Below, one piece after another: positions 1-64,000 of a stretch of 64,000 bases of DNA. The DNA lies in the NCBI RefSeq assembly GCF_021531055.1, contig NZ_JADYTL010000007.1:1-64000 (forward strand), in the 5' to 3' direction. The position numbers and the translations under genes were made by a program. Position 1 is the first letter of the stretch, and every line of letters begins with the position of its first letter. This DNA is from Collinsella tanakaei (GTDB lineage Bacteria; Actinomycetota; Coriobacteriia; Coriobacteriales; Coriobacteriaceae). The notes under the pieces were generated by a model that saw only the letters and a program-made list of their open reading frames with translations, was not told where the DNA came from and made no database searches.

Positions 1-102
1 CGGCCGGGGCACGCCCGGTCCCATTCCGAACCCGGAAGCTAAGCCGGCCAGCGCCGATGGTACTGCGGGGGAAGCCCGTGGGAGAGCAGGGCGCCGCTGA
101 CC
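1..102 (+). rRNA. rrf: 5S ribosomal RNA, 3' part
   Basis: The first ~100 bases read as the 3' two-thirds of a 5S rRNA: the loop containing CCATTCCGAACCCGGAAG, followed by TAAGCC and a GATGGTACTGC segment, is the usual conserved core. The 5' end lies outside the window, so an rRNA operon probably ends here. The exact 3' end is approximate because the pairing 5' strand is not visible. Confidence 0.93.
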
Positions 103-120
103 GGTGGACGGCGTTTCGAA

Positions 121-156
121 GGAAGGCCCGGAGGGGGAGACCCCTCCGGGCCTTCC
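121..156 (+). terminator. Rho-independent-like terminator after 5S rRNA
   Basis: A 16-bp perfect stem (GGAAGGCCCGGAGGGG and its complement) closes a 4-base loop directly downstream of the 5S gene. It is followed by a short T-containing run (TCGTTCTC) rather than a clean T-tract. Position suggests it ends the rRNA transcript. Confidence 0.75.
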
Positions 157-276
157 TCGTTCTCGGGGCCCGAGGGGGCCCGGCTCATGGTCTCTGTGCG
201 TATGGGGCGCATCGCCATCGACTTACGAGTACAATGATGAGCACGAATGTAGATGTGCGCTAAGTTGGTGGTGGGT

Positions 277-840
277 ATGGCCGAAGCCGGTATCGGCGTC
301 GATATCGTGGAAATACATCGTATGGAGGAGATCCTTTCCAGGACCCCCTCGTTTACGACTCGCCTCTTCACCGATGAGGAGCGGGCGTATTGCGACGCGT
401 CCGCCCGACCCGCCGCTCACTACGCGTGCCGTTTCGCCGCGCGCGAGGCCGTTCTGAAGGCTATCGGCACGGGCTTCGGCGACGGTGTCGGCAGGAAGGA
501 CGTATCGGTTTCCCGCGATCCCAGCGGGCGTCCCATCGCCGTGCTCGCCGGACGTGCTCGCGAGGTGGCCGATGAACTCGGGGTGGTCGAGGTCGCGATC
601 TCCCTTTCGTTTACCAGCGACTTGGCCATCGCCAATGCCATGGCGATCACCGCCGATGTCCGTCCGAAACCCAAATCATCGAAGCGGGATGAAAAGGCTA
701 TGATCGCCCAGTCGTTCAAAGAGGCACGTTCGGTGCTAGACGATTTAGAGCGAATCCAAATCGAGGCAATTCCCCCAACCGATGCGCATGTGGATGATGC
801 AGGACAGGAGCAGCTAGATGAAGCCGATTCTAAGCACTGA
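277..840 (+). CDS. acpS: Holo-[acyl-carrier-protein] synthase with C-terminal tail
   Basis: Transfers 4'-phosphopantetheine from CoA to the serine of acyl carrier protein, needed for fatty-acid synthesis. The N-terminus has the GVDIVEI Mg/CoA motif and residues ~60-70 hold the F-AREAVLKAIGTG motif. I chose the ATG at 277 over the upstream ATG at 253 because a GGTGG ribosome site precedes it and the family motif then sits at the usual distance. The AcpS fold should end near residue ~130; a charged tail of about 55 residues follows, longer than the family norm of 120-130 aa and of unknown role. The 3' end overlaps nnr by 23 nt. Confidence 0.9.
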   Translation: MAEAGIGVDIVEIHRMEEILSRTPSFTTRLFTDEERAYCDASARPAAHYACRFAAREAVLKAIGTGFGDGVGRKDVSVSRDPSGRPIAVLAGRAREVADELGVVEVAISLSFTSDLAIANAMAITADVRPKPKSSKRDEKAMIAQSFKEARSVLDDLERIQIEAIPPTDAHVDDAGQEQLDEADSKH

Positions 841-2434
841 GGAAGTCGTCAAGCTCGAGGATATCATCGAGCGCGAGGGCACATCGAAAGCCGAGCTCAT
901 GGAGCATGCCGGCGAGTTCGTTGCCACGCTTGCCATGAGCTACGAGCCCAAGGAGGTCGTGGTTCTCGCCGGCTTCGGCAACAACGGTGGTGACGGATGG
1001 GTTGCCGCGGATATCCTGCAGCAGCGTGGCGTGCACGTCGTCGTCGCGACGCCCGTCGAACCCAACGAGGTCCCGAGCGCGTTGGCGCGCCATGTCGCCC
1101 GTCGTACCGCCGGCCGCGATGTCGACGTCATCGTCGGGCCGTCCCGCGATGAGCTCGAGGGGCTGCTCGACAAAGCCGACCTTGCCATCGACGCGATTCT
1201 CGGCACCGGTTTCCATGGCACGGTCAGGCCTCCCTTCTCGATTTGGATTCCCACGCTCAACGAGGCCGCGACGCGCGTCATCTCCGTCGACGTGCCTTCG
1301 GGTCTTGACGCCCAGACGGGTGTCGTCGAGGATTGCTGCGTGCAAGCCGATAAGACCGCGACGATGATCGCGCCCAAGATCGGCCTGTACAGCGCTGACG
1401 GCCCGAGCTATGTCGGCGAGCTCGTCTGCGGGGAGCTTTACGACCGCCTCGATGAGGTGATCGACGATGTCGATCATGCCGCCGAGATCGTGCAGGCATC
1501 GGACCTCGTCGAGTTCATGGAGCCCCTTCCCGCCAACATCAACAAGTACTCCCGCGGCTCCGTCCTGGTCGTAGCTGGATCCGCCCGGTATCCCGGGGCC
1601 GCCATGATGGCGGCGAAGGCGGCTGCCCGCGCCGGTGCCGGCTACGTCACGGTTGCGGCTCCCGACGCGTGCGCCAACCTGATCCGCATGGCGCTGCCCT
1701 CCGTTCCCGTGGTCGCGATCCCCTCCGATTCGCGCGGTTCGTTCGGCGCTGCCGCCCGTTCGGTCATCTGCGAGATCGCCCCGAAGTACGATTGCGTCCT
1801 GTGCGGTCCGGGCATGACGACCGCGGCCGGATGCATGCAGGTGGTAAGCGGCCTGCTCGAGCTCGATATCCCGCTGATCATGGATGCCGATGCCCTGAAT
1901 TGCCTGGCGCGGCTTGCCATCGACGGCATCGATAAGACGCCCGAGCTCTACCGCCGTGAAGCCCCTTTGATCCTCACCCCGCACCATCGCGAGCTTTCGA
2001 GGCTCGTCGGCGATGTTCCCGTCGATGACCTGGGCAGCGCGATCGAAGCCGCCCAGCGTATCGTCTGGGCCGTCGGGTCCGACAATATGATCGTCGTCGC
2101 CAAGGGTGCGACGACGGCGATTGTGGGCGTCGAGAAGGTTCTGATTCCCATGGCTGGCCCGGCGTCGTTGGCCACCGCGGGCTCGGGTGACGTGCTCGCC
2201 GGAATCATGGCTGCAGCCGTCGCGACGTCCCACGGTGAGGTCGAGCGCTGGGAGGTCCTCGCTTCCTATGCGGTCGCCGTCCATTCCTACACGGGATTCG
2301 CCGCGTCGGCGGAATACGGCGAGCGCAGCGTTATCGCGACGGATCTGATCGATTTGATCGGCGAGGCGATGCAGCTTGTCGAGAACGAGGCTTGCAAGGA
2401 CCTCGGCATCGCGGACGCACAGGGAGATGAATAG
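818..2434 (+). CDS. nnr: Bifunctional NAD(P)H-hydrate repair enzyme (epimerase + dehydratase)
   Basis: Repairs damaged NADHX/NADPHX. Residues ~1-215 are the YjeF_N epimerase domain (AGFGNNGGDG, DAILGTGFHG, SVDVPSGLDAQTG). Residues ~230-520 are the ribokinase-like ADP-dependent dehydratase (GSARYPGAAMMAAKAA, MDADALN, LTPHHRELSRL, TAGSGDVLAG). At 538 aa it has the usual length of the fused form. The ATG at 818 has an AGGAG site seven bases upstream and lies within the end of acpS. It heads a tight run acpS-nnr-alr-udg-tsaE, with gaps of 2-9 bases or overlaps, suggesting one transcript. Confidence 0.93.
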   Translation: MKPILSTEEVVKLEDIIEREGTSKAELMEHAGEFVATLAMSYEPKEVVVLAGFGNNGGDGWVAADILQQRGVHVVVATPVEPNEVPSALARHVARRTAGRDVDVIVGPSRDELEGLLDKADLAIDAILGTGFHGTVRPPFSIWIPTLNEAATRVISVDVPSGLDAQTGVVEDCCVQADKTATMIAPKIGLYSADGPSYVGELVCGELYDRLDEVIDDVDHAAEIVQASDLVEFMEPLPANINKYSRGSVLVVAGSARYPGAAMMAAKAAARAGAGYVTVAAPDACANLIRMALPSVPVVAIPSDSRGSFGAAARSVICEIAPKYDCVLCGPGMTTAAGCMQVVSGLLELDIPLIMDADALNCLARLAIDGIDKTPELYRREAPLILTPHHRELSRLVGDVPVDDLGSAIEAAQRIVWAVGSDNMIVVAKGATTAIVGVEKVLIPMAGPASLATAGSGDVLAGIMAAAVATSHGEVERWEVLASYAVAVHSYTGFAASAEYGERSVIATDLIDLIGEAMQLVENEACKDLGIADAQGDE

Positions 2435-2436
2435 GG

Positions 2437-3588
2437 ATGGCCATGCGTAGGGAGCCCGAGACGCGTTGGGCGTGGGTCGAGATCGATCGTGGTGCGTTGC
2501 GCCGCAACACGAGGGCGTTCAAGAACCTGCTCGGGCCGCGACAGCGCCTGTGCTGCGTGGTGAAGGCCGATGCGTACGGGCACGGCGCCGTCGAGTGCGC
2601 GAAGATCATGCATGCGACCGGTTGCGACCTGTTCGCGGTCGCCACGGTCAACGAGGGTGTCGAGCTGCGTGAAGGGGGCATCACGGAGCCGATCCTCGTA
2701 CTCTCCGAGCCGCCCGTCACGGCTATCGACACGCTGCTGGAGCATCGCATCATGCCCTCGGTCTACACCTCCGAGTTCGCGCTCGCCTACGGCGAGCGGG
2801 CGGTGAGTTTGGGCACCGTCGGAAAGTACCACATGGCGATCGAGACCGGCATGAACCGTATCGGCGTCCACTACGCCGACGTGCTCGATTTCCGCCGTGA
2901 GGTCGATTTCCATCGCGGCATCCAGTGCGACGGCGTGTTCACGCACTTCGCGACGGCCGACGAATCGAATGGCTGGGACTACCAGTTGCAGCGTACGAGG
3001 TTCGACGAGGCGGTTGCCGCCATGCGCGATGCCGGGTACGACTGCGGCATCGTCCACTGCGACAACACCGCCGCGTCGATTCTGGACGCCTCCTCCCACT
3101 ATGACATGATCCGCGCCGGTATCGGTCTGTACGGTCTGCAGCCGTGCGAGGCGACGCGTCCGGTGTTCCCGCTCGAGCCGGTCATGAGCGTGCGCGCCCG
3201 CGTGACGAGGACCATGCATCCGGCGATGGGCGAAGGTGTCGGCTACGGCTTCACCTATCGCGTACCGCGCGCCCGCGTTCAGATCTGCACGCTGCCCGTC
3301 GGCTATGCGGACGGACTGGCCCGCGTGCTCTCCAACCGCATGGACGTTTTGTTCCGTGGGGCGAGGATCCGCCAGGTTGGCAACATCTGCATGGACCAGT
3401 TCATGGTCGCCATCCAGCAGACCTCGATGAAGCAGATGCCCGAGGCCGAGATCGGCGACGTCATGACCATCATCGGCCGTGACGGCGACGCCGAGATCAC
3501 GATGGACGAGATGGCGAATCTGCGCGGAACGATCAGCTACGAGGTGGCATGCGGGTTCGGCATGCGTCTCGAGAAAATCTATTGCTAG
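2437..3588 (+). CDS. alr: Alanine racemase
   Basis: PLP-dependent interconversion of L- and D-alanine for peptidoglycan. The PLP-lysine motif VVKADAYGHG lies near residue 43, and the second catalytic tyrosine is expected in the VGYGFTYR segment near residue 267. The conserved NICMDQFMV stretch is present near residue 325. 383 aa is normal for the family. The start ATG follows the nnr stop by two bases with a GGAGAT site. The pairing with nnr and tsaE is common in Gram-positive bacteria. Confidence 0.95.
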   Translation: MAMRREPETRWAWVEIDRGALRRNTRAFKNLLGPRQRLCCVVKADAYGHGAVECAKIMHATGCDLFAVATVNEGVELREGGITEPILVLSEPPVTAIDTLLEHRIMPSVYTSEFALAYGERAVSLGTVGKYHMAIETGMNRIGVHYADVLDFRREVDFHRGIQCDGVFTHFATADESNGWDYQLQRTRFDEAVAAMRDAGYDCGIVHCDNTAASILDASSHYDMIRAGIGLYGLQPCEATRPVFPLEPVMSVRARVTRTMHPAMGEGVGYGFTYRVPRARVQICTLPVGYADGLARVLSNRMDVLFRGARIRQVGNICMDQFMVAIQQTSMKQMPEAEIGDVMTIIGRDGDAEITMDEMANLRGTISYEVACGFGMRLEKIYC

Positions 3589-3597
3589 GGAGCAACC

Positions 3598-4257
3598 GTG
3601 GGCGTGATGCATATTCCCGGCCATGATAAGCAGAAACCCCGCGAGGTCACGCTGGAGGAGATCCGCGGCGTCATGGGCGATTGCCGGCTTTGTCCGCTCT
3701 ACGAGACGCGTACGAAGATCGTGTTCGGCGTCGGGAACCCGCGTGCCCGTGTGATGTTCGTCGGTGAGGCGCCCGGGCGCAACGAGGACCTGCAGGGCGA
3801 GCCGTTCGTCGGGCGCGCGGGCGAGAACCTGAACGCGATCCTGTCGCTCGCCGGTCTGAAGCGCGAGGATATCTACATCGCGAACGTGCTCAAGTGCCGC
3901 CCTCCCGGAAATCGCAATCCACGGCCCGAGGAGGTGCTCGCGTGTTCGCCGTTTTTGCGCGAGCAGATCAGGAGCATCTGGCCCGATATCATCGTGACGC
4001 TCGGCAACCCTGCGACGCATTTCGTGTTGAAGACCGAGATCGGCATCACCAAGTTGCGCGGCCGTTTTCACCAGATGGGGCATTTCGTGGTCATGCCGAC
4101 CTTCCATCCCGCCGCGGCGCTGCGCAACCCTGCATGGCAGGAGCTGCTCGAAGCCGATTTCAGGATGCTCGGTGATTATCTGGCGCGCCACCCGGAGGAC
4201 GGGCCGGTGATCCCCGCGACTGCCCACTCCGACGCGCTGCCTCGGGTGGAGGAGTAG
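3598..4257 (+). CDS. Family 4 (iron-sulfur) uracil-DNA glycosylase
   Basis: Removes uracil from DNA as the first step of base-excision repair. The family-4 signature is complete: a C-x2-C pair near residues 31-34 (CRLC), a GEAPGRNED motif, and two further cysteines in [10 protein letters not shown] and LACSPF that would complete a [4Fe-4S] site. The HPAAALRNP motif near residue 165 carries the conserved histidine. The start is a GTG preceded by AGGGAGCAACC. 219 aa fits this family, whose members are 190-220 aa. It sits between alr and tsaE in the same tight run. Confidence 0.92.
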
Positions 4258-4259
4258 CC

Positions 4260-4769
4260 ATGGCGCTGGTGCGACGGGAGGCCGGGCACTACGGCAGCTC
4301 GGCGGTGTCGGACACGGTGCGATTCGGCGAGCTGGTCGCGACGCGCGTCCAAGACGGCGACGTGCTGGTGCTGACCGGCGGACTCGGCGTGGGCAAGACC
4401 CACTTCACGAAGGGGCTGGCGCACGGTTTGGGCGACGGGCATCCGGTGACGAGCCCGACGTTCGCCTTGATGGCCGTGCACGATGGCGGGCGCATCCCGC
4501 TGTTCCATTTCGACCTATACCGCCTGGAACATGCGTACGAGCTCGAGGATACGGGCATATACGACGTGCTCGGCTACGAAGGGGTCTGCGCGCTCGAATG
4601 GGGCGAGCAGTTCCAAGACGACCTGACCGACGAGTACCTCTCCGTGACGCTCTCGCGCGTCGAGGACGATCCGGATGCGAGGAGTATCGTGCTGGCGCCC
4701 CATGGAGTCCGCGCCGAGGAACTCGCCGCGCAGATCGATGAAGCCGTCGTTCGATCAGGTGCGATGTAG
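4260..4769 (+). CDS. tsaE: tRNA t6A biosynthesis ATPase TsaE
   Basis: ATPase of the bacterial threonylcarbamoyl-adenosine (t6A37) machinery; it cycles the TsaB-TsaD complex. The Walker A motif GGLGVGKTHFTKG is near residues 40-52, followed by a TSPTFALM switch-like segment and the HFDLYRL motif. 169 aa is typical. It starts two bases after the glycosylase stop and is followed, 103 bases later, by the fused tsaB-rimI-tsaD gene, so most of the t6A machinery except TsaC is adjacent. Confidence 0.93.
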   Translation: MALVRREAGHYGSSAVSDTVRFGELVATRVQDGDVLVLTGGLGVGKTHFTKGLAHGLGDGHPVTSPTFALMAVHDGGRIPLFHFDLYRLEHAYELEDTGIYDVLGYEGVCALEWGEQFQDDLTDEYLSVTLSRVEDDPDARSIVLAPHGVRAEELAAQIDEAVVRSGAM

Positions 4770-4872
4770 CGCATCGCCCCGTGGCGCCGGCTGGCGTGCG
4801 CGGGCTGTCGACGGCAGCCCGTGCAACAAGGCGTAAACGCAGGAATATGACCCGGAAAGGGGCGCGAAAGCG

Positions 4873-7308
4873 ATGAGGACAGGTGACGGGCGGCTCTTGG
4901 TGGCCGTATTGGATACCTCGACCGATATGCTGGCATGTGCCGTGGCGTGGTGGGATCCTGCCGACTCGGCGGATGTTTCATCCCCGGCTGCGGGCATCGA
5001 GCTTCTGGCGAGCGCGGACCATCTGTGCCGCCGCCGTGCGAACGTCGAGCTGGTCGATACGCTGGGGCGTGCGCTCACGCAGGCGGGCAAGACCATGAAC
5101 GACGTGGACGCCCTGCTTGTAGGCCGCGGACCCGGCTCGTTCACGGGTGTCCGCATCGGCATCTCGACCGCCAAGGGGCTCGCTTGCGGTGCGAACATCC
5201 CACTGTACGGTGCCTCGACGCTGGACGCCTGCGCATGGGTGGCGTGGGACGCCGGCGTGCGCGGGCTGGTGGGCGTCGTGGCGGACGCGATGCGCGGAGA
5301 GGTGTATCCGGGCCTGTATCGCTTGGATGACGCCGGCGCCACGCGTCTGTTCGAGCGCGAGCATGTTCTGAAGGCGGCCGATGCCGCCGCGGCGTGGGCG
5401 GCGCGCCCCGATGCGGCGTGCCTGCAGCTCACCGGCGACGGTCTCAAGCGATACGGCAGGCTGTTCGAGGAGGTGGGCCTTGTCGAGCGGGTCGATGAGT
5501 CGCTGTGGCATCCCACGGGGAAGGGCCTTCTGTACGCCGCCGCGTATGCCGCGCGGCACACGGGACGTGCCGATACATGCGATCCCGCGCTCGTGCTACC
5601 CGTTTACACGCGTCTGTCCGACGCCGAGGAAAACGAGCGCAAGCGCCTCGGACTCGCCGAGAGCGCCAATACGGTGACGACGGGGGTCGCCGACGAGCTC
5701 GCCGGACGTCATCTGCAGGTGCGCCCCATGGCGTCCGCGGACGCCGAGGCCATGGCCGCCCTCGAGGCAGAGAGCTTCGAGGGCGCGGGTCATGCTCCAT
5801 GGAACGCCTCCATGTTCCTGTCCGAGCTCGATCCGAATGCGGCTGCCGCCCGTTCCTGGTGGGTGGCGCACGATAATGGTGAGCTGCTCGGCTTTGCCGG
5901 CGGCATGGTCGTCGATACCGACATCGAGATCCTCGACGTCGCGGTCGCCGCGGCGCATCGCCGCGAGGGTATCGCCCGCAAGCTGCTCGCGCACGTGAGC
6001 TATGACGCGCAGATGCTCGGATGCACGACGGCTTCGCTCGAGGTCGAGGAGGGCAACGATGCCGCCGCCGCGCTCTACGAGCAGCTCGGCTTCCGGGAAG
6101 TCGGGCGCAGGCGCGACTACTATGGGACGGGCCGCGACGCTCGCGTGCTGCAGGCATCGCTGCCGCTGAATCTGCCGGTCGACCCCGCGTCCCCCGAGCC
6201 CACGGCAGCCGCCCGCCGCGCGTGGCCCCTGCCCGAGCCCGTCCGCGATGCGGACGAGCGCGCCGAGCTCGAGCGCAGGCAGCTCGTGCTGGCGATCGAG
6301 AGCTCCTGCGACGAGACGGCCGTCGCCATCATCGACGACGACGGCACCCTACTCGCCAATCAGGTCTCGACGCAGATCGATTTCCATGCGCGTTTCGGCG
6401 GCGTGGTGCCCGAGATCGCCTCGCGCAAACACGTCGAGGTCATCGTCGGGGTCGTCGAGGCGGCGCTCGAGGAAGCCGCGGCTTCCCTCGGCTTCGCCGG
6501 CGGTCCGATCTCGCCGCGCGAGCTCGCCGCCGTCGGCGTCACGCAGGGACCGGGCCTGGTCGGCGCGCTCGTGGTGGGCGTCGCGTTCGCAAAGGGGTTC
6601 GCCTATGCCGCGGACAAGCCGCTCATCTGCGTGAATCATCTTGAGGGCCATCTCTATGCGAACCTTTTGACGACCCCCGACCTCAAGCCGCCCTTCATCT
6701 TCACGCTCGTATCGGGCGGGCATACCATGCTCGTCCACGTTCGCGCGTGGGGTGATTACGAGGTGCTGGGCGAGACGCTCGACGATGCGGTCGGCGAGGC
6801 GTTCGACAAGGTTGCCAAGGCCCTCGGCTTGGGCTATCCGGGCGGACCGGTCATCTCGCGCCTCGCGGAGACCGGCGACCCCCATGCCATCGAGTTTCCG
6901 CGTGCGTTGAACCGGCGTGGCGACTACCGTTTCTCGCTGTCCGGTCTCAAGACGGCGGTCACGCTCTATATCGAACAGGAACAGCGGGCGGGACGACCGA
7001 TCCATCTGCCGGATCTGTGCGCGTCGTTCGAGGCGGCCGTGTTCGATGTCCAGTACAAGAAGGCGAAGGGCGCGCTGCGCGAGACAGGCGCCTGCGAGTA
7101 CTGCATCGGCGGAGGCGTGGCGGCCAATCCGCACTTGCGCGAGATGATGATCAGGAAGCTTTCGCGTCAGGGCATCCGCGTGACGGTGCCCCCGCAGAAC
7201 GCCTGCACCGATAACGCGGCGATGATCGCGGTCGTCGCACGCGAGAAGTACCTGCGCGGCGAGTTCTCCTCCTTCGACGTCGACGCCGATCCCAACATGA
7301 CCCTGTAG
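4873..7308 (+). CDS. tsaB-rimI-tsaD: TsaB-RimI-TsaD three-domain fusion protein
   Basis: An 811-residue protein joining three usually separate enzymes. Residues ~8-240 are TsaB (AVLDTSTDMLACAV, GRGPGSFTGVRIGIS), the scaffold of the t6A complex. Residues ~275-425 are a GNAT acetyltransferase like RimI, which acetylates ribosomal protein S18, with the acetyl-CoA motif RREGIARKLL. Residues ~470-811 are TsaD (LAIESSCDETAVAI; metal-binding HLEGHLYA), which attaches threonylcarbamoyl to tRNA A37. There is no internal stop or frameshift, so the fusion looks genuine; the order mirrors the tsaB-rimI-tsaD operon of other bacteria. Linkers near residues 240-270 and 430-465 are charged. The start has only a weak AAAGG site. 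Confidence 0.93.
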   Translation: MRTGDGRLLVAVLDTSTDMLACAVAWWDPADSADVSSPAAGIELLASADHLCRRRANVELVDTLGRALTQAGKTMNDVDALLVGRGPGSFTGVRIGISTAKGLACGANIPLYGASTLDACAWVAWDAGVRGLVGVVADAMRGEVYPGLYRLDDAGATRLFEREHVLKAADAAAAWAARPDAACLQLTGDGLKRYGRLFEEVGLVERVDESLWHPTGKGLLYAAAYAARHTGRADTCDPALVLPVYTRLSDAEENERKRLGLAESANTVTTGVADELAGRHLQVRPMASADAEAMAALEAESFEGAGHAPWNASMFLSELDPNAAAARSWWVAHDNGELLGFAGGMVVDTDIEILDVAVAAAHRREGIARKLLAHVSYDAQMLGCTTASLEVEEGNDAAAALYEQLGFREVGRRRDYYGTGRDARVLQASLPLNLPVDPASPEPTAAARRAWPLPEPVRDADERAELERRQLVLAIESSCDETAVAIIDDDGTLLANQVSTQIDFHARFGGVVPEIASRKHVEVIVGVVEAALEEAAASLGFAGGPISPRELAAVGVTQGPGLVGALVVGVAFAKGFAYAADKPLICVNHLEGHLYANLLTTPDLKPPFIFTLVSGGHTMLVHVRAWGDYEVLGETLDDAVGEAFDKVAKALGLGYPGGPVISRLAETGDPHAIEFPRALNRRGDYRFSLSGLKTAVTLYIEQEQRAGRPIHLPDLCASFEAAVFDVQYKKAKGALRETGACEYCIGGGVAANPHLREMMIRKLSRQGIRVTVPPQNACTDNAAMIAVVAREKYLRGEFSSFDVDADPNMTL

Positions 7309-7331
7309 CCGCTCCTCGTCCCGCGGGGCAG

Positions 7332-8000
7332 CTACAGGCCGTCGGGAAGGCCGATGACACGCGCGAGCTCGGCTGGCGAGTCGACCACGTAGTCGGCACC
7401 CGCCCGCTCGAGTTCCTCTCGACCGCGAAATCCCCAGGTGACGCCTGCCACATCGAGGCCGGCGTTGTGACCGCAGGCGACGTCGACGTTCGAATCGCCT
7501 ACATAGAGCGTGCTGCCGGGGTCCCCATCGAGCTGCTCGAGCACGTGGAGGGTGATGGGCGGCGCCGGTTTCGGTTCGTATCCGTCGATATGCCCCTGCA
7601 CGACCGAGAAGCAGCCAGGGCCGAAATGTCGCTCGACGAGCGGCCGCGCCGCAGCATGGTCTTTATTGGTGAGCACGGCGAGCGTGATCCCGGCTTTGCG
7701 CAGCGCGTCGAGCAGGCCGGCGACGCCCGCATAGGGGTGCGTGTGGTCCTCCTTGTGCGCGTCGTAGTACGCACGGAATTCCGCCAAGGCGCGCCCGGCA
7801 ATGAGCGGGTTACCCGCGAATTCGGCCGGCATGAAGCGCTCGACGAGCTTCTCGACGCCGTTTCCGACCTTATAGCGGTAAGCCTCGGTGGGGAAAGTCG
7901 GCCAACCGTGTGCCTGGCACACATGGTTCGCGGAGCGGGCGAGGTCCTCCAAGGTGTCGAGGAGCGTCCCGTCGAGGTCGAAGATCACCTGTGTGTACAT
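7332..8000 (-). CDS. gph: HAD-family phosphatase, phosphoglycolate-phosphatase-like
   Basis: A HAD hydrolase with the catalytic motif I FDLDGTLLDT at residues ~7-16, motif II TNKD near residue 115 and motif IV-like GDSNVDVACG near residue 170. This matches the Gph/PGP group, which removes 2-phosphoglycolate arising from oxidative DNA damage; substrate is inferred only. I prefer the ATG at 8000 because GGATGAC stands before it; an ATG four codons upstream (8012) is possible. It lies 27 bases downstream of hypE on the same strand and may be read through from the hyp operon. It converges with tsaB-rimI-tsaD. Confidence 0.88.
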   Translation of the reverse strand: MYTQVIFDLDGTLLDTLEDLARSANHVCQAHGWPTFPTEAYRYKVGNGVEKLVERFMPAEFAGNPLIAGRALAEFRAYYDAHKEDHTHPYAGVAGLLDALRKAGITLAVLTNKDHAAARPLVERHFGPGCFSVVQGHIDGYEPKPAPPITLHVLEQLDGDPGSTLYVGDSNVDVACGHNAGLDVAGVTWGFRGREELERAGADYVVDSPAELARVIGLPDGL

Positions 8001-8027
8001 GACGTCATCCAAACGCGTTCGATGCGG

Positions 8028-9050
8028 TTAGCAGATGCGGGGGAGCTGTTCGCCGACGAGCATGTCGAGGATCCTCGTCGCGCCCCAGCCGGTGCGGACG
8101 CGGACGTGCGGCTCGCGTCCGCGATCGAGCTCGCGCACGCGTCCGATGATCGCGGCCTGCTCGCCGTAGCGCGTCCTGCGCATGGCTTCGAGTGCCGCCG
8201 TCGCCTCCTGTTCGGGCACGACGGCGACCATCTTGCCCTCGTTGGCGACCTGAAGCGGATCGTAGCCGAGCATCTCGCACGCGCCGCGCACGGCGGGGCG
8301 GACGGGGACGGCGTCCTCATCGATCTCGATGGCGACGCGGCTCGCCTCGGCGAACTCGTTCAGGGTGCTCGCCAGGCCGCCGCGCGTCGGGTCGCGGAAG
8401 CAGCGCGTGCGGGGCGCCGCCTGCATGACGGCGGCGATCAGGTGGTTGAGGGGCGCGGCGTCGCTCACGATATCGGTGTCGAATGCGAGGCCCTCGCGTT
8501 GGCTCATGATGGCGATGCCGTGATCGCCGAGCGTGCCGGATACGAGTATGACGTCGCCGGGAGTACAGGCGCCGGCGGATAGACAGATGCCTGCCGGCAC
8601 CTCGCCCACGCCCGTGGTGTTGATATACACGCCGTCGGCCGATCCGCGCTCGACGACCTTGGTGTCCCCGGTGACGATCCGCACGTCGGCCTCGCGTGCC
8701 GCCTCGGCCATGCTGCGCGCGATCGTGCGCAAATCGTCGAGCGGGTAGCCCTCCTCGAGGATGAACCCGCAGGAGAGATAGCGCACGTGCGCGCCGCTGG
8801 TGGCGACGTCGTTGACGGTGCCGCACACGGCGAGCCTGCCGATATCGCCACCGGGGAAGAACTGCGGGGTGACCACGAAGCTGTCGGTCGACAGGGCGAT
8901 GCGGCCGGTTGCGGGCAGCTCGCCCACACCTGCATCGTTGCCGGCATGAAGCTCGGGCGCGTCGAACGCCTCGAGGAAGATCTCGTCGATCAGGCGCTTC
9001 ATCATCTGGCCGCCCGATCCATGGCCCATGAGCACGGTGGCATCGGTCAT
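8028..9050 (-). CDS. hypE: Hydrogenase maturation protein HypE
   Basis: Dehydrates the carbamoyl group delivered by HypF into the cyanide ligand of the [NiFe]-hydrogenase active-site iron. The protein is 340 aa, has the AIR-synthase-like ATP-binding fold (GHGSGGQM near the start, DSFVVTPQFFPGGDIG) and ends in the diagnostic PRIC tail, whose terminal cysteine carries the thiocyanate. The start ATG has AAGGAG at good spacing. It follows hypD by 39 bases in a minus-strand order hypF-hypC-hypD-hypE. Confidence 0.96.
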   Translation of the reverse strand: MTDATVLMGHGSGGQMMKRLIDEIFLEAFDAPELHAGNDAGVGELPATGRIALSTDSFVVTPQFFPGGDIGRLAVCGTVNDVATSGAHVRYLSCGFILEEGYPLDDLRTIARSMAEAAREADVRIVTGDTKVVERGSADGVYINTTGVGEVPAGICLSAGACTPGDVILVSGTLGDHGIAIMSQREGLAFDTDIVSDAAPLNHLIAAVMQAAPRTRCFRDPTRGGLASTLNEFAEASRVAIEIDEDAVPVRPAVRGACEMLGYDPLQVANEGKMVAVVPEQEATAALEAMRRTRYGEQAAIIGRVRELDRGREPHVRVRTGWGATRILDMLVGEQLPRIC

Positions 9051-9089
9051 GTCGACTCCTTTGCGGGACGGGGACGCGTCGGTCGTCCC

Positions 9090-10205
9090 TTACGAACGGT
9101 AGCGGAAGTAGGCGGCGCAGCTGCCCTCGCTCGAGACCATGCAGGGGCCGACCGCATGCTCCGGTGTGCAGATGCGATCGAACAGGGGGCAACCCTCGGG
9201 CGTGATCCGGCCACGCAGGACATCCCCGCAGCGACATCCGGCGGGCTCCACGGTCGTCTCGGTGTCGACATCGAAGCGCACCGCCGCGTCGTAGCGCGAC
9301 AGCTCCGGTTTGATGCGCAGGCCGGACGACGGCAGGGTGCCGAGCCCGCGCCATACGGCGTCGACCGGCTCGAAAACCTGGTCGACGAGCGCGCGGGCGA
9401 CGGGATTTCCCTCGGTGCGGACACCGCGACGGTATGCGTTGACGATGGCGGGCTTGCCCTCGGCGACCATATCGACGAGCAGGCTCACCCCTTCGAGGAT
9501 ATCGGTGGGCTCGAAGCCGGTGACAACGCCGGGCAGACCGAACTCGTCTACCAAAAAGCGGTAGGGCGAAAGCCCGGTGATGGTCGAGACGTGTCCGGGC
9601 AGGATGAACCCGTCGATGCGGGTTTCGGGGTCTCCGGCGATCGCGCGCAGGGCGGCCGGCGTCATCTTGTTGGCGCAAAACATCGAGAAGTTGTCGCTGG
9701 CGCGATCGGCCGCCTCCAAAAGACACGCCGCCATCGCCGGCGTCGTGGTCTCGAAACCGACGCTGATGAAGACGACCTGTCGGTCGGGGTGCGCGCGGGC
9801 GAGATCCAACACGTCGAGCGGCGAATAGACGATACGCACGTCGCGGCCGGCGGCCTTTTCCGCCGCGAGCGAGGTCGTCGATCCGGGTACGCGCATCATG
9901 TCGCCGAAGGTGGCGACGATGACGTCGTCGAGGCGCGCGAGCGCGATGGCGTGGTCGATATCCCGATTGGCCGTCACGCAGACCGGGCAACCCGGGCCGG
10001 AGAGCAGCTTGAGCCCCGGCGGCAGGACGGACCGGAAACCGTAGCGACCGATGCTCATCGTGTGCGTGCCGCAGACCTCCATGAGGTTGATCTGCCGCTC
10101 ACCGACGCGGTTGCGGATCCGGGCGATGAGCTCACGCACCACATGGGGGTCGCGAAACGCGGCGAAGTCGATGGTTTGGTCGGTGCGGGTCGTGGACATG
10201 CTCAT
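9090..10205 (-). CDS. hypD: Hydrogenase maturation protein HypD
   Basis: Iron-sulfur scaffold that, with HypC, holds Fe(CN)2CO before transfer to the hydrogenase large subunit. The conserved cysteine motifs GPGCPVCVT, FCANKMTPAAL and CRCGDVLRG with GCPLF are present. 371 aa matches the family. The start ATG overlaps the hypC stop as ATGA, indicating translational coupling of the two partners; a second ATG two codons in (10199) is an alternative. Confidence 0.96.
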   Translation of the reverse strand: MSMSTTRTDQTIDFAAFRDPHVVRELIARIRNRVGERQINLMEVCGTHTMSIGRYGFRSVLPPGLKLLSGPGCPVCVTANRDIDHAIALARLDDVIVATFGDMMRVPGSTTSLAAEKAAGRDVRIVYSPLDVLDLARAHPDRQVVFISVGFETTTPAMAACLLEAADRASDNFSMFCANKMTPAALRAIAGDPETRIDGFILPGHVSTITGLSPYRFLVDEFGLPGVVTGFEPTDILEGVSLLVDMVAEGKPAIVNAYRRGVRTEGNPVARALVDQVFEPVDAVWRGLGTLPSSGLRIKPELSRYDAAVRFDVDTETTVEPAGCRCGDVLRGRITPEGCPLFDRICTPEHAVGPCMVSSEGSCAAYFRYRS

Positions 10206-10459
10206 GCGGATGCCCCGGCACCGGTCGGCAGCTCCTCCTCGACGAGATCGTCGAGCTCGCGCATGAGGGCGATGGTCTCGGCGGCCTCGTCGGGGTCGAT
10301 GACCTGGATGGAGAATCCCGCATGGACGAGGACGAAGTCGCCCGCGCGCGCCTCGGGCGTCAGGCGAAGCGAGACGGGGCGACGTGCGCCGAGCATGTCG
10401 ACGTCAGCGCGGCCATCCTCTCCGATGGAGACGATCTTTCCCGGTACGGCCAGGCACAT
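10202..10459 (-). CDS. hypC: Hydrogenase maturation chaperone HypC
   Basis: An 85-aa chaperone that binds HypD and the hydrogenase large-subunit precursor. It begins MCLAVPGKIV; the cysteine exposed after Met removal is the functional residue, which fixes the start at 10459 rather than at the upstream ATG (10501). A GGAAG site precedes it. The barrel sequence DMLGARRPVSL and FVLVHAGFSIQVID are typical. Coupled to hypD by a 4-base overlap. Confidence 0.95.
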   Translation of the reverse strand: MCLAVPGKIVSIGEDGRADVDMLGARRPVSLRLTPEARAGDFVLVHAGFSIQVIDPDEAAETIALMRELDDLVEEELPTGAGASA

Positions 10460-10571
10460 GCTGCTCACTTCCTTTCGGGCATGGTGCCCGATGGCGTTCA
10501 TGGTGATCGCGGAACATGGTAGCGCTCCGCCCCCGAGCCGACAACGGTGGAGGGCGAGCCCTGCTAAAGCA

Positions 10572-13022
10572 TCACGCGCGTGCGCCCGCCGACGCCGCGA
10601 GGCGCGCGCGGGCGACGACCGCCTGCCCGTAGGCGATGCAGCCGTCGTTGACGGGAACGCCAGTCGGGACGAGGATGGAGAACCCCGCCCGTGAGAGGCG
10701 CTCGATCGCGGCCTCGAGCAGCAATCGGTTCAAGAACACTCCGCCCGAGAGCGCCACGGCGGCGATGCCGGTCTGCTCGCGCACCGCGGATGCGGCATCC
10801 ACCATCATGGAGGCGACGGCGTCGTGGAAGCGCCATGCGAGGACGCCGGCGTCGACCTGCGCCGCACGGCCGTCCAGCAGCGCTCGGACGACCGGCTCCG
10901 AATCGATGATGAGCGCCCCGTTGGCATCCGGCGTCAGGTCGAACCGCATCTGCGGGTCGATGCCCGGCTCGTGGTTTCGGGGAGCTTGAGCCCACGCCGC
11001 CGCTTCGAGCCTGCAGGCGGGTTCCCCCTCGTAGGTCGCTGTGCCGGCTATACCCAGAAGCGCGGCGACCGCGTCGAACAGCCTGCCCGTGCTGCTGGTC
11101 ACCGGGCAGTTGATGGCCCGCGTGAGCATGGTCTCCGTGATTGCGCGCTCTCGCTCGTCCATGCCGGCGGACAGGGGCACCGCGCCGGGATGGTCGAGCA
11201 GGCCGAGTTCGTGGAGCAAGCCGTGGGCGCATCGGCGTGCGTCGCGTATCGAGGCGGCGCCCCCGGGCAGGCGCCAGGTGCGCAGATGGGCGGCGCGCGT
11301 GGCATCGGTGAGCGTGGCGATAAGGACCTCGCCTCCCCAGATGGTTCCGTCGGGTCCGGCGCCCGTGCCGTCGAAGGCGAAACCGATGACCGGCTCGTCT
11401 GCGCCGAGGGAGCCGGCGCATATCGCTTCGGCGATCACCGAGGCGATATGCGCATGGTGGTGCTGGACCTCGATGAGCGGGATGCCGCGCGTCTCCGCCT
11501 CGCGTCGTGCCCACACGCTGGAGAGATAAGTGGGATGGAGGTCGCAGGCGAGGGCCTCCGGGCGAAGGTCGAACAACTCCTCGAGCCTCGTACGCGCCTC
11601 ATGCCATGCGTCGAGGGTCTCGGCGTTCTCGATGTCGCCGATATGCTGGGAGACGATGCAGTAGGGGTCGTTCGCGTCCTCGCGCGTGAGGGCGACCGTC
11701 GCCTTCTGCTCGGGGCCGCATGCCAAAACGCAGGGGATATCCGCCGCATCGGTTCTCGGAATCGGCAACGGCCGCGGCGCGTAGCCGCGCGCGCGGCGGA
11801 CGGGCAGGGTCGTGCCACCCACGATGCGCACGACCGAGTCGTCGTAGCGCGCGAGGATCGGCCGGTCGTTGCCGAGCAGCGCATCGGCGATGCCGGTCGC
11901 GACGAGGTGCTCCCAGGCTGCGCGATCATCCACCTCGATGGGCTCCTCGCTGAGGTTTCCGCTGGTCATAACCAAGGCGGTGATTCCCCGTTGGGCACAT
12001 GTCGCGAGCAGGAGGTGCTGCAGCGGCGTGTAGGGGAGCATGACCCCTATGTCGGGCAGGCCGCAGGTGAGCGAGAGGGCAAGCCGCGGGCTCACCGTCT
12101 GCGGTGGGTACCGTAGCAGCACGATGGGGCGCACGCTACCGGCAAGAACATCCATCTCCTCGTCGCTGGGCGCCGCATCGTGCGGAAGCAGCGGGCCGAG
12201 GTCCTGACGACGCACCATGATGGCGAGGGGTTTGTTGCTGCGACGCTTGCGACGGCGGAGCTCGGAGACGGCGGTCTCGTTTTCCGCATCGCAGGCGAGG
12301 TGGAATCCGCCGAGTCCCTTGATGGCGACGATGCCGCCGTCGGCGATGAGGTCGGCGCAGCGGGCGATGATCGCATCGCTTTCCGCTCGCGTCGCTCCGA
12401 CGACAGGCTCCGACGGTCCGTCCGATTCGGTGCGTTCGCGCCAGGTGATATGGGGCCCGCAGGCAAAGCATGCGTCGGGTTGCGCGTGGAACCGCCGGTC
12501 GCCGGGGTCGGTGTACTCCGCTGCGCAGGCGGGGCACATGGGGAACCGGTCCATGGAGGTCGCGGGGCGGTCGTAGGGCAGCGAGCGGATGATGGTGAAG
12601 CGCGGGCCGCAGTTCGTGCAGTTGATGAAGGGGTAGTGGTAGCGCCTATCCGTCGGGTCGAAGAGTTCGCGCAGGCAGTCCTCGCAGGTCGCGATGTCGG
12701 GTGAGACGAGCGTGGTGCGCGCCGTCGCGTCGTCGGAGGCGACGATCCGGAAATCCGTGGGGACATCGTCGCCATCGGGCGCAGCGATGTCGGAAACGTG
12801 GACGCGCTCGATGCGGGAGGCCGCGGGCGCGTCGCTTCGGAGCGCGCGGACGAACGCGTCGACATCGTCCCGGTCGCCATGCGCCTCGATGTGGACGCCG
12901 TCGCCCGCGTTGAGCACCCAGCCCGCGATGCGGTGTTCGCGCGCTGCGCGATAGACGAACGGGCGCATGCCTACGCCCTGCACGATGCCGGTGACGTGGA
13001 TGTGAACGTGCCTGCGCTCCAT
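10572..13022 (-). CDS. hypF: Carbamoyltransferase HypF
   Basis: Makes thiocarbamate on HypE from carbamoyl phosphate, the source of hydrogenase cyanide ligands. Domains in order: acylphosphatase (residues ~5-90, GIVQGVGMRPFVYR), two Cys4 zinc fingers (~110-190, CEDC, NCTNCGPR, CPAC, CFACGPH), YrdC-like (~210-400) and a Kae1-like carbamoyltransferase domain (~420-800) with the metal-binding VQHHHAHIASV and FDGTGAGPDGTIWGGE. 816 aa is a little longer than the usual ~750. It begins 11 bases after the nikR stop, without a strong ribosome site, so is probably coupled. Confidence 0.95.
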   Translation of the reverse strand: MERRHVHIHVTGIVQGVGMRPFVYRAAREHRIAGWVLNAGDGVHIEAHGDRDDVDAFVRALRSDAPAASRIERVHVSDIAAPDGDDVPTDFRIVASDDATARTTLVSPDIATCEDCLRELFDPTDRRYHYPFINCTNCGPRFTIIRSLPYDRPATSMDRFPMCPACAAEYTDPGDRRFHAQPDACFACGPHITWRERTESDGPSEPVVGATRAESDAIIARCADLIADGGIVAIKGLGGFHLACDAENETAVSELRRRKRRSNKPLAIMVRRQDLGPLLPHDAAPSDEEMDVLAGSVRPIVLLRYPPQTVSPRLALSLTCGLPDIGVMLPYTPLQHLLLATCAQRGITALVMTSGNLSEEPIEVDDRAAWEHLVATGIADALLGNDRPILARYDDSVVRIVGGTTLPVRRARGYAPRPLPIPRTDAADIPCVLACGPEQKATVALTREDANDPYCIVSQHIGDIENAETLDAWHEARTRLEELFDLRPEALACDLHPTYLSSVWARREAETRGIPLIEVQHHHAHIASVIAEAICAGSLGADEPVIGFAFDGTGAGPDGTIWGGEVLIATLTDATRAAHLRTWRLPGGAASIRDARRCAHGLLHELGLLDHPGAVPLSAGMDERERAITETMLTRAINCPVTSSTGRLFDAVAALLGIAGTATYEGEPACRLEAAAWAQAPRNHEPGIDPQMRFDLTPDANGALIIDSEPVVRALLDGRAAQVDAGVLAWRFHDAVASMMVDAASAVREQTGIAAVALSGGVFLNRLLLEAAIERLSRAGFSILVPTGVPVNDGCIAYGQAVVARARLAASAGARA

Positions 13023-13033
13023 ATGCGTTCGGC

Positions 13034-13477
13034 CTAGATGTCCAAGCTGGTGCCCGTCGCGGCGCAGGTCAGCTCGCCGTGCTTGACGCCGCGTAGGCCC
13101 AAGAGCTTGTCGGCGAGCTCGTAGATGCGCGCTCCGCGCCCTTTGAGCGCGAGGATCTCCAGGCAGTTGCGGTGGTCGAGGTGGACGTGCATGGTCGAGA
13201 CGATCTCTGCCGTGTAGTCGTGCTGGACCTCGTCGAGCCTGCGCGTAAGATCGCCGGTGTGGTGGTCGTAGATCATCGTGAGGGAGCCGATAACCTGCTC
13301 GTCGGGGGTGCGCAGGTGTTCGTGCACCACCGCGGAGCGCATGAGGTCGCGGATCGATTCGGAGCGGTTGCGGGCATCCCCGCGCTTCTCTATGAGCGCA
13401 TCGTATTCACGAAGCAGCTCCGCCGGCACGGCGACCGAAAAACGCGCGAGCTCGCCGGCGCCGTCATAGCCGCCCAT
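13034..13477 (-). CDS. nikR: Nickel-responsive regulator NikR
   Basis: Ribbon-helix-helix repressor with a C-terminal ACT-like nickel domain. The N-terminal strand RFSVAVPAELL and helix RSESIRDLMR form the DNA-binding part. The nickel ligands expected for the family (H, H-x-H, C) are found in the segments IYDHHTG, MHVHLDHRNCLEIL. 147 aa is slightly longer than E. coli NikR (133). Being the second gene of the hyp operon suggests that it couples nickel supply to hydrogenase maturation, which is inference. I did not find a convincing GTATGA-N16-TCATAC operator upstream. Confidence 0.93.
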   Translation of the reverse strand: MGGYDGAGELARFSVAVPAELLREYDALIEKRGDARNRSESIRDLMRSAVVHEHLRTPDEQVIGSLTMIYDHHTGDLTRRLDEVQHDYTAEIVSTMHVHLDHRNCLEILALKGRGARIYELADKLLGLRGVKHGELTCAATGTSLDI

Positions 13478-13478
13478 G

Positions 13479-13727
13479 TCACACCAGCTTCACGGTGCCG
13501 ACGCTGTTGTGGTCGGCCTCGATTGCCTCCTCGTAGCCGGCAAGCGCCTGACGTGCCTCGTCGAGCGCCTCCATGGTGTCGCGAAGCTTGGCACCGATGC
13601 GCTCCATGTCGAAGGCCTCCGTCGCGTGCAGCAGCTCGTGGCTCCAGTCGTGGGCGAGCGCGATGGTGTCGTCGATCTGCTTCACGCTCATGGCGAGCTG
13701 GCTCATGTTCATTCCGACGTCATGCAT
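13479..13727 (-). CDS. Small protein of unknown function upstream of nikR
   Basis: An 82-residue helical protein that I do not recognise. It starts MHDVGMNMSQLAMSVKQID behind a perfect AAGGAGG site and its stop lies one base before the nikR ATG, so it is the first gene of the nikR-hyp operon. It has no cysteines, two histidines close together near residue 30 (HDWSHELLH), and mostly heptad-like helices with acidic residues. The MHD start recalls HypA (MHE) but the rest lacks the HypA zinc cysteines, so it is not HypA. Its position suggests a role in nickel or hydrogenase metabolism. Confidence 0.75.
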   Translation of the reverse strand: MHDVGMNMSQLAMSVKQIDDTIALAHDWSHELLHATEAFDMERIGAKLRDTMEALDEARQALAGYEEAIEADHNSVGTVKLV

Positions 13728-13786
13728 AGTGTTCCTCCTTGCGTCGCGTATCAGTGTATCGCTTTCCGTGCGACATCGCCGGTACA

Positions 13787-13826
13787 TGCGAAGGGCACGA
13801 CCCGCGATGCGAGCCGCGCCCTTCGT
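13787..13826 (-). terminator. Terminator-like hairpin downstream of trxA
   Basis: CGAAGGGC and GCCCTTCG arms enclose a GC-rich interior about 44 bases beyond the trxA stop, in the gap between trxA and the promoter of the nikR operon. No T-tract on the minus strand, so termination is only likely. Confidence 0.5.
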
Positions 13827-13870
13827 CGGGAAGGCTGCTGTCAGTCAAAGGGAGGGGGAGGAAAGGTTCG

Positions 13871-14191
13871 CTACAGCGCCTTCTCGATCTCGGCTGCAAG
13901 GCGCGCCTTGGGCATGGCACCGACGGTGCGCATGGCCTCGTTTCCGGCCTTGAGCATCACGAGCGTGGGGATGGACATGACGCCGTACTTCATGGCGATG
14001 TCCTGGTTCTCGTCGACGTTGCATTTGGCGACGATCAGCTTGCCCTCGAGCTCTCCCGCCAGCTCGTCGACGATCGGCGAGAGCGTGCGGCACGGGCCGC
14101 ACCACGGTGCCCAGAAGTCGATGAGGACCGGCAGGTCTTCCTTGAGCAGGCTGTCGAAATTCTGGGGCGTGATCTCGGTGATATGTACCAT
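13871..14191 (-). CDS. trxA: Thioredoxin
   Basis: Cytoplasmic disulfide reductase. 106 aa with the WCGPCR active site at residues ~29-34, the DFWAPWCGPC context, a cis-proline in SIPTLVM near residue 73 and the terminal helix. The start ATG at 14191 has an AGGAGG site (read on the minus strand). Stands alone, divergent from the unknown gene at 14427 and not obviously part of the nikR transcript. Confidence 0.97.
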   Translation of the reverse strand: MVHITEITPQNFDSLLKEDLPVLIDFWAPWCGPCRTLSPIVDELAGELEGKLIVAKCNVDENQDIAMKYGVMSIPTLVMLKAGNEAMRTVGAMPKARLAAEIEKAL

Positions 14192-14426
14192 CGGGTCCTC
14201 CTATGGACTATCGCGCCTGCGCGCGGTTGTTTCGTACGCTTGGGGTTATACCCAGCCGTTCGCCCGCATTGCACGCGATTTCGGGTATTTGGGGAGGGGC
14301 CGGGCGTGTCCGCCGGTCCGTCGCGCGCCCAGAATGCTCCTGGCTTTTTGGAACACGGCGCGTTTCGGCGTGCGGTCGTGTTCGAGGTATGATGCTACTG
14401 CAGGAGGACCTATGAGGAGGGGTGCC

Positions 14427-15011
14427 ATGCGCGTTTCGTCGTCGGAAGCCAAGGAGGCCGTGGTGGGTGCCGTGGAGCAGGAGCTCGTGTCGCTGCGGGC
14501 CCGCGGGGTCGTCATGGCGGGCAACGCGTTTTCCCCGATTGTTCTCGTCAAGGGTTCGTTGAATGACGAGGAGCGCACCGGGGCGGTGCTGCTTTCCGGC
14601 GCGGACGGGACGGCGTTGCGCGCCGCGCTCGGCGCGATCGGGTACGCGCCCGAGGATTTCTGTGCGCTGGCGTCGGTTGCGGGTGAGGCGGATGTTTCCG
14701 AGCGAGCAGCCGAGCCGGACCGCCCCCTGCCTTCCGGGGTTTTTCGCGAGGCGCTCGAAGCGCTCGACCCCGAGGCGGTTATCCTGCTGGATGACGCGGC
14801 GGCCGATGTGATGCGCGAGGCGTATGCCGATGCCCTCGTCGCCATCGAGGACTTCGATACCGCGATGCTCAAGCCGGGGTTGGTCGCCCATGTGCTGGGT
14901 CGTCGCGTGCTCGCGCTCGATGGATTCGAGGCGTCGCTCGGCGATCCGAAGGAGAAGCAGCGCATGTGGGCGTATATCAAGCAGCTTCCCCCGGCAGGCG
15001 CCCCCTATTAA
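14427..15011 (+). CDS. Conserved-looking protein of unknown function
   Basis: 194 residues starting MRVSSSEAKEAVVGAVEQEL behind GAGGAGG (spacing 6). An ATG five codons upstream (14412) also has AGGAGG but at only four bases, so I prefer 14427. I do not recognise the family. The protein is soluble, alternating hydrophobic strands (VVMAGNAFSPIVLVKG, AVLLSG, AVILLD, VLGRRVLAL) with helices, and ends in a motif KEKQRMWAYIKQLPP that suggests a compact alpha/beta fold, vaguely like a uracil-DNA-glycosylase-type core. No catalytic motif can be named. Real coding is supported by the ribosome site and codon bias. Confidence 0.8.
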   Translation: MRVSSSEAKEAVVGAVEQELVSLRARGVVMAGNAFSPIVLVKGSLNDEERTGAVLLSGADGTALRAALGAIGYAPEDFCALASVAGEADVSERAAEPDRPLPSGVFREALEALDPEAVILLDDAAADVMREAYADALVAIEDFDTAMLKPGLVAHVLGRRVLALDGFEASLGDPKEKQRMWAYIKQLPPAGAPY

Positions 15012-15025
15012 AGCGTGTTGCAGAC

Positions 15026-15103
15026 CGCCCGGCGGCGTCGAAAAACCCCAGGGGTTATTTTGCATGCAAAATAACCCCTGGGGTTTTTCGACGCCGCCGG
15101 GCG
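15026..15103. repeat. 78-bp perfect palindrome, CCCCAGGGG repeat family
   Basis: Two 39-base arms with no spacer, centred at 15064/15065 (TGCA|TGCA). Each arm contains the family core ACCCCAGGGGTTATTTTGCA plus a GC-rich outer part (CGCCCGGCGGCGTCG). It lies between the convergent unknown gene and the ferredoxin. Related copies occur at 20209, 23231, 26952, 28501, 28551 and 31395. Confidence 0.95.
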
Positions 15104-15115
15104 CACCAGAACGCA

Positions 15116-15151
15116 AGAAGGCCCGGCTCCTTGTGGAACCGGGCCTTCTGC
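15116..15151 (-). terminator. Terminator of the ferredoxin gene
   Basis: GAAGGCCCGGCTCC and its near-perfect complement GGAACCGGGCCTTC form a stem 24 bases after the ferredoxin stop. Works structurally in either direction; the neighbouring plus-strand gene ends 105 bases before it. Confidence 0.75.
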
Positions 15152-15174
15152 TCAAAGCGCGTTACGCGAGCGAG

Positions 15175-15357
15175 TTACTCCTCGATCTCGGTGATGGCGC
15201 CGGCCGGGCAGGCCTCCTGGCAAGCGCCGCAGGCGATGCAGGAATCCTCGTCGGTCACGGTGGCGACATCGTTGAGCTCGAGAACGCCCTGGGGGCAGGA
15301 GTCGACGCAAACGCCGCAGGCGATGCACTCGTCGGCATCAATGATAGGCTTGGCCAT
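15175..15357 (-). CDS. 2[4Fe-4S] ferredoxin
   Basis: A 60-aa bacterial-type ferredoxin with two CxxCxxCxxxCP clusters: CIACGVCVDSCP at residues ~11-22 and CIACGACQEACP at ~39-50. It carries electrons at low potential in the cytoplasm, for example for pyruvate:ferredoxin oxidoreductase. I chose the ATG at 15357 because MAKPIIDADECIACG is the canonical start and GAGGACACTACC precedes it. Monocistronic, divergent from dnaK, with its own terminator. Confidence 0.95.
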   Translation of the reverse strand: MAKPIIDADECIACGVCVDSCPQGVLELNDVATVTDEDSCIACGACQEACPAGAITEIEE

Positions 15358-15704
15358 GGTAGTGTCCTCTCTCTGTGCGATACACGTTGCGTTCGATGCT
15401 ACAGGCGAACGTGCATCGAACATGTCTGGGCTAAACATACCACGAGGGACCATCATTGCAAGCCTCGAGGGCATCATTTTCATACCGTTCGCCGAGTAAG
15501 CCAAAGCTGACAGATTGGCATCTTCGCTGCGAGCCAGGGCAGCTCGGCACCCTCTCTCCACATTTTTAGAAAATCTTATATGGAATGACTTAGATTTTGT
15601 ATAAGCGGGCCTATAAGGGGATATAGTATGGTCGAACGAAAAAACGCGTGGCGCCGGGTTGCCCCGAGCCACCCGGCACGTACAAGAAAGAAGAGGGATA
15701 GATC
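15358..15704. promoter_or_regulatory. Divergent ferredoxin/dnaK intergenic region
   Basis: 347 bases with no gene. The left half should hold the ferredoxin promoter; the right half is AT-rich and holds the putative heat-shock operator (15570-15598), -10-like TATAAG and TATAGT elements (to ~15627) and the dnaK leader with an AGAGGGA ribosome site. Confidence 0.6.
15570..15598 (+). promoter_or_regulatory. Putative heat-shock operator upstream of dnaK
   Basis: Inverted repeat AAAATCT-N15-AGATTTT in an otherwise GC-rich region, immediately followed by a -10-like TATAAG. The same arms, the same 15-base spacing and a closely similar spacer occur upstream of clpB (36300-36328). Since hspR is encoded in the dnaK cluster, HspR is the likely binder, although the site does not match the classical HAIR consensus CTTGAGT-N7-ACTCAAG. 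Confidence 0.7.
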
Positions 15705-17603
<1,899 letters not shown>

Positions 17604-17605
17604 TC

Positions 17606-18439
17606 ATGTCCGCCCGCAATGACCACACGGAGGCGGCCGCCGCTGCCGCCTCCGCGGATGCTGAGGAGAAGGACGTGAAGATTCCCGTAGAGGCAGCCGA
17701 CGAGGCGACGGAGGCTGCCAAGCCCGAGACGGTCGAGGACCGGACCGCTTGCGCCGACGCCGCCGAGGAGGTGCCCGCCATGACCGAGGAGGAGATGGTC
17801 GAGGCCGCCATCCGCGCCGGTGAGCAGGCCGCCAACGACGACTTCAAGCTCAAGTTCGAGCAGGCGAGCGACGAGCTGGCGCAGGCTCGCGCCGATCTGG
17901 ACGCCGCCGTCGAGGCTCGCGAGGCCGCCGAGGCCAAGGCGGCCGAGGCCGCCGACCGCACCGCGCGCCTGCAGGCGGATTGGGAGAACTTCCGCCGCCG
18001 CACCGCTGCGGAGCGTCTGGCTGAGCGCGAGCGCGCGACCGAGAAGCTCGTGACCGACCTGCTTCCCGTCGTGGACGACATCGAGCGTGCCATCGCGCAT
18101 GCTCGCACCCAGGAGCTGTCCGACGACTTCAAGCAGTTCGTCGACGGTGTCGAGGCGGTCCACGCCAAGCTGCTGGGCGTCTTCGAGCACGAGGGCGTCA
18201 AGCCGATCGACCCCGCGGGCGAGCCGTTCGATCCGCTCGAGCACCAGGCTGTCGGCCGCGTCGAGGACCCGGAGGTCTACGACGAGACGGTGCGCGATGT
18301 GTACCAGAAGGGCTATCGCATGGCGGACCACATTCTTCGCGCCGCCATGGTCACGGTGACCTACGGCGGTGCCAAGAGGCCCGCACCGGAGCCCGAGGAG
18401 GCGCCGGATGAGGCGGCCTCCGAGGCTACCGAGGAGTAA
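17606..18439 (+). CDS. grpE: Nucleotide exchange factor GrpE
   Basis: Releases ADP from DnaK. 277 aa, longer than the usual ~200 because of an acidic Ala/Glu-rich N-terminal extension (residues 1-~75). The long dimerisation coiled coil runs ~80-150, followed by the GrpE core with the signature ADWENFRRR region and a beta domain (HEGVKPIDPAGEPFDP, VYQKGYRM). It starts two bases after the dnaK stop and so is coupled to it. A terminator follows. Confidence 0.96.
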   Translation: MSARNDHTEAAAAAASADAEEKDVKIPVEAADEATEAAKPETVEDRTACADAAEEVPAMTEEEMVEAAIRAGEQAANDDFKLKFEQASDELAQARADLDAAVEAREAAEAKAAEAADRTARLQADWENFRRRTAAERLAERERATEKLVTDLLPVVDDIERAIAHARTQELSDDFKQFVDGVEAVHAKLLGVFEHEGVKPIDPAGEPFDPLEHQAVGRVEDPEVYDETVRDVYQKGYRMADHILRAAMVTVTYGGAKRPAPEPEEAPDEAASEATEE

Positions 18440-18444
18440 ACGCG

Positions 18445-18480
18445 AAGGCTCCGGGGCCGGCAAAGCTCCGGAGCCTTTTT
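18445..18480 (+). terminator. Rho-independent terminator after grpE
   Basis: AAGGCTCCGG pairs with a CCGGAGCCTT arm and is followed by five T. It separates dnaK-grpE from dnaJ, so dnaJ would depend on read-through or its own promoter. Confidence 0.9.
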
Positions 18481-18524
18481 AGGATGCGCGGGCGGATGCT
18501 TTCCGTTTCGCGCAGAGGCTGCAT

Positions 18525-18560
18525 ATGCACATGGGCCGGAATCGGATTCCGGCCGTGCAT
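18525..18560 (+). promoter_or_regulatory. Inverted repeat in the dnaJ leader
   Basis: ATGCAC...GGCCGGAAT / ATTCCGGCC...GTGCAT arms enclose CGG, ending eight bases before the AAAGGAGGGG ribosome region of dnaJ. It could be an RNA hairpin limiting dnaJ translation or a protein-binding palindrome. Confidence 0.5.
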
Positions 18561-18580
18561 CAGGAAAGGAGGGGGCGTAG

Positions 18581-19543
18581 ATGCCGCAGGGTAAGACGTT
18601 CTACGACGTATTGGGTGTCCAGAAGAACGCCTCCGACCAAGAGATCAAGAAGGCCTTCCGCAAGCTCGCGCAAAAGTACCATCCCGACGCGGGCGGCGAC
18701 GAGGCCAAGTTCAAGGAGATCTCCGAGGCGTACGATACGCTCTCGGACCCCAAGAAGCGCAAAGAGTACGACCAGATGCTGATGTTCGGCGGCATCCCGG
18801 GCGCCGGTGGCGGTGGCTACACCTATACCGGCGGCGCCGGAGCCGGCGGCTGGAGCGATATCTTCAGCAGCATCTTCAACGGTGACGGCGCGTTCGGGTC
18901 CGACTGGGCGAGCGGGTTCGGCGGCATGGGCGGCGCTGCGGGCGGTGCCCGTGCGGCGAGCCGCCCGCGCAAGGGCAGCGACCTGTCGCTGTCGGTCGAC
19001 GTGTCCGCCGAGGACGCGTTCCGGGGTGTCACGCATAAGGTGACGTATCGCATCCCGTCCACCGGTGAGCAGCAGACCATCACGGTCTCGGTGCCCGCGG
19101 GTGCGGTCGACGGCGGCAAGCTGCGCTACAAGCGGCGCGGCGAGTACGGCGTCAACGGCGGCGAGCGCGGCGATCTGGTGGTGACCACCAACGTCGCCGA
19201 GCATCCGTTGTTCAAGCGCAAGGGCGCCGACGTGACCATGGAGCTGCCGATCTCGATGTACGAGGCGGCGCTCGGGTGCTCGGTTGAGGTGCCGACGCCC
19301 GGCGGCGCGACGGTTCGCCTCAAGGTGCCCGCGGGCACCCAGTCGGGCAAGACGTTCCGGTTCAAGGAGATGGGTGCGCCCGATGTGAAGCATCGCGGGC
19401 GCACGGGTGCGCTGCTGGTCAAGGTGGCCGTGCAGGTGCCCACCGGTCTTTCGGGTGACGAGAAGACCGCGCTCGAGAAGCTCCGCGACGCCGATCGTCG
19501 CGATTATCGCGCCGAGGTTAACCGCTATCGCGCGAAGGTGTAG
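18581..19543 (+). CDS. dnaJ: DnaJ-type co-chaperone without zinc finger
   Basis: Stimulates DnaK ATPase and delivers substrates. J domain at residues ~4-70 with the HPD motif (KYHPDAGG), glycine-rich segment ~75-130, then two C-terminal beta-sandwich domains (~140-310; [22 protein letters not shown]). The four CxxCxGxG zinc repeats of classical DnaJ are absent, so it is a type B (CbpA-like) J-protein. 320 aa. Starts behind AAAGGAGGGGCGTAG. Part of the heat-shock cluster but separated from grpE by a terminator. Confidence 0.93.
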
Positions 19544-19568
19544 GTGCCGGTGCCTTCGGCCCGGCCGA

Positions 19569-19667
19569 CCGGACTGAGGCGCCGCGCCTTGCCGCTCAAG
19601 CCTTCGGGCGCCGCACGCTAGGTGTGCGCCCTTGGCTTTCACGGCAATCTGCGGTACCTCAGTCCGG
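19569..19667 (+). repeat. 99-nt long imperfect stem-loop between dnaJ and hspR
   Basis: The arms CCGGACTGAGG and CCTCAGTCCGG open a stem that continues inward with CCGC/GCGG, TTGCCG/CGGCAA, AAGCC/GGCTT, GGGCGC/GCGCCC and CAC/GTG, separated by small symmetric internal loops, around a GCTAG loop. This continuous pairing over ~47 bases per arm is far beyond chance. It may be an attenuator/terminator, a small RNA or a mobile palindrome. No T-tract follows. Confidence 0.8.
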
Positions 19668-19775
19668 CCGACTCCGTGACCGACAAGATGGGGCCGGGTT
19701 CATTCTTGTCGCTTGCGTGGTAGATTACTGATATGAAGCACGCCCGGATCGTTACGAGAAGTTTGGGGATTGAAC

Positions 19776-20189
19776 ATGGCTGATGATGCGCGCAACAAGC
19801 CGCTGTACATGATTTCCGTCGCGGCGGAGCTCACGGGCATGCACCCCCAGACCCTGCGTGTCTACGAGTCCAAGGGCCTCGTGAACCCGCAGCGTTCGGG
19901 CGGCAACACGCGCCTGTATTCGCGCGCCGATATCGAGCGGCTCGAGCTCATCAACCAGCTGACCGACGAGGGCATCAACCTTGCCGGCGTGGTGCGCATC
20001 CTCGACATGAAGGAGCGCGCCGAGGAGCGCGAGCGCGAGATGGAAAAGCTCCGTGCCCGCGTGCGTGAGCTCGAGGAGCGGGTCCACGAGTTCAAGATGC
20101 AAAAGAAGATCACCGCCCTCGCCCCGCGCGACGGCTCGGCCGACCCCCATCAGGTCCTGCGCGGCCTTCTCGGCGGCGGCGACCTGTAG
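19776..20189 (+). CDS. hspR: MerR-family heat-shock regulator HspR
   Basis: 137 aa. The MerR-type helix-turn-helix lies at residues ~10-75 (YMISVAAELTGMHPQTLRVY, ESKGLVNP, GGNTRLYSRADIERL) followed by an alpha-helical dimerisation segment (~85-115) and a basic tail. This is the HspR type that, in Streptomyces and bifidobacteria, represses dnaK and clpB and uses DnaK as co-repressor. The ATG at 19776 follows GGGGATTGAAC; a TTG two codons earlier is less likely. Being last in the dnaK region supports a feedback role. Confidence 0.93.
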   Translation: MADDARNKPLYMISVAAELTGMHPQTLRVYESKGLVNPQRSGGNTRLYSRADIERLELINQLTDEGINLAGVVRILDMKERAEEREREMEKLRARVRELEERVHEFKMQKKITALAPRDGSADPHQVLRGLLGGGDL

Positions 20190-20208
20190 GTTCAATCGAT
20201 TGCCGGGT

Positions 20209-20307
20209 GCACCGCCCGCAAAATTACCCCAGGGGTTTTGTTACATTCGGCGGGACAATATCCCGCCGAATGTAACAAAACCCCTGGGGTAATTTTGCGG
20301 GCGGTGC
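20209..20307. repeat. 99-bp palindrome, CCCCAGGGG repeat family
   Basis: 47-base arms around the 5-base centre CAATA. Each arm contains GTAACAAAACCCCTGGGG plus a family-like tail TAATTTTGC and outer GC-rich sequence GCACCGCCCGC. It separates hspR from the convergent LysR gene and could act as a bidirectional terminator. Confidence 0.95.
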
Positions 20308-20317
20308 GGGCCGCGGG

Positions 20318-21193
20318 CTAGACGCCCCACAGATTGCGGATCTTATCCAAAAAGACGTTCGCTGCCGGAGAGAATTCCTGGTAGCGCTTCCACGCGATGG
20401 TGATGTCAGCATGCATGGGCGGATCGAGCGGCCGGAACGCCAGGCCGCTGCCCGCCGAGGTGTCAACGATATCCTCGAGGCTGATGACGTAGCCCACGCC
20501 GCGACGCGCGAGCAGTGCGGCGTTGAACAGCAGGTTATATGTGGCGACGATGTCCAGTTCGGCAAAGTCGTGCTTGAACCACCTGCGCATCTCCTGGCTG
20601 GCCTGTCGCGAGAAGATGAGCGGCCGGTCCAGCAGGTCTTCGGCGCGAATGACATCGCACTGGGCAAGCGGGTCGTCCTCGCGCATGAAGACGCCCCAGG
20701 TGTCACGCGCAGGCAGTTCAAGGGTCTCGTAGCGCGAGAGGTCGGTCTGCCCGATAAACACGCCGAAGTCGATGCGTCCGGTGTCCAGGCGCTCGCCCAC
20801 GTCCTCGGCGTTACCGCTGAACAGCGAAAAGCGCAGCAGGGGATAGGTCTCTTGCAGCTCGGCGATCACGTCGGCGATAAGCCCCATGGCCTGCGTCTCG
20901 CCGCCGCCGATACGCACTTCGCCGGCGAGTGTGTCGGCCGATACCAGAAACTCCGATTCCGTGCGCCCCACAAGGTCGACAATCTCCTCGGCGCGCTTGC
21001 GCAGGCGCATGCCCGCCTCGGTGAGCTCGATGCGGCGGCTGCCGCGCTCGAAGAGTTTGCAGCCCAGTTCGTGCTCCAAGTCCTGCATCTGGCGCGAGAG
21101 CGAGGGCTGCGAGATGTGCAGCACGTTTGCCGCGCCCGAAATCGTGCCCTCGCGGGCAACCATCAGGAAGTACTGCAGATGGCGAAGCTCCAT
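20318..21193 (-). CDS. LysR-family transcriptional regulator
   Basis: 291 aa. N-terminal winged helix-turn-helix (residues 1-~62; MELRHLQYFLMVAREGTISG, ISQPSLSRQMQDLEHELG) and a C-terminal periplasmic-binding-protein-like effector domain (~90-290). It closely resembles the LysR regulator at 23295-24176, suggesting a paralogous pair. An intact inverted repeat (21214-21246) lies just upstream, the usual operator position, but no divergent gene follows: the DNA there is a MITE-like element and a gene remnant. Its effector is unknown. Confidence 0.92.
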   Translation of the reverse strand: MELRHLQYFLMVAREGTISGAANVLHISQPSLSRQMQDLEHELGCKLFERGSRRIELTEAGMRLRKRAEEIVDLVGRTESEFLVSADTLAGEVRIGGGETQAMGLIADVIAELQETYPLLRFSLFSGNAEDVGERLDTGRIDFGVFIGQTDLSRYETLELPARDTWGVFMREDDPLAQCDVIRAEDLLDRPLIFSRQASQEMRRWFKHDFAELDIVATYNLLFNAALLARRGVGYVISLEDIVDTSAGSGLAFRPLDPPMHADITIAWKRYQEFSPAANVFLDKIRNLWGV

Positions 21194-21213
21194 GGCGCGA
21201 CCTTTCTATGCGT

Positions 21214-21246
21214 GTAAGGCATGATGTAGGTGGAATCATACCTTAC
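21214..21246. promoter_or_regulatory. LysR-type operator palindrome
   Basis: GTAAGGCATGAT and ATCATACCTTAC (11 of 12 matching) flank a 9-base centre, 21 bases upstream of the LysR start codon. Likely autoregulatory site and former divergent promoter. Confidence 0.65.
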
Positions 21247-21307
21247 GTGAGCTGGATAGAGGCGGGGCTCTCCATTTACAGCTTTACGACGCCCAGCAGC
21301 CGCCTCA

Positions 21308-21502
21308 TTGGACAATTTGTTCAGATATGAAGGTTTCGGCGACGATTAATTCCCTAAAAACTGTCGTCGTGGCCGCTTCAAAGCTATTTTGTTCAGGATA
21401 TCGCGCACATCTACCTTGCAAGATAAACTTAAATATTGCGTTTGAAGCAATTTCTTCTCTTTCAGCCGATTGGCAACCTTCATATCTGAACAAATTGTCC
21501 AA
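21308..21502. mobile_element. MITE-like element, 195 bp, AT-rich, 28-bp terminal inverted repeats
   Basis: Perfect 28-base terminal inverted repeats begin TTGGACAATTTGTTCAG (21308-21335) and end with the complement (21475-21502). The inner ~139 bases are AT-rich (for example ATAAACTTAAATATTG), in strong contrast to the surrounding GC-rich DNA. It has no convincing gene; the short frames that cross it have foreign codon use and no ribosome site. No clear target-site duplication is visible. Best read as a non-autonomous mobile element whose transposase lies elsewhere. Confidence 0.75.
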
Positions 21503-21571
21503 AGCGAGGGAGCGCGGCTGGATTCGCCCCTCGCTTTCATGCGATAAAAGCCTTTCGGCGATGGGTTTCCC

Positions 21572-21760
21572 GCTATAGCGCGACGATTTCGCCCAGCAGC
21601 GGTGCAAGTACGCGCGCCGGGTTCCTCACATGGTCGGCGGGCACACGCGGGTTGCCGTTGAACGTCGACCAATCCGGTGCATCGACCGTTCCCCAGTGGG
21701 TGCACAGAAGCCGCGTGTTGGGGCACGTGTTTGCAAGTTCACGTCGATGTCGTGGCCGAT
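21572..21760 (-). pseudogene. C-terminal remnant of a decayed gene (possibly metallo-hydrolase)
   Basis: On the minus strand a frame ending at 21572 reads NTRLLCTHWGTVDAPDWST, then FNGNPRVPADHVRNP, and ends LLGEIVAL-stop. This has protein-like composition but no start; the upstream continuation (ARDEGLPGIGHDIDVN) lies in a different frame, indicating a frameshift. The sequence vaguely recalls the C-terminus of a metallo-beta-lactamase-fold hydrolase, which I hold only weakly. It is probably what remains of the gene once controlled by the neighbouring LysR regulator. Confidence 0.5.
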
Positions 21761-21885
21761 GCCCGGCAGCCCCTCGTCACGTGCTGCGCTCGCGACGTAG
21801 TGCGGGGCATGGCACGCCGGGCATGACGCGGGCGAGTGAGTGCCCGCGTGCGGCATACGAACTCGGCGCATCGCTGTAGCAGGAT

Positions 21886-21925
21886 GGGGGCGGATCGACC
21901 AAGAGGGATCCGCCCCATTTTGTTT
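21886..21925 (+). terminator. Rho-independent terminator without an intact upstream gene
   Basis: GGGGCGGATC pairs with GATCCGCCCC across a 10-base loop and is followed by ATTTTGTTT on the plus strand. No intact plus-strand gene precedes it, consistent with gene loss in this stretch. Confidence 0.7.
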
Positions 21926-21930
21926 GATTG

Positions 21931-21980
21931 ACAAGATCGAACCCGGCCCCAACTTGTCGCGGCCCCGGCTTGTCGCTCGG
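21931..21980. repeat. GACAAG...CTTGTC small repeat family
   Basis: GACAAGATCGAACCCGGCCC followed by CAACTTGTC forms an imperfect hairpin; a second partial copy (GGCCCCGGCTTGTC) follows. Similar copies are at 19683, 23264, 25735, 33474, 34703, 35369 and 36261. Confidence 0.7.
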
Positions 21981-22007
21981 GCTTGATGGCGGGCCGAAGT
22001 CGTGCTA

Positions 22008-22042
22008 TTAGTTTGTATGCAAACAGTTGCTAAGCAAACTAA
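22008..22042. promoter_or_regulatory. MarR operator/promoter region
   Basis: The AT-rich sequence contains TTAGTTTG and CAAACTAA as outer inverted arms and two internal half-palindromes (TTTGTATGCAAA, TTGCTAAGCAAA). It ends at the first base of the putative marR leader, so binding by the MarR protein would block its own transcription. Confidence 0.65.
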
Positions 22043-22054
22043 ATGGAGGACATC

Positions 22055-22504
22055 GTGGCGTCCATCGATCCCTGGGAGCGCGACATCAATTGGCAGCTCC
22101 TCATCGCATATAGCTATTCGGGTCGCGCTATAGGCCGGCTCACCCGTGCGGCGGGCCTCACGACCGGCCAGCCAAAGGTCCTGCAATACCTCACCACGCA
22201 CGACGGGTGTACGCAAAAGGAGATCGGCATCGGGTGCGCGCTCGATAAGTCGACGGTGGCGGGCCTGCTCAGCCGCATGGAGGCGGCGGGCCTCATCCGC
22301 CGGGATGCCCGTGCGGACGATCGCCGTGAGGCGGCGGTGTGCCTTACGGAAGAGGGCGCGGCGGCGGCGCAGGTGGCCGCTTCCAATGCCGCGCAGGTGG
22401 ACGAGATCGCGCTCCGGGGCTTCGACGCCGCCGAGCGCGCGGAGCTGTCCGACCTGCTCGCGCGCGTCATCCGCAACTTCAAGCAGCATGAGGGGGTGGC
22501 GTAG
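22055..22504 (+). CDS. MarR-family transcriptional regulator
   Basis: 149 aa winged-helix repressor. Residues ~25-115 hold the MarR DNA-binding fold (TTGQPKVLQYLTTHDGCTQK, LDKSTVAGLLSRMEAAGLI, RRDARADDRREAAVCLTEEG wing). I prefer the GTG at 22055, preceded by GGAGG at five bases, over the ATG at 22043 that contains the ribosome site itself. Ligand unknown. It lies one base upstream of a membrane-protein gene, which it probably regulates together with itself. Confidence 0.9.
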   Translation: MASIDPWERDINWQLLIAYSYSGRAIGRLTRAAGLTTGQPKVLQYLTTHDGCTQKEIGIGCALDKSTVAGLLSRMEAAGLIRRDARADDRREAAVCLTEEGAAAAQVAASNAAQVDEIALRGFDAAERAELSDLLARVIRNFKQHEGVA

Positions 22505-22505
22505 C

Positions 22506-23219
22506 GTGGCGGCGTCGGAGGATTCGCGCCGCATGGGCCACCCGAGCAGCCGTCTGCCTGAGCGTTACCTGTGGTTCGTCATCGGCGTCGCCGTCAATTC
22601 GTTCGCCATCGCGTTGATCGCCAAGGCCGATCTGGGCGTGGGCACGATCTCGTGCGTCGCCTACGTTCTCGCCGAGGCGAGCGGTCTGTCGTTCGGGGCC
22701 TTCACCTTCATCGTCAACATGCTGTTCATCGTGGGTCAGATCGTGCTGCTCCGGCGCGACTTCAGGCCCATCCAGTTCCTACAGGTTGTGGTGAACATCG
22801 TGTTCAGCTCGCTGATCGACGTGAGCACGGCGCTTATGGCGGGCTTTACGCTCGATACCCTGCCGCTTCAGATCGCGGGTCTCGTTGTGGGATGTGCCCT
22901 GCTCGCTCTCGGCATCGCCGTCGAGGTTGCGCCGAACGTCCTGTTGGTGCCGGGTGAGGGAATCGTGCGCGCGATCAACGCGGTGACGCAAAAGCCCTTC
23001 GGCTCCTGCAAGGCGGCGTTCGACACCTCATTGGTGGTAATCGCGCTTGCACTTTCCTTTGCCCTGCTCGGAGGTATCGTGGGCGTCGGTGTCGGCACGG
23101 TCGTCTCGGCGCTTGCCGTGGGACGCATCGTGAATGTCCTGAACCGGCACGTGCCGCTGCTGGCGCACATCGCGGGACTCACGCGATCGGGCATCGGCGC
23201 GCCTGAGGACGCCCTGTAA
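22506..23219 (+). CDS. YczE/YitT-like integral membrane protein
   Basis: 237 aa beginning at a GTG one base after the marR stop (an ATG nine codons later, 22533, is possible). Five to six hydrophobic segments are visible, starting LWFVIGVAVNSFAIALI, then VVGCALLALGIAVEV and VVIALALSFALLGGIVGVGV, with GVGTISC and VPGEGIVRAI loops characteristic of the YczE-type family. Function is not established; the family includes proteins near antibiotic-synthesis and efflux genes. Pairing with a MarR regulator suggests control by a small toxic ligand (inference). Confidence 0.82.
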   Translation: MAASEDSRRMGHPSSRLPERYLWFVIGVAVNSFAIALIAKADLGVGTISCVAYVLAEASGLSFGAFTFIVNMLFIVGQIVLLRRDFRPIQFLQVVVNIVFSSLIDVSTALMAGFTLDTLPLQIAGLVVGCALLALGIAVEVAPNVLLVPGEGIVRAINAVTQKPFGSCKAAFDTSLVVIALALSFALLGGIVGVGVGTVVSALAVGRIVNVLNRHVPLLAHIAGLTRSGIGAPEDAL

Positions 23220-23230
23220 GACTTGCGACT

Positions 23231-23295
23231 ATGTAAAATAACCCCAGGGGTATTTTTACATGTGACAAGATCGAACCCGGCCCCACCCCGTCGGT
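23231..23295. repeat. CCCCAGGGG palindrome plus GACAAG repeat copy
   Basis: 23231-23261 is an almost perfect palindrome (ATGTAAAATAACCCC / GGGGTATTTTTACAT). It abuts a copy of the GACAAGATCGAACCCGGCCC repeat at 23264. Both lie between the convergent membrane-protein and LysR genes. Confidence 0.85.
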
Positions 23296-24176
23296 CAGGC
23301 TTGGAGGCTGTCGAGGAAGAGCTGGACGGCGCGTGAGCGCGGGGCATTGCGTTTCCAGACGACGTCGATGATCGAGACCGCGGGAGGGTAGAGCAGGCGG
23401 AACTCGAGGTCTGTGTTGCCGCCCGTTTCGGTGAGGCCCTCGAACGAGATCATCCTGCCGACGCCTTCACGCACCAGCATCGTCGCGTTGAAGGACAGGT
23501 TATACGTCGCGACGACATCGAGCTCGCGTCCATGCTCGCCGAACCATGCTCCCAGAGGGCCGGTCGGACCGTCGCCGCTCCAGGAGCGTCCGGGCATGAT
23601 GAGCGGGGCGTCCGCCAGGTCTGCGGGCCCGATGACCTCCTGCTCTGCCAGCGGGTCGCCCGCCTGCATGATGATGCCCCAGGCATCGGTGGGTTGCAGA
23701 CGCAGGTGCTCGTAGCGGTCGTTGTCGGGATGCGACATGAGGACGACGAGGTCGTCCAGCCCGTGCTCGAGGCGCTCGATCGAGTCCGTCGCGATGGCGC
23801 TGTGCAGATGGAAGCGCACCTGTGGATAGCGCGTACGGAACTGCGCGATATGTCGCGCGATTTGCCGCATGGCGACGCTCTCGCCGGCACCGATGTGGAT
23901 GTCGCCGGCGACGATGCCCTCGTCGTGCGTGAAGTCGGCGGCGGTCTGGTCGGCGAGCCCGACGATTTCCTGTGTGCGCCGCCGCAGGTACCGGCCCTTT
24001 TCGGTGGGCGTGACGCTGCGACTATGGCGCTCGAACAGCTCGCAGCCCAGCTCGCGCTCGAGCGCGGCGATCTGACGCGACAGCGCCGGCTGGGTCATGT
24101 GCAGCGCTTCGGCGGCGCGCGACATGGTGCCGTATTCGCAGACGGCAAGGTAGTAGCGAAGTGCGCGGATCTCCAT
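23295..24176 (-). CDS. LysR-family transcriptional regulator
   Basis: 293 aa, with winged HTH at residues 1-~62 (MEIRALRYYLAVCEYGTMSR, TQPALSRQIAALERELG) and an effector-binding domain. Paralogous to the LysR at 20318. It is divergent from the cyclophilin-like/aldo-keto reductase/CMD/cupin genes, with a TATATCACGATATA site between them, so it probably activates that group. Such LysR-AKR-CMD-cupin groups recur in gut anaerobes and Gram-positive bacteria. Effector unknown. Its stop is close to repeat sequences at 23264. Confidence 0.92.
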   Translation of the reverse strand: MEIRALRYYLAVCEYGTMSRAAEALHMTQPALSRQIAALERELGCELFERHSRSVTPTEKGRYLRRRTQEIVGLADQTAADFTHDEGIVAGDIHIGAGESVAMRQIARHIAQFRTRYPQVRFHLHSAIATDSIERLEHGLDDLVVLMSHPDNDRYEHLRLQPTDAWGIIMQAGDPLAEQEVIGPADLADAPLIMPGRSWSGDGPTGPLGAWFGEHGRELDVVATYNLSFNATMLVREGVGRMISFEGLTETGGNTDLEFRLLYPPAVSIIDVVWKRNAPRSRAVQLFLDSLQA

Positions 24177-24207
24177 AGCGGCGTCCCCTTAAACCATTAC
24201 AGAAACC

Positions 24208-24221
24208 TATATCACGATATA
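24208..24221. promoter_or_regulatory. LysR-box palindrome
   Basis: TATATCACGATATA, a perfect inverted repeat around AC with the T-N11-A spacing of LysR sites, 32 bases before the LysR start and 73 bases before the divergent gene. Confidence 0.6.
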
Positions 24222-24293
24222 CAGTATAAGCAATTGTATTCCTTTTCCTCGGGGTGGAAACTGGTATCAGAAGCACTGGAGGGGAGGAGAACC

Positions 24294-24659
24294 GTGGCGC
24301 AGGACATCGCGATGCACTTCGGGGACGCGACCGTTTCCGCCCAGCTCAACGATACCGCGACGGCCCGCGCATTTGCCGCCTTGCTGCCCGTGACCGTCCG
24401 CATGAGCGCGTCAGCCGTGGGCGTTTGCGGTGCGGCTTCGTTCGAGCTTCCCGTCGATTCCGCGTCGATCCACCGCGGCTGGGCGAACGGCGACATCAAC
24501 TACAACCCCGGCGGCGGCTGGCTCGCGGTGTTCTTCGACGATGAGGAAAACTCGCCGCGTTACGGCGACCAGTTCACCATCGGCTGCATCGCAGGGCCGC
24601 TTACGACGCTCCGCGCGCTTTCCGGTACCTACGACGTCCTCATCGAGGCGTGCGCATAG
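24294..24659 (+). CDS. Cyclophilin-like fold protein
   Basis: 121 aa from a GTG with GGGGAGGAG just upstream. The sequence MHFGDATVSAQLNDTATARA, followed by INYNPGGGWLAVFFDD and the TIGCIAGPLTTL segment, fits the small cyclophilin-like (Cyclophil_like2) family of unknown function, found as partner of reductases and regulators. No signal peptide. First gene of the LysR-controlled set, followed 27 bases later by the aldo-keto reductase. A second, decayed homologue with a lipoprotein signal lies at 34764-35295. Confidence 0.8.
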   Translation: MAQDIAMHFGDATVSAQLNDTATARAFAALLPVTVRMSASAVGVCGAASFELPVDSASIHRGWANGDINYNPGGGWLAVFFDDEENSPRYGDQFTIGCIAGPLTTLRALSGTYDVLIEACA

Positions 24660-24686
24660 CAAGGTTCCATCCACGAAGGGAGCATC

Positions 24687-25712
24687 ATGCAGTACACGAC
24701 GCTTGGCCATTCAGGTATCGAGATCTCGAAGCTCTGCTTGGGCGGCATGAGCTTCGGCAAGCCGTCGCCCGATTTTCATCAGTGGACCATCGGGCCCGAC
24801 GACACCCGCGCGGTCATCAAGCGCGCGCTCGACCTCGGCATCAACTTCATCGATACGGCGAACACCTACTCCTTCGGCACGAGCGAGGAGTACATCGGCG
24901 CTGCCCTGCGCGACCTCGGCGTCGCCCGCGACAAGGTGGTGCTCGCCAGCAAGGTCTACTTCAACGAGGGCAAGCTCTCGCGCGAGGCCATCAACCGCGA
25001 GATCGACGGCACGCTCAAGCGCCTGGGGACCGACTACCTCGACCTCTACATCATCCACCGCTTCGATTACGACACACCGATTGAGGAGACCATGGAAGCG
25101 CTTGACGGCCTCGTGCGCGCTGGCAAGGTCCGTGCGCTCGGCGCGAGCGAGATGTACGCCTATCAGCTGCACAATATGCAGGTTGTGGCGCAGCAGAACG
25201 GCTGGACGCCGTTCACGAGCATGCAGTGCCACTACAACCTGCTCTATCGCGAGGACGAACGCGAGATGATTCCCGTGTGCCGCCAGTTTGGCATGGCGCT
25301 CACGCCGTACTCGCCGATGGCGTCCGGTCATCTGTGCCGTCCTACCTGGGATTCCGAGTCCTGCCGCTCCACGACCGACACCACCATGCGCAACAAGTAC
25401 GACGCGGCGCGCGATAACGATATGCAGATCGTGGGCCGTGTGGCCGAGGTGGCCGAGCGCCACGGCGTGCCGATGGCGCAGGTTGCGCTCGCATGGCACT
25501 GGGCGCGCGGCGTTGAGTCGCCCATCGTGGGGTGCTCGCGCCCTGAGCGCGTGGACGATGCCGTGGCGGCACTCGACGTGGAGCTGACGGCCGACGAGGT
25601 CGCCTACCTGGAGGGGCCCTACGCCGCCCATGAGCTCGTGGGTCCCGCTGCCCGGCCGGGCGAAAAGCCCCTCGCAGGCACCACCAACCCCAACACCAAG
25701 GCGGGAAAATAG
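24687..25712 (+). CDS. Aldo/keto reductase
   Basis: NADP(H)-dependent carbonyl reductase with a TIM-barrel fold, 341 aa. The catalytic tetrad is visible: Asp and Tyr in NFIDTANTYSFG, Lys in VVLASKVYF, His in LYIIHRFDY. The C-terminal cofactor-binding GCSRPERVDDAVAAL is typical. Substrate unknown. The last codons and stop (GGA AAA TAG) lie inside the GGGAAAATAGGGAC repeat, so the natural C-terminus may have been replaced. Confidence 0.92.
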   Translation: MQYTTLGHSGIEISKLCLGGMSFGKPSPDFHQWTIGPDDTRAVIKRALDLGINFIDTANTYSFGTSEEYIGAALRDLGVARDKVVLASKVYFNEGKLSREAINREIDGTLKRLGTDYLDLYIIHRFDYDTPIEETMEALDGLVRAGKVRALGASEMYAYQLHNMQVVAQQNGWTPFTSMQCHYNLLYREDEREMIPVCRQFGMALTPYSPMASGHLCRPTWDSESCRSTTDTTMRNKYDAARDNDMQIVGRVAEVAERHGVPMAQVALAWHWARGVESPIVGCSRPERVDDAVAALDVELTADEVAYLEGPYAAHELVGPAARPGEKPLAGTTNPNTKAGK

Positions 25713-25785
25713 GGACTGTCCCCATTTTCCCAGCGACAAGATGGTGCCAGGTACAAGGGAAATTAGGGACTGTCCCTATTTTCCC
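25703..25785. repeat. Two copies of the GGGAAAATAGGGAC palindrome with a GACAAG repeat between
   Basis: 25703-25731 and 25757-25785 are 29-base inverted repeats of the type GGGAAAATAGGGACTGTCCC followed by an ATTTTCCC arm. Between them is a truncated GACAAGATGGTGCCAGGTAC copy. The first supplies the stop codon of the aldo-keto reductase; the second ends ten bases before the CMD gene's ribosome site. Confidence 0.92.
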
Positions 25786-25802
25786 AAGAGGAGGAAATGA
25801 GC

Positions 25803-26513
25803 ATGAAAGAGTTTGAGAAGACCGATCCGGAGTATGCGGAGCGCTTTGCGCACTTCGCGTGTGAGCAGGTGCCGAACGACCCGGCGGCCGAGCTGCCGGC
25901 GCGCGAGCGCTATCTGGCGATTCTCGCCGCTCTGTTGGGCTGCCAGGGTGTCGACGAGTTTCGCGTGATGGCGGGCGAGGCGCTCGACGCCGGCGTGACG
26001 CCCATCGAGCTCAAGGAGGTCGTCTACCAGGCCACGGCGTATCTGGGTATCGGCCGCGTGCGCCCGTTCGTCACTGCCGCCAACGGGGTTCTGACCGCCC
26101 ACGGCGTCGAGCTGCCCCTGCCCGGGCAGCAGACGACCACGCTCGAGACGCGCCAGGCCGCCGGCAACCAGAAGCAGATCGAGTACTTCGGCGAGCACAT
26201 GCGCGAGAACTGGGCAAGTGGTCCGGCGGAGCGCGCGCACATCAACCGCTGGCTTGCCGACAACTGCTTTGGCGACTACTACACCCGCGGCGGCCTGTCC
26301 GATCTTGACCGCGAGATGATCACGTTCTGCTACATCGCTGCCCAGGGCGGCTGCGAGCCGCAGGCCACGGCACATGCCGGTGCGAACCTCAAGCTGGGCC
26401 GTGACCGCGATTTCATGTACCGCGTGGTCTCGCAGATGTTGCCCTACATCGGTTACCCGCGCAGCCTGAATGCCCTGACCTGCATCGACAACGCCGTTGC
26501 GGCGCGTGCGTAA
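25803..26513 (+). CDS. Carboxymuconolactone decarboxylase (CMD)-family protein
   Basis: 236 aa (two more if the ATG at 25797, only two bases after GAGGAGG, is used). Two CMD-type helical domains: residues ~30-100 (RERYLAILAALLGCQGVDEF, LKEVVYQATAYLGIGR) and ~150-225 (SDLDREMITFCYIAAQGGCE, AHAGANLKLGRDRDF). The peroxidase-type CxxC motif of AhpD is not present, so it is a gamma-carboxymuconolactone-decarboxylase-like protein. Neighbours (aldo-keto reductase, cupin, LysR) suggest a small-molecule detoxification or aromatic/quinone reduction unit (inference). Confidence 0.88.
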   Translation: MKEFEKTDPEYAERFAHFACEQVPNDPAAELPARERYLAILAALLGCQGVDEFRVMAGEALDAGVTPIELKEVVYQATAYLGIGRVRPFVTAANGVLTAHGVELPLPGQQTTTLETRQAAGNQKQIEYFGEHMRENWASGPAERAHINRWLADNCFGDYYTRGGLSDLDREMITFCYIAAQGGCEPQATAHAGANLKLGRDRDFMYRVVSQMLPYIGYPRSLNALTCIDNAVAARA

Positions 26514-26540
26514 ACGCCAGCCAAACCAAAGGAGGGAACC

Positions 26541-26957
26541 ATGGCAACCAACGACTTCGCCCCCATGTTCGGCATGGGCAGCCCCAACGACGCCTATGCG
26601 CAGTACTTCATCGGCAACTCGTATCTCAACCCGCTGACCGATGCGGCCGAGGCGGGCGTCGGCATGTCCAACGTCACCTTCGAGCCCGGATGCCGCAACA
26701 ACTGGCATATCCACCATGCGAGCAAGGGCGGCGGGCAGATCCTTATCTGTACCGACGGCCGCGGCTGGTACCAGGAGTGGGGCAAAGAGCCCCAGGAGCT
26801 CACGCCCGGCACTGTCGTGGTGATCCCAGCGGGCGTCAAGCATTGGCACGGCGCGGCACGCGACTCGTGGTTCAGCCACATCGCCTTCGAGGCTCCCGGC
26901 GAGGACACCTCCAACGAGTGGCTCGAGCCCGTCGACGACGCCCAATACCCCATGTAA
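26541..26957 (+). CDS. Cupin-domain protein
   Basis: 138 aa, a single double-stranded beta-helix. Metal ligands of cupin motif 1 are seen in NWHIHHASKGGGQILI and of motif 2 in VVIPAGVKHWHGAA. Commonly found next to CMD proteins, as here (27-base gap, AAAGGAGG site). Biochemical role unknown. Its final Met and stop codon (ATG TAA) are the first six bases of a CCCCAGGGG palindrome. Confidence 0.9.
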   Translation: MATNDFAPMFGMGSPNDAYAQYFIGNSYLNPLTDAAEAGVGMSNVTFEPGCRNNWHIHHASKGGGQILICTDGRGWYQEWGKEPQELTPGTVVVIPAGVKHWHGAARDSWFSHIAFEAPGEDTSNEWLEPVDDAQYPM

Positions 26958-26982
26958 AAATACCCCAGGGGTTATTTTACAT
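26952..26982. repeat. CCCCAGGGG palindrome at the cupin stop codon
   Basis: 31-base inverted repeat, arms ATGTAAAAATACCCC and GGGGTTATTTTACAT. It overlaps the last sense codon and stop of the cupin gene. Confidence 0.9.
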
Positions 26983-27023
26983 CCCATGTCTGCTACGATG
27001 GGCGCGACGACATCGGAGGCGCC

Positions 27024-27305
27024 ATGGACATTCCCGCGACGGAGCATTACAAGTTCTTCAACCATTCGGCATGCGAGTTCTATCCCTGCCACGACATGCC
27101 GGCCGACGAGCTCAACTGCTTGTTCTGCTTCTGCCCGCTCTACTGTTTGGGTCCCGAGTGCGGCGGCAACTTCCGCTATGTGGGCGAGGACGGCGACATC
27201 AAGGACTGTTCCGCCTGCACCCTGCCGCATCGCAGGGAGAACTACGACTACGTCATGCGGCAGTTCGAGCGTGTGAAGGACATCGCGAGCCGACGCACGA
27301 CGTAA
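27024..27305 (+). CDS. Cysteine-rich small-domain protein
   Basis: 93 aa with nine cysteines. The start HYKFFNHSACEFYPCHDM, then NCLFCFCPLYCLGPECGGNF and DCSACTLPHR, matches the Cys-rich small domain family (PF04071), often encoded near cobalamin or metal-cofactor genes and thought to bind metal. No export signal. Alone between the cupin gene and the convergent M42 peptidase; the promoter region is compressed between the repeat at 26952 and the start. Confidence 0.88.
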   Translation: MDIPATEHYKFFNHSACEFYPCHDMPADELNCLFCFCPLYCLGPECGGNFRYVGEDGDIKDCSACTLPHRRENYDYVMRQFERVKDIASRRTT

Positions 27306-27374
27306 GGACGCGGCGTCCGCCTTGCCGGAAGACGGCAAAATCGGGCGCCGTGCTTTCCATGGACGCGTTGATAC

Positions 27375-28448
27375 TTAGAACGACGCGAGCACCTCGGGGG
27401 TGAGGCGTTCGGCCACGGCGATGCCCATGCGCGCCGCCGTGCGAATGTCCTCCACCGCGCAGATGGCCGTGCCCGCGTGGATGTAGCGGCACGGGATGCC
27501 CGCCACGACGCTCGGGATGTCGAGCTGATGGAGCACGCCGCCGTTCGTGCCGCCGCCCGTGCGCACGGCGGTCTGCGCGGGCAGGTCGCACGCCGCGGCG
27601 ACGCCCAGCACAAAGCGCTGGTAGCGCGGGTTGGTGATCATGCAACGGTCGAAGTAGCGGAACATGGGGCCCCGGCGAAGCGCCGTCTGGATCTCGTCGG
27701 CAGGGGTGAAGGTGTCGTCGGCGGGGCAGCCCTCGAACAGGAAGGCGGCATCGGGCTTGACCTGCCGCGCCGCCGCGCCCACGCCGCGCTCGCCCATCTC
27801 CTCCTGCGCGGAGATGCAGCCGATGACGTTGACGGGGAGGTCGTCGCGAGTGGCGAGCTCACGCAGGGCGAGCAGCAGCGCGCAGACGCCGACGCGGCAG
27901 TCGAACGCCTTGCCGATGGCGATGCCGGTTGCCTCGTCATAGGTGAAATCGGTCGCGGGCACGATCGGCTCGCCGATACCGATGCCGAAGCGCTCGATGG
28001 CGTCCGTCTTGGACGTGGCACCCACGTCGAGCGTCAGCGGCGCCGTGCCTTCGGCGCGCTCGGCGGCGCCCCAGAAGTGCGGCGGCTTGACGCCGATGAC
28101 GCCGCGGGTCCACGCACCGCGCGTCGTGCGCACCCAGACATCCTGGCCGGCGAGCGTGTTGGGGGCGAAGCGTCCCAGCTCCACGAAGTTCATCGTGCCG
28201 ACCGCGTGGATCGACTGGACCATGCCGCCGACCTCGTCGCCGTGCGCGTCGAACATGAGCGTCGGCTTGTCCGACGAGACGTTGCCCGGCGTGATGATGA
28301 CGTCGAGCAGGCTGTTGACCTCGACGGTCGCCCAGCCGTCGCAGAACTCGCGGACGATGTCGACGACCTCGTCCTCGAAGCCCGACGGGGCCTTGGCGTT
28401 CGAGAGGCGGGCGAGCAGATCGATCAGTTCGGTATCGGTGGTGGCCAT
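27375..28448 (-). CDS. M42-family metallo-aminopeptidase
   Basis: 357 aa dizinc peptidase of the PepA/FrvX/YsdC group, degrading short peptides in the cytoplasm. The metal and catalytic residues are in MFDAHGDEVGGMV, AFDCRVGVCALL, ISAQEEMGERG and FLFEGCPADDTF; the inserted beta-barrel PDZ-like domain covers ~70-160. The final TGGGTNGGVLHQLDIPSVV helps assignment. Starts behind AAAGGAAG. Converges with the Cys-rich small gene; divergent from the ABC transporter set across repeats. Confidence 0.93.
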   Translation of the reverse strand: MATTDTELIDLLARLSNAKAPSGFEDEVVDIVREFCDGWATVEVNSLLDVIITPGNVSSDKPTLMFDAHGDEVGGMVQSIHAVGTMNFVELGRFAPNTLAGQDVWVRTTRGAWTRGVIGVKPPHFWGAAERAEGTAPLTLDVGATSKTDAIERFGIGIGEPIVPATDFTYDEATGIAIGKAFDCRVGVCALLLALRELATRDDLPVNVIGCISAQEEMGERGVGAAARQVKPDAAFLFEGCPADDTFTPADEIQTALRRGPMFRYFDRCMITNPRYQRFVLGVAAACDLPAQTAVRTGGGTNGGVLHQLDIPSVVAGIPCRYIHAGTAICAVEDIRTAARMGIAVAERLTPEVLASF

Positions 28449-28500
28449 GGGCGCTTCCTTTCGAAGGACGGTTCATCGCCCCCTATTGTTCCACAACCAA

Positions 28501-28579
28501 ATGTAATAAAACCCCTGGGGTTATTTTACGGCGTGGTGATGCGGGGGTGCGTAATAAAACCCCTGGGGTTATGTTGCAT
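28501..28579. repeat. Two tandem CCCCTGGGG repeat copies
   Basis: 28501-28529 (ATGTAATAAAACCCCTGGGG plus TTATTTTAC) and 28551-28579 (GTAATAAAACCCCTGGGG plus TTATGTTGCAT) are in the same orientation, 21 bases apart, in the gap upstream of the M42 and ABC-transporter genes. Confidence 0.92.
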
Positions 28580-28670
28580 CGATAGCTGCTGGGCATACCT
28601 TGCTATAGCTTATAGGTCTTTTACATGGATAAGAGTGCGGCGTACCATGGTTTCACGTTAGGAGGCATCA

Positions 28671-28940
28671 ATGGGTGAACTGAGCGAAGACCTTGAGCGC
28701 TGCCTGTGCGATTGCGCGTGCGACGAAGTCCGTGCTGCGAAGGCTCGCTGCTCGTGCGAGGAGGGGCGCGTCCGCGAGACCAAGCGCATGCTGCTCGATG
28801 AGCGCCGGCGCCTGCTCGACGAGCTGCATGCCAGCCAGCGTGGCATCGATGCGATCGACCATATGCTCCATCGTGTGAGCTGCGAGTGCGTGCCGTGTGC
28901 GGTGGACGTGTCGGAAGGTGGGGAGGGTTCCCATGAGTGA
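28671..28940 (+). CDS. Small cysteine-rich cytoplasmic protein of unknown function
   Basis: 89 aa with a TTAGGAGGCATCA ribosome region. Cysteines cluster at both ends (ERCLCDCACDEV, RCSCEEGR; SCECVPCAVD) around a long charged helix (TKRMLLDERRRLLDELHASQ), so it may be a helical hairpin bringing the clusters together to bind a metal or form disulfides. I do not recognise a family. It overlaps the start of the ABC permease by eight bases, so it is translated with the transporter and probably serves it. Confidence 0.75.
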   Translation: MGELSEDLERCLCDCACDEVRAAKARCSCEEGRVRETKRMLLDERRRLLDELHASQRGIDAIDHMLHRVSCECVPCAVDVSEGGEGSHE

Positions 28941-29607
28941 CCGCGTCGCAGAGATCCTGCTCGACTCGTTTTCCAAGATCCTCATTCCGGGTCTGACCGC
29001 CACGATTCCGTTGGCGCTCATCTCGTTTGCCATCGCGCTCGCGATCGCCATCGCGGTGGCGCTCGTGCAGTACGCACGGGTGCCCGTGCTCACGCAGCTC
29101 GCGCGCTTCTACATCTGGATCATCCGCGGCACGCCGTTGCTCGTCCAGCTGTACGTGGTGTTCTACGGCCTGCCCGATTTCGGCATCGTGCTCGACCCGT
29201 TCCCGACGGCGATTATCGTGTTTTCCATCAATACGGGTGCCTATTCGGCCGAGACCATCCGCGGCGCGCTGGAATCGGTGCCGGCGGGGCAGCTTGAGGC
29301 GGGGTATTGCGTGGGCATGAGCTATATGCAGATCATGCGCCGCATCCTGTTGCCGCAGGCGTTGCGTGCGGCGTTCCCGCCGCTTTCCAACGAGCTCATC
29401 GCGCTGGTGAAGGATACCTCGCTCGCCGCGAACATCACCGTGCTCGAGATGCTCATGGCGACGCAGCAGATCGTGTCGCGCACCTACGAGGCCCTGCCGC
29501 TGTACCTGGAGGTTGCGGCCATCTACCTGCTGTTCTCCACGGTGCTCACTTGGTTGCAGGGTATCGGCGAGAAGCGGCTCGCGTCGTTTGGCATGGCGAG
29601 GGGGTAG
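28933..29607 (+). CDS. Polar amino-acid ABC transporter permease
   Basis: 224 aa inner-membrane permease of the HisMQ/GlnP type, with about five membrane segments (first ILIPGLTATIPLALISFAIA) and the EAA loop that contacts the ATPase (EAGYCVGMSYMQIMRRILLP). I placed the start at 28933 because GGGGAGGG precedes it and MSDRVAEIL is a usual start. Works with the ATPase at 29611 and the binding protein at 30553 to import an amino acid, plausibly cystine given the adjacent Cys-rich gene, which is a guess. Confidence 0.93.
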   Translation: MSDRVAEILLDSFSKILIPGLTATIPLALISFAIALAIAIAVALVQYARVPVLTQLARFYIWIIRGTPLLVQLYVVFYGLPDFGIVLDPFPTAIIVFSINTGAYSAETIRGALESVPAGQLEAGYCVGMSYMQIMRRILLPQALRAAFPPLSNELIALVKDTSLAANITVLEMLMATQQIVSRTYEALPLYLEVAAIYLLFSTVLTWLQGIGEKRLASFGMARG

Positions 29608-29610
29608 ACG

Positions 29611-30362
<752 letters not shown>

Positions 30363-30372
<10 letters not shown>

Positions 30373-30540
30373 GGACAGGCACCTTTTTCCCACGTGAAAA
30401 TGGGTTGGATGGGGACGTGTTCCATCCAACCCACCCGCCCGTCTTTGAGAGGGGTTGGATGAAAAGGGTTGGACCGAACACGTCCCCAAATGAACCAAAA
30501 AGGGTTGGGACGAACACGTCCCCAAATGACCCATCTTTGA
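30363..30540. repeat. Repeat cluster between ABC ATPase and binding-protein genes
   Basis: 30363-30391 is a GGGAAAATAGGGACAGGCAC copy with CTTTTTCCC arm. After it come GGTTGGAT/ATCCAACC inverted arms (30402-30431) and two nearly identical units of GGGTTGG-A-CGAACACGTCCCC followed by AAATGA and, at each end, CTTTGAGAG. The last CTTTGAGAGGAG provides the ribosome site of the binding protein. The cluster interrupts an otherwise tight transporter operon. Confidence 0.85.
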
Positions 30541-30552
30541 GAGGAGAACGAT

Positions 30553-31386
30553 ATGATTGCTCATGATATTTCGCGCCGCGGGTTCCTGACAGCTGCGGCC
30601 GGTGTGGCGACGCTCGGTCTTGCCGGCTGCGGTGGCGGCCGGGGAGAGGGGGGCGCTGCAACCGCGTCGAGCGACGGCGACCTGCTCGCGCAGATCACCG
30701 AGCGCGGTGCCATGACGTTTGCCACCGAGGGCACGTGGAGTCCGTGGACGTTCCATAACGAGGCCGGTGATCTGACCGGGTACGACATCGAGGTCGCCCG
30801 CGTCATCGCGGAGCGCTTGGGCGTCGAGGCCGAGTTTGCCGAGGGCGAGTGGGACGGCCTGCTCGCGGGCCTCGATTCGGGCCGGTATGACACCATGGCC
30901 AACGGCGTGTCCGTCACCGATGAGCGTGAGGAGAAGTACGACTTCACCGAGCCGTATGCGTACAACCGCATCGTGGTGATCACGACCGGCGATTCGGACA
31001 TCGCGAGCATGGATGATCTTGCGGGCAAGACGACGGCCAATACGCTGGGGTCGAGCTACGCTGTCCTCGCCGAGAGCCACGGCGCCACCAACACGGGCGT
31101 CGATGACTTCAACCAGACCATCCAGTTGCTCGAAAGCGGTCGTATCGACGCGACGCTCAACGACGAGGTCGTGTTCTACGACTACATGAACCAGCACCCG
31201 GAAGCGGATCTCAAGATCGCGGCGGAAAACGACGAGCCGACGCATGTCGCGTTTCCCCTGCGCAAGGAGGCCGCCACGGAGAGCCTGCTTGCAGCCATGA
31301 ACGATGCCATCGCGGCGCTGCGCGAGGACGGCACGCTGTCCGAGCTTTCGAACGAGTTCTTCGGTGTCGATATCACCGAGGCCTAG
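30553..31386 (+). CDS. Amino-acid ABC transporter substrate-binding lipoprotein
   Basis: 277 aa. The N-terminus has a twin-arginine-like SRRGFLTAAA motif and a lipobox LAGC (Cys near residue 26), so it is exported and lipid-anchored. The mature part is a bacterial extracellular solute-binding protein family 3 domain (GAMTFATEGTWSPWTF, GYDIEVARVIAERLGVE, LLAGLDSGRYDTMANGVS). Delivers a polar amino acid to the permease at 28933. Ligand residues resemble cystine/glutamine binders but cannot be settled. Confidence 0.94.
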   Translation: MIAHDISRRGFLTAAAGVATLGLAGCGGGRGEGGAATASSDGDLLAQITERGAMTFATEGTWSPWTFHNEAGDLTGYDIEVARVIAERLGVEAEFAEGEWDGLLAGLDSGRYDTMANGVSVTDEREEKYDFTEPYAYNRIVVITTGDSDIASMDDLAGKTTANTLGSSYAVLAESHGATNTGVDDFNQTIQLLESGRIDATLNDEVVFYDYMNQHPEADLKIAAENDEPTHVAFPLRKEAATESLLAAMNDAIAALREDGTLSELSNEFFGVDITEA

Positions 31387-31394
31387 ATCCCGCC

Positions 31395-31479
31395 GATGCA
31401 AAATAACCCCAGGGGTTTTATTACACGAGGGGCACCCGGTGCCCCTCGTGTAATAAAACCCCTGGGGTTATTTTGCATC
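31395..31479. repeat. 85-bp perfect palindrome, CCCCAGGGG repeat family
   Basis: 42-base arms around a single central C: GATGCAAAATAACCCC, AGGGGTTTTATTACACGAGG and GGCACC on the left, and the exact complement on the right. It separates the convergent binding-protein and RsgI-like genes and encodes the last codons and stop of the latter. Confidence 0.95.
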
Positions 31480-32292
31480 ATGGCCCCTGCCCTGGCCGTG
31501 GTGGCCCTTCTCGCTGTGATGTGCGCCGTCGACGCCCTCGGTCTCGGCCAGATCGAGCAGCTCGCGCATGGTCATGCCGGACGCCTCGTCGGCGGAGATG
31601 TCCACGCCCGCATCGACAAGCTCCTGCCACACGCGGTACTTGCCGATGCCGATGCCGGCGCTCGTTGCGGCGTGGTGCTCCTCCTCGCTCGCATGCGAGC
31701 AGTGGACCTGGCCCACGCCCGATGCGTCCAGGCACCGCGTGCCGACGTCTTCGAGCTGGCTCGCCGCATGGCGGTCGTCGCAGATGATGGTGACCTCGAT
31801 GGCGGAGGTATCGTCGAGGTAGTCCTGCAGCGCCTGTTCGATGGAGGTCATCGCCTGTTCGTACGTGTCGCCCTGCACATCCGCCGCGGCGAGTACGCGC
31901 TCGCCGTCATCGTTGTAGGCGCGCGTGCTCGCCACGCGGTCAAAACGATTGATGCCCAGCTCGATCGAGGGGTTCACGTCGATCGCCACGTAGGCGTAGG
32001 GCTGCCACGCCCATGCCACGCCACCGATACCCAAGGCCACGAGCGTCAGGCAGGCGGCCAAGGCGGCGACGAGCGGCACGCGACGATGCGTGCGCGCGGT
32101 GCGGCGTGCCGTCTTGCCGTCGATGACGGTAAACGGCGTGGTTGCGACGGGGGAGGGGCCGGCTGTGGATTCGCCTGCCGCTTCCGCCTGCCGCTCGGCT
32201 TCGATGCGTGCGAGCGTGCGTTCGGCGAGCCCGGCGGGCATATGCACCTGATCGAAGGCCTCATGCATCCGCTGTTCGAGCTTGTCGGTCAT
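31468..32292 (-). CDS. RsgI-like transmembrane anti-sigma factor with His-rich tail
   Basis: 274 aa. Residues 1-~75 are cytoplasmic, ~76-98 form one membrane helix (VPLVAALAACLTLVALGIGG), and the outside part starts with AYVAIDVNPSIELGINRFDR, the hallmark of the RsgI middle domain. It continues with an acidic alpha/beta region and ends in a His-rich tail (HHSEKGHHGQGRGHDAK) that may bind metal. The start overlaps the sigma gene stop as ATGA, so the two are co-translated. The final D-A-K-stop codons are inside the palindrome at 31395, so the tail may be repeat-altered. Confidence 0.85.
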   Translation of the reverse strand: MTDKLEQRMHEAFDQVHMPAGLAERTLARIEAERQAEAAGESTAGPSPVATTPFTVIDGKTARRTARTHRRVPLVAALAACLTLVALGIGGVAWAWQPYAYVAIDVNPSIELGINRFDRVASTRAYNDDGERVLAAADVQGDTYEQAMTSIEQALQDYLDDTSAIEVTIICDDRHAASQLEDVGTRCLDASGVGQVHCSHASEEEHHAATSAGIGIGKYRVWQELVDAGVDISADEASGMTMRELLDLAETEGVDGAHHSEKGHHGQGRGHDAK

Positions 32293-32777
32293 GACAGGGC
32301 CTCCCTCAGCTGCTTTTTGCCGCGCGAGATCCATGAGTACACGGTGCCCTCCGGCATACCGGTCATCTGCGAGATCTCGCGTGCGGTGTAGCCCTCGTAG
32401 AGGGCGAGGTACAGTTGCGTTTTCGGCGGGTCGCCCAGCGCATCCATGGCGTCGAGGATCTCGCGCAGGCCGAGCGCCGCGTCATCGCTCTCGGCGCCGA
32501 GTTCCCCCTCGCGGCCCTCCTCGGTGAGCTCCTCGACCGAGGCGTTCTTGGTGCGCGCGCTTTTGAGGACATCCTTGCAGGCGTTGATGGCGACGCGCAG
32601 CAGCCACGCCTTTTCGTGCGAATCGCCGTTGAACGGAGCGTCGTGCAGGGCGAATTTGAGAAAGACGTCCTGGAAGACGTCCTCGGCGTCGGTGGGCTGT
32701 AGATACAGGAGGCACGCGCGCCACACCGCGTCGCCATGGGCGGCCATCGCCCGCTCGATATCGGTGCTTGCGCGCAC
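32289..32777 (-). CDS. ECF-type RNA polymerase sigma factor
   Basis: 162 aa. Region 2 (residues ~10-80; AVWRACLLYLQPTDAEDVFQ) and region 4 (~110-160; ALYEGYTAREISQMTGMPEG, TVYSWISRGKKQL) are present and no sigma-1/3 regions, as in extracytoplasmic-function factors. GTG start with AAGGAGG five bases upstream. Its stop overlaps the start of the RsgI-like anti-sigma factor, the usual sigma/anti-sigma arrangement. The secreted Asp-rich protein directly upstream (32861) is the obvious candidate target. Confidence 0.93.
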   Translation of the reverse strand: MRASTDIERAMAAHGDAVWRACLLYLQPTDAEDVFQDVFLKFALHDAPFNGDSHEKAWLLRVAINACKDVLKSARTKNASVEELTEEGREGELGAESDDAALGLREILDAMDALGDPPKTQLYLALYEGYTAREISQMTGMPEGTVYSWISRGKKQLREALS

Positions 32778-32860
32778 GTGCCCTCCTTCAGCTGCCTTGC
32801 GATGTCATCCTACACGGGTGCGTTCCTGTCGTAGCCGGCGTTCTCGATGCGCTCCGATGG

Positions 32861-33367
32861 CTAGCAATGGCCGTGACGTCCACAGCCATGGTGGCCGCCG
32901 TTGCTGCTGGCGTTGCAACCGTGGTGGCTGCCCGCTCCGTCGCGTGCGCCGGATCCGTATCCGTTGCCCGTCCCGTTGCCGCGGTTGTCGCAGACGCCGT
33001 CACCGTCGGTATCCACATAGCACGATCCATGTCCGGTGCGGACGGTTCCGTAATTGTCGCACACCCCATCGCCGTCGGCGTCAACATAGCGGCTGCCGCA
33101 GCCGTTGTGCGGATGGTTGTCGGTTCCGCAGGTGTCGCAGACGCCGTCGTTGTCGGTATCTGAGAATCTGACGCATGTGGCCGAATCGTCTGCGGCTGTG
33201 ATTGTCGAACACATGGTGCTCGCGGCTTGGCAGAGCCCGTCCTGAAGGCTGCCGCCACGGCCGCCCGCATTGCCGGCGGCCATTGCGGGGACGGCGCCGA
33301 AGATGGTCGCGCCTAGCGCGACGGCTCCCAAGGTGGTGACGATGGTGACTTTCGTGCTCTTCTTCAT
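32861..33367 (-). CDS. Secreted Asp-repeat (thrombospondin type 3-like) protein with His/Cys-rich tail
   Basis: 168 aa. A signal peptide occupies residues 1-~31 (VTIVTTLGAVALGATIFGAV, cut after AMA). Three DxDxDGxCD repeats (DTDNDGVCDTC, DADGDGVCDNY, DTDGDGVCDNR) resemble thrombospondin type-3/EF-hand-like calcium sites, each with a cysteine. The C-terminus is Gly/His/Cys-rich (GHHGCNASSNGGHHGCGRHG). Probably a calcium- or metal-binding surface protein. First gene of a set with the ECF sigma factor and RsgI-like anti-sigma factor, 83 bases upstream of the sigma gene. Confidence 0.82.
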   Translation of the reverse strand: MKKSTKVTIVTTLGAVALGATIFGAVPAMAAGNAGGRGGSLQDGLCQAASTMCSTITAADDSATCVRFSDTDNDGVCDTCGTDNHPHNGCGSRYVDADGDGVCDNYGTVRTGHGSCYVDTDGDGVCDNRGNGTGNGYGSGARDGAGSHHGCNASSNGGHHGCGRHGHC

Positions 33368-33714
33368 GATCGATCGTCCTTTCCGTCGATGTGCTTGCGA
33401 AGGTTCCCTTCACAACAGAAACGAACGAAGCCGCCGAATCCTTGCATCAACATGAGAAAAAACGCCAGACGTGACAAGGTCGTGCCGACAAGGTGGTGCC
33501 AGACAAGGTGGTGCCAGGTACAAACTTGTCATGTTCGATGGGCGCGTGGACAAGTTAGTGCCAGGCACAAATTTGTCGCAAACTTGTCGCGACGGCTGGT
33601 TCGTGCATGCTATGCAAGTTCAGCATGAAACGCTATTAAACATAGGCATTTGAAATGCCAGCCTCGCGCTCCGACAATGGGGATGAGCCGATATCGTCGC
33701 AGGAAGGGGCGCAG
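33368..33714. repeat. Intergenic region with GACAAG repeat cluster
   Basis: About 347 bases without a gene. From 33474 to ~33600 there are at least four partial copies of GACAAGGTGGTGCCAGGTAC, two of them tandem, ending in paired AAACTTGTC segments (33526, 33573, 33583). The rest is the promoter of the secreted protein on the left and the leader of the alpha/beta hydrolase on the right. Confidence 0.85.
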
Positions 33715-34704
33715 ATGCAGAACGCAGAGCTTACGTTGACGCAGGAATGGGACAAGACGTTTCCGCAGTCCGAGTACGTCGACCACAGTAAGGCGATCTT
33801 CCATAATCGCTACGGCATCACGCTGGCGGCCGATCTCTACAAGCCGAAGCGCGCGCCGGTCGACGCAAAGCTTGCCGCCATCGCCGTGTGCGGGCCTTTC
33901 GGAGCGGTGAAGGAGCAGTGCGCCGGCCTGTACGCCCAGACCATGGCCGAGCGGGGTTTCCTGGCCATCGCCTTCGACCCGTCGTTCACCGGCGAGTCGG
34001 GTGGAGAGCCGCGCTACATGGCGAGTCCCGATATCAACACCGAGGATTTCCTTGCCGCTGTCGACTACCTGAGCTGTCGCGACGACGTTGACCCCGAGCG
34101 TATCGGCATCGTCGGCATCTGCGGTTGGGGCGGCATGGCCATCAACGCCGCGGCCCTCGATCCGCGCATCCACGCGACGGTCGCTTCCACGATGTACGAC
34201 ATGTCGCGTATCAACGCCAAGGGTTATTTCGACGAGGCCGACAGCGCCGAGGCACGTCAGGCTCAGCGTCGCGCCCTCGCCGAGCAGCGCACACATGACT
34301 ACGCCGCAGGCACCTATGGCCGTGCCGGCGGCGTCGTCGACCCGCTGCCGGAGGACGCCCCGTTCTTCGTCAAGGATTACTACGACTACTACAAGACGCC
34401 GCGCGGCTACCATCCGCGCTCGCTCAACTCCAACGACGGCTGGAACGCAATCGGCACCCAGAGCTTCCTCAACCAGCCGATTCTTGCCTACGCGGACGAG
34501 ATCGAGACCGCCGTCATGGTGCTCCACGGCGACGCCGCGCACTCCTGCTACATGGGTAAGGACGCGTTCGCGCAGCTCAAGGGTGACAACAAGGAACTCG
34601 TGCTCGTACCGGGCGCGGTCCATACCGACCTCTACGACGGCGGCGGCAAGAACGCCATCCCCTGGGACAAGCTCCAAGCGTTCTTCGAGCAATACCTCGC
34701 CTAG
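33715..34704 (+). CDS. Alpha/beta hydrolase with Cys nucleophile motif
   Basis: 329 aa. The nucleophile elbow is GICGWGG, i.e. cysteine instead of serine, as in the dienelactone-hydrolase-like/YcjY group of small alpha/beta hydrolases. Asp in VLHGDAAHS and His in VPGAVHTDLYDGG complete the triad. The oxyanion region GPFGAVKEQ is typical. I start at ATG 33715 (GGAAGGGG before it). Cytoplasmic, substrate unknown. It is flanked on both sides by GACAAG repeats, so is an isolated gene in an accessory stretch. Confidence 0.88.
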   Translation: MQNAELTLTQEWDKTFPQSEYVDHSKAIFHNRYGITLAADLYKPKRAPVDAKLAAIAVCGPFGAVKEQCAGLYAQTMAERGFLAIAFDPSFTGESGGEPRYMASPDINTEDFLAAVDYLSCRDDVDPERIGIVGICGWGGMAINAAALDPRIHATVASTMYDMSRINAKGYFDEADSAEARQAQRRALAEQRTHDYAAGTYGRAGGVVDPLPEDAPFFVKDYYDYYKTPRGYHPRSLNSNDGWNAIGTQSFLNQPILAYADEIETAVMVLHGDAAHSCYMGKDAFAQLKGDNKELVLVPGAVHTDLYDGGGKNAIPWDKLQAFFEQYLA

Positions 34705-34763
34705 CGACAAGTTTGTACCTGGCACTAACTGGCAAGATGGTGCCAGGTGCAAACTTGTCGTGT
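34703..34763. repeat. GACAAG...CTTGTC repeat, double copy
   Basis: GCGACAAGTTTGTACCTGGC followed by a degenerate second copy (GGCAAGATGGTGCCAGGTGC, AAACTTGTCG). Begins at the stop codon of the hydrolase and ends at the point where the pseudogene at 34764 loses its start. Confidence 0.85.
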
Positions 34764-35295
34764 CGGATTGGTTCGCCGACGCTCGCCCGCAGGACCCTTG
34801 TTGTAGCGCTTGCTTTCGCCGCATCCGGTCTGACCGGATGCGGCGATTCGGAGACGCCGACGACGGAAAGCCTGTCGGATATGGCGGGCGCCATCGCGCG
34901 GGAGCACGGTGGGCATCGAGACGGATGCAGGTACGAAAGGGGAAGCCGTGCAGATCACGGTGACGGTCAACGGTGTGCCCTTCGTGGCGACGCTTGCGGA
35001 CAACACGGCGGCGTCAAAACTCGCCGAGATACTTTCGGGCGGGCCGTTGACGGTTGGCTTGAGCGACTATGCGGGGTTCGAGAAAGTTGGCGACCTGGGG
35101 TTCTCGCTTCCTGTGGAGAACGAGCGCATCACGACTGCTCCCGGCGATATCGTCCTGTACCAGGACGATCAGATCGTGTGTTTCTACGGTGAGAACACGT
35201 GGAGCTACACACGCTTGGCCCGGGTGGACGACCTCGCGGGCTGGGAGGAGGCGCTCGGGTCGGGCGCTGTGGAGCTCACGCTTGCGCTCCCATAG
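34764..35295 (+). pseudogene. Decayed cyclophilin-like lipoprotein gene
   Basis: One frame encodes a lipoprotein signal without a start codon: RRTLVVALAFAASGLTGCGD with lipobox LTGC, then SETPTTESLSDMAGAIAREH. At ~34905-34915 the coding moves by one base into the next frame, which continues VQITVTVNGVPFVATLADNT, YAGFEKVGDLGFSLP and APGDIVLYQDDQIVCFYGEN to a stop at 35295. That part is a cyclophilin-like fold domain, related to the gene at 24294. The 5' end abuts the GACAAG repeat, which seems to have replaced the start. Alternatively the downstream part could be expressed from the ATG at 34909, but no good ribosome site precedes it. Confidence 0.72.
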
Positions 35296-35368
35296 CAAAC
35301 GAATGCGGCCAATAAGGGTGGGTCGCTTTTGGTCTGGGCGCCGCGACCGCGTCACTCGAGATGACATG

Positions 35369-35402
35369 GGCGACAAGGTTGCACCCGGCACCATCCTGTC
35401 GG
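35369..35402. repeat. GACAAG repeat copy
   Basis: GCGACAAGGTTGCACCCGGC followed by ACCATCCTGTCGG; a diverged copy at the 3' end of hepT. Confidence 0.7.
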
Positions 35403-35747
35403 TCAGCTTGACTTGAGTTGACGCTCGCAGAACTCCTTCAGGGGCGGCAGGCCCTCGGTGATGCTCTCCCAGAGGATATCGGTGTCTACACTGGCGTAGG
35501 CGTGCGCGATGATGTTCCGGAACCCGCGTATCTCGTGCCAGGCGATGTCGTCGTGCTGTTCGATAAACTCGTCTGACAGGTCGTTGACGAATTCTCCCAT
35601 CTGCTGGATGTAGAATGCGCATCCGTCGCGGTAGAGCTCCTCCTCATCGAACTGCTCGCGTGTGGGGAAGAATCTCGCCCTGACGTCTTCGGTTTTACGG
35701 CAATATCTGAGAATCTGCTTGAGCGCGTTTCGTTCTTTATCGTTCAT
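35403..35747 (-). CDS. hepT: HepT-family toxin (HEPN RNase-like)
   Basis: 114 aa helical HEPN-domain protein. The diagnostic R-x4-H-x-Y motif is RNIIAHAY near residues 74-81, the catalytic site of an RNase toxin whose tyrosine is AMPylated by the partner MNT protein. The start ATG at 35747 lies inside the end of the antitoxin gene (11-base overlap), so the two are co-translated. Followed by a GACAAG repeat; no other gene is in the operon. Confidence 0.9.
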   Translation of the reverse strand: MNDKERNALKQILRYCRKTEDVRARFFPTREQFDEEELYRDGCAFYIQQMGEFVNDLSDEFIEQHDDIAWHEIRGFRNIIAHAYASVDTDILWESITEGLPPLKEFCERQLKSS

Positions 35748-36201
35748 AGAGCAGCACCTGATCCTGTTGGATGTTCTGGCGAAAATCCTCGTCAAGGGAA
35801 TCCAAGGTTACAACATCGACTGCCGCTTGGAGCTCGTGCTCAAGCTCATCGAGAAAGCCGCCCAGCGCAAGTCCCCGCATGGAGCCCTTATCGATGAGGA
35901 TGTCGACATCGCTGTCCGGCTTTGCCACGCCGCGGGCGTAAGAGCCGAATAGCCATGCGCGATCGACGCCGTAACGGCGTGCGGCATCCGAGACGACACG
36001 CTTGATGCGTCCGAGGGGAAGCGTATCCTGTGAGGTCTGCGGCATCTGAACGGCAAAGGGGAGGCCTTTATTCAAGACGATCTGGGCGTAGAGGGCGGCA
36101 ATCGCAGCGGAGGGGCTGAGCCCTAACGTGCGGAGAATGGCATCTGCCTGCTGTTTCGTGTTGCTATCGATACGAGCGCTGACGGTGATAAAAGTGCCCA
36201 T
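35737..36201 (-). CDS. RelB/DinJ-MNT fusion antitoxin
   Basis: 154 aa. Residues 1-~52 form a RelB/DinJ ribbon-helix-helix domain (VSARIDSNTKQQADAILRTL, GLSPSAAIAALYAQIVL, KGLPFAV). From ~65 a minimal nucleotidyltransferase follows with GSYARG-x9-DVDILID, the metal-binding core of MntA antitoxins, and ends DFRQNIQQDQVLLYER. MntA normally AMPylates HepT to silence it; the added DNA-binding domain would give direct autorepression through the palindrome at 36211. ATG at 36201 with ACGGAGG upstream. The fusion is clear in one uninterrupted frame. Confidence 0.9.
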   Translation of the reverse strand: MGTFITVSARIDSNTKQQADAILRTLGLSPSAAIAALYAQIVLNKGLPFAVQMPQTSQDTLPLGRIKRVVSDAARRYGVDRAWLFGSYARGVAKPDSDVDILIDKGSMRGLALGGFLDELEHELQAAVDVVTLDSLDEDFRQNIQQDQVLLYER

Positions 36202-36210
36202 GGTTCCTCC

Positions 36211-36227
36211 GTAATAGAATCTATTAC
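36211..36227. promoter_or_regulatory. Antitoxin operator palindrome
   Basis: GTAATAGAATCTATTAC is a perfect 17-base palindrome nine bases upstream of the antitoxin start, followed by a GTAATAATAC half-site. Short AT-rich palindromes of this kind are the usual targets of RelB/DinJ-type domains. Confidence 0.75.
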
Positions 36228-36260
36228 AATGTAATAATACCTGAAACAGGAGTCGCCGAC

Positions 36261-36292
36261 GCGACAAGATGGTGCTAGGTACAAACTTGTTG
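36261..36292. repeat. GACAAG...CTTGTT repeat
   Basis: GCGACAAGATGGTGCTAGGT, then ACAAACTTGTTGC. Sits between the antitoxin promoter and the clpB operator. Confidence 0.8.
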
Positions 36293-36299
36293 CACTTAG

Positions 36300-36328
36300 A
36301 AAATCTTATATATGGAGACTTAGATTTT
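36300..36328 (+). promoter_or_regulatory. Putative heat-shock operator upstream of clpB
   Basis: AAAATCT-N15-AGATTTT with the same arms and spacing as before dnaK (15570), followed by GGTATAGC, a -10-like element. It lies ~130 bases upstream of the clpB start. A candidate HspR-controlled promoter. Confidence 0.7.
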
Positions 36329-36408
36329 GGTATAGCTGCTGCAAAAATAGGAAACAATACCTCTCGAACAGACGAATGCCGTCCCGCAGGGCGGCAGACA
36401 GACCGCGT

Positions 36409-36437
36409 GGGAAAAAAGTGCCTGTCCCTAATTTCCC
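36409..36437. repeat. GGGAAAA...TTTCCC palindrome in the clpB leader
   Basis: GGGAAAAAAGTGCCTGTCCC followed by TAATTTCCC; a reverse-oriented copy of the family. It lies four bases before the AGGAGAGG ribosome site of clpB. Confidence 0.85.
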
Positions 36438-36458
36438 ACCGCAGGAGAGGTGAGGCAT

Positions 36459-39077
<2,619 letters not shown>

Positions 39078-39078
39078 C

Positions 39079-39148
39079 GGGAAAATAGGGACAGGCACTA
39101 TTTTCCCAGTACAATGTCCCAAAAGGGGCCAGCCCCCTTTTGGGACAT
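39079..39148. repeat. GGGAAAATAGGG palindrome and TGTCCCAAAAGGGG hairpin downstream of clpB
   Basis: 39079-39107 is a GGGAAAATAGGGACAGGCAC copy. 39114-39148 is a second hairpin with ATGTCCCAAAAGGGG and CCCCTTTTGGGACAT arms around a short CAGC-containing loop. The hairpins could terminate clpB but also belong to dispersed families (second type also at 45679 and 53200). Confidence 0.9.
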
Positions 39149-39173
39149 GTTCTTTGAACGAGAGGGGGCCGCC

Positions 39174-39338
39174 ATGGCTCGACCGGAGGAGAAGGACCGT
39201 GCGGCGGCGCAGCGTCGCGCAACGCTGCCGGACGATCCGTTTATCCGTGCGGAGAACGAGGACGATGACGGGTACGACCCCTATTCCGATCGGCGTCCCG
39301 ATCCGGAGCCGCTGTTCGAGCGCGATCCGTGGGGATAG
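39174..39338 (+). CDS. Small acidic protein of unknown function
   Basis: 54 aa from the ATG at 39174, preceded by GAGAGGGGG. Highly charged and Pro/Asp-rich (DDPFIRAENEDDDGYDPYSD, ending LFERDPWG), with no membrane segment, so probably disordered. The composition and codon use fit a genuine small gene; I do not recognise a family. Separated from clpB by two repeat hairpins. Confidence 0.65.
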   Translation: MARPEEKDRAAAQRRATLPDDPFIRAENEDDDGYDPYSDRRPDPEPLFERDPWG

Positions 39339-39450
39339 ATGGCGGGTTACCGCCGCATGGGCGGCTGCAGCAGGCTACTATAATTGAGTTGATTCGTTCG
39401 AATCCGATTGCGTCGCGCGTGTCGTCGCGTCGCATCAGGGAAGGAGACCC

Positions 39451-39858
39451 ATGTCCTCGTTGTGCAAGACCGTCAAGGTCATCGCGCTCATCATGCTCGT
39501 GCTGGGCGTGTTGTCCGTCATCTTCGGCGCCGTGATGTTCATGAACGCCGGATCGCTCGATGCTGCCGACGGCGGTGCCGCCTCGGCACAGACCGCCGGC
39601 ATCATCATGATCGCGACCGGCGTGTTCTACCTGATCGCCGGCATCTCCGGCGCACTCGGTGCGAATAACCCGGCGAAGCTCGGTACGTTCATCGTGCTGT
39701 GCGTCATCATCATGCTCGTCAACGTCGCCGGTGTGGTGCTGGTCCTGACGGGCGGTTCCGGCTCTCCCGTGTACAACATCGCGTACGCGGTCGTGGCGCT
39801 GATCGCCGCGGTGTGTGCGGTGCGCGCCAAGAAGGACGCGGCGGATCGCCTGCTCTAA
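39451..39858 (+). CDS. Small four-helix integral membrane protein
   Basis: 135 aa with four hydrophobic helices (VIALIMLVLGVLSVIFGAVM, TAGIIMIATGVFYLIAGI, FIVLCVIIMLVNVAGVVLV, IAYAVVALIAAVCAV) and short polar loops, ending in a Lys/Asp-rich tail. GGGAAGGAGACCC precedes the ATG. No recognisable functional motif; predicted to be in the cytoplasmic membrane. Stands alone between the small acidic protein and tRNA-Arg. Confidence 0.82.
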   Translation: MSSLCKTVKVIALIMLVLGVLSVIFGAVMFMNAGSLDAADGGAASAQTAGIIMIATGVFYLIAGISGALGANNPAKLGTFIVLCVIIMLVNVAGVVLVLTGGSGSPVYNIAYAVVALIAAVCAVRAKKDAADRLL

Positions 39859-39921
39859 GGCGTGGAGATTCGCATCGGGCCGATGGGCCGATGGGCGTTC
39901 TGCTAGAATGCTCACTACTTG

Positions 39922-39997
39922 CCTCCGTAGCTCAGGGGATAGAGCACCGCTCTCCTAAAGCGGGTGTCGACGGTTCGAATCCGCCCGGGGGCACCAG
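39922..39997 (+). tRNA. tRNA-Arg (anticodon CCT)
   Basis: 76 nt with encoded CCA. Acceptor GCCTCCG/CGGGGGC, D arm GCTC/GAGC, anticodon stem CCGCT/AGCGG with loop CTCCTAA (anticodon CCT), T arm GACGG-TTCGAAT-CCGCC containing one A-C mismatch. Decodes AGG. Followed by a hairpin terminator and by a duplication of its own 3' end. Confidence 0.95.
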
Positions 39998-40216
39998 GGA
40001 ACAAGACGGCGTCGCTGCTGCGGCGCCGTTTCTCGTTTGTACGGCTCGCGGCGGATTCGAACCCGCTGGGGTCGCGAGGCTGTGCAAACGCGTGAGCGTT
40101 TGCCAGCGAGCGTGCGAGGGCGCGCGAGCGCCCGAAGCTGCGGACGGCGCAGCCGGACGCGAATCCGCCCGGGGGCACCAGGGAACAAGACGGCGTCGCT
40201 GCTGCGGCGCCGTTTC
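39977..40216 (+). repeat. tRNA-Arg tail element: duplicated tRNA 3' end and terminator
   Basis: 39977-40033 and 40160-40216 are identical over 57 bases: the last 21 bases of the tRNA (from CGAATCCGCC to CCA) plus the terminator. The period is 183 bases. The unique ~125-base core between them contains GGCGGATTCGAACC (40050-40063), the exact reverse complement of the tRNA T-arm (39973-39986), and GC-rich segments CGCGTGAGCG and GCGCCCGAAGC that also occur in the tail of tRNA-Leu (63759-64000). Confidence 0.93.
40007..40034 (+). terminator. Terminator of tRNA-Arg
   Basis: ACGGCG...CGCCGT arms with GTCGC/GCTGC-rich interior followed by TTTCTCGTTT. It is repeated identically at 40190-40216 within the tail element. 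Confidence 0.75.
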
Positions 40217-40668
40217 TGGTTTGTGCGCCTGCCCGCGGACTCGGGTCGCCGACATTCGCATCGCTAGTCTCCTCGTAGGCATCATTTTGGCTCGGGGTGC
40301 CTTTTTCCTTGCTTGAGAGTTTGCTTTTGGTCACGCATGGACGATTACTGTCATCGCAGGCTGACGGATGGCGATATTCAGGGTGGTTGAGCTGGCGGCA
40401 AGCAATATGCTTTCGCGAGGTTCGGCTGCCGGCTGCGCGGCGATTCGCAAAATGCAATATAAGATATCAATTCATATTATATCGACTGACGATCCCGATG
40501 AGGCGCTCGTGGGTGAGCGCCTCCATCCTGTCAGGAATCGTTCGTTGATGACCACTTGCCCCAAAACGAAGTTTCCCGTCCGGTTAAGTTGGGTTTAACG
40601 ATGCATATTCCGGGTGTATTCCGCCAAATAATGAATAGCGGGCGCGCGCTCGTTTCGAGATGTCGCAA
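40217..40668. other. Non-coding stretch between tRNA-Arg tail and XRE regulator
   Basis: About 450 bases. Frames present have no ribosome site and unusual amino-acid composition. A more AT-rich segment (around 40443-40490, with ATATAAGATATC and TTCATATTATAT) may be a promoter or remnant. I see no RNA gene, repeat copy or clear regulatory site. Confidence 0.5.
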
Positions 40669-41250
40669 TTACGAAAGCAATCCCAAGATGAACTCTAGGA
40701 AAAGCCATAGTCCGATGCCCAGGGCGATATATGCCGCGAACGACCGTGGGCGCCCGGAGTGCTTCGGCAACGTTCCGCGCTCGATATACTCGGCAACCTC
40801 TCGCGCGCACCGCAGTCCAAGGTCGCGCTCCACCGCAAAGGCTCGCCACGAAAACCAAATCGCCGGCGGTATCAGAGCGCACGCGAACCAAAGGGACGCT
40901 GCTGTCCCGTGCATGAATTCGAGCAGGATTACCGCGGGCACGAATAGGGAAAGCCCTACGTAGATCGTCATAAGCTCGCGACGGGTGTCGCCGCCGCGCT
41001 CGACCATGCGCCGCATCTCGGGTTCTCCCAGCAGTTCGGGCAGCGTTGTCTCGAGCGCGCGGGCCATCTCGGCGAGACTCTGCACGTCGATCAGGGTTTT
41101 ACCCCGTTCCCAATTTGATACCGTTTGCCGTGACACGTGAAGCGCTTCGGCGAGGGCCTCTTGGGATACACCGCGTTTCGTGCGCACATCGCGAATGCGG
41201 GCTCCGATCGTCGCCTTGTCGTATTCGAATTCACGCGTATTTCTGTTCAT
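40669..41250 (-). CDS. XRE-family regulator with C-terminal membrane domain
   Basis: 193 aa. The Cro/C1-type helix-turn-helix covers residues ~10-65 (IGARIRDVRTKRGVSQEALA, EALHVSRQTVSNWERGKTLI, the last being highly conserved). After a linker, three hydrophobic segments follow (YVGLSLFVPAVILLEFM, LWFACALIPPAIWFSW, YIALGIGLWLFLEFILGLL), so it is probably a membrane-tethered regulator, a common Gram-positive type. ATG at 41250 with GGGGGCGTCC upstream. It is divergent from the lacI-type gene at 41485. Confidence 0.88.
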   Translation of the reverse strand: MNRNTREFEYDKATIGARIRDVRTKRGVSQEALAEALHVSRQTVSNWERGKTLIDVQSLAEMARALETTLPELLGEPEMRRMVERGGDTRRELMTIYVGLSLFVPAVILLEFMHGTAASLWFACALIPPAIWFSWRAFAVERDLGLRCAREVAEYIERGTLPKHSGRPRSFAAYIALGIGLWLFLEFILGLLS

Positions 41251-41484
41251 GGACGCCCCCAGCTCGTGTTCCACGAACCAAGTATGGCGGCCGCCGCTCG
41301 CGTCGTCTATCAAATGTCTTTGACATTGGCCCGAAATCCGCCTTGTGTCATGATGGACGAAGCGGGGTGCGTAGTTTCGCCCGTGTGAAGGAACGGGCGC
41401 TCGCTATTATAAAGAGCGCGTATCGTGGTATAAGTTCCAATCAGATGCTCTCCGGCACAGCGAACGATACAAAGGAGCGTCGTC

Positions 41485-42525
41485 GTGGCCAACAAGGTGA
41501 CATTGAAGCAGATCGCGCGGGAGGTGGGTCTGTCGCCCGCGTCCGTGTCGCTCGTGCTCAACAACCGGCCCTGCCGTATCTCCGAGGAGAACCGCCGCCG
41601 CATCAAAGAAGTCGCGGCGCGCGAGCACTACATCCCCAACCAGATCGCCCGCAGCCTGGTCACGCAGCAGTCCAAGACGCTTGGCCTGATCGTTCCCAAC
41701 ATCGAGAGCCGCTTCTTCTCGTCGCTGGCCAAAAACCTCGAGCAGCGCTGCCGCGCCGAGGGCTACGCGCTGTTCATCACCAATTCCGACGGCTTGGCCG
41801 AAAACGACCTCGAGCTGCTCAACCTGCTCGTGACACGCGGCGTCGACGGCATCTTCCTCGTCGTCAGCGACGAGGCGCCCGACGATCGCGCCCTGTTCGA
41901 CGAGCTGTCGAACCTCACCATCCCCTACGTCATGGTCGACCGCGTGATGGACGAGCTGTCGTGCGACAAGGTCATGTTCGACCACGAGCTGGGAGGCTAC
42001 ATGGCCACGCGCTATCTGCTCCAGCAGGGGCATCGTCGCATCTCGTGCATGGTGAACGCGGCCAAGACCGTCACCGGCCGCAAGCGCCTGCGTGGCTACC
42101 TGCGCGCGCTGCGCGAGATGGGCATGGAGCCCGACCTCTCGCTGGTCGTGGAGAGCGAGTACTACATCTCGAGCGCCTACGAGGCGGCGACCGAGGTGGT
42201 CGCCTCCGACGCGACCGCGGTGTTTGCGAGTTCGGACAACATCACGCTCGGCCTGCTCAAGCGCTTGCACGAGATGGGTAAGCACGTGCCGGACGACTAC
42301 TCGCTCGTGAGCTACGACAACAGCGCGGCGGACGCCCTGTTCGAGCCGTCGCTGACCTCGATTGAGCAGAACGTCGGCGAGCTGTCCCACCATGCGGTGG
42401 GCCTGATGATGCGCCGCCTGGCGAACCCGTCGAGCGATCCGGTGGAGCGCGTGCTCAAGCCGCACCTCGTCATCAAGGAGAGCGTGGCACCGCTCGCTGA
42501 GCGCCAAGGCGCCGGCGCGCGCTGA
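41485..42525 (+). CDS. LacI-family transcriptional regulator
   Basis: 346 aa. Helix-turn-helix at residues ~3-25 with hinge (VTLKQIAREVGLSPASVSLV, LNNRP) and a sugar-binding periplasmic-type domain (~60-340; TLGLIVPNIESRFFSSLAKN, DGIFLVVS, RRISCMVN). GTG start with AAAGGAG. Two palindromes with an AAAACGTTTT core of LacI type lie ~300 bases downstream in front of xfp, so this protein is the likely repressor/activator of phosphoketolase. The effector would be a sugar or sugar phosphate. Confidence 0.92.
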   Translation: MANKVTLKQIAREVGLSPASVSLVLNNRPCRISEENRRRIKEVAAREHYIPNQIARSLVTQQSKTLGLIVPNIESRFFSSLAKNLEQRCRAEGYALFITNSDGLAENDLELLNLLVTRGVDGIFLVVSDEAPDDRALFDELSNLTIPYVMVDRVMDELSCDKVMFDHELGGYMATRYLLQQGHRRISCMVNAAKTVTGRKRLRGYLRALREMGMEPDLSLVVESEYYISSAYEAATEVVASDATAVFASSDNITLGLLKRLHEMGKHVPDDYSLVSYDNSAADALFEPSLTSIEQNVGELSHHAVGLMMRRLANPSSDPVERVLKPHLVIKESVAPLAERQGAGAR

Positions 42526-42736
42526 TTCGGCGCGCAGCCGCTCTATATCGTCGACGATTTCCGCTTTGTCCGTCTGCCGCAAACGGTAGGTATTCGGCCG
42601 CGAACGGCAACAGGTGTGCATCCGGTGAACGGACGGTTGAACGCCCCGTGCGGGAGCCTTGGATCACCGCCGCGCGCCACAGCCGGCCGCGGCAATTGTA
42701 AAATCCCAGTTAATTAACCGTGTAGGAGGTCCCGGG

Positions 42737-42823
42737 ATGGGTGCGGGCCCGCTTCGACTCGGCGTATGCGTCCCGCACGATCGTCCCTTACCGAGCGATA
42801 ACCAAAACTTTTCCCGAAGATAA
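42737..42823 (+). CDS. Possible 28-codon leader ORF upstream of xfp
   Basis: An ATG with a good GGAGG site (TAGGAGGTCCCGGGATG) opens a 28-codon frame (MGAGPLRLGVCVPHDRPLPS...) that stops within the first LacI-type operator. A TTAATTAA-rich segment upstream could be a promoter. No known family. Could be a leader peptide or chance; included because of the strong ribosome site. Confidence 0.3.
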   Translation: MGAGPLRLGVCVPHDRPLPSDNQNFSRR

Positions 42824-42864
42824 AACGTTTTTTCACGATGCTAAAACGTTTTACCACTTATACT
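42821..42864 (+). promoter_or_regulatory. Twin LacI-type operators and xfp promoter
   Basis: TAAAACGTTTTTT at 42821 and TAAAACGTTTTACC at 42842 each contain the AAAACGTTTT palindrome; the CG centres are 21 bases apart, two helical turns. A -10-like TATACT at 42859-42864 follows. The operators overlap the expected -35, consistent with repression. Confidence 0.72.
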
Positions 42865-42880
42865 GTAAGCTGATGCTCGT

Positions 42881-42982
42881 GACAGGTGCGCACCGGAGGG
42901 TCCGACCACACCCCAAACCCGGACGGTACCAAGAGGCGCGGAACCCCTGCCTGCGCCTCGCTACTGTCGGTTCGCACCTGTC
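42881..42982 (+). ncRNA. Structured leader RNA of xfp (candidate cis-regulatory RNA)
   Basis: Outer stem GACAGGTGCG (42881-42890) with CGCACCTGTC (42973-42982) encloses two further hairpins: GTCCG/CGGAC (42900-42904/42920-42924) and GAGGCGC/GCGCCTC (42933-42939/42953-42959). This makes a three-way junction starting about ten bases after the expected transcription start. It does not match a riboswitch class that I can name. Between it and the xfp start are ~60 bases containing the ribosome site AAAAGGAGG. Confidence 0.6.
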
Positions 42983-43044
42983 CGCATCGATCTTCGTGCT
43001 GAATCGCCTGGCATACCGCTCGGCGTGATGAAAAGGAGGAGCAC

Positions 43045-45552
43045 ATGTCCAACCCCGTGATCGGAACTCCGTGGAAGAAGCTCAACACTCCCGTGAGTGC
43101 CGAGTCTCTCGCCGGTGTCGAGAAGTATTGGCGCTGCGCCAACTACCTCTCCGTCGGCCAGATCTATCTGCGTTCCAACCCGCTCATGAAGAAGGACTGG
43201 GTTGACGAGAAGACCGGCGAGACCCGCGACTTCGGTCGTCCCGACGTCAAGCACCGCCTCGTCGGCCACTGGGGCACCACCCCGGGCATCAACTTCCTGT
43301 TCGGCCACGTGAACCGCCTCATCGCCGATCACCAGCAGAACACCGTGTTCCTCATGGGCCCCGGTCACGGCGGCCCGGCCGGCACCGCGCAGTCCCTCCT
43401 CGACGGTACCTACCGTGAGATCCGCCCCGACATCACCGATGACGAGGCCGGTCTGCAGAAGTTCTTCCGCCAGTTCTCCTATCCCGGCGGCATCCCCAGC
43501 CACTTCGCTCCCGAGACCCCCGGCTCCATCCACGAGGGCGGCGAGCTCGGCTACACCCTGTCCCACGCCTTCGGCGCCGTCATGGACAACCCGAGCCTGC
43601 TCGCGGTCGCCGTGGTGGGCGACGGCGAGGCCGAGACCGCGGCGCTTGCCACCTCTTGGCAGTCCAACAAGCTCGTGAACCCCAAGACCGACGGTATCGT
43701 GCTGCCGATCCTGCACCTCAACGGCTATAAGATCGCCAACCCGACCATCCTCGCCCGTATCTCCGACGAGGAGCTCACCAAGTTCTTCGAGGGCATGGGC
43801 TACAAGCCGCACTTCTTCATGGCCGGCTTCGACAACGAGCCGCACATGTCGATCCACGCCCGCTTCGCCAACTTGCTCGAGGAGGTCTTCGACGAGATCT
43901 GCGACATCAAGGTCAAGGCCGAGACCGGCGTCGAGACCCGTCCCGTCTACCCGATGATCATCTTCCGCACGCCCAAGGGCTGGACGTGCCCCAAGCACAT
44001 CGACGGCAAGAAGACCGAGGACTCCTGGCGTGCCCACCAGGTGCCGCTGGCGAGCGCCAAGGACACCCACGAGCACTTCCGCGTCCTGCGCGCCTGGCTG
44101 CGCTCCTACAACCCCGAGGAGCTCTTCACGCCCGAGGGTCAGGTCCGTCCCGAGGTGACCGCCTTCATGCCCGCCGGCGATCTGCGCATCGGCGCCAACC
44201 CCAACGCCAACGGCGGTAAGATCCGTCGCGACCTCGTGCTGCCCGACATCCACGCCCATGAGGTGCCGGTCGCCGAGAAGGGTCACGGTTGGGGCTCCAC
44301 CGAGGCCGCCCGCGTCTTCGGCGCCTACACCGCCGACGTGCTGGCCGCCAACGACGACTTCCGCATCTTCGGCCCGGACGAGACCGCGTCGAACCGCCTG
44401 CAGGACGCCTACAAGGTGACCAAGAAGCAGTGGGAGGCCGGCTACCACGCCGACGCCGACAACGATGAGCTGCTGGCCACCTCCGGCAAGGTCATCGAGC
44501 AGCTCTCCGAGCATCAGTGCGAGGGCTTCCTCGAGGCCTACCTGCTCACCGGCCGCCATGGCGTGTGGAGCACCTACGAGAGCTTCGTGCACGTGGTCGA
44601 CTCCATGGTCAACCAGCACTGCAAGTGGCTCGAGGCCACCGTGCGCGAGATCCCGTGGCGCGAGCCGATCGCCGGCCTCAACATCCTGCTGACCAGCCAC
44701 GTGTGGCGTCAGGACCACAACGGCTTCTCGCACCAGGACCCCGGCTTCATCGACCTGCTGCTCAACAAGGCAAACGACACGCACATCGTGAACGCCTACT
44801 ATCCGTGCGACGCCAACATGGCCCTTGCCGTGGCCGAGCGCGCCTACCAGTCCACCAACTGCGTGAACGCCATCTTCTGCGGCAAGCAGCCCGCCCCGAC
44901 CTTCATCACCGTCGACGAGGCCAAGGCCGAGCTCGAGGAGGGTCTGGCCGTCTGGGATTGGGCCAGCACCGCTGACAGCCTCGAGGATGCCGACCTGGTG
45001 ATCGCCTCCTGCGGCGACGTGCCCACCATGGAGGCCCTGGCCGCGACCGACCTGCTGAAGAAGCTCGGTGTCAAGGTGTGGTTCGTGAACGTCGTCGACC
45101 TGCTCAAGATCCAGAGCCTCGCCGACAACGATCAGGCCATCTCCGACGAGCGCTTCTGCGAGTTCTTCGGCGACGGCGACAAGCCGGTGCTGTTCTGCTT
45201 CCACGCTTACGAGGGCACCATCCACCGCGTCCTGTGGGATCGCCCGGGCGTCAAGTCCTTCCGCGTGCACGGCTACGAGGAGAAGGGCTCCACGACCACC
45301 CCGTTCGACATGCTGCGCCTCAACAACATGGACCGTTGGGCCCTGGCTGCCGACGCGCTGCGCCTGGTCGACGGCGACAAGTTCGCCGACCAGATCGATG
45401 CGTGGGAGGACTTCCGCGAGGAGGCGTTCCACTTCGCCGTGGACGAGGGCTTCGATCACCCCGACTTCACCAACTGGGTCTGGCCCGACGCCGCCGCCGC
45501 GACCGACGCCGAGCTCTCCGCGACCCAGATGACCGCCGGCGACAACGAGTAG
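43045..45552 (+). CDS. xfp: Xylulose-5-phosphate/fructose-6-phosphate phosphoketolase
   Basis: TPP-dependent enzyme that splits X5P and/or F6P with phosphate into acetyl phosphate and G3P or E4P, the key step of the bifid shunt. 835 aa, family length. Typical motifs: [38 protein letters not shown], the TPP-binding [12 protein letters not shown] with following [10 protein letters not shown], and the C-terminal [13 protein letters not shown]. Very biased codon use suggests high expression. Preceded by twin LacI operators and a structured leader; followed by a terminator. Whether F6P is used cannot be read from the sequence. Confidence 0.96.
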
Positions 45553-45578
45553 TCGCTCGGTCTCATATCAGGCTGACG

Positions 45579-45612
45579 AAAAGCGCTCCGGAGCGATCCG
45601 GGGCGCTTTTTG
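45579..45612 (+). terminator. Rho-independent terminator of xfp
   Basis: AAAAGCGCTCCGGA and TCCGGGGCGCTTTTT arms around GCGA, followed by five T. Confidence 0.92.
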
Positions 45613-45678
45613 CATGCCGCTGACATACGGCTGCACTCCAGTGTGCTAAAGTACCGCAATACCTGTCCCGGGACGCAC

Positions 45679-45713
45679 GATGTCCCAAAAGGGACAGGAG
45701 AAAATGGGACATC
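45679..45713. repeat. TGTCCCAAAAGGG repeat in the his leader
   Basis: GATGTCCCA and TGGGACATC arms surround an AAAGGGACAGGAGAAAA centre. Closely similar to the copies downstream of hisF (53200) and clpB (39114). It lies ~50 bases upstream of hisZG and could influence its transcript. Confidence 0.8.
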
Positions 45714-45763
45714 GGGGACGACCGCGCATATCCGAGCGAGCGGCCGACGAAAGGGGCTTTGCC

Positions 45764-47476
45764 ATGACCACCACACCGTGGGGATTCAGGGACATCCTGC
45801 CCGAAGAGGCGCAGGCGCGCGAGGACATCGCGCTCACGGTGAAGGACCGCCTCAAGGCCCATGGGTACCTGCCGGTCGAGACCCCGCTGCTCGAGAGCCG
45901 TGCCGCCCTGGAGGGCGGCGGCCGTCTGACCGATTCGCCGTTCAAGCTGTTCGACGACGACGGGCGCTTCCTCATGGTCCGTCCCGACAACACGTTGCCG
46001 ATCGTGCGCCTCGTGTCGTCGCGGATGCGCGCGGCCGACCTGCCGCTCCGCCTGCGCTACGAGGCGCCCGTGGTGCGCGGCGCCGCGCGCAACTCCGGTA
46101 CGTCGCGCCAGTTCACCCAGCTCGGCTACGAGCTGATCGGCGAGGGCGGCGTCGCGGGCGACACCGAGATCGTCTCGATCGCCGTGGAGGCCACGCTGGC
46201 GCTCGGTCTGCCGTCGTGGCGTCTCGTCTGCGGCAGCGTGCGGCCCTTCCAGGAGCTCTTGGCGCGCTGCTCGGACCGTGCGCTGGCCGAGCGCGTGCTC
46301 GCGTTGGTCCACGTGAACAACCTGGTCGATCTGGACGACGAGGTTCGCGCGAGCGACGAGGCGCCTGCGGTCAAGCGCGCGATCTGCGAGCTGCCGCGGC
46401 TGCACGGCGGCCTCGAGGTGCTCGACCGTGTGGACTCCCTGCTGGGCGAGGCGGGCGTCGGTGCCGGCACGGTCGACGAGCTGCGCGCGCTGTACGCCTC
46501 GCTTGCGCAGGAAGGGCTGGATGTCGCCGAGCGCCTCGCCTTCGACTTCTCGATCATGAGCTCGTTCGATTACTACACCGGATTGGTGTTCAAGATCTAC
46601 GCTGCGGGAATGCCCGATTCCGTGGGTTCGGGTGGCCGCTACGACCGCGTGCTCGACGGCGCCGTCGCCGGGGCGGACCATGTGCCGGCGGCGGGCTTCG
46701 CCTTCTCGCTCGAGCGGCTGGAGATCGTGAGGCCGATCGACGGCGAGGGCGACGATGGCGTCGCCGTTCCGGCGGCGGGAGGGGACAGCGCCGTCGTGCG
46801 CGACATGGCCGCGCCCCTGCGCATCGCCGTGCCCAAGGGCTCGCTCAATGTCGACGCGCTGCGCGTGCTCGAGGAGGCGGGGCTCGACGTGTCCCCGCTT
46901 CGCGACCCGGGCAGGCATCTCATCTTCCGTTCCCGCGACCTGCGCGAAGGGCCGAACTCGATCGGCGAGGTGGAGTTCATCATCGTGCGACCCACCGACG
47001 CCCCGGCGTTCGTGGCGTGCGGTGGTGCCGACTGCGGCATCTGCGGGCGCGACTCGCTCATCGAGGCGGATATGAACCTGCTGCAGCTCGTGGACCTGGG
47101 CTTCGGCGCCTGCCGCTTCATCGAGGCGGAGCCCGCCGCTGCCGCCGGTGCCGCCGAGCGCGCCTACGCGCGGCGCGGCAGCCTGCGCGTGGCGACAAAG
47201 TATCCGCGCATCGCGGGCGCGTGGTACGCGAGCCGCGGCATCAACGCCGACATCGTGTCGCTGCACGGCAACATCGAGCTCGGTCCGATCGTGGGCATGA
47301 CCGACCGCATCGTGGACATCACGGCGACGGGCACCACCCTGCGCGAAAACGACCTGGTCATCACCGGCGAGATCATGGAGTGCACGGCGCGGTTCTTTGT
47401 GAACCCGGGCCGCGCGCGCATCGATGCCCGCGTGAGGGAGCTTGCGGCGCGTCTGGCGGCCCTGCGAAAGGCGTAG
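45764..47476 (+). CDS. hisZG: HisZ-HisG fusion: ATP phosphoribosyltransferase with regulatory domain
   Basis: First step of histidine synthesis, ATP + PRPP. In one 570-aa frame, residues 1-~355 are HisZ, a histidyl-tRNA-synthetase-like regulatory subunit (TPWGFRDILPEEAQAREDIA, RPDNTLPIVR, FDYYTGLVFKIY), and residues ~370-570 are short-form HisG (RIAVPKGSLNVDALRVLEEA, ACGGADCGICGRDSL, RVATKYPRIA, LGPIVGMTDRIVDI-ATGTTL). In most bacteria these are separate hetero-octameric subunits. Linker ~355-370 is Gly/Ala-rich. ATG at 45764 with GAAAGGGG. First gene of the his operon. Confidence 0.95.
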   Translation: MTTTPWGFRDILPEEAQAREDIALTVKDRLKAHGYLPVETPLLESRAALEGGGRLTDSPFKLFDDDGRFLMVRPDNTLPIVRLVSSRMRAADLPLRLRYEAPVVRGAARNSGTSRQFTQLGYELIGEGGVAGDTEIVSIAVEATLALGLPSWRLVCGSVRPFQELLARCSDRALAERVLALVHVNNLVDLDDEVRASDEAPAVKRAICELPRLHGGLEVLDRVDSLLGEAGVGAGTVDELRALYASLAQEGLDVAERLAFDFSIMSSFDYYTGLVFKIYAAGMPDSVGSGGRYDRVLDGAVAGADHVPAAGFAFSLERLEIVRPIDGEGDDGVAVPAAGGDSAVVRDMAAPLRIAVPKGSLNVDALRVLEEAGLDVSPLRDPGRHLIFRSRDLREGPNSIGEVEFIIVRPTDAPAFVACGGADCGICGRDSLIEADMNLLQLVDLGFGACRFIEAEPAAAAGAAERAYARRGSLRVATKYPRIAGAWYASRGINADIVSLHGNIELGPIVGMTDRIVDITATGTTLRENDLVITGEIMECTARFFVNPGRARIDARVRELAARLAALRKA

Positions 47477-47524
47477 TCGTTCGTAACCAACGCATGACAT
47501 ACGTTCTCCCGCGTTGTGGGAGGA

Positions 47525-47589
47525 ACTTTATCGTGATAAAGTCATAGCGCATACCCGCGGGCGCACGGTCGCATGGCCGTGCGCCCTTT
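47525..47589 (+). promoter_or_regulatory. Palindrome and terminator-like hairpin between hisZG and hisD
   Basis: ACTTTATCGTGATAAAGT (47525-47542) is a perfect palindrome, possibly a repressor site. GGGCGCACGG/CCGTGCGCCC (47559-47586) followed by TTT resembles a terminator or attenuator. Together they separate hisZG from the rest of the operon and suggest independent regulation. Confidence 0.6.
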
Positions 47590-47638
47590 CCAGCTGATTC
47601 GCCGCCGGCTCCGCCGGTGGCTTTAAGGAGAGAAGCCC

Positions 47639-49060
47639 ATGAAGACCGTCACCTTGGCTTCCGGTGAGCGCCTCGACGCCTCGATGCTCACGCGCGAGGG
47701 CGTGCTGCCGGCGGATATCACCGCCGCGGCGCAGCAGATCATCGATGCGGTGCGCGCCGAGGGCGACGCGGCCCTTCGCCGCTACTGCTGCGACTTCGAC
47801 GGCGTCGACGTCGCGTGTTTCCGCATGGCGCCCGAGCAGGTCGATGCCGCCCTCGACCAGCTCGATCCGTCGTTCATCGCGGCGCTCGAGAAGGCCGCGG
47901 CGCAGATCCGCGATTTCCATGAGCGCGAGGTCGAGCAGTCGTGGTTCACCACGCGCGCCGACGGGACCATGCTCGGCGTCAAGGTGACCCCGGTCGCGGC
48001 GGCGGGCATCTACGTGCCGGGCGGCCGCGCGCAGTATCCCTCCACCGTGCTCATGAACGCCATCCCCGCCAAGGTGGCGAGCGTCGAGCGCGTCGTCATG
48101 GTCACTCCGCCGCAGCGTGCGTCCGAGCCAGGCGCATGTCCCATCTCGCCGTATACGCTGGCGGCGGCCAAGATCGGCGGCGTGGACGAGATCTACACCG
48201 TGGGCGGCGCCCAGGCGATCGCGGCGCTCGCCTACGGCACCGAATCTATCCCGCGCGTGGAAAAGATCACCGGACCGGGCAACGCCTACGTCGCCGCGGC
48301 GAAGCGCTTGGTCTCGGGCGACGTCGGCATCGACATGGTCGCCGGTCCCTCCGAGGTGTGCGTGCTCGCGGACGCCACGGCCGAACCCGCCGTGGTCGCC
48401 GCCGACCTGATGGCCCAGGCGGAGCACGACCCGCTCGCCGCCTGCTACCTGGTGACGTGCGACGCGCAGCTCGCCGCGGACGTCACGCGCGCCCTCGAGG
48501 TGCTGCTGCCGGCGAGCCCGCGCGAGGAGATCACGCGCGCCTCGCTGGACGACCAGGGCATGGTGGTCATCGCTCCGGACATGGAGGCGGCCGTCGCGGC
48601 GGTGAACACCATCGCGCCGGAGCACCTCGAGCTGCACTGCGCCGATGCGCTGGGGCTGCTCGGCTCCATCCGCAACGCCGGCGCCATCTTCGTGGGCGCA
48701 TGGAGCTCCGAGCCGCTCGGCGATTACGTCGCCGGGCCCAATCACACGCTTCCCACCGGCGGTACGGCGGCGTTCTCCAACCCGCTGTCCGTGGACGACT
48801 TCGTCAAGCGCTCGTCGGTCATCTGCTACACGCCCGCCGGCCTTTTGGCCGACGCGCCGGCGACGCAGCGCATGGCGGAGGCGGAAGGCCTGTGGGCGCA
48901 CGCGCTGTCGGCCGGTCTTCGCCGCCGCGCGCTCGAGGAGGGCACCGACGCCGTGAGCACCGAGGCGCTGGCCGCGGTCGACCTGACCGCCGTCGCATGG
49001 CCGGGCGACGCGCCCGAGACCGTGGCCGCCGGCGCCGACGCGACGAAGGCGGGGAGGTAG
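47639..49060 (+). CDS. hisD: Histidinol dehydrogenase
   Basis: Last two steps of histidine synthesis, histidinol to histidine with 2 NAD+. 473 aa, somewhat longer than the ~430 norm, with C-terminal extension. Typical motifs: GIYVPGGRAQYPSTVLMNAI, GGAQAIAALAYGTESIPRV, ITGPGNAYVA, SEVCVLADA and zinc ligands in AQAEHDPLA and the later PEHLELH. Starts behind TAAGGAGAG. Followed two bases later by hisC. Confidence 0.96.
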   Translation: MKTVTLASGERLDASMLTREGVLPADITAAAQQIIDAVRAEGDAALRRYCCDFDGVDVACFRMAPEQVDAALDQLDPSFIAALEKAAAQIRDFHEREVEQSWFTTRADGTMLGVKVTPVAAAGIYVPGGRAQYPSTVLMNAIPAKVASVERVVMVTPPQRASEPGACPISPYTLAAAKIGGVDEIYTVGGAQAIAALAYGTESIPRVEKITGPGNAYVAAAKRLVSGDVGIDMVAGPSEVCVLADATAEPAVVAADLMAQAEHDPLAACYLVTCDAQLAADVTRALEVLLPASPREEITRASLDDQGMVVIAPDMEAAVAAVNTIAPEHLELHCADALGLLGSIRNAGAIFVGAWSSEPLGDYVAGPNHTLPTGGTAAFSNPLSVDDFVKRSSVICYTPAGLLADAPATQRMAEAEGLWAHALSAGLRRRALEEGTDAVSTEALAAVDLTAVAWPGDAPETVAAGADATKAGR

Positions 49061-49062
49061 CC

Positions 49063-50145
49063 ATGGCGGAGCTTTCCGAGCGCATGCGGGCGATGGTCCA
49101 GCCGTATCTGGCGGGCATCGAGCCCTACGACCCCAACTTCACGCCGACGCGCATCAACCTGTCGGCCAACGAGAACACCTATCCGCTACCCGCCGACGTG
49201 CGAGGCGCCGTCGACGAGGCGCTGGCGGCCACGCCGCTCAATCGCTATCCCGATCCCATGTCCAACGAGCTGCGCGACGAGCTGGCGGCTCGCCACGGGG
49301 TCGCCCGCGAGAACATCTGCGTGGGCAACGGCGGTGACGAGCTGCTGTTCAACTTCCTGCTCGCGTTCGGCGGCGAGGGGCGGCGCATGCTCAACTGCCC
49401 GCCGTGCTTCTCGGAGTACGAGTTCTTCGCCTCGCTGACCCGCACCGGGGTGCGCAACGTCCGCCGCGACCGCAAGACGTTCGCGCTCGACGAGCGCGCC
49501 CTGCTCGCGGCGGCACCCCAGGCGAACCTCGCAATCGTCACCTCGCCCAACAATCCGACGGGCGACGTGGTGTCGCATTCGTTCATCGCGCAGCTGTGCC
49601 GGGCGTGCCCCGGCCCCGTCATGGTCGACGAGGCCTATATCGAGTTCGCCGACGCGGGCGCGTCGGTGCAGGGCCTGCTGTCGAGCTGCCCGAACCTCGT
49701 CATCCTGCACACGCTGTCCAAGGCGTTCGGCGCGGCGGGCCTCCGCTGCGGGTACGTGATCGCCGCGCCCGACATCATCGAGGTGTTCGCCGCGATCCGG
49801 CAGATCTACTCCGTCAACGTGCTCACGCAGGCGGCTGCCACCGCCATGGTGCGCTCGCGCGAGGCGTTTGGGCCCGTGGTGGAGCAGGTGCGCTCCGAGC
49901 GCGAGCGGATGTACGCCGCACTTGCCGCCGACTCCCGCGTGCAGGTGTGGCCGAGCAGCGGCAATTTCCTGCTCGTGCGCATGGAGGGGGCGAGTCGCAT
50001 CCGCGAGCGGTTGCGCGACGAGTATTCCATCCTCGTGCGCGACTTTTCCTACGCGCCGGGTCTCGACGGGTGCCTGCGCATCACGGTGGGCACGCCCGAG
50101 GAGAACGACGAGGTGCTGGCGGCGCTCGCGGCGCTGCTAGACTGA
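49063..50145 (+). CDS. hisC: Histidinol-phosphate aminotransferase
   Basis: PLP-dependent transfer between glutamate and imidazole-acetol phosphate. 360 aa fold-type I enzyme: NLSANENTYPLP, GNGGDELLFNFLLAFGG, SPNNPTGDVV, VDEAYIEF and the PLP lysine in LHTLSKAFGAAGLRCGY near residue 225. ATG at 49063 follows GGGGAGG directly after the hisD stop. Next gene hisB is 64 bases downstream. Confidence 0.96.
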   Translation: MAELSERMRAMVQPYLAGIEPYDPNFTPTRINLSANENTYPLPADVRGAVDEALAATPLNRYPDPMSNELRDELAARHGVARENICVGNGGDELLFNFLLAFGGEGRRMLNCPPCFSEYEFFASLTRTGVRNVRRDRKTFALDERALLAAAPQANLAIVTSPNNPTGDVVSHSFIAQLCRACPGPVMVDEAYIEFADAGASVQGLLSSCPNLVILHTLSKAFGAAGLRCGYVIAAPDIIEVFAAIRQIYSVNVLTQAAATAMVRSREAFGPVVEQVRSERERMYAALAADSRVQVWPSSGNFLLVRMEGASRIRERLRDEYSILVRDFSYAPGLDGCLRITVGTPEENDEVLAALAALLD

Positions 50146-50209
50146 GAGGTGCCCGGCCGGCGGCCGGATGGCACGGATGCTTGGAGACGATGAGGAGGGG
50201 CGAGGACCT

Positions 50210-50797
50210 ATGGCGCGCATAGCCGAAGTGACCCGTACGACGGGAGAGACCGATATCACCATCAAGCTCGATCTGGACGGATCGGGGCGCTGCGACATCG
50301 CGACGGGCGTGCCGTTTTTCGACCATATGCTCGACGCGTTCGGGCGGCACGGGCTGTTCGACCTGATGGTGCGGGCGACCGGCGATGTCGAGGTCGATGC
50401 GCACCACACCATCGAGGACACGGGCATCGTGCTCGGGCAGGCGTTCGCGCAGGCGCTGGGCGGTAAAGAGGGCATCACGCGCTTCGCCGACGTCGCCATT
50501 CCGATGGACGAGACGCTCGTCATGGCAGCCGTGGACATCTCGGGTCGCGGCCAGGCCTATTGCGAGCTGCCGTTGCCCACCGAGCGCGTGGGTGCGTTCG
50601 ACACCGAGCTGGCCGTCGAGTTCTTCTACGCCTTCGCCCGCGACGCGCGCGTGACGCTGCACGTGCGCGAGCTTGCCGGCGCGAACAGCCATCACATCAT
50701 CGAGGCGGCGTTCAAGGCGGTGGGTCGTGCGATGCGCTTTGCGTGCGAGCTCGATCCGCGCGTGAGCGGCGTGCCGTCCACCAAGGGTTCGCTGTAG
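50210..50797 (+). CDS. hisB: Imidazoleglycerol-phosphate dehydratase
   Basis: Dehydrates IGP to imidazole-acetol phosphate; monofunctional (195 aa), no phosphatase domain. Manganese ligands appear in FFDHMLDAFGRHG, DAHHTIEDTGI and, near the C-terminus, SHHIIEAAFKA. ATG at 50210 with GAGGAGGGG. The missing histidinol-phosphatase domain must be supplied by a gene outside the operon. Confidence 0.96.
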   Translation: MARIAEVTRTTGETDITIKLDLDGSGRCDIATGVPFFDHMLDAFGRHGLFDLMVRATGDVEVDAHHTIEDTGIVLGQAFAQALGGKEGITRFADVAIPMDETLVMAAVDISGRGQAYCELPLPTERVGAFDTELAVEFFYAFARDARVTLHVRELAGANSHHIIEAAFKAVGRAMRFACELDPRVSGVPSTKGSL

Positions 50798-50924
50798 CGC
50801 CGAAGGGCGCGGCGCGGTCGCAGCGGCGGACTCCGGGCCCGGCCGCGGTGACAGGCTTCGGGCCCGGCCCACACTGTGCCCCGATATTCTCCCGGCCCCG
50901 ATTGGGACATCTGAGAGGAGCGAT

Positions 50925-51668
50925 ATGTCGACGATCGTCGTCATCGATTACCACAAGGGCAATCTGTCGAGCGTGGCTCGCGGCCTCGCGCGCGCCGGCG
51001 CGGACGCGGTCGTCTCGGACGATCCCGAGCGGATCCGCGCCGCCGACGGGCTGGTGCTGCCCGGCGTCGGGTCGTTTTACGACGCCATCGCGTTCATGCG
51101 CGCGTCCGGTCAGGACGGTGCGGTCGTCGATGCGCTCGCAGGCGGCGAGGGCACGCCGTTTTTGGGCATCTGCCTGGGTCTTCAGCTGCTGTTCGAGCGG
51201 GGCGACGAGGGTGTGCCGGACGATGCGCCGCTGTCTGACGCGGCCGATCGGGCCGGGTCGAACCTCGCGCCCGGTACGGTGTTCGCCGCCGAAGGTCGGC
51301 GGTGGGTCCGTGGGCTCGGATTGCTGCCCGGCTCGTGCACGCTGCTTCCGTCGCGGCGCCTGAAGGTTCCCCATGTCGGCTGGGATCAGGTGCATCTCAC
51401 GCCGACGGGCACCGCCTGTCCGCTGCTCGAGGGGTTCGACGAGGGCGCGAACGTGTACTTCACCCATTCGTATGCGCTCGACGGGGACGTGGACGCCGCC
51501 GATATCGCCGCGCGCACGTTTTATGCGCGCGATTTCGGCTCGGTCGTGTGGCACGGCAACATCTACGGTTGCCAGTTCCATCCGGAGAAATCCTCGGCCC
51601 ACGGCCACCTGATCCTCGAGAATTTCGTCCGTATCGTCGACGAGCGCGTGAAGGAGGTCCGCGCATGA
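50925..51668 (+). CDS. hisH: Imidazole glycerol phosphate synthase, glutaminase subunit
   Basis: Class I glutamine amidotransferase that supplies ammonia to HisF. Catalytic Cys is in FLGICLGLQLLF (~residue 85) and His/Glu in CQFHPEKSS. 247 aa is longer than the usual ~200 because of an insertion around residues 95-125 (DEGVPDDAPLSDAADRAGSN). Starts behind GAGAGGAGCGAT. Its stop overlaps the hisA start by four bases (ATGA). Confidence 0.95.
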   Translation: MSTIVVIDYHKGNLSSVARGLARAGADAVVSDDPERIRAADGLVLPGVGSFYDAIAFMRASGQDGAVVDALAGGEGTPFLGICLGLQLLFERGDEGVPDDAPLSDAADRAGSNLAPGTVFAAEGRRWVRGLGLLPGSCTLLPSRRLKVPHVGWDQVHLTPTGTACPLLEGFDEGANVYFTHSYALDGDVDAADIAARTFYARDFGSVVWHGNIYGCQFHPEKSSAHGHLILENFVRIVDERVKEVRA

Positions 51669-52417
51669 TCGTGTTTCCCGCCATCGACCTTATCGCCGGC
51701 AAGGTGGTGCGCTTGGAGCGCGGCGACCGGTCGCGCATGAAGGTCTATTCGGACGATCCGGTCGCGCAGGCGCGTGCCTTCGTCGAGCAGGGCGCCACTT
51801 GGATCCACGTGGTCGACCTGTCCGCCGCGCTCGAGGAGGACGATGAGGCCCGTGCGGCCAATTCCGCCGCCATCAAGGCGATCTGCCAGGTCGAGGGGCT
51901 GTCCGTCGACCTGGGCGGCGGCGTGCGCTCGCTTGCGCGCATCGACGAGCTCGCCGGCTACGGCTGCCGGCGGATCGCCTTGGGTACCGTGCTCGTGACG
52001 GAACCGGGCTTTGCCGAGGTGGCAGCCCGGGGATTCGGCAACCTGCTCGTGGCCGACGTCGCCGCGCGCGACGGCCAGGTCAAGATCAACGGTTGGCGCG
52101 ACGGCATCGAGCGCAGCGTCGAGGACGTGGTCGGGCAGCTGGCCGAGCTCGGGTTCAAGCATCTGGTGTTCACCGATATCGCGCGTGACGGGATGCAGAC
52201 GGGCATCGACGTCGACGCCTATCGCCATGTGGCCTCCTGCGCCGGTTTCCCGGTCGTCGCCTCGGGCGGGGTCTCGACGCTCGACGATATCCGCTCGCTA
52301 GCCGCCGCCGGCTCCGACGTCGTCGAGGGGTGCATCATCGGGCGCGCGCTGTACGAGGGTAATTTCACCTTGGCGCAGGCGCTCGACGCCGCGAAGGGGG
52401 TGGACGGCGCATGCTGA
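51665..52417 (+). CDS. hisA: ProFAR isomerase
   Basis: TIM-barrel enzyme converting ProFAR to PRFAR. 250 aa: [63 protein letters not shown]. The catalytic Asp is in AIDLIAGK near the N-terminus. Actinobacteria often use PriA for both His and Trp; this is within the his operon and I cannot tell whether it is bifunctional. Overlaps hisH and hisF. Confidence 0.94.
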
Positions 52418-53193
52418 CGAAACGCGTGATCCCCTGTTTGGACGTCAAGGACGGCCGCGTCGTGAAGGGTGTGAACTTCGTGGCGCTGCGCGATGCCGGC
52501 GATCCGGTCGAGCTCGCGACCGCCTACGATCGCGAGGGGGCCGACGAGGTCATCTTCCTGGATATCACGGCGACGAGCGACAACCGTGCGACCACGATCG
52601 AGATGGCGGCTCACGCCGCCGAGGAGCTCTCGATTCCCTATACGGTGGGCGGCGGCTTTCGCGACCTTGCCGGTATGCGGCGCATGGTCGCGGCCGGGGC
52701 CGACAAGGTGTCGATCAACTCCGCCGCCGTGCGCAATCCCGAGCTGATCGCGCAGGCCGCCGCCGCGTTCGGCAGCCAGGCGGTGGTCGTGGCGATCGAT
52801 GCCAAGCGCGTGGGTGAACCCGGCGCGCCGGGTGCTGACAAGTGGGAGGTCTACCTCGCCGGCGGTCGCACGCCGACGGGTATCGACGCGGTCGCGTGGG
52901 CCGAGGAGGCGGCGCGCCGCGGCGCCGGCGAGATCCTGCTTACCAGCATGGACCGCGACGGTACCAAGGAGGGCTTCGATTTGGCTTTGACCCGTGCCGT
53001 GGCCCGCGCGGTGCCCATACCTGTCATCGCGAGCGGTGGCGTGGGCACGCTCGAGCATTTCGCCGAGGGCATCATCGAGGGCGAGGCCGATGCCGTGCTC
53101 GCCGCCAGTGTGTTCCACTTCGGCACGTACAGCATTCGGCAGGTCAAGGAGTACATGGCGGCGCAGGGCATCCCCGTCCGCCTCGACTTCTGA
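52411..53193 (+). CDS. hisF: Imidazole glycerol phosphate synthase, cyclase subunit
   Basis: Makes IGP and AICAR from PRFAR with ammonia channelled from HisH. 260 aa TIM barrel: [70 protein letters not shown]. Catalytic Asp in PCLDVK and in SMDRDG. Start lies seven bases inside hisA. Confidence 0.97.
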
Positions 53194-53199
53194 TATCCC

Positions 53200-53232
53200 T
53201 GTCCCAAAAGGGGCCAGGAGAAAATTGGGACA
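53200..53232. repeat. TGTCCCAAAAGGGG repeat between hisF and hisI
   Basis: TGTCCCAA and TTGGGACA arms with AAGGGGCCAGGAGAAAA centre. Copy of the families at 39114 and 45679. Confidence 0.85.
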
Positions 53233-53246
53233 TGCGCAGGGAAGGG

Positions 53247-53573
53247 ATGATGATGGAGATCGACGAGCTCACGTTCGACGCGCAGGGGCTCATCCCGTGC
53301 GTCGTGCAGCAGTACGACACGGGCGAGGTGCTCATGGTGGCGTGGATGAACGCCGAGTCCGTGCGCCTCACGCTCGAGACGGGCACTACTTGGTTTTGGA
53401 GCCGTAGCCGCCAGGAGCTGTGGAACAAGGGCGCGACGAGCGGCAACATGCAGCGGCTGCGCGAGCTGCGCGTGGACTGCGACGCCGACACGCTGCTCGC
53501 CCTCGTGGACTCGCCCGGCCCCGCCTGCCACACCGGCAACCGCACCTGCTTCTTCCGCACCCTGGGAAAATAG
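53247..53573 (+). CDS. hisI: Phosphoribosyl-AMP cyclohydrolase
   Basis: Opens the adenine ring of PR-AMP. About 108 aa, monofunctional. Zinc/metal motifs: [25 protein letters not shown] and the [11 protein letters not shown] segment. Three successive ATGs (53247, 53250, 53253) follow AGGGAAGGG; the third has the best spacing. The final Gly-Lys-stop (GGA AAA TAG) is the start of a GGGAAAATAGGG repeat, so the true C-terminus may have been altered. Confidence 0.93.
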
Positions 53574-53623
53574 GGACAGTCCCCATTTTCCCGCGGGAAA
53601 ATGGGGACTGTCCCTATTTTTCC
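53564..53623. repeat. Two tandem GGGAAAATAGGGAC palindromes between hisI and hisE
   Basis: 53564-53592 and 53595-53623 are two copies in the same orientation, GGGAAAATAGGGACAGTCCC... and GGGAAAATGGGGACTGTCCC..., separated by GC. The first encodes the hisI stop; the second ends three bases before the AGGAAAGG ribosome site of hisE. Confidence 0.93.
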
Positions 53624-53639
53624 AGGAAAGGATCGCATC

Positions 53640-53957
53640 ATGGGTGTTCGCACCGCCAACGTAACCGACGGCAACATCGGGGAGACCCTGACCGGGCTCG
53701 CCGCGGTCATACACGGTCGCCGCGAGGCGTCGCCGGAGACCTCCTACACGGCAAAGCTTCTGCAGGGCGAGGCCGACAGCCTGCTCAAGAAGCTCGCCGA
53801 GGAGGCGAGTGAGGTCATTATGGCCTGCAAGGACGACGATCACGATCACATCCGCTACGAGGCGGCGGACCTCGTCTACCACCTGATGGTGACGCTCGAG
53901 CGCTACGGCATCACCCTCGAGGAGCTCGCCGGCGAGCTCGACGCGCGCCATCGTTAG
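53640..53957 (+). CDS. hisE: Phosphoribosyl-ATP pyrophosphatase
   Basis: Hydrolyses PR-ATP to PR-AMP. 105 aa all-alpha MazG-like protein with the metal-binding KLAEEASEVIMACKDDDHDH and YEAADLVYHLMVTL segments. ATG at 53640 with AGGAAAGG. Last gene of the operon hisZG-D-C-B-H-A-F-I-E; separate from hisI, with repeats inserted between them. Confidence 0.95.
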   Translation: MGVRTANVTDGNIGETLTGLAAVIHGRREASPETSYTAKLLQGEADSLLKKLAEEASEVIMACKDDDHDHIRYEAADLVYHLMVTLERYGITLEELAGELDARHR

Positions 53958-53968
53958 GCGCCACATCG

Positions 53969-54001
53969 TCCATGTCGAGCATGTAGACATGTTGCACGAC
54001 A
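53969..54001. promoter_or_regulatory. Palindrome upstream of the LuxR-type gene
   Basis: CATGTCG and CGACATG arms with an inner CATGTAGACATG inverted repeat, 12 bases after the hisE stop and 110 bases before the LuxR-type gene. Could be an operator or terminator. Confidence 0.5.
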
Positions 54002-54111
54002 TGATCCATCTGCGGAAACGTCGAGAAAATCAAGCAGCTGCACGACAGACCGAATCGCGTCGATAGGGAATAATCTCCCATGTAGACAGGCGCCGGACAA
54101 GGAGGTCGACT

Positions 54112-54546
54112 GTGCTCCCCAAAGGATTCGAGTGGGTCATCGTCAGCGTCGTGCTGCTTTTTCGCGTTATCCTGCCGATCGCCATCGCGGTGCTGCTCAT
54201 CGTGTTCTTGGTCCGCAAGCTTCGCAAGCCGAAGGACGGGCCGGAATCTCCCGCGGCGCCGCGCGCAGCCGATGAGGGGCCTGCGGCGCCCTTGCAGCAG
54301 GCTGCTCCATCGCAAGGTGTTGCAAAGCGCATCGATCGCCTGCTCGCCGAGCACAACCTGACCGACCGGGAGCGCGACATCCTGGTGGGCATCTATCAGG
54401 GCAAGACGCAGGCGCAGCTCGCCGAGGAGCTCTTCCTGTCGCGCTCGACGATCGGCACGTACTGCACGCGCGCCTACGAAAAGCTCGGTGTTTCCTCCAA
54501 GGATGAGGCACTTGAAGCCTTGCGCCGCGCCGCCGAGCAGCAATAA
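54112..54546 (+). CDS. Membrane-anchored LuxR-type helix-turn-helix protein
   Basis: 144 aa from a GTG with a perfect AAGGAGG. One hydrophobic helix near the N-terminus (WVIVSVVLLFRVILPIAIAV), a Pro/Ala-rich linker and a C-terminal LuxR (GerE-like) DNA-binding domain at ~75-140 (LTDRERDILVGIYQGKTQAQ, LAEELFLSRSTIGTYCTRAY). There is no receiver domain. Probably a membrane-associated transcription regulator. Upstream palindrome at 53969; downstream is a Spx-like gene. Confidence 0.88.
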   Translation: MLPKGFEWVIVSVVLLFRVILPIAIAVLLIVFLVRKLRKPKDGPESPAAPRAADEGPAAPLQQAAPSQGVAKRIDRLLAEHNLTDRERDILVGIYQGKTQAQLAEELFLSRSTIGTYCTRAYEKLGVSSKDEALEALRRAAEQQ

Positions 54547-54609
54547 GCGCGTCCGCGTGCGTGGTACAATCGCCGCGAGATCTATATGCGGCGCGAGAAA
54601 GGCCAGCGC

Positions 54610-54990
54610 ATGTCCGTCCTGTTTATCGAATACCCTAAGTGCTCGACCTGTAAGAAGGCCAAGAAGTGGTTGGATGAGCACGGCGTCGAGTACATCGACC
54701 GCCATATCGTGGAGGACAATCCGCGCGCCGACGAGCTCGCCGCATGGCAGCAGCGCTCCGGCTTGCCCGTCCGGCGTTTCTTCAACACGAGCGGCATGAA
54801 GTACCGTGAGCTCGGCATCAAGGCCAAGCTGGATGCCGGCATGTCCGACGACGAGGCGTTCGATCTGCTTGCGACCGACGGTATGCTCGTGAAGCGCCCC
54901 CTTGTGGTGACCGACGACGCGGTGCTCGTCGGCTTCAAGGAGGAGGCGTGGGCCGAGACCCTGCTGCAGGAGGGCCTTTGCCGCGACTGA
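54610..54990 (+). CDS. ArsC/Spx-family protein
   Basis: 126 aa of the arsenate reductase/Spx/MgsR superfamily: the redox CxxC is in YPKCSTCKKAKKWLDEHG, the RxxxNTSG-like FFNTSGMKYRELG and the LVKRPLVVTDD motifs are typical. May be a thiol-stress regulator or reductase; assignment between Spx-type and YffB-type is not possible from sequence alone. Start at 54610 (GAAAGGCC upstream); the ATG at 54586 lacks a site. Confidence 0.88.
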   Translation: MSVLFIEYPKCSTCKKAKKWLDEHGVEYIDRHIVEDNPRADELAAWQQRSGLPVRRFFNTSGMKYRELGIKAKLDAGMSDDEAFDLLATDGMLVKRPLVVTDDAVLVGFKEEAWAETLLQEGLCRD

Positions 54991-55023
54991 GCGACGACGG
55001 CGTCGCCCAAGACCCCGTTTTCC

Positions 55024-55151
55024 CGTTTACGGTTCGGTTCGGGAGCGGGTGCGCGAGTAGACTCGATTCGATTTGAAATAAAACCGCAGGTCAACGGATG
55101 GCGGGTGTCGAGGTGTACTCGGCACCCGCTCCATAAACCGAACCGTAAACG
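55024..55151. repeat. 128-bp imperfect palindrome
   Basis: The left arm CGTTTACGGTTCGGTT, GGAGCGGGTGC and CGAGTA finds near-perfect complements on the right (TACTCG, GCACCCGCTCC, AACCGAACCGTAAACG). Arms are ~45 bases around an AT-richer centre. It lies between convergent genes (Spx-like and the membrane protein at 55222) and looks like a second MITE-type or terminator element. No other copy is in the window. Confidence 0.85.
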
Positions 55152-55221
55152 AGCTTTTGCGCCGGGTGATGCGAAAGGGGTCCAAAATCGGGCTCAACCC
55201 GGAGCAACGCGTCGCGAATGC

Positions 55222-55650
55222 CTACAGAATGCCGAGCTTCATCAGGTAGAGCACGTAGCCGACGGCCATGACCGTGTTGGCGACGACGCAGATGAAGCCC
55301 AAAACCCTGCCGGCGGTGATCATGCGCGGGTACGGCGCGTGCTGACGCTTCGCCATGGTGCCCAAGACGATGGCGACGATGCCTGCCACGATGCTCAAGA
55401 TCCAGCTGACGAACAGCGCGAGGATGACGCCGACGATACCGAAGATCGCCGTGGCGACCGAGAGGCCGGGGTTGCCGAGAGCCTCATCGGCATCGATGCC
55501 CTCGTCGGCATCGGAAGGGGAGACGCCGTTTCCGGGAGCGCTGTCCCGCATCGCATCGGGTTCGGGCGCGCTTGCAGTGGGTGCGGTCGCCTCCGCCTCG
55601 ATGTCGCCGTCGGTGTTCAGATCGATATCGTCGCTATGGTCACGTGCCAT
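55222..55650 (-). CDS. Small membrane protein with acidic N-terminal region
   Basis: 142 aa. ATG at 55650 with GTGGAGGAACC. Residues 1-~60 are acidic and disordered; three hydrophobic segments follow: LSVATAIFGIVGVILALFV, LSIVAGIVAIVLGTMA and LGFICVVANTVMAVGYVLYL. The IVAIVLG..AKRQHAPYPR pattern resembles DUF4190-type proteins. Function unknown. Divergent from larB. Confidence 0.82.
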   Translation of the reverse strand: MARDHSDDIDLNTDGDIEAEATAPTASAPEPDAMRDSAPGNGVSPSDADEGIDADEALGNPGLSVATAIFGIVGVILALFVSWILSIVAGIVAIVLGTMAKRQHAPYPRMITAGRVLGFICVVANTVMAVGYVLYLMKLGIL

Positions 55651-55862
55651 GGTTCCTCCACAGGGGTCGAGTGGGTCGGGCGGCGCGGTCGCCGCCGTGT
55701 CGCGCGCATCCGTGCGGTCCGCGCGGTTTTTGCAGCAGGATACTCGCTTTTTCGCCCGCGTGTGCGCAGCCCGTGTGGAATCGGTTCTGCATGCCATGGC
55801 TTGGAGCGCATCATATGGGGTATCGTCAAAGACGGACGACTATGTGCAGGGCAGGAGGTCTT

Positions 55863-56627
55863 ATGGACGCATCCGATCTTGAGGAGCTGGCGCGCGCCGT
55901 CGCCGCGGGCGACCTGACGCCGCATGAGCTTGTCGAGCGCGTGCATACGGAGTCGGTGGTCGATTTGGGCTACGCGCAGGTCGACGCCGCGCGGGGCGTG
56001 CGCACGGGCGTGTCCGAGGTCATCTACGGAGCCGGTAAGACGGCCGAGCAGATCGCGGGCATCGTCGCGGCGATGAGAGACGCCGGGCAGCGGCGCGTGC
56101 TGATCACGCGGCTCGATGCCGATAAGGCCGTCGCCGTGGCGCAGCTGGGCTGCGATATGGCCTATCACGAGGATGCCTGTGCCGGTGTCGTCGGCGAGCT
56201 GCCCGAGCCCGACGGCAACGGCGAGATCCTCGTGCTGACCGCCGGGACGAGCGATGCGTCGGTCGCCGCGGAGGCAGCCCTCACCGCGCGTTTCCTCGGC
56301 AACCGCGTGACCTGCGTGAACGATGCGGGCGTGGCGGGAATCCATCGGCTGCTGCGTCATGGGGAGCAGATCGCCCGCGCCCAGGTGATCATCGCGATCG
56401 CCGGCATGGAGGGTGCGCTTCCCTCCGTCGTGGGCGGGCTTGCCGCGTGCCCGGTCATCGCCGTGCCCACGAGCGTGGGGTACGGCGCCAACCTGGGCGG
56501 GCTCACGGCGCTGCTCGCCATGGTCAACAGCTGCGCGAGCGGCGTGTCCGTGGTGAATATCGACAACGGGTTCGGTGCGGCGTACCAGGCGTCGCTCATC
56601 AACCATCTTCCGGGCAAGGAGGCCTAG
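55863..56627 (+). CDS. larB: Nickel-pincer cofactor biosynthesis protein LarB
   Basis: Carboxylates and hydrolyses nicotinic acid adenine dinucleotide to pyridinium-3,5-biscarboxylic acid mononucleotide. 254 aa with a PurE-like C-terminal half (LVLTAGTSDASVAAEAALTA) and the family motifs AQVDAARGVRTGVSEVIYG and GLTALLAMVNSCASGVSVVN. ATG at 55863 with GCAGGAGG. Followed six bases later by larC. larE and larA are not in the window. Confidence 0.94.
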   Translation: MDASDLEELARAVAAGDLTPHELVERVHTESVVDLGYAQVDAARGVRTGVSEVIYGAGKTAEQIAGIVAAMRDAGQRRVLITRLDADKAVAVAQLGCDMAYHEDACAGVVGELPEPDGNGEILVLTAGTSDASVAAEAALTARFLGNRVTCVNDAGVAGIHRLLRHGEQIARAQVIIAIAGMEGALPSVVGGLAACPVIAVPTSVGYGANLGGLTALLAMVNSCASGVSVVNIDNGFGAAYQASLINHLPGKEA

Positions 56628-56633
56628 GATCCC

Positions 56634-58079
<1,446 letters not shown>

Positions 58080-58207
58080 GCGGACGGCGCGTCCGATCCG
58101 CCGGCCTGCGTCCTCGCCGCCATCATGCGCGCCCCGCCATCGGGGGTACAATGGCCGCGGGCGTCCGCATGGGCGCCGTTCGTCAACGTAGGGCGGGGTG
58201 AGCTGAG

Positions 58208-58576
58208 ATGTCGGTTTTGCAGAGGGCCTTCAAGGCGTTGAGCGTGTTGGCGATCGTCGGCGCGGTCGACCTGAGCATCACCGCGCGCGTGCTCTCCACC
58301 TCGGGGACCTCGATGGAACCCCTGCAGGTCGTGAGCATCGTGCTGTCCGTCGCCTTCTCGCTCATCTTAGGGATCGCGGGGCTCAAGACCGCGGGCGAGC
58401 CGCGTCGAGTTGCCAAGCTCTTCCTGGTCACCGTGCTCGCGCTGTGGGCGAACGCATGCGATATCCTGTTGCTGGTGCTGGAGGGGGAGTTCATCTTCTC
58501 CGTCGTCATGAACGCGCTGATCGTGGCGGCCTACGCCTACGTCGCCTACCGCGTGCGTCGCGAGCCGTCTCGCTAG
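58208..58576 (+). CDS. Small integral membrane protein
   Basis: 122 aa with four hydrophobic segments (LSVLAIVGAVDLSITA, VVSIVLSVAFSLILGIAGL, LFLVTVLALWANACDILLLV, FIFSVVMNALIVAAYAYVAY) and a basic C-terminus. No known domain recognised. ATG with GGGGTGAGC upstream. Lies between larC and yfcE with its own gaps of 128 and 78 bases. Confidence 0.8.
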   Translation: MSVLQRAFKALSVLAIVGAVDLSITARVLSTSGTSMEPLQVVSIVLSVAFSLILGIAGLKTAGEPRRVAKLFLVTVLALWANACDILLLVLEGEFIFSVVMNALIVAAYAYVAYRVRREPSR

Positions 58577-58654
58577 CGCGAACGCGCGCAGCACGCGGCC
58601 GAACGGCGCGGCCGCGCCCTGTCCGATGTTGGAAACCATACGAAGGGAAGACCG

Positions 58655-59224
58655 ATGAAATTCCTGATCGCATCCGATATCCACGGTTCGGCCTACTGGG
58701 CCGGCCGCCTCATGGACGCCGTCGAATTCGAGGCGCCCGACCGCATCATCCTGCTGGGCGACCTACTCTATCACGGCCCGCGCAACGACCTGCCGCGCGA
58801 CTACGCGCCCAAGCGCGTGATCCCGCTGCTCAACGACCTTGCGGCGACAGGCCGCCTCATCGCCGTGCGCGGCAACTGCGAGGCCGAGGTCGACCAGATG
58901 GTGCTCGGTTTCCCCTGCATGGCGGACAGCGCGACCGTGATGGATCCCGACGGCCGCCAGCTGTTCTGCACGCACGGGCACGTGTTCGGCGCGGGGTTCC
59001 ACAACAGCGTGGACAATCTACCGCAGCTGCCCGAGGGCTCGGCGATCGTGTACGGCCACACGCACGTCAAGGTGAACGAGGCCGTGCCGGGCTCGCCGTC
59101 GATCTGGGCGTTCAACCCGGGCAGCGTGTCCATCCCCAAGGATGGGACGCACAGCTACGGCATCTACGAGAGCGGGCTTTCCGTGGCGGAGGCGTTCCGC
59201 CACGTGGTGCTCGAGGAGGAGTAG
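58655..59224 (+). CDS. yfcE: YfcE-family metallophosphoesterase
   Basis: 189 aa calcineurin-like phosphodiesterase. Metal-binding motifs: SDIHGS (residues ~8-13), LLGDLLYHGPRN, VRGNCE and the CTHGHVFG, YGHTHVK histidines. Family members hydrolyse model phosphodiesters; physiological substrate unknown. Start behind GAAGGGAAGACCG. Two bases before mazG, so the pair is coupled. Confidence 0.93.
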   Translation: MKFLIASDIHGSAYWAGRLMDAVEFEAPDRIILLGDLLYHGPRNDLPRDYAPKRVIPLLNDLAATGRLIAVRGNCEAEVDQMVLGFPCMADSATVMDPDGRQLFCTHGHVFGAGFHNSVDNLPQLPEGSAIVYGHTHVKVNEAVPGSPSIWAFNPGSVSIPKDGTHSYGIYESGLSVAEAFRHVVLEEE

Positions 59225-59226
59225 CC

Positions 59227-60072
59227 ATGGCGAACGCGAACGAAGGCGCGGGACGCGACCTGTCGACGCTCGTCGATGCCCGCGAGGAGCTGCAATCGCT
59301 CGTGCAGACCATCTGGCGTCTGCGTCAGCCCGACGGGTGCCCGTGGGATCGCAAGCAGACGCATGCGAGCATCGCGAAGAACATGATCGAGGAGGCCTAC
59401 GAGGCCGTCGATTGCATCGAGGACGACGATATCGCGCATTTGCGTGAGGAGCTGGGCGACGTGCTCATGCAGGTGGTGCTGCACGCGCAGATCGCGGCCG
59501 ATGCGGGCGAGTTCACCATGGCCGACGTGGCACGCGACATCGACGAGAAGCTGATCCGGCGCCATCCCCATGTGTTCGGCGAGCATGCGGCGGCAAGCGA
59601 TGCCGACGAGGTCCTCGATATCTGGGATCAGGTCAAGCTTGCCGAGAAGGAGGCGCGCGACGCCGATGCGGCTGCCGCCGAGGAGCGTCCCGCCGGCCTG
59701 CTCGACGGCGTGCCGCGTTCGCTGCCCGCGCTCATGCAGGCGCAGAAGGTTTCGCGCAAGGCCGCGGCCGTCGGGTTCGAGTGGGATACGGTCGCCGACG
59801 TATGGGGCAAGGTCGCCGAGGAGCGCGCCGAGTTCGAGCGCGAGGAGCCGGGAAGCGACGCGCGGGAGATGGAGTTCGGCGATCTGCTGTTCGCGCTGGT
59901 CAACGTGGCACGCAAGGAGGGCATCGACGCCGAGAGCGCCCTGCGTGCCAGCACCGCCAAGTTCCGAGCGCGCTGGGCCGCCATGGAGGACGTCGCGTTC
60001 GAGCGGGGTATTGCGCTCGAGAGTCTCTCCACCGCCGAGCTCAACGAGCTGTGGGACGACATCAAACACTGA
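59227..60072 (+). CDS. mazG: Nucleoside triphosphate pyrophosphohydrolase MazG
   Basis: Removes pyrophosphate from (aberrant) NTPs. 281 aa with two MazG domains: residues ~20-130 (LRQPDGCPWDRKQTHASI, EEAYEAVDCIEDDD, LREELGDVLMQVVLHA) and ~170-270 (VGFEWDTVADVWGKVAEE, MEFGDLLFALVNVARKEG). Shared operon with yfcE (GAGGAGGAGTAGCC start region). Sits upstream of eno, with a 200-base gap holding the eno promoter. Confidence 0.95.
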   Translation: MANANEGAGRDLSTLVDAREELQSLVQTIWRLRQPDGCPWDRKQTHASIAKNMIEEAYEAVDCIEDDDIAHLREELGDVLMQVVLHAQIAADAGEFTMADVARDIDEKLIRRHPHVFGEHAAASDADEVLDIWDQVKLAEKEARDADAAAAEERPAGLLDGVPRSLPALMQAQKVSRKAAAVGFEWDTVADVWGKVAEERAEFEREEPGSDAREMEFGDLLFALVNVARKEGIDAESALRASTAKFRARWAAMEDVAFERGIALESLSTAELNELWDDIKH

Positions 60073-60258
60073 CATGATGCGGGGCGGTCGTCCGCCGGGG
60101 ACATCCGCCTCCTATGCGCGCGTGCACGGGAAGCCTGCGCCCGCGCGCTGTCGAGCGCTGTGAACCGGTCCCCAACACACGTGCATAGAGTCCTGAAAAG
60201 CGGGCATACTGTATAAAGTTTGCTTTGGATAACCTATTGCCAAGGCAGTGTGCTCTAG

Positions 60259-61563
<1,305 letters not shown>

Positions 61564-61827
61564 CCGTTGAACGCGGGACCTCGGCATGATGCTTCAGAGG
61601 TCTCGTCCGGCATGTGCCGCGTGGCGCTGACGCATGCCGCCAACTCGCTTTCCCTCCTTCGCGCGGCGCCGGGGCACGATCGCCTCGGCGCCGCGCCGCA
61701 TGCGACGGACGCGTCGAAGGCGTGCGTCTTTCGCGTGCTTGCGAACCGCCGCCGTCGCGGCCGCGGCCGCGTGGTATAACTGAATGCAACGATAAGCGCA
61801 CACGAACCTCAACCATACAAGGCGCCC

Positions 61828-62664
61828 ATGAACGATTACCGAAACAATCCCGTGCCGTTGGCATCGGCACGTCGCCGCGACGACGTCGTGCGACGCGCCC
61901 AGGCACCCGCATACGCCGGGGCGACCGCCGCACTTGCCGGCGCCGGCCCCCGTCCGCTCACGCCGCAGCGCCGTGCCCCCGAGTACGATCGGGACTCGCC
62001 GATACGGACCGGCCGTCCATCGTCTCCGGGCCGATTCCGTGCGGAAGATCGACGCGGCGTGCGACCCGATTCGCCTCGGGGGCGCATGCGGGCAGATGGG
62101 CGTTCCGAGCGACGAGAAACGGATCGCACCCGCTTCGGGTCCGGTCGCGGCGCCTCAAGATTCATGAGATACGCCGCGGACAGCAAGTTCATCCAGGCGA
62201 TCTACTCCTTTGTCACGGGACCCACGAGGGCGCTGTTCTACGCGCTGGTCATCGGTGCCGTGGCGATCGGGCTCTACCTGCCGATCCGCGACTTTTATGT
62301 CGCGTACCGCACGAACGATATCCTCACGCGCCAGGTGGCCGTGCGCGATTCGTACAACAGCGCCCTCCAGGACGAGGTGGACGGCTACCTCTCGCAGGAG
62401 GGGATCGAGCAGTCCGCGCGCAAGCTCGGCATGGTGCTTCCCGGCGAGACGCGCATCGAGGTCACCGGTCAGGACGACGCCGATGCGGATAAGGCATCCG
62501 GTGTGGGAAGCGGCAACGTCATGACGTCCGGCGAGGTCTCCGATGCCGAGCAGGCCGTCGCACAGGAGACGCCTTGGTACCTCTCCGTGCTCGACACGCT
62601 GTTCTTCTTCGATGGGGTCGAGGGCCAGACGACGTCCTCTACGGGAGAGTCCGCGGGAGAGTAG
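61828..62664 (+). CDS. FtsB/DivIC-like septum formation initiator protein
   Basis: 278 aa. Residues 1-~110 are Arg/Pro/Asp-rich and disordered. One membrane helix (~140-160; ALFYALVIGAVAIGLYLPI) is followed by a coiled-coil-like segment (DFYVAYRTNDILTRQVAVRD, SYNSALQDEVDGYLSQEGIE) with the family's LGMVLPGE motif, then an acidic tail. Member of the septum formation initiator family (bitopic divisome protein). Much longer N-terminus than FtsB of E. coli. Placed between eno and ppx, as in other actinobacteria. Confidence 0.88.
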   Translation: MNDYRNNPVPLASARRRDDVVRRAQAPAYAGATAALAGAGPRPLTPQRRAPEYDRDSPIRTGRPSSPGRFRAEDRRGVRPDSPRGRMRADGRSERRETDRTRFGSGRGASRFMRYAADSKFIQAIYSFVTGPTRALFYALVIGAVAIGLYLPIRDFYVAYRTNDILTRQVAVRDSYNSALQDEVDGYLSQEGIEQSARKLGMVLPGETRIEVTGQDDADADKASGVGSGNVMTSGEVSDAEQAVAQETPWYLSVLDTLFFFDGVEGQTTSSTGESAGE

Positions 62665-62674
62665 GGGAAGACGC

Positions 62675-63643
62675 ATGCTCGTCGCTGCAATCGATTTGGG
62701 AACGGTGTCGTCGCGTCTGTTGACGGCGCGTATCGAGGATGGGCGCGTGGTCGAATCCACCAAGCGCACGGTCATCACCGACCTGGGCGAGGGCGTCGAT
62801 GCGACGGGGCGCTTGAGCGATGCTGCAATCGCACGTGTGTACGAGGCGGTCGCGGGATTCGTCCGCGAGATTCGGGCGTTCGGGCCCGATGCCGTCTGCA
62901 CGACGCTGACGAGTGCCGCCCGCGATGCACAAAACGGCGAGGACCTGGTCGGCAAGCTGGCATCGCTCGGGCTTTGCCCGCAGGTGATTCCGGGCGAGAT
63001 CGAGGCGCGGCTGACGTTTTACGGTGTGGCGCACGACTTTTCCGGCGAGCGCATCGCCGTGGCCGATTCCGGCGGCGGCTCGACGGAGTTCGCGGTGGGT
63101 GCGTACACGCCGGGTATGCCGCTTGAGCTCGAAGGCGTTCGCTCGCTGAACATCGGCTGCCGCCGTGTGACCGACCGGTTTTTGGCGGGTGATCCGCCGG
63201 CGGCCGAGCAGATCGACGCGGCGTCCGCGTGGGCGCGCGACCAGTTCGAGACGTACTGGCGCACGTGTGCGTGCCGTCCCGACCGGCTCGTCGCGGTCGG
63301 CGGTACGGTGACGACGCTCGTGGCGATGGTCCACAAGCTCGCCGTATACGATTCGTCCTTCGTGCATCTACATGAGCTGTCGCTTGCCGACGTGCAGGCG
63401 TGCATCGACATGATGAGCTCGATTCCCGCCGACAAGATCGCGGAGCTGCCCGGCATCCAGCCGAAGCGCGCGCCGGTCATGCTCGGCGGCGCGGTGATCA
63501 TCCGCGAGCTGATGCGCGCCGGCGGTTATGAGGCGTTGACCGTGAGCGAGAACAGCCTGCTCGTGGGCATGGCCAACACGATCGGCGAGGTGCTGCGCGG
63601 CCAGATGCCCGTGATCGGCTGGACCCCCGAGCTCTCCCGTTAG
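62675..63643 (+). CDS. Exopolyphosphatase/GppA-family phosphatase
   Basis: 322 aa of the Ppx/GppA actin-like ATPase superfamily: VAAIDLGTVSSRLLTARIED at the start, TSAARDAQNGEDLV and VADSGGGSTEFAVGA phosphate loops, and the VGGTVTTLVAM, LGGAVIIRELMRA motifs. The short form lacking the C-terminal HD domain. Function: release of phosphate from polyphosphate or of pppGpp. ATG at 62675 with GGGGAAG upstream, ten bases after the previous stop. Confidence 0.9.
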   Translation: MLVAAIDLGTVSSRLLTARIEDGRVVESTKRTVITDLGEGVDATGRLSDAAIARVYEAVAGFVREIRAFGPDAVCTTLTSAARDAQNGEDLVGKLASLGLCPQVIPGEIEARLTFYGVAHDFSGERIAVADSGGGSTEFAVGAYTPGMPLELEGVRSLNIGCRRVTDRFLAGDPPAAEQIDAASAWARDQFETYWRTCACRPDRLVAVGGTVTTLVAMVHKLAVYDSSFVHLHELSLADVQACIDMMSSIPADKIAELPGIQPKRAPVMLGGAVIIRELMRAGGYEALTVSENSLLVGMANTIGEVLRGQMPVIGWTPELSR

Positions 63644-63693
63644 GCGGAGCTCCTCGCGCGCCGTCGCATCGACGTGCTACACTTAGCCACCAC

Positions 63694-63778
63694 GGGGGCG
63701 TGGCGGAATTGGCATACGCAGGAGACTTAAAATCTCTCGCCGTAAGGATTGAGGGTTCGAGTCCCTCCGCCCCTACCA
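63694..63778 (+). tRNA. tRNA-Leu (anticodon TAA)
   Basis: 85 nt with encoded CCA and a class II variable arm (CTCGCCGTAAGGATTGAG region). Acceptor GGGGGCG/CGCCCCT, anticodon loop CTTAAAA (TAA), T-loop GGTTCGAGTCC. Followed by a hairpin terminator and a duplicated 3' end. Confidence 0.94.
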
Positions 63779-64000
63779 GGTAGAATCGGGTCCCGGCGAC
63801 GGGGCCCTTTTTCGTTTCGGGCCCGTCGCCCGGACTCGAACCCGGAAGGGCGCGGAGCGTGCGGGCGCGTGAGCGGCCGCCGCGCAGCGCGCGAGGGCGC
63901 CCGGCGCCCGAAGCGGGGCGCGCGCCCGCCGGGCGCGCGGAGTCCCTCCGCCCCTACCAGGTAGAATCGGGTCCCGGCGACGGGGCCCTTTTTCGTTTCG
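63759..64000 (+). repeat. tRNA-Leu tail element: duplicated tRNA 3' end and terminator
   Basis: 63759-63819 and 63940-64000 are identical over at least 61 bases (to the window end): the last 20 bases of the tRNA plus the GGTCCC...GGGGCCC terminator. Period 181. The core contains GGACTCGAACCC (63832-63843), the exact reverse complement of its own T-arm, an inverted copy of the terminator arm (GGGCCCGTCGCC), and GCGCGTGAGCG and GGCGCCCGAAGC as in the tRNA-Arg tail. Confidence 0.93.
63788..63815 (+). terminator. Terminator of tRNA-Leu
   Basis: CGGGTCCC pairs with GGGGCCC around GGCGAC and is followed by five T. Confidence 0.85.

Follow-up and report, generated by a model that had tools for sequence, protein, structure and literature searches.

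A recurrent tail behind tRNA-Arg(CCT) of Collinsella tanakaei, probably a small protein-less mobile repeat anchored in T loops

Why would an intact tRNA gene have, just downstream, its own 3' end again and its own T-arm in inverted form? The question is raised by tRNA-Arg(CCT) in a stretch of 64,000 nucleotides from Collinsella tanakaei (the window; contig NZ_JADYTL010000007.1), whose relevant features are collected in Table 1. The direct repeat comprises the last 21 bases of the gene and the terminator hairpin, has a spacing of 184 and contains no mismatch; an earlier note on this DNA had rightly described the duplication, with the first copy one base off and one base short of the 58 bases. 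Its other descriptive claims hold. The copies are separated by 126 GC-rich bases that include an exact reverse complement of the T-arm, and the resulting unit of 184 bp leaves no room for an integrase gene. The note's option of an RNA that pairs with its host tRNA is conceivable, as each of the two 3'-end copies is a potential partner of this anti-T-arm. RNA folding of positions 39921-40220 gives z = -5.5, and the core alone gives z = -2.6 on the plus strand and -3.1 on the minus strand. On the minus strand of the window, open frames of 180 and 117 aa run across tRNA-Arg and its tail (39915-40457) and are likely spurious antisense frames.

Table 1 Features of the two tail-bearing tRNA genes in the window.
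Feature	Position	Strand	Basis
tRNA-Arg(CCT), intact, CCA encoded	39921..39996	+	ARAGORN; RF00005 59.9 bits
First 3'-end copy (39976-39996, from T loop), terminator hairpin and T run	39976..40033	+	58 bases identical to 40160-40217
Anti-T-arm GGCGGATTCGAACC	40050..40063	+	Inverted repeat, exact 14-nt reverse complement (100%) of 39972-39985 in tRNA-Arg(CCT)
Core common to different tRNAs	40060..40159	+	RNA fold; same-genome copies 91-95% identity; P2/P3 covariation
Core hairpins of the tRNA-Arg(CCT) tail	P2 about 40079-40107; P3 40118-40133; P4 40137-40153	+	Fold
Covariance-model unit of the tRNA-Arg(CCT) tail	40047-40171	+	Model R1
Second 3'-end copy (40160-40180) and terminator	40160..40217	+	Direct repeat
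Decayed remnant of an older tail of other type (degenerate anti-T-arm and sequence beyond)	40232..40290	+	By eye versus other Collinsella (L054, L056, L063, L067-L069, L071)
tRNA-Leu(TAA), second tail-bearing tRNA of the window	63694..63778	+	ARAGORN; tRNA-wide tail screen
tRNA-Leu(TAA) tail unit, anti-T-arm and core	63826..63949	+	Model R1, 59.3 bits
Second 3'-end copy of tRNA-Leu(TAA), 20/21 identical	63939..63959	+	tRNA-wide tail screen

A search of the same genome with the Arg(CCT) tail returned eight loci, and a tRNA adjoins the match in all of them. We screened all 50 tRNA genes of this genome for an anti-T-arm (at least 12/18) and a second 3' end (at least 18/21). Ten genes pass both thresholds (Thr-TGT, Val-TAC, Glu-TTC, Thr-CGT, Ala-TGC, Gly-CCC, Ser-TGA, Ala-CGC, Arg-CCT and Leu-TAA), with anti-T-arms located at +47 to +56 and second 3' ends between +159 and +175; Lys-CTT and Gly-GCC were left out of the count because they pass merely through a following copy of the same tRNA gene. 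The Leu-TAA tail lies in the window and is absent from the earlier note. In Ser-CGA, Leu-CAG and Gln-TTG the anti-T-arm is present and the core is decayed or the second 3' end missing. A complete unit has the order tRNA, terminator, own anti-T-arm, hairpin core and second own 3' end from the T loop. We also built a covariance model, R1, from 26 of 36 distinct units; because the RNAalifold structure on the MAFFT alignment was poor, its 21 pairs in P2 and P3 were written by hand and checked against slid controls, and three units (one insertion, one deletion, one near-duplicate) were left out of the alignment. In the C. tanakaei genome R1 identifies 13 units behind 11 tRNA genes and the tmRNA gene, whose tail is composed of its own T-arm and 3'-end sequences (L134, G000:C10:167300-169200, about 489-1110). 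For ten of 13 tails no other tRNA fits the anti-T-arm better than the host does; the exceptions are Leu-TAA, outfitted by 11 other tRNAs, and Gly-CCC and Ala-CGC, outfitted by one each. The Ser-TGA tail contains two different cores in succession.

Since the core recurs in the same genome and the layout is built from each host gene's own sequence, the tail is not a product of chance; it is a real, recurrent element. That the core is common to different tRNAs already disfavours a plain tandem duplication of a tRNA 3' end followed by passive drift, with the core incidental. Arrays with truncated last units resemble slippage products (by eye), but a structured core family with precise junctions common to different tRNAs, the covariation of that core and the same anatomy in other phyla all count against this explanation, which we regard as very improbable.

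The earlier note had proposed looking for the same tail behind other tRNAs in related genomes and searching for its core with a covariance model. Both searches were productive: the tail is present on many tRNAs of related genomes, contrary to the outcome that the note had named as refuting it, and R1 units are found in most genomes of the family. All of 20 further loci from other genomes of the genus, hand-picked from core matches, have a tRNA directly in front. Class-wide, R1 (run with stricter Infernal filters) matches 11 of 79 genomes, which are 11 of the 13 in the family of C. tanakaei (three genera) and none of the 66 others; two of the 13 family genomes contain no R1 unit. We examined 90 R1 units in 78 family loci, a set that was chosen, in part by tRNA instead of core, and that does not include every listed match. 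All 90 lie behind a host gene (86 behind tRNA, four behind tmRNA). In the 86 tRNA cases, first units start 45-65 nt past the tRNA gene and further units at 226-273, and the orientation is that of the tRNA in every one. The hosts comprise 22 tRNA species by anticodon, plus tmRNA as identified by ARAGORN or RF00023. That tmRNA is also a host suggests that the T-arm, common to both kinds of gene, is what matters for location.

The flanks match the host. The second 3'-end copy scores 16.09/18 against its own tRNA and 10.39 against tRNAs taken from units of another type (n = 86), where the highest value in 300 swaps is 10.80. For the anti-T-arm the corresponding scores are 8.10/10 and 6.63, with 6.91 as the highest value in the swaps; the four tmRNA units were labelled by hand and left out of this test. 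We interpret the tail as a tiny, protein-less, non-autonomous mobile repeat that is anchored in the T loops of tRNA and tmRNA genes and whose flanks are written from the target, with a probability of roughly 0.6. The mini-element with tRNA 3' ends as attachment site that the earlier note had considered thus survives as a recurrent element behind many tRNAs and tmRNA, with its anchor at the T loop.

Genomic islands in tRNA and tmRNA genes (Islander type) have several features in common with the tail, namely an intact tRNA, a displaced 3' fragment, the same orientation and tandem arrays, whereas the tail is 184 bp long, lacks an integrase and includes an inverted T-arm copy. The tail could accordingly be viewed as the relic or miniature of such an island, bounded by attL (in the tRNA) and attR (at the second 3' end) and moved by tyrosine integrases of the T-loop class. 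The available part of one source describes tRNA/tmRNA targets, regenerated genes, displaced 3' fragments, the T loop among crossover subsites and tandem arrays for islands, all in line with this view, and does not name an inverted T-arm as an island feature (PMC4383910). An incoming element would, however, carry its own tRNA end, and cores of 91-95% similarity sit instead on the own ends and terminators of different tRNAs; nor would 184 bp accommodate an integrase gene. Because similar cores carry the ends of their different host tRNAs, we rejected an integrase-made mini-island as the main reading and consider it improbable. At least one tRNA-island tool would discard such tails by length: Islander, as far as that part of the source describes it, drops candidates under 2 kb and requires an integrase (PMC4383910).

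The earlier suggestion of a docking site for larger islands found no backing, as no island lies inside the inspected tails. In a phage-like IMG/VR contig (L323, 9920-10730), a displaced tRNA-Ser fragment is followed by tail units, two of which match the RtT model discussed below; the fragment begins in the anticodon region and the tail lies outside it (both by eye). Viral contigs yielded no match to the exact core and a single contig with the three-part pattern described below, this same L323, in which ARAGORN calls no tRNA. Among 313 phage records returned by distant BLAST, none covers 80% of the query, and the eight best cover 24-25%, the tRNA part.

The core covaries as a fold. In 90 aligned units (88 distinct), 93.6% of cells are paired compared with 29-50% for slid partners, and there are 246 double changes compared with 71 in shuffles, both figures being based on an alignment that was fitted to R1. 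The MAFFT alignment of 26 units gives 89.0% paired cells (29-48% slid) and 61 double changes (at most 14). On the tRNA-sense strand, the inner P2 helix contains G.U 26 times and A.C never, with 21 of the 26 in one column pair; the outer P2 helix has A.C 16 times and G.U 6 times, and P3 has 1 of each, in regions where the alignment is poorer. Units of the broad set described below fold at -0.478 kcal/mol per nt, compared with -0.368 with shuffled cores. A P1 stem of at least five pairs between the anti-T-arm and the second 3' end appears in 68/90 folds of that set versus 158/270 with shuffled cores, a weak difference.

The main rival to the mobile repeat is a selected RNA role, which the strong covariation could reflect. 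The tail would then be a cis-acting RNA: upon read-through past the terminator it would fold with the T-arm or the second copy and affect maturation, termination or turnover of its own tRNA, and tails would be old, vertically inherited and homogenised by gene conversion. Consistent with such a role are the paired cells and double changes of the 90-unit alignment, the excess of G.U in inner P2, the uniform orientation relative to the tRNA, and the RefSeq annotation of E. coli RtT as 'processed from tyrT transcript'. The counts in outer P2 and P3 do not repeat that excess, though, 22 tRNA species and tmRNA have no obvious common regulatory need, many units are shortened or decayed, and tails are patchy by tRNA and by species, with a variable number of units in E. 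coli. On balance we think a cis-acting RNA unlikely and favour the mobile repeat.

Evidence on how cores spread comes from (i) the core tree, (ii) the tRNA-Arg(CCT) locus in other genomes of the genus and (iii) inverted copies in individual tails. The core tree contains a supported subfamily (95/90) of 19 rows from ten tRNA species and nine genomes, including the window's Arg(CCT) unit, and places Glu-TTC of three other genomes in a different supported clade (99/97); having few columns, it is mostly unresolved (12/81 inner branches starred, 40 open). One core subfamily therefore occurs on many tRNAs and one tRNA has different subfamilies in different species, from which it follows that cores moved, or were converted, between tRNA genes. 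Gene conversion between old tails is another way in which tRNAs could come to exchange core subfamilies. Presence and absence of tails differ between Collinsella species, and the Val tail of L103, like the Ser-TGA tail above, has two different cores in succession.

At tRNA-Arg(CCT), type I units are found in the C. tanakaei genome, G013, G021 and G022. Other genomes of the genus have no tail at this gene, or a different, shorter one consisting of about 26 nt of inverted tRNA, a short loop and a direct copy (L063, L067-L069 and L071, with one half present in L059). By eye, the Arg(CCT) unit of the C. tanakaei genome, G021 and G022 is followed by remnants of the older tail, so the unit appears to have been added ahead of that tail, along with a copy of the 3' end and terminator. 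In L060, from another genome of the genus, an apparent IS200-type insertion lies directly behind the tRNA-Arg(CCT) terminator (by eye).

In the tRNA-Gln(TTG) tail of the C. tanakaei genome (G000:C16:34287 onward), two 49-nt arms form a perfect palindrome around a 5-nt loop, running from the T-arm through CCA and the terminator stem and back; in G021 the arms are 51 nt long. In the 90 units drawn from many phyla, the spacer ahead of the anti-T-arm is slightly more like the reverse-complemented acceptor end of its own tRNA than chance predicts, at 6.39 of 14 compared with 5.79 (highest of 2000 shuffles, 6.16). The palindrome and the likeness of the spacer would fit strand switching at the terminator hairpin.

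The anatomy of the tail is already known from E. coli tyrT (Rfam). To our knowledge, the 178-bp tyrT/tyrV repeats (RtT RNA, RF00391; rttR/tpr) are known as a single locus behind tRNA-Tyr. In K-12 their layout is that of the Collinsella tails: a tRNA-Tyr 3'-end copy, a spacer, an anti-T-arm that is a 22-nt reverse complement of the T-arm at 86%, a core and the next 3'-end copy, with a spacing of 178. The Arg(CCT) unit has each part of the RtT repeat (the 3' end of the preceding tRNA, the anti-T-arm and the hairpin core); the difference lies in the hosts, which in Collinsella are Arg(CCT) and, genome-wide, many tRNAs and tmRNA. RtT is reported to carry a tandem GA motif (PMC7657543), and the purine-rich internal loops of Collinsella P2 look similar by eye.

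The RtT model gives four matches in E. coli locus L083 and no match up to E = 1 in five Collinsella tails (L001, L002, L005, L006, L008; cut-off 45 bits), and in 14 control genomes it matches E. coli only. Among six gammaproteobacterial genomes it has 15 matches in three, eight of them over the cut-off: five and nine in two Thioalkalivibrio and one in Aquisalimonas. The host is a Gln, Ser, Tyr or Arg tRNA for 13 of the 15, and the Thioalkalivibrio matches that exceed the cut-off have Gln and Ser hosts. In the remaining two, both from Thioalkalivibrio, the core sits inside the T loop of a tRNA copy (GGTTCGA, core, ATCC; by eye), and each interrupted copy adjoins a called tRNA of its own kind. 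In L272, the Gln unit has the altered anti-T-arm GGATGAGAA and GGTTCGACTCGAGCG in common with E. coli tyrT, and its stem letters fit tRNA-Gln. The number of units at five E. coli tyrT loci is 0 in EC958, where other genes come after the tRNA, 1 in 536, 1 in D10, 4 in K-12 and 6 in ET665; one further tRNA-Tyr locus was left out of this count.

For a broader view, named genomes were scanned for a T-arm, an anti-T-arm and AATCC at set distances, a pattern that fixes the central letters of all three in the resulting broad sample of at least 118 stretches. A stretch passed if it had a called tRNA, no opposing tRNA and a second own 3' end of at least 16/20. Among the matches listed, 90 of 118 stretches have the architecture, and they come from 11 named phyla: Actinomycetota (36), Bacillota (25), Pseudomonadota (16), Spirochaetota (5) and one each in seven further named phyla, with one unplaced. 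The single-phylum cases may be misplaced, since many are metagenome bins. Of the 28 failures among the matches listed, six face an opposite-strand tRNA and the other 22 have no called tRNA or too poor a 3'-end copy; among the 22, five reach 18-20 of 20 at that copy with no tRNA called. Taken alone, the 3'-end copy is present in 95 of 118 among the matches listed, compared with a mean of 0.4 and at most 2 in 200 swaps among loci with different ends. A strict form of the pattern matches 8 of 296 Actinomycetota genomes, with some matches reading the anti-T-arm from the other strand; read backwards, it gives no match in these 296.

Outside the family, R1 has 26 matches at E<=0.01 in 54 loci (the broad set plus E. 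coli), all of them 47-65 or 231-238 nt past a tRNA and none in E. coli. Since several are weak (Ruminococcus 4e-4, Ancrocorticia 1.5e-4, Clostridia 5e-3), a common origin of tails beyond their own family is suggested, not proven. In the portions of the open-licence literature that were available, we found no description of such tails, of host matching, of tmRNA hosts or of T-loop insertion.

The common part of the mobile repeat is a core of ~100 nt with three hairpins, whose left end adjoins a reverse-complement copy of the 3' T-arm half of the host gene and whose right end adjoins, at the T loop, a direct copy of the same half. In the mechanism that we envisage, the T loop would be the break or switch point. 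After a strand switch at the terminator hairpin, copying would run back through the 3' end as far as the T loop; strand or template switching would in this way generate the flanks locally from the target, the inverted 3'-end copy first and the direct one next. Insertion would leave an intact tRNA followed by terminator, anti-T-arm, core, and second 3' end with terminator, and the core would be copied to new genes beyond what gene conversion alone would do. Among the loci and genomes examined we saw no transposition event, circular form or moving enzyme. More speculatively, and with the odds in our judgement somewhat against it, these tails may be bacteria-wide self-spreading repeats with no protein of their own and perhaps no dedicated enzyme, in which the fold of the core induces a template switch at the almost universal T-loop sequence and each copy writes its flanks from the host tRNA or tmRNA; E. 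coli RtT would then be their best known, unrecognised member. With flanks that match each host tRNA, an E. coli tyrT/RtT curiosity and an odd tail become a class that is open to search, dating and testing. The class is relevant to the evolution of tRNA gene ends, to erroneous calls of tRNA and antisense genes, and to the question of how so small an element can spread and yet leave the gene it uses unharmed.

Candidate movers were sought among known systems. REP/REPIN elements are short structured non-coding repeats, dispersed between genes of all kinds and partnered by RAYT (Y1) transposases. The tails resemble them in being short, structured and non-coding, and the tail-bearing C. tanakaei genome has four weak Y1_Tnp matches; unlike REP/REPIN, tail units lie at tRNA or tmRNA genes in all cases examined and have flanks from the host gene. 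Eukaryotic SINE-like and tRNA-targeting retroelements, for which tRNA genes are safe havens, are likewise small non-autonomous units. The tails differ from them in joining at the T loop with an inverted copy, and the C. tanakaei genome yielded no reverse transcriptase match. Ten of the 18 genomes searched, G000 (C. tanakaei), G020 and G021 among them, lack PF00078 at E<=1e-5, so a reverse transcriptase is not required as the mover. Y1 transposase (PF01797) is found in 12 of the 18 and is absent at E<=1e-5 from six, five of them tail-bearing (G005, which has three units, and G116-G119); RAYT/Y1 transposase, an attractive mover in view of its pattern within the family, was therefore set aside as an explanation for every tail. 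With each family missing from some tail-bearing genomes, neither explains all cases. Weak Y1_Tnp matches occur in seven of the eight tail-bearing family genomes tested, and the tail-less G081 and G098 have none of the weak kind (G098 has one strong match). Outside the family, four of eight tail-bearing genomes have Y1 matches and four (G116-G119) have none. The four diverged Y1-type genes of the C. tanakaei genome, 246-277 aa long, are weak PF01797 matches at C8:234609, C9:168828, C13:139834 and C13:15500. One of these genes is situated some 2 kb behind the tRNA-Lys cluster. By eye, the downstream flanks of L003 and G000:C2:53521 contain long intergenic palindromes with GGGACAGGCAC-type arms, which may be substrates of these Y1 enzymes.
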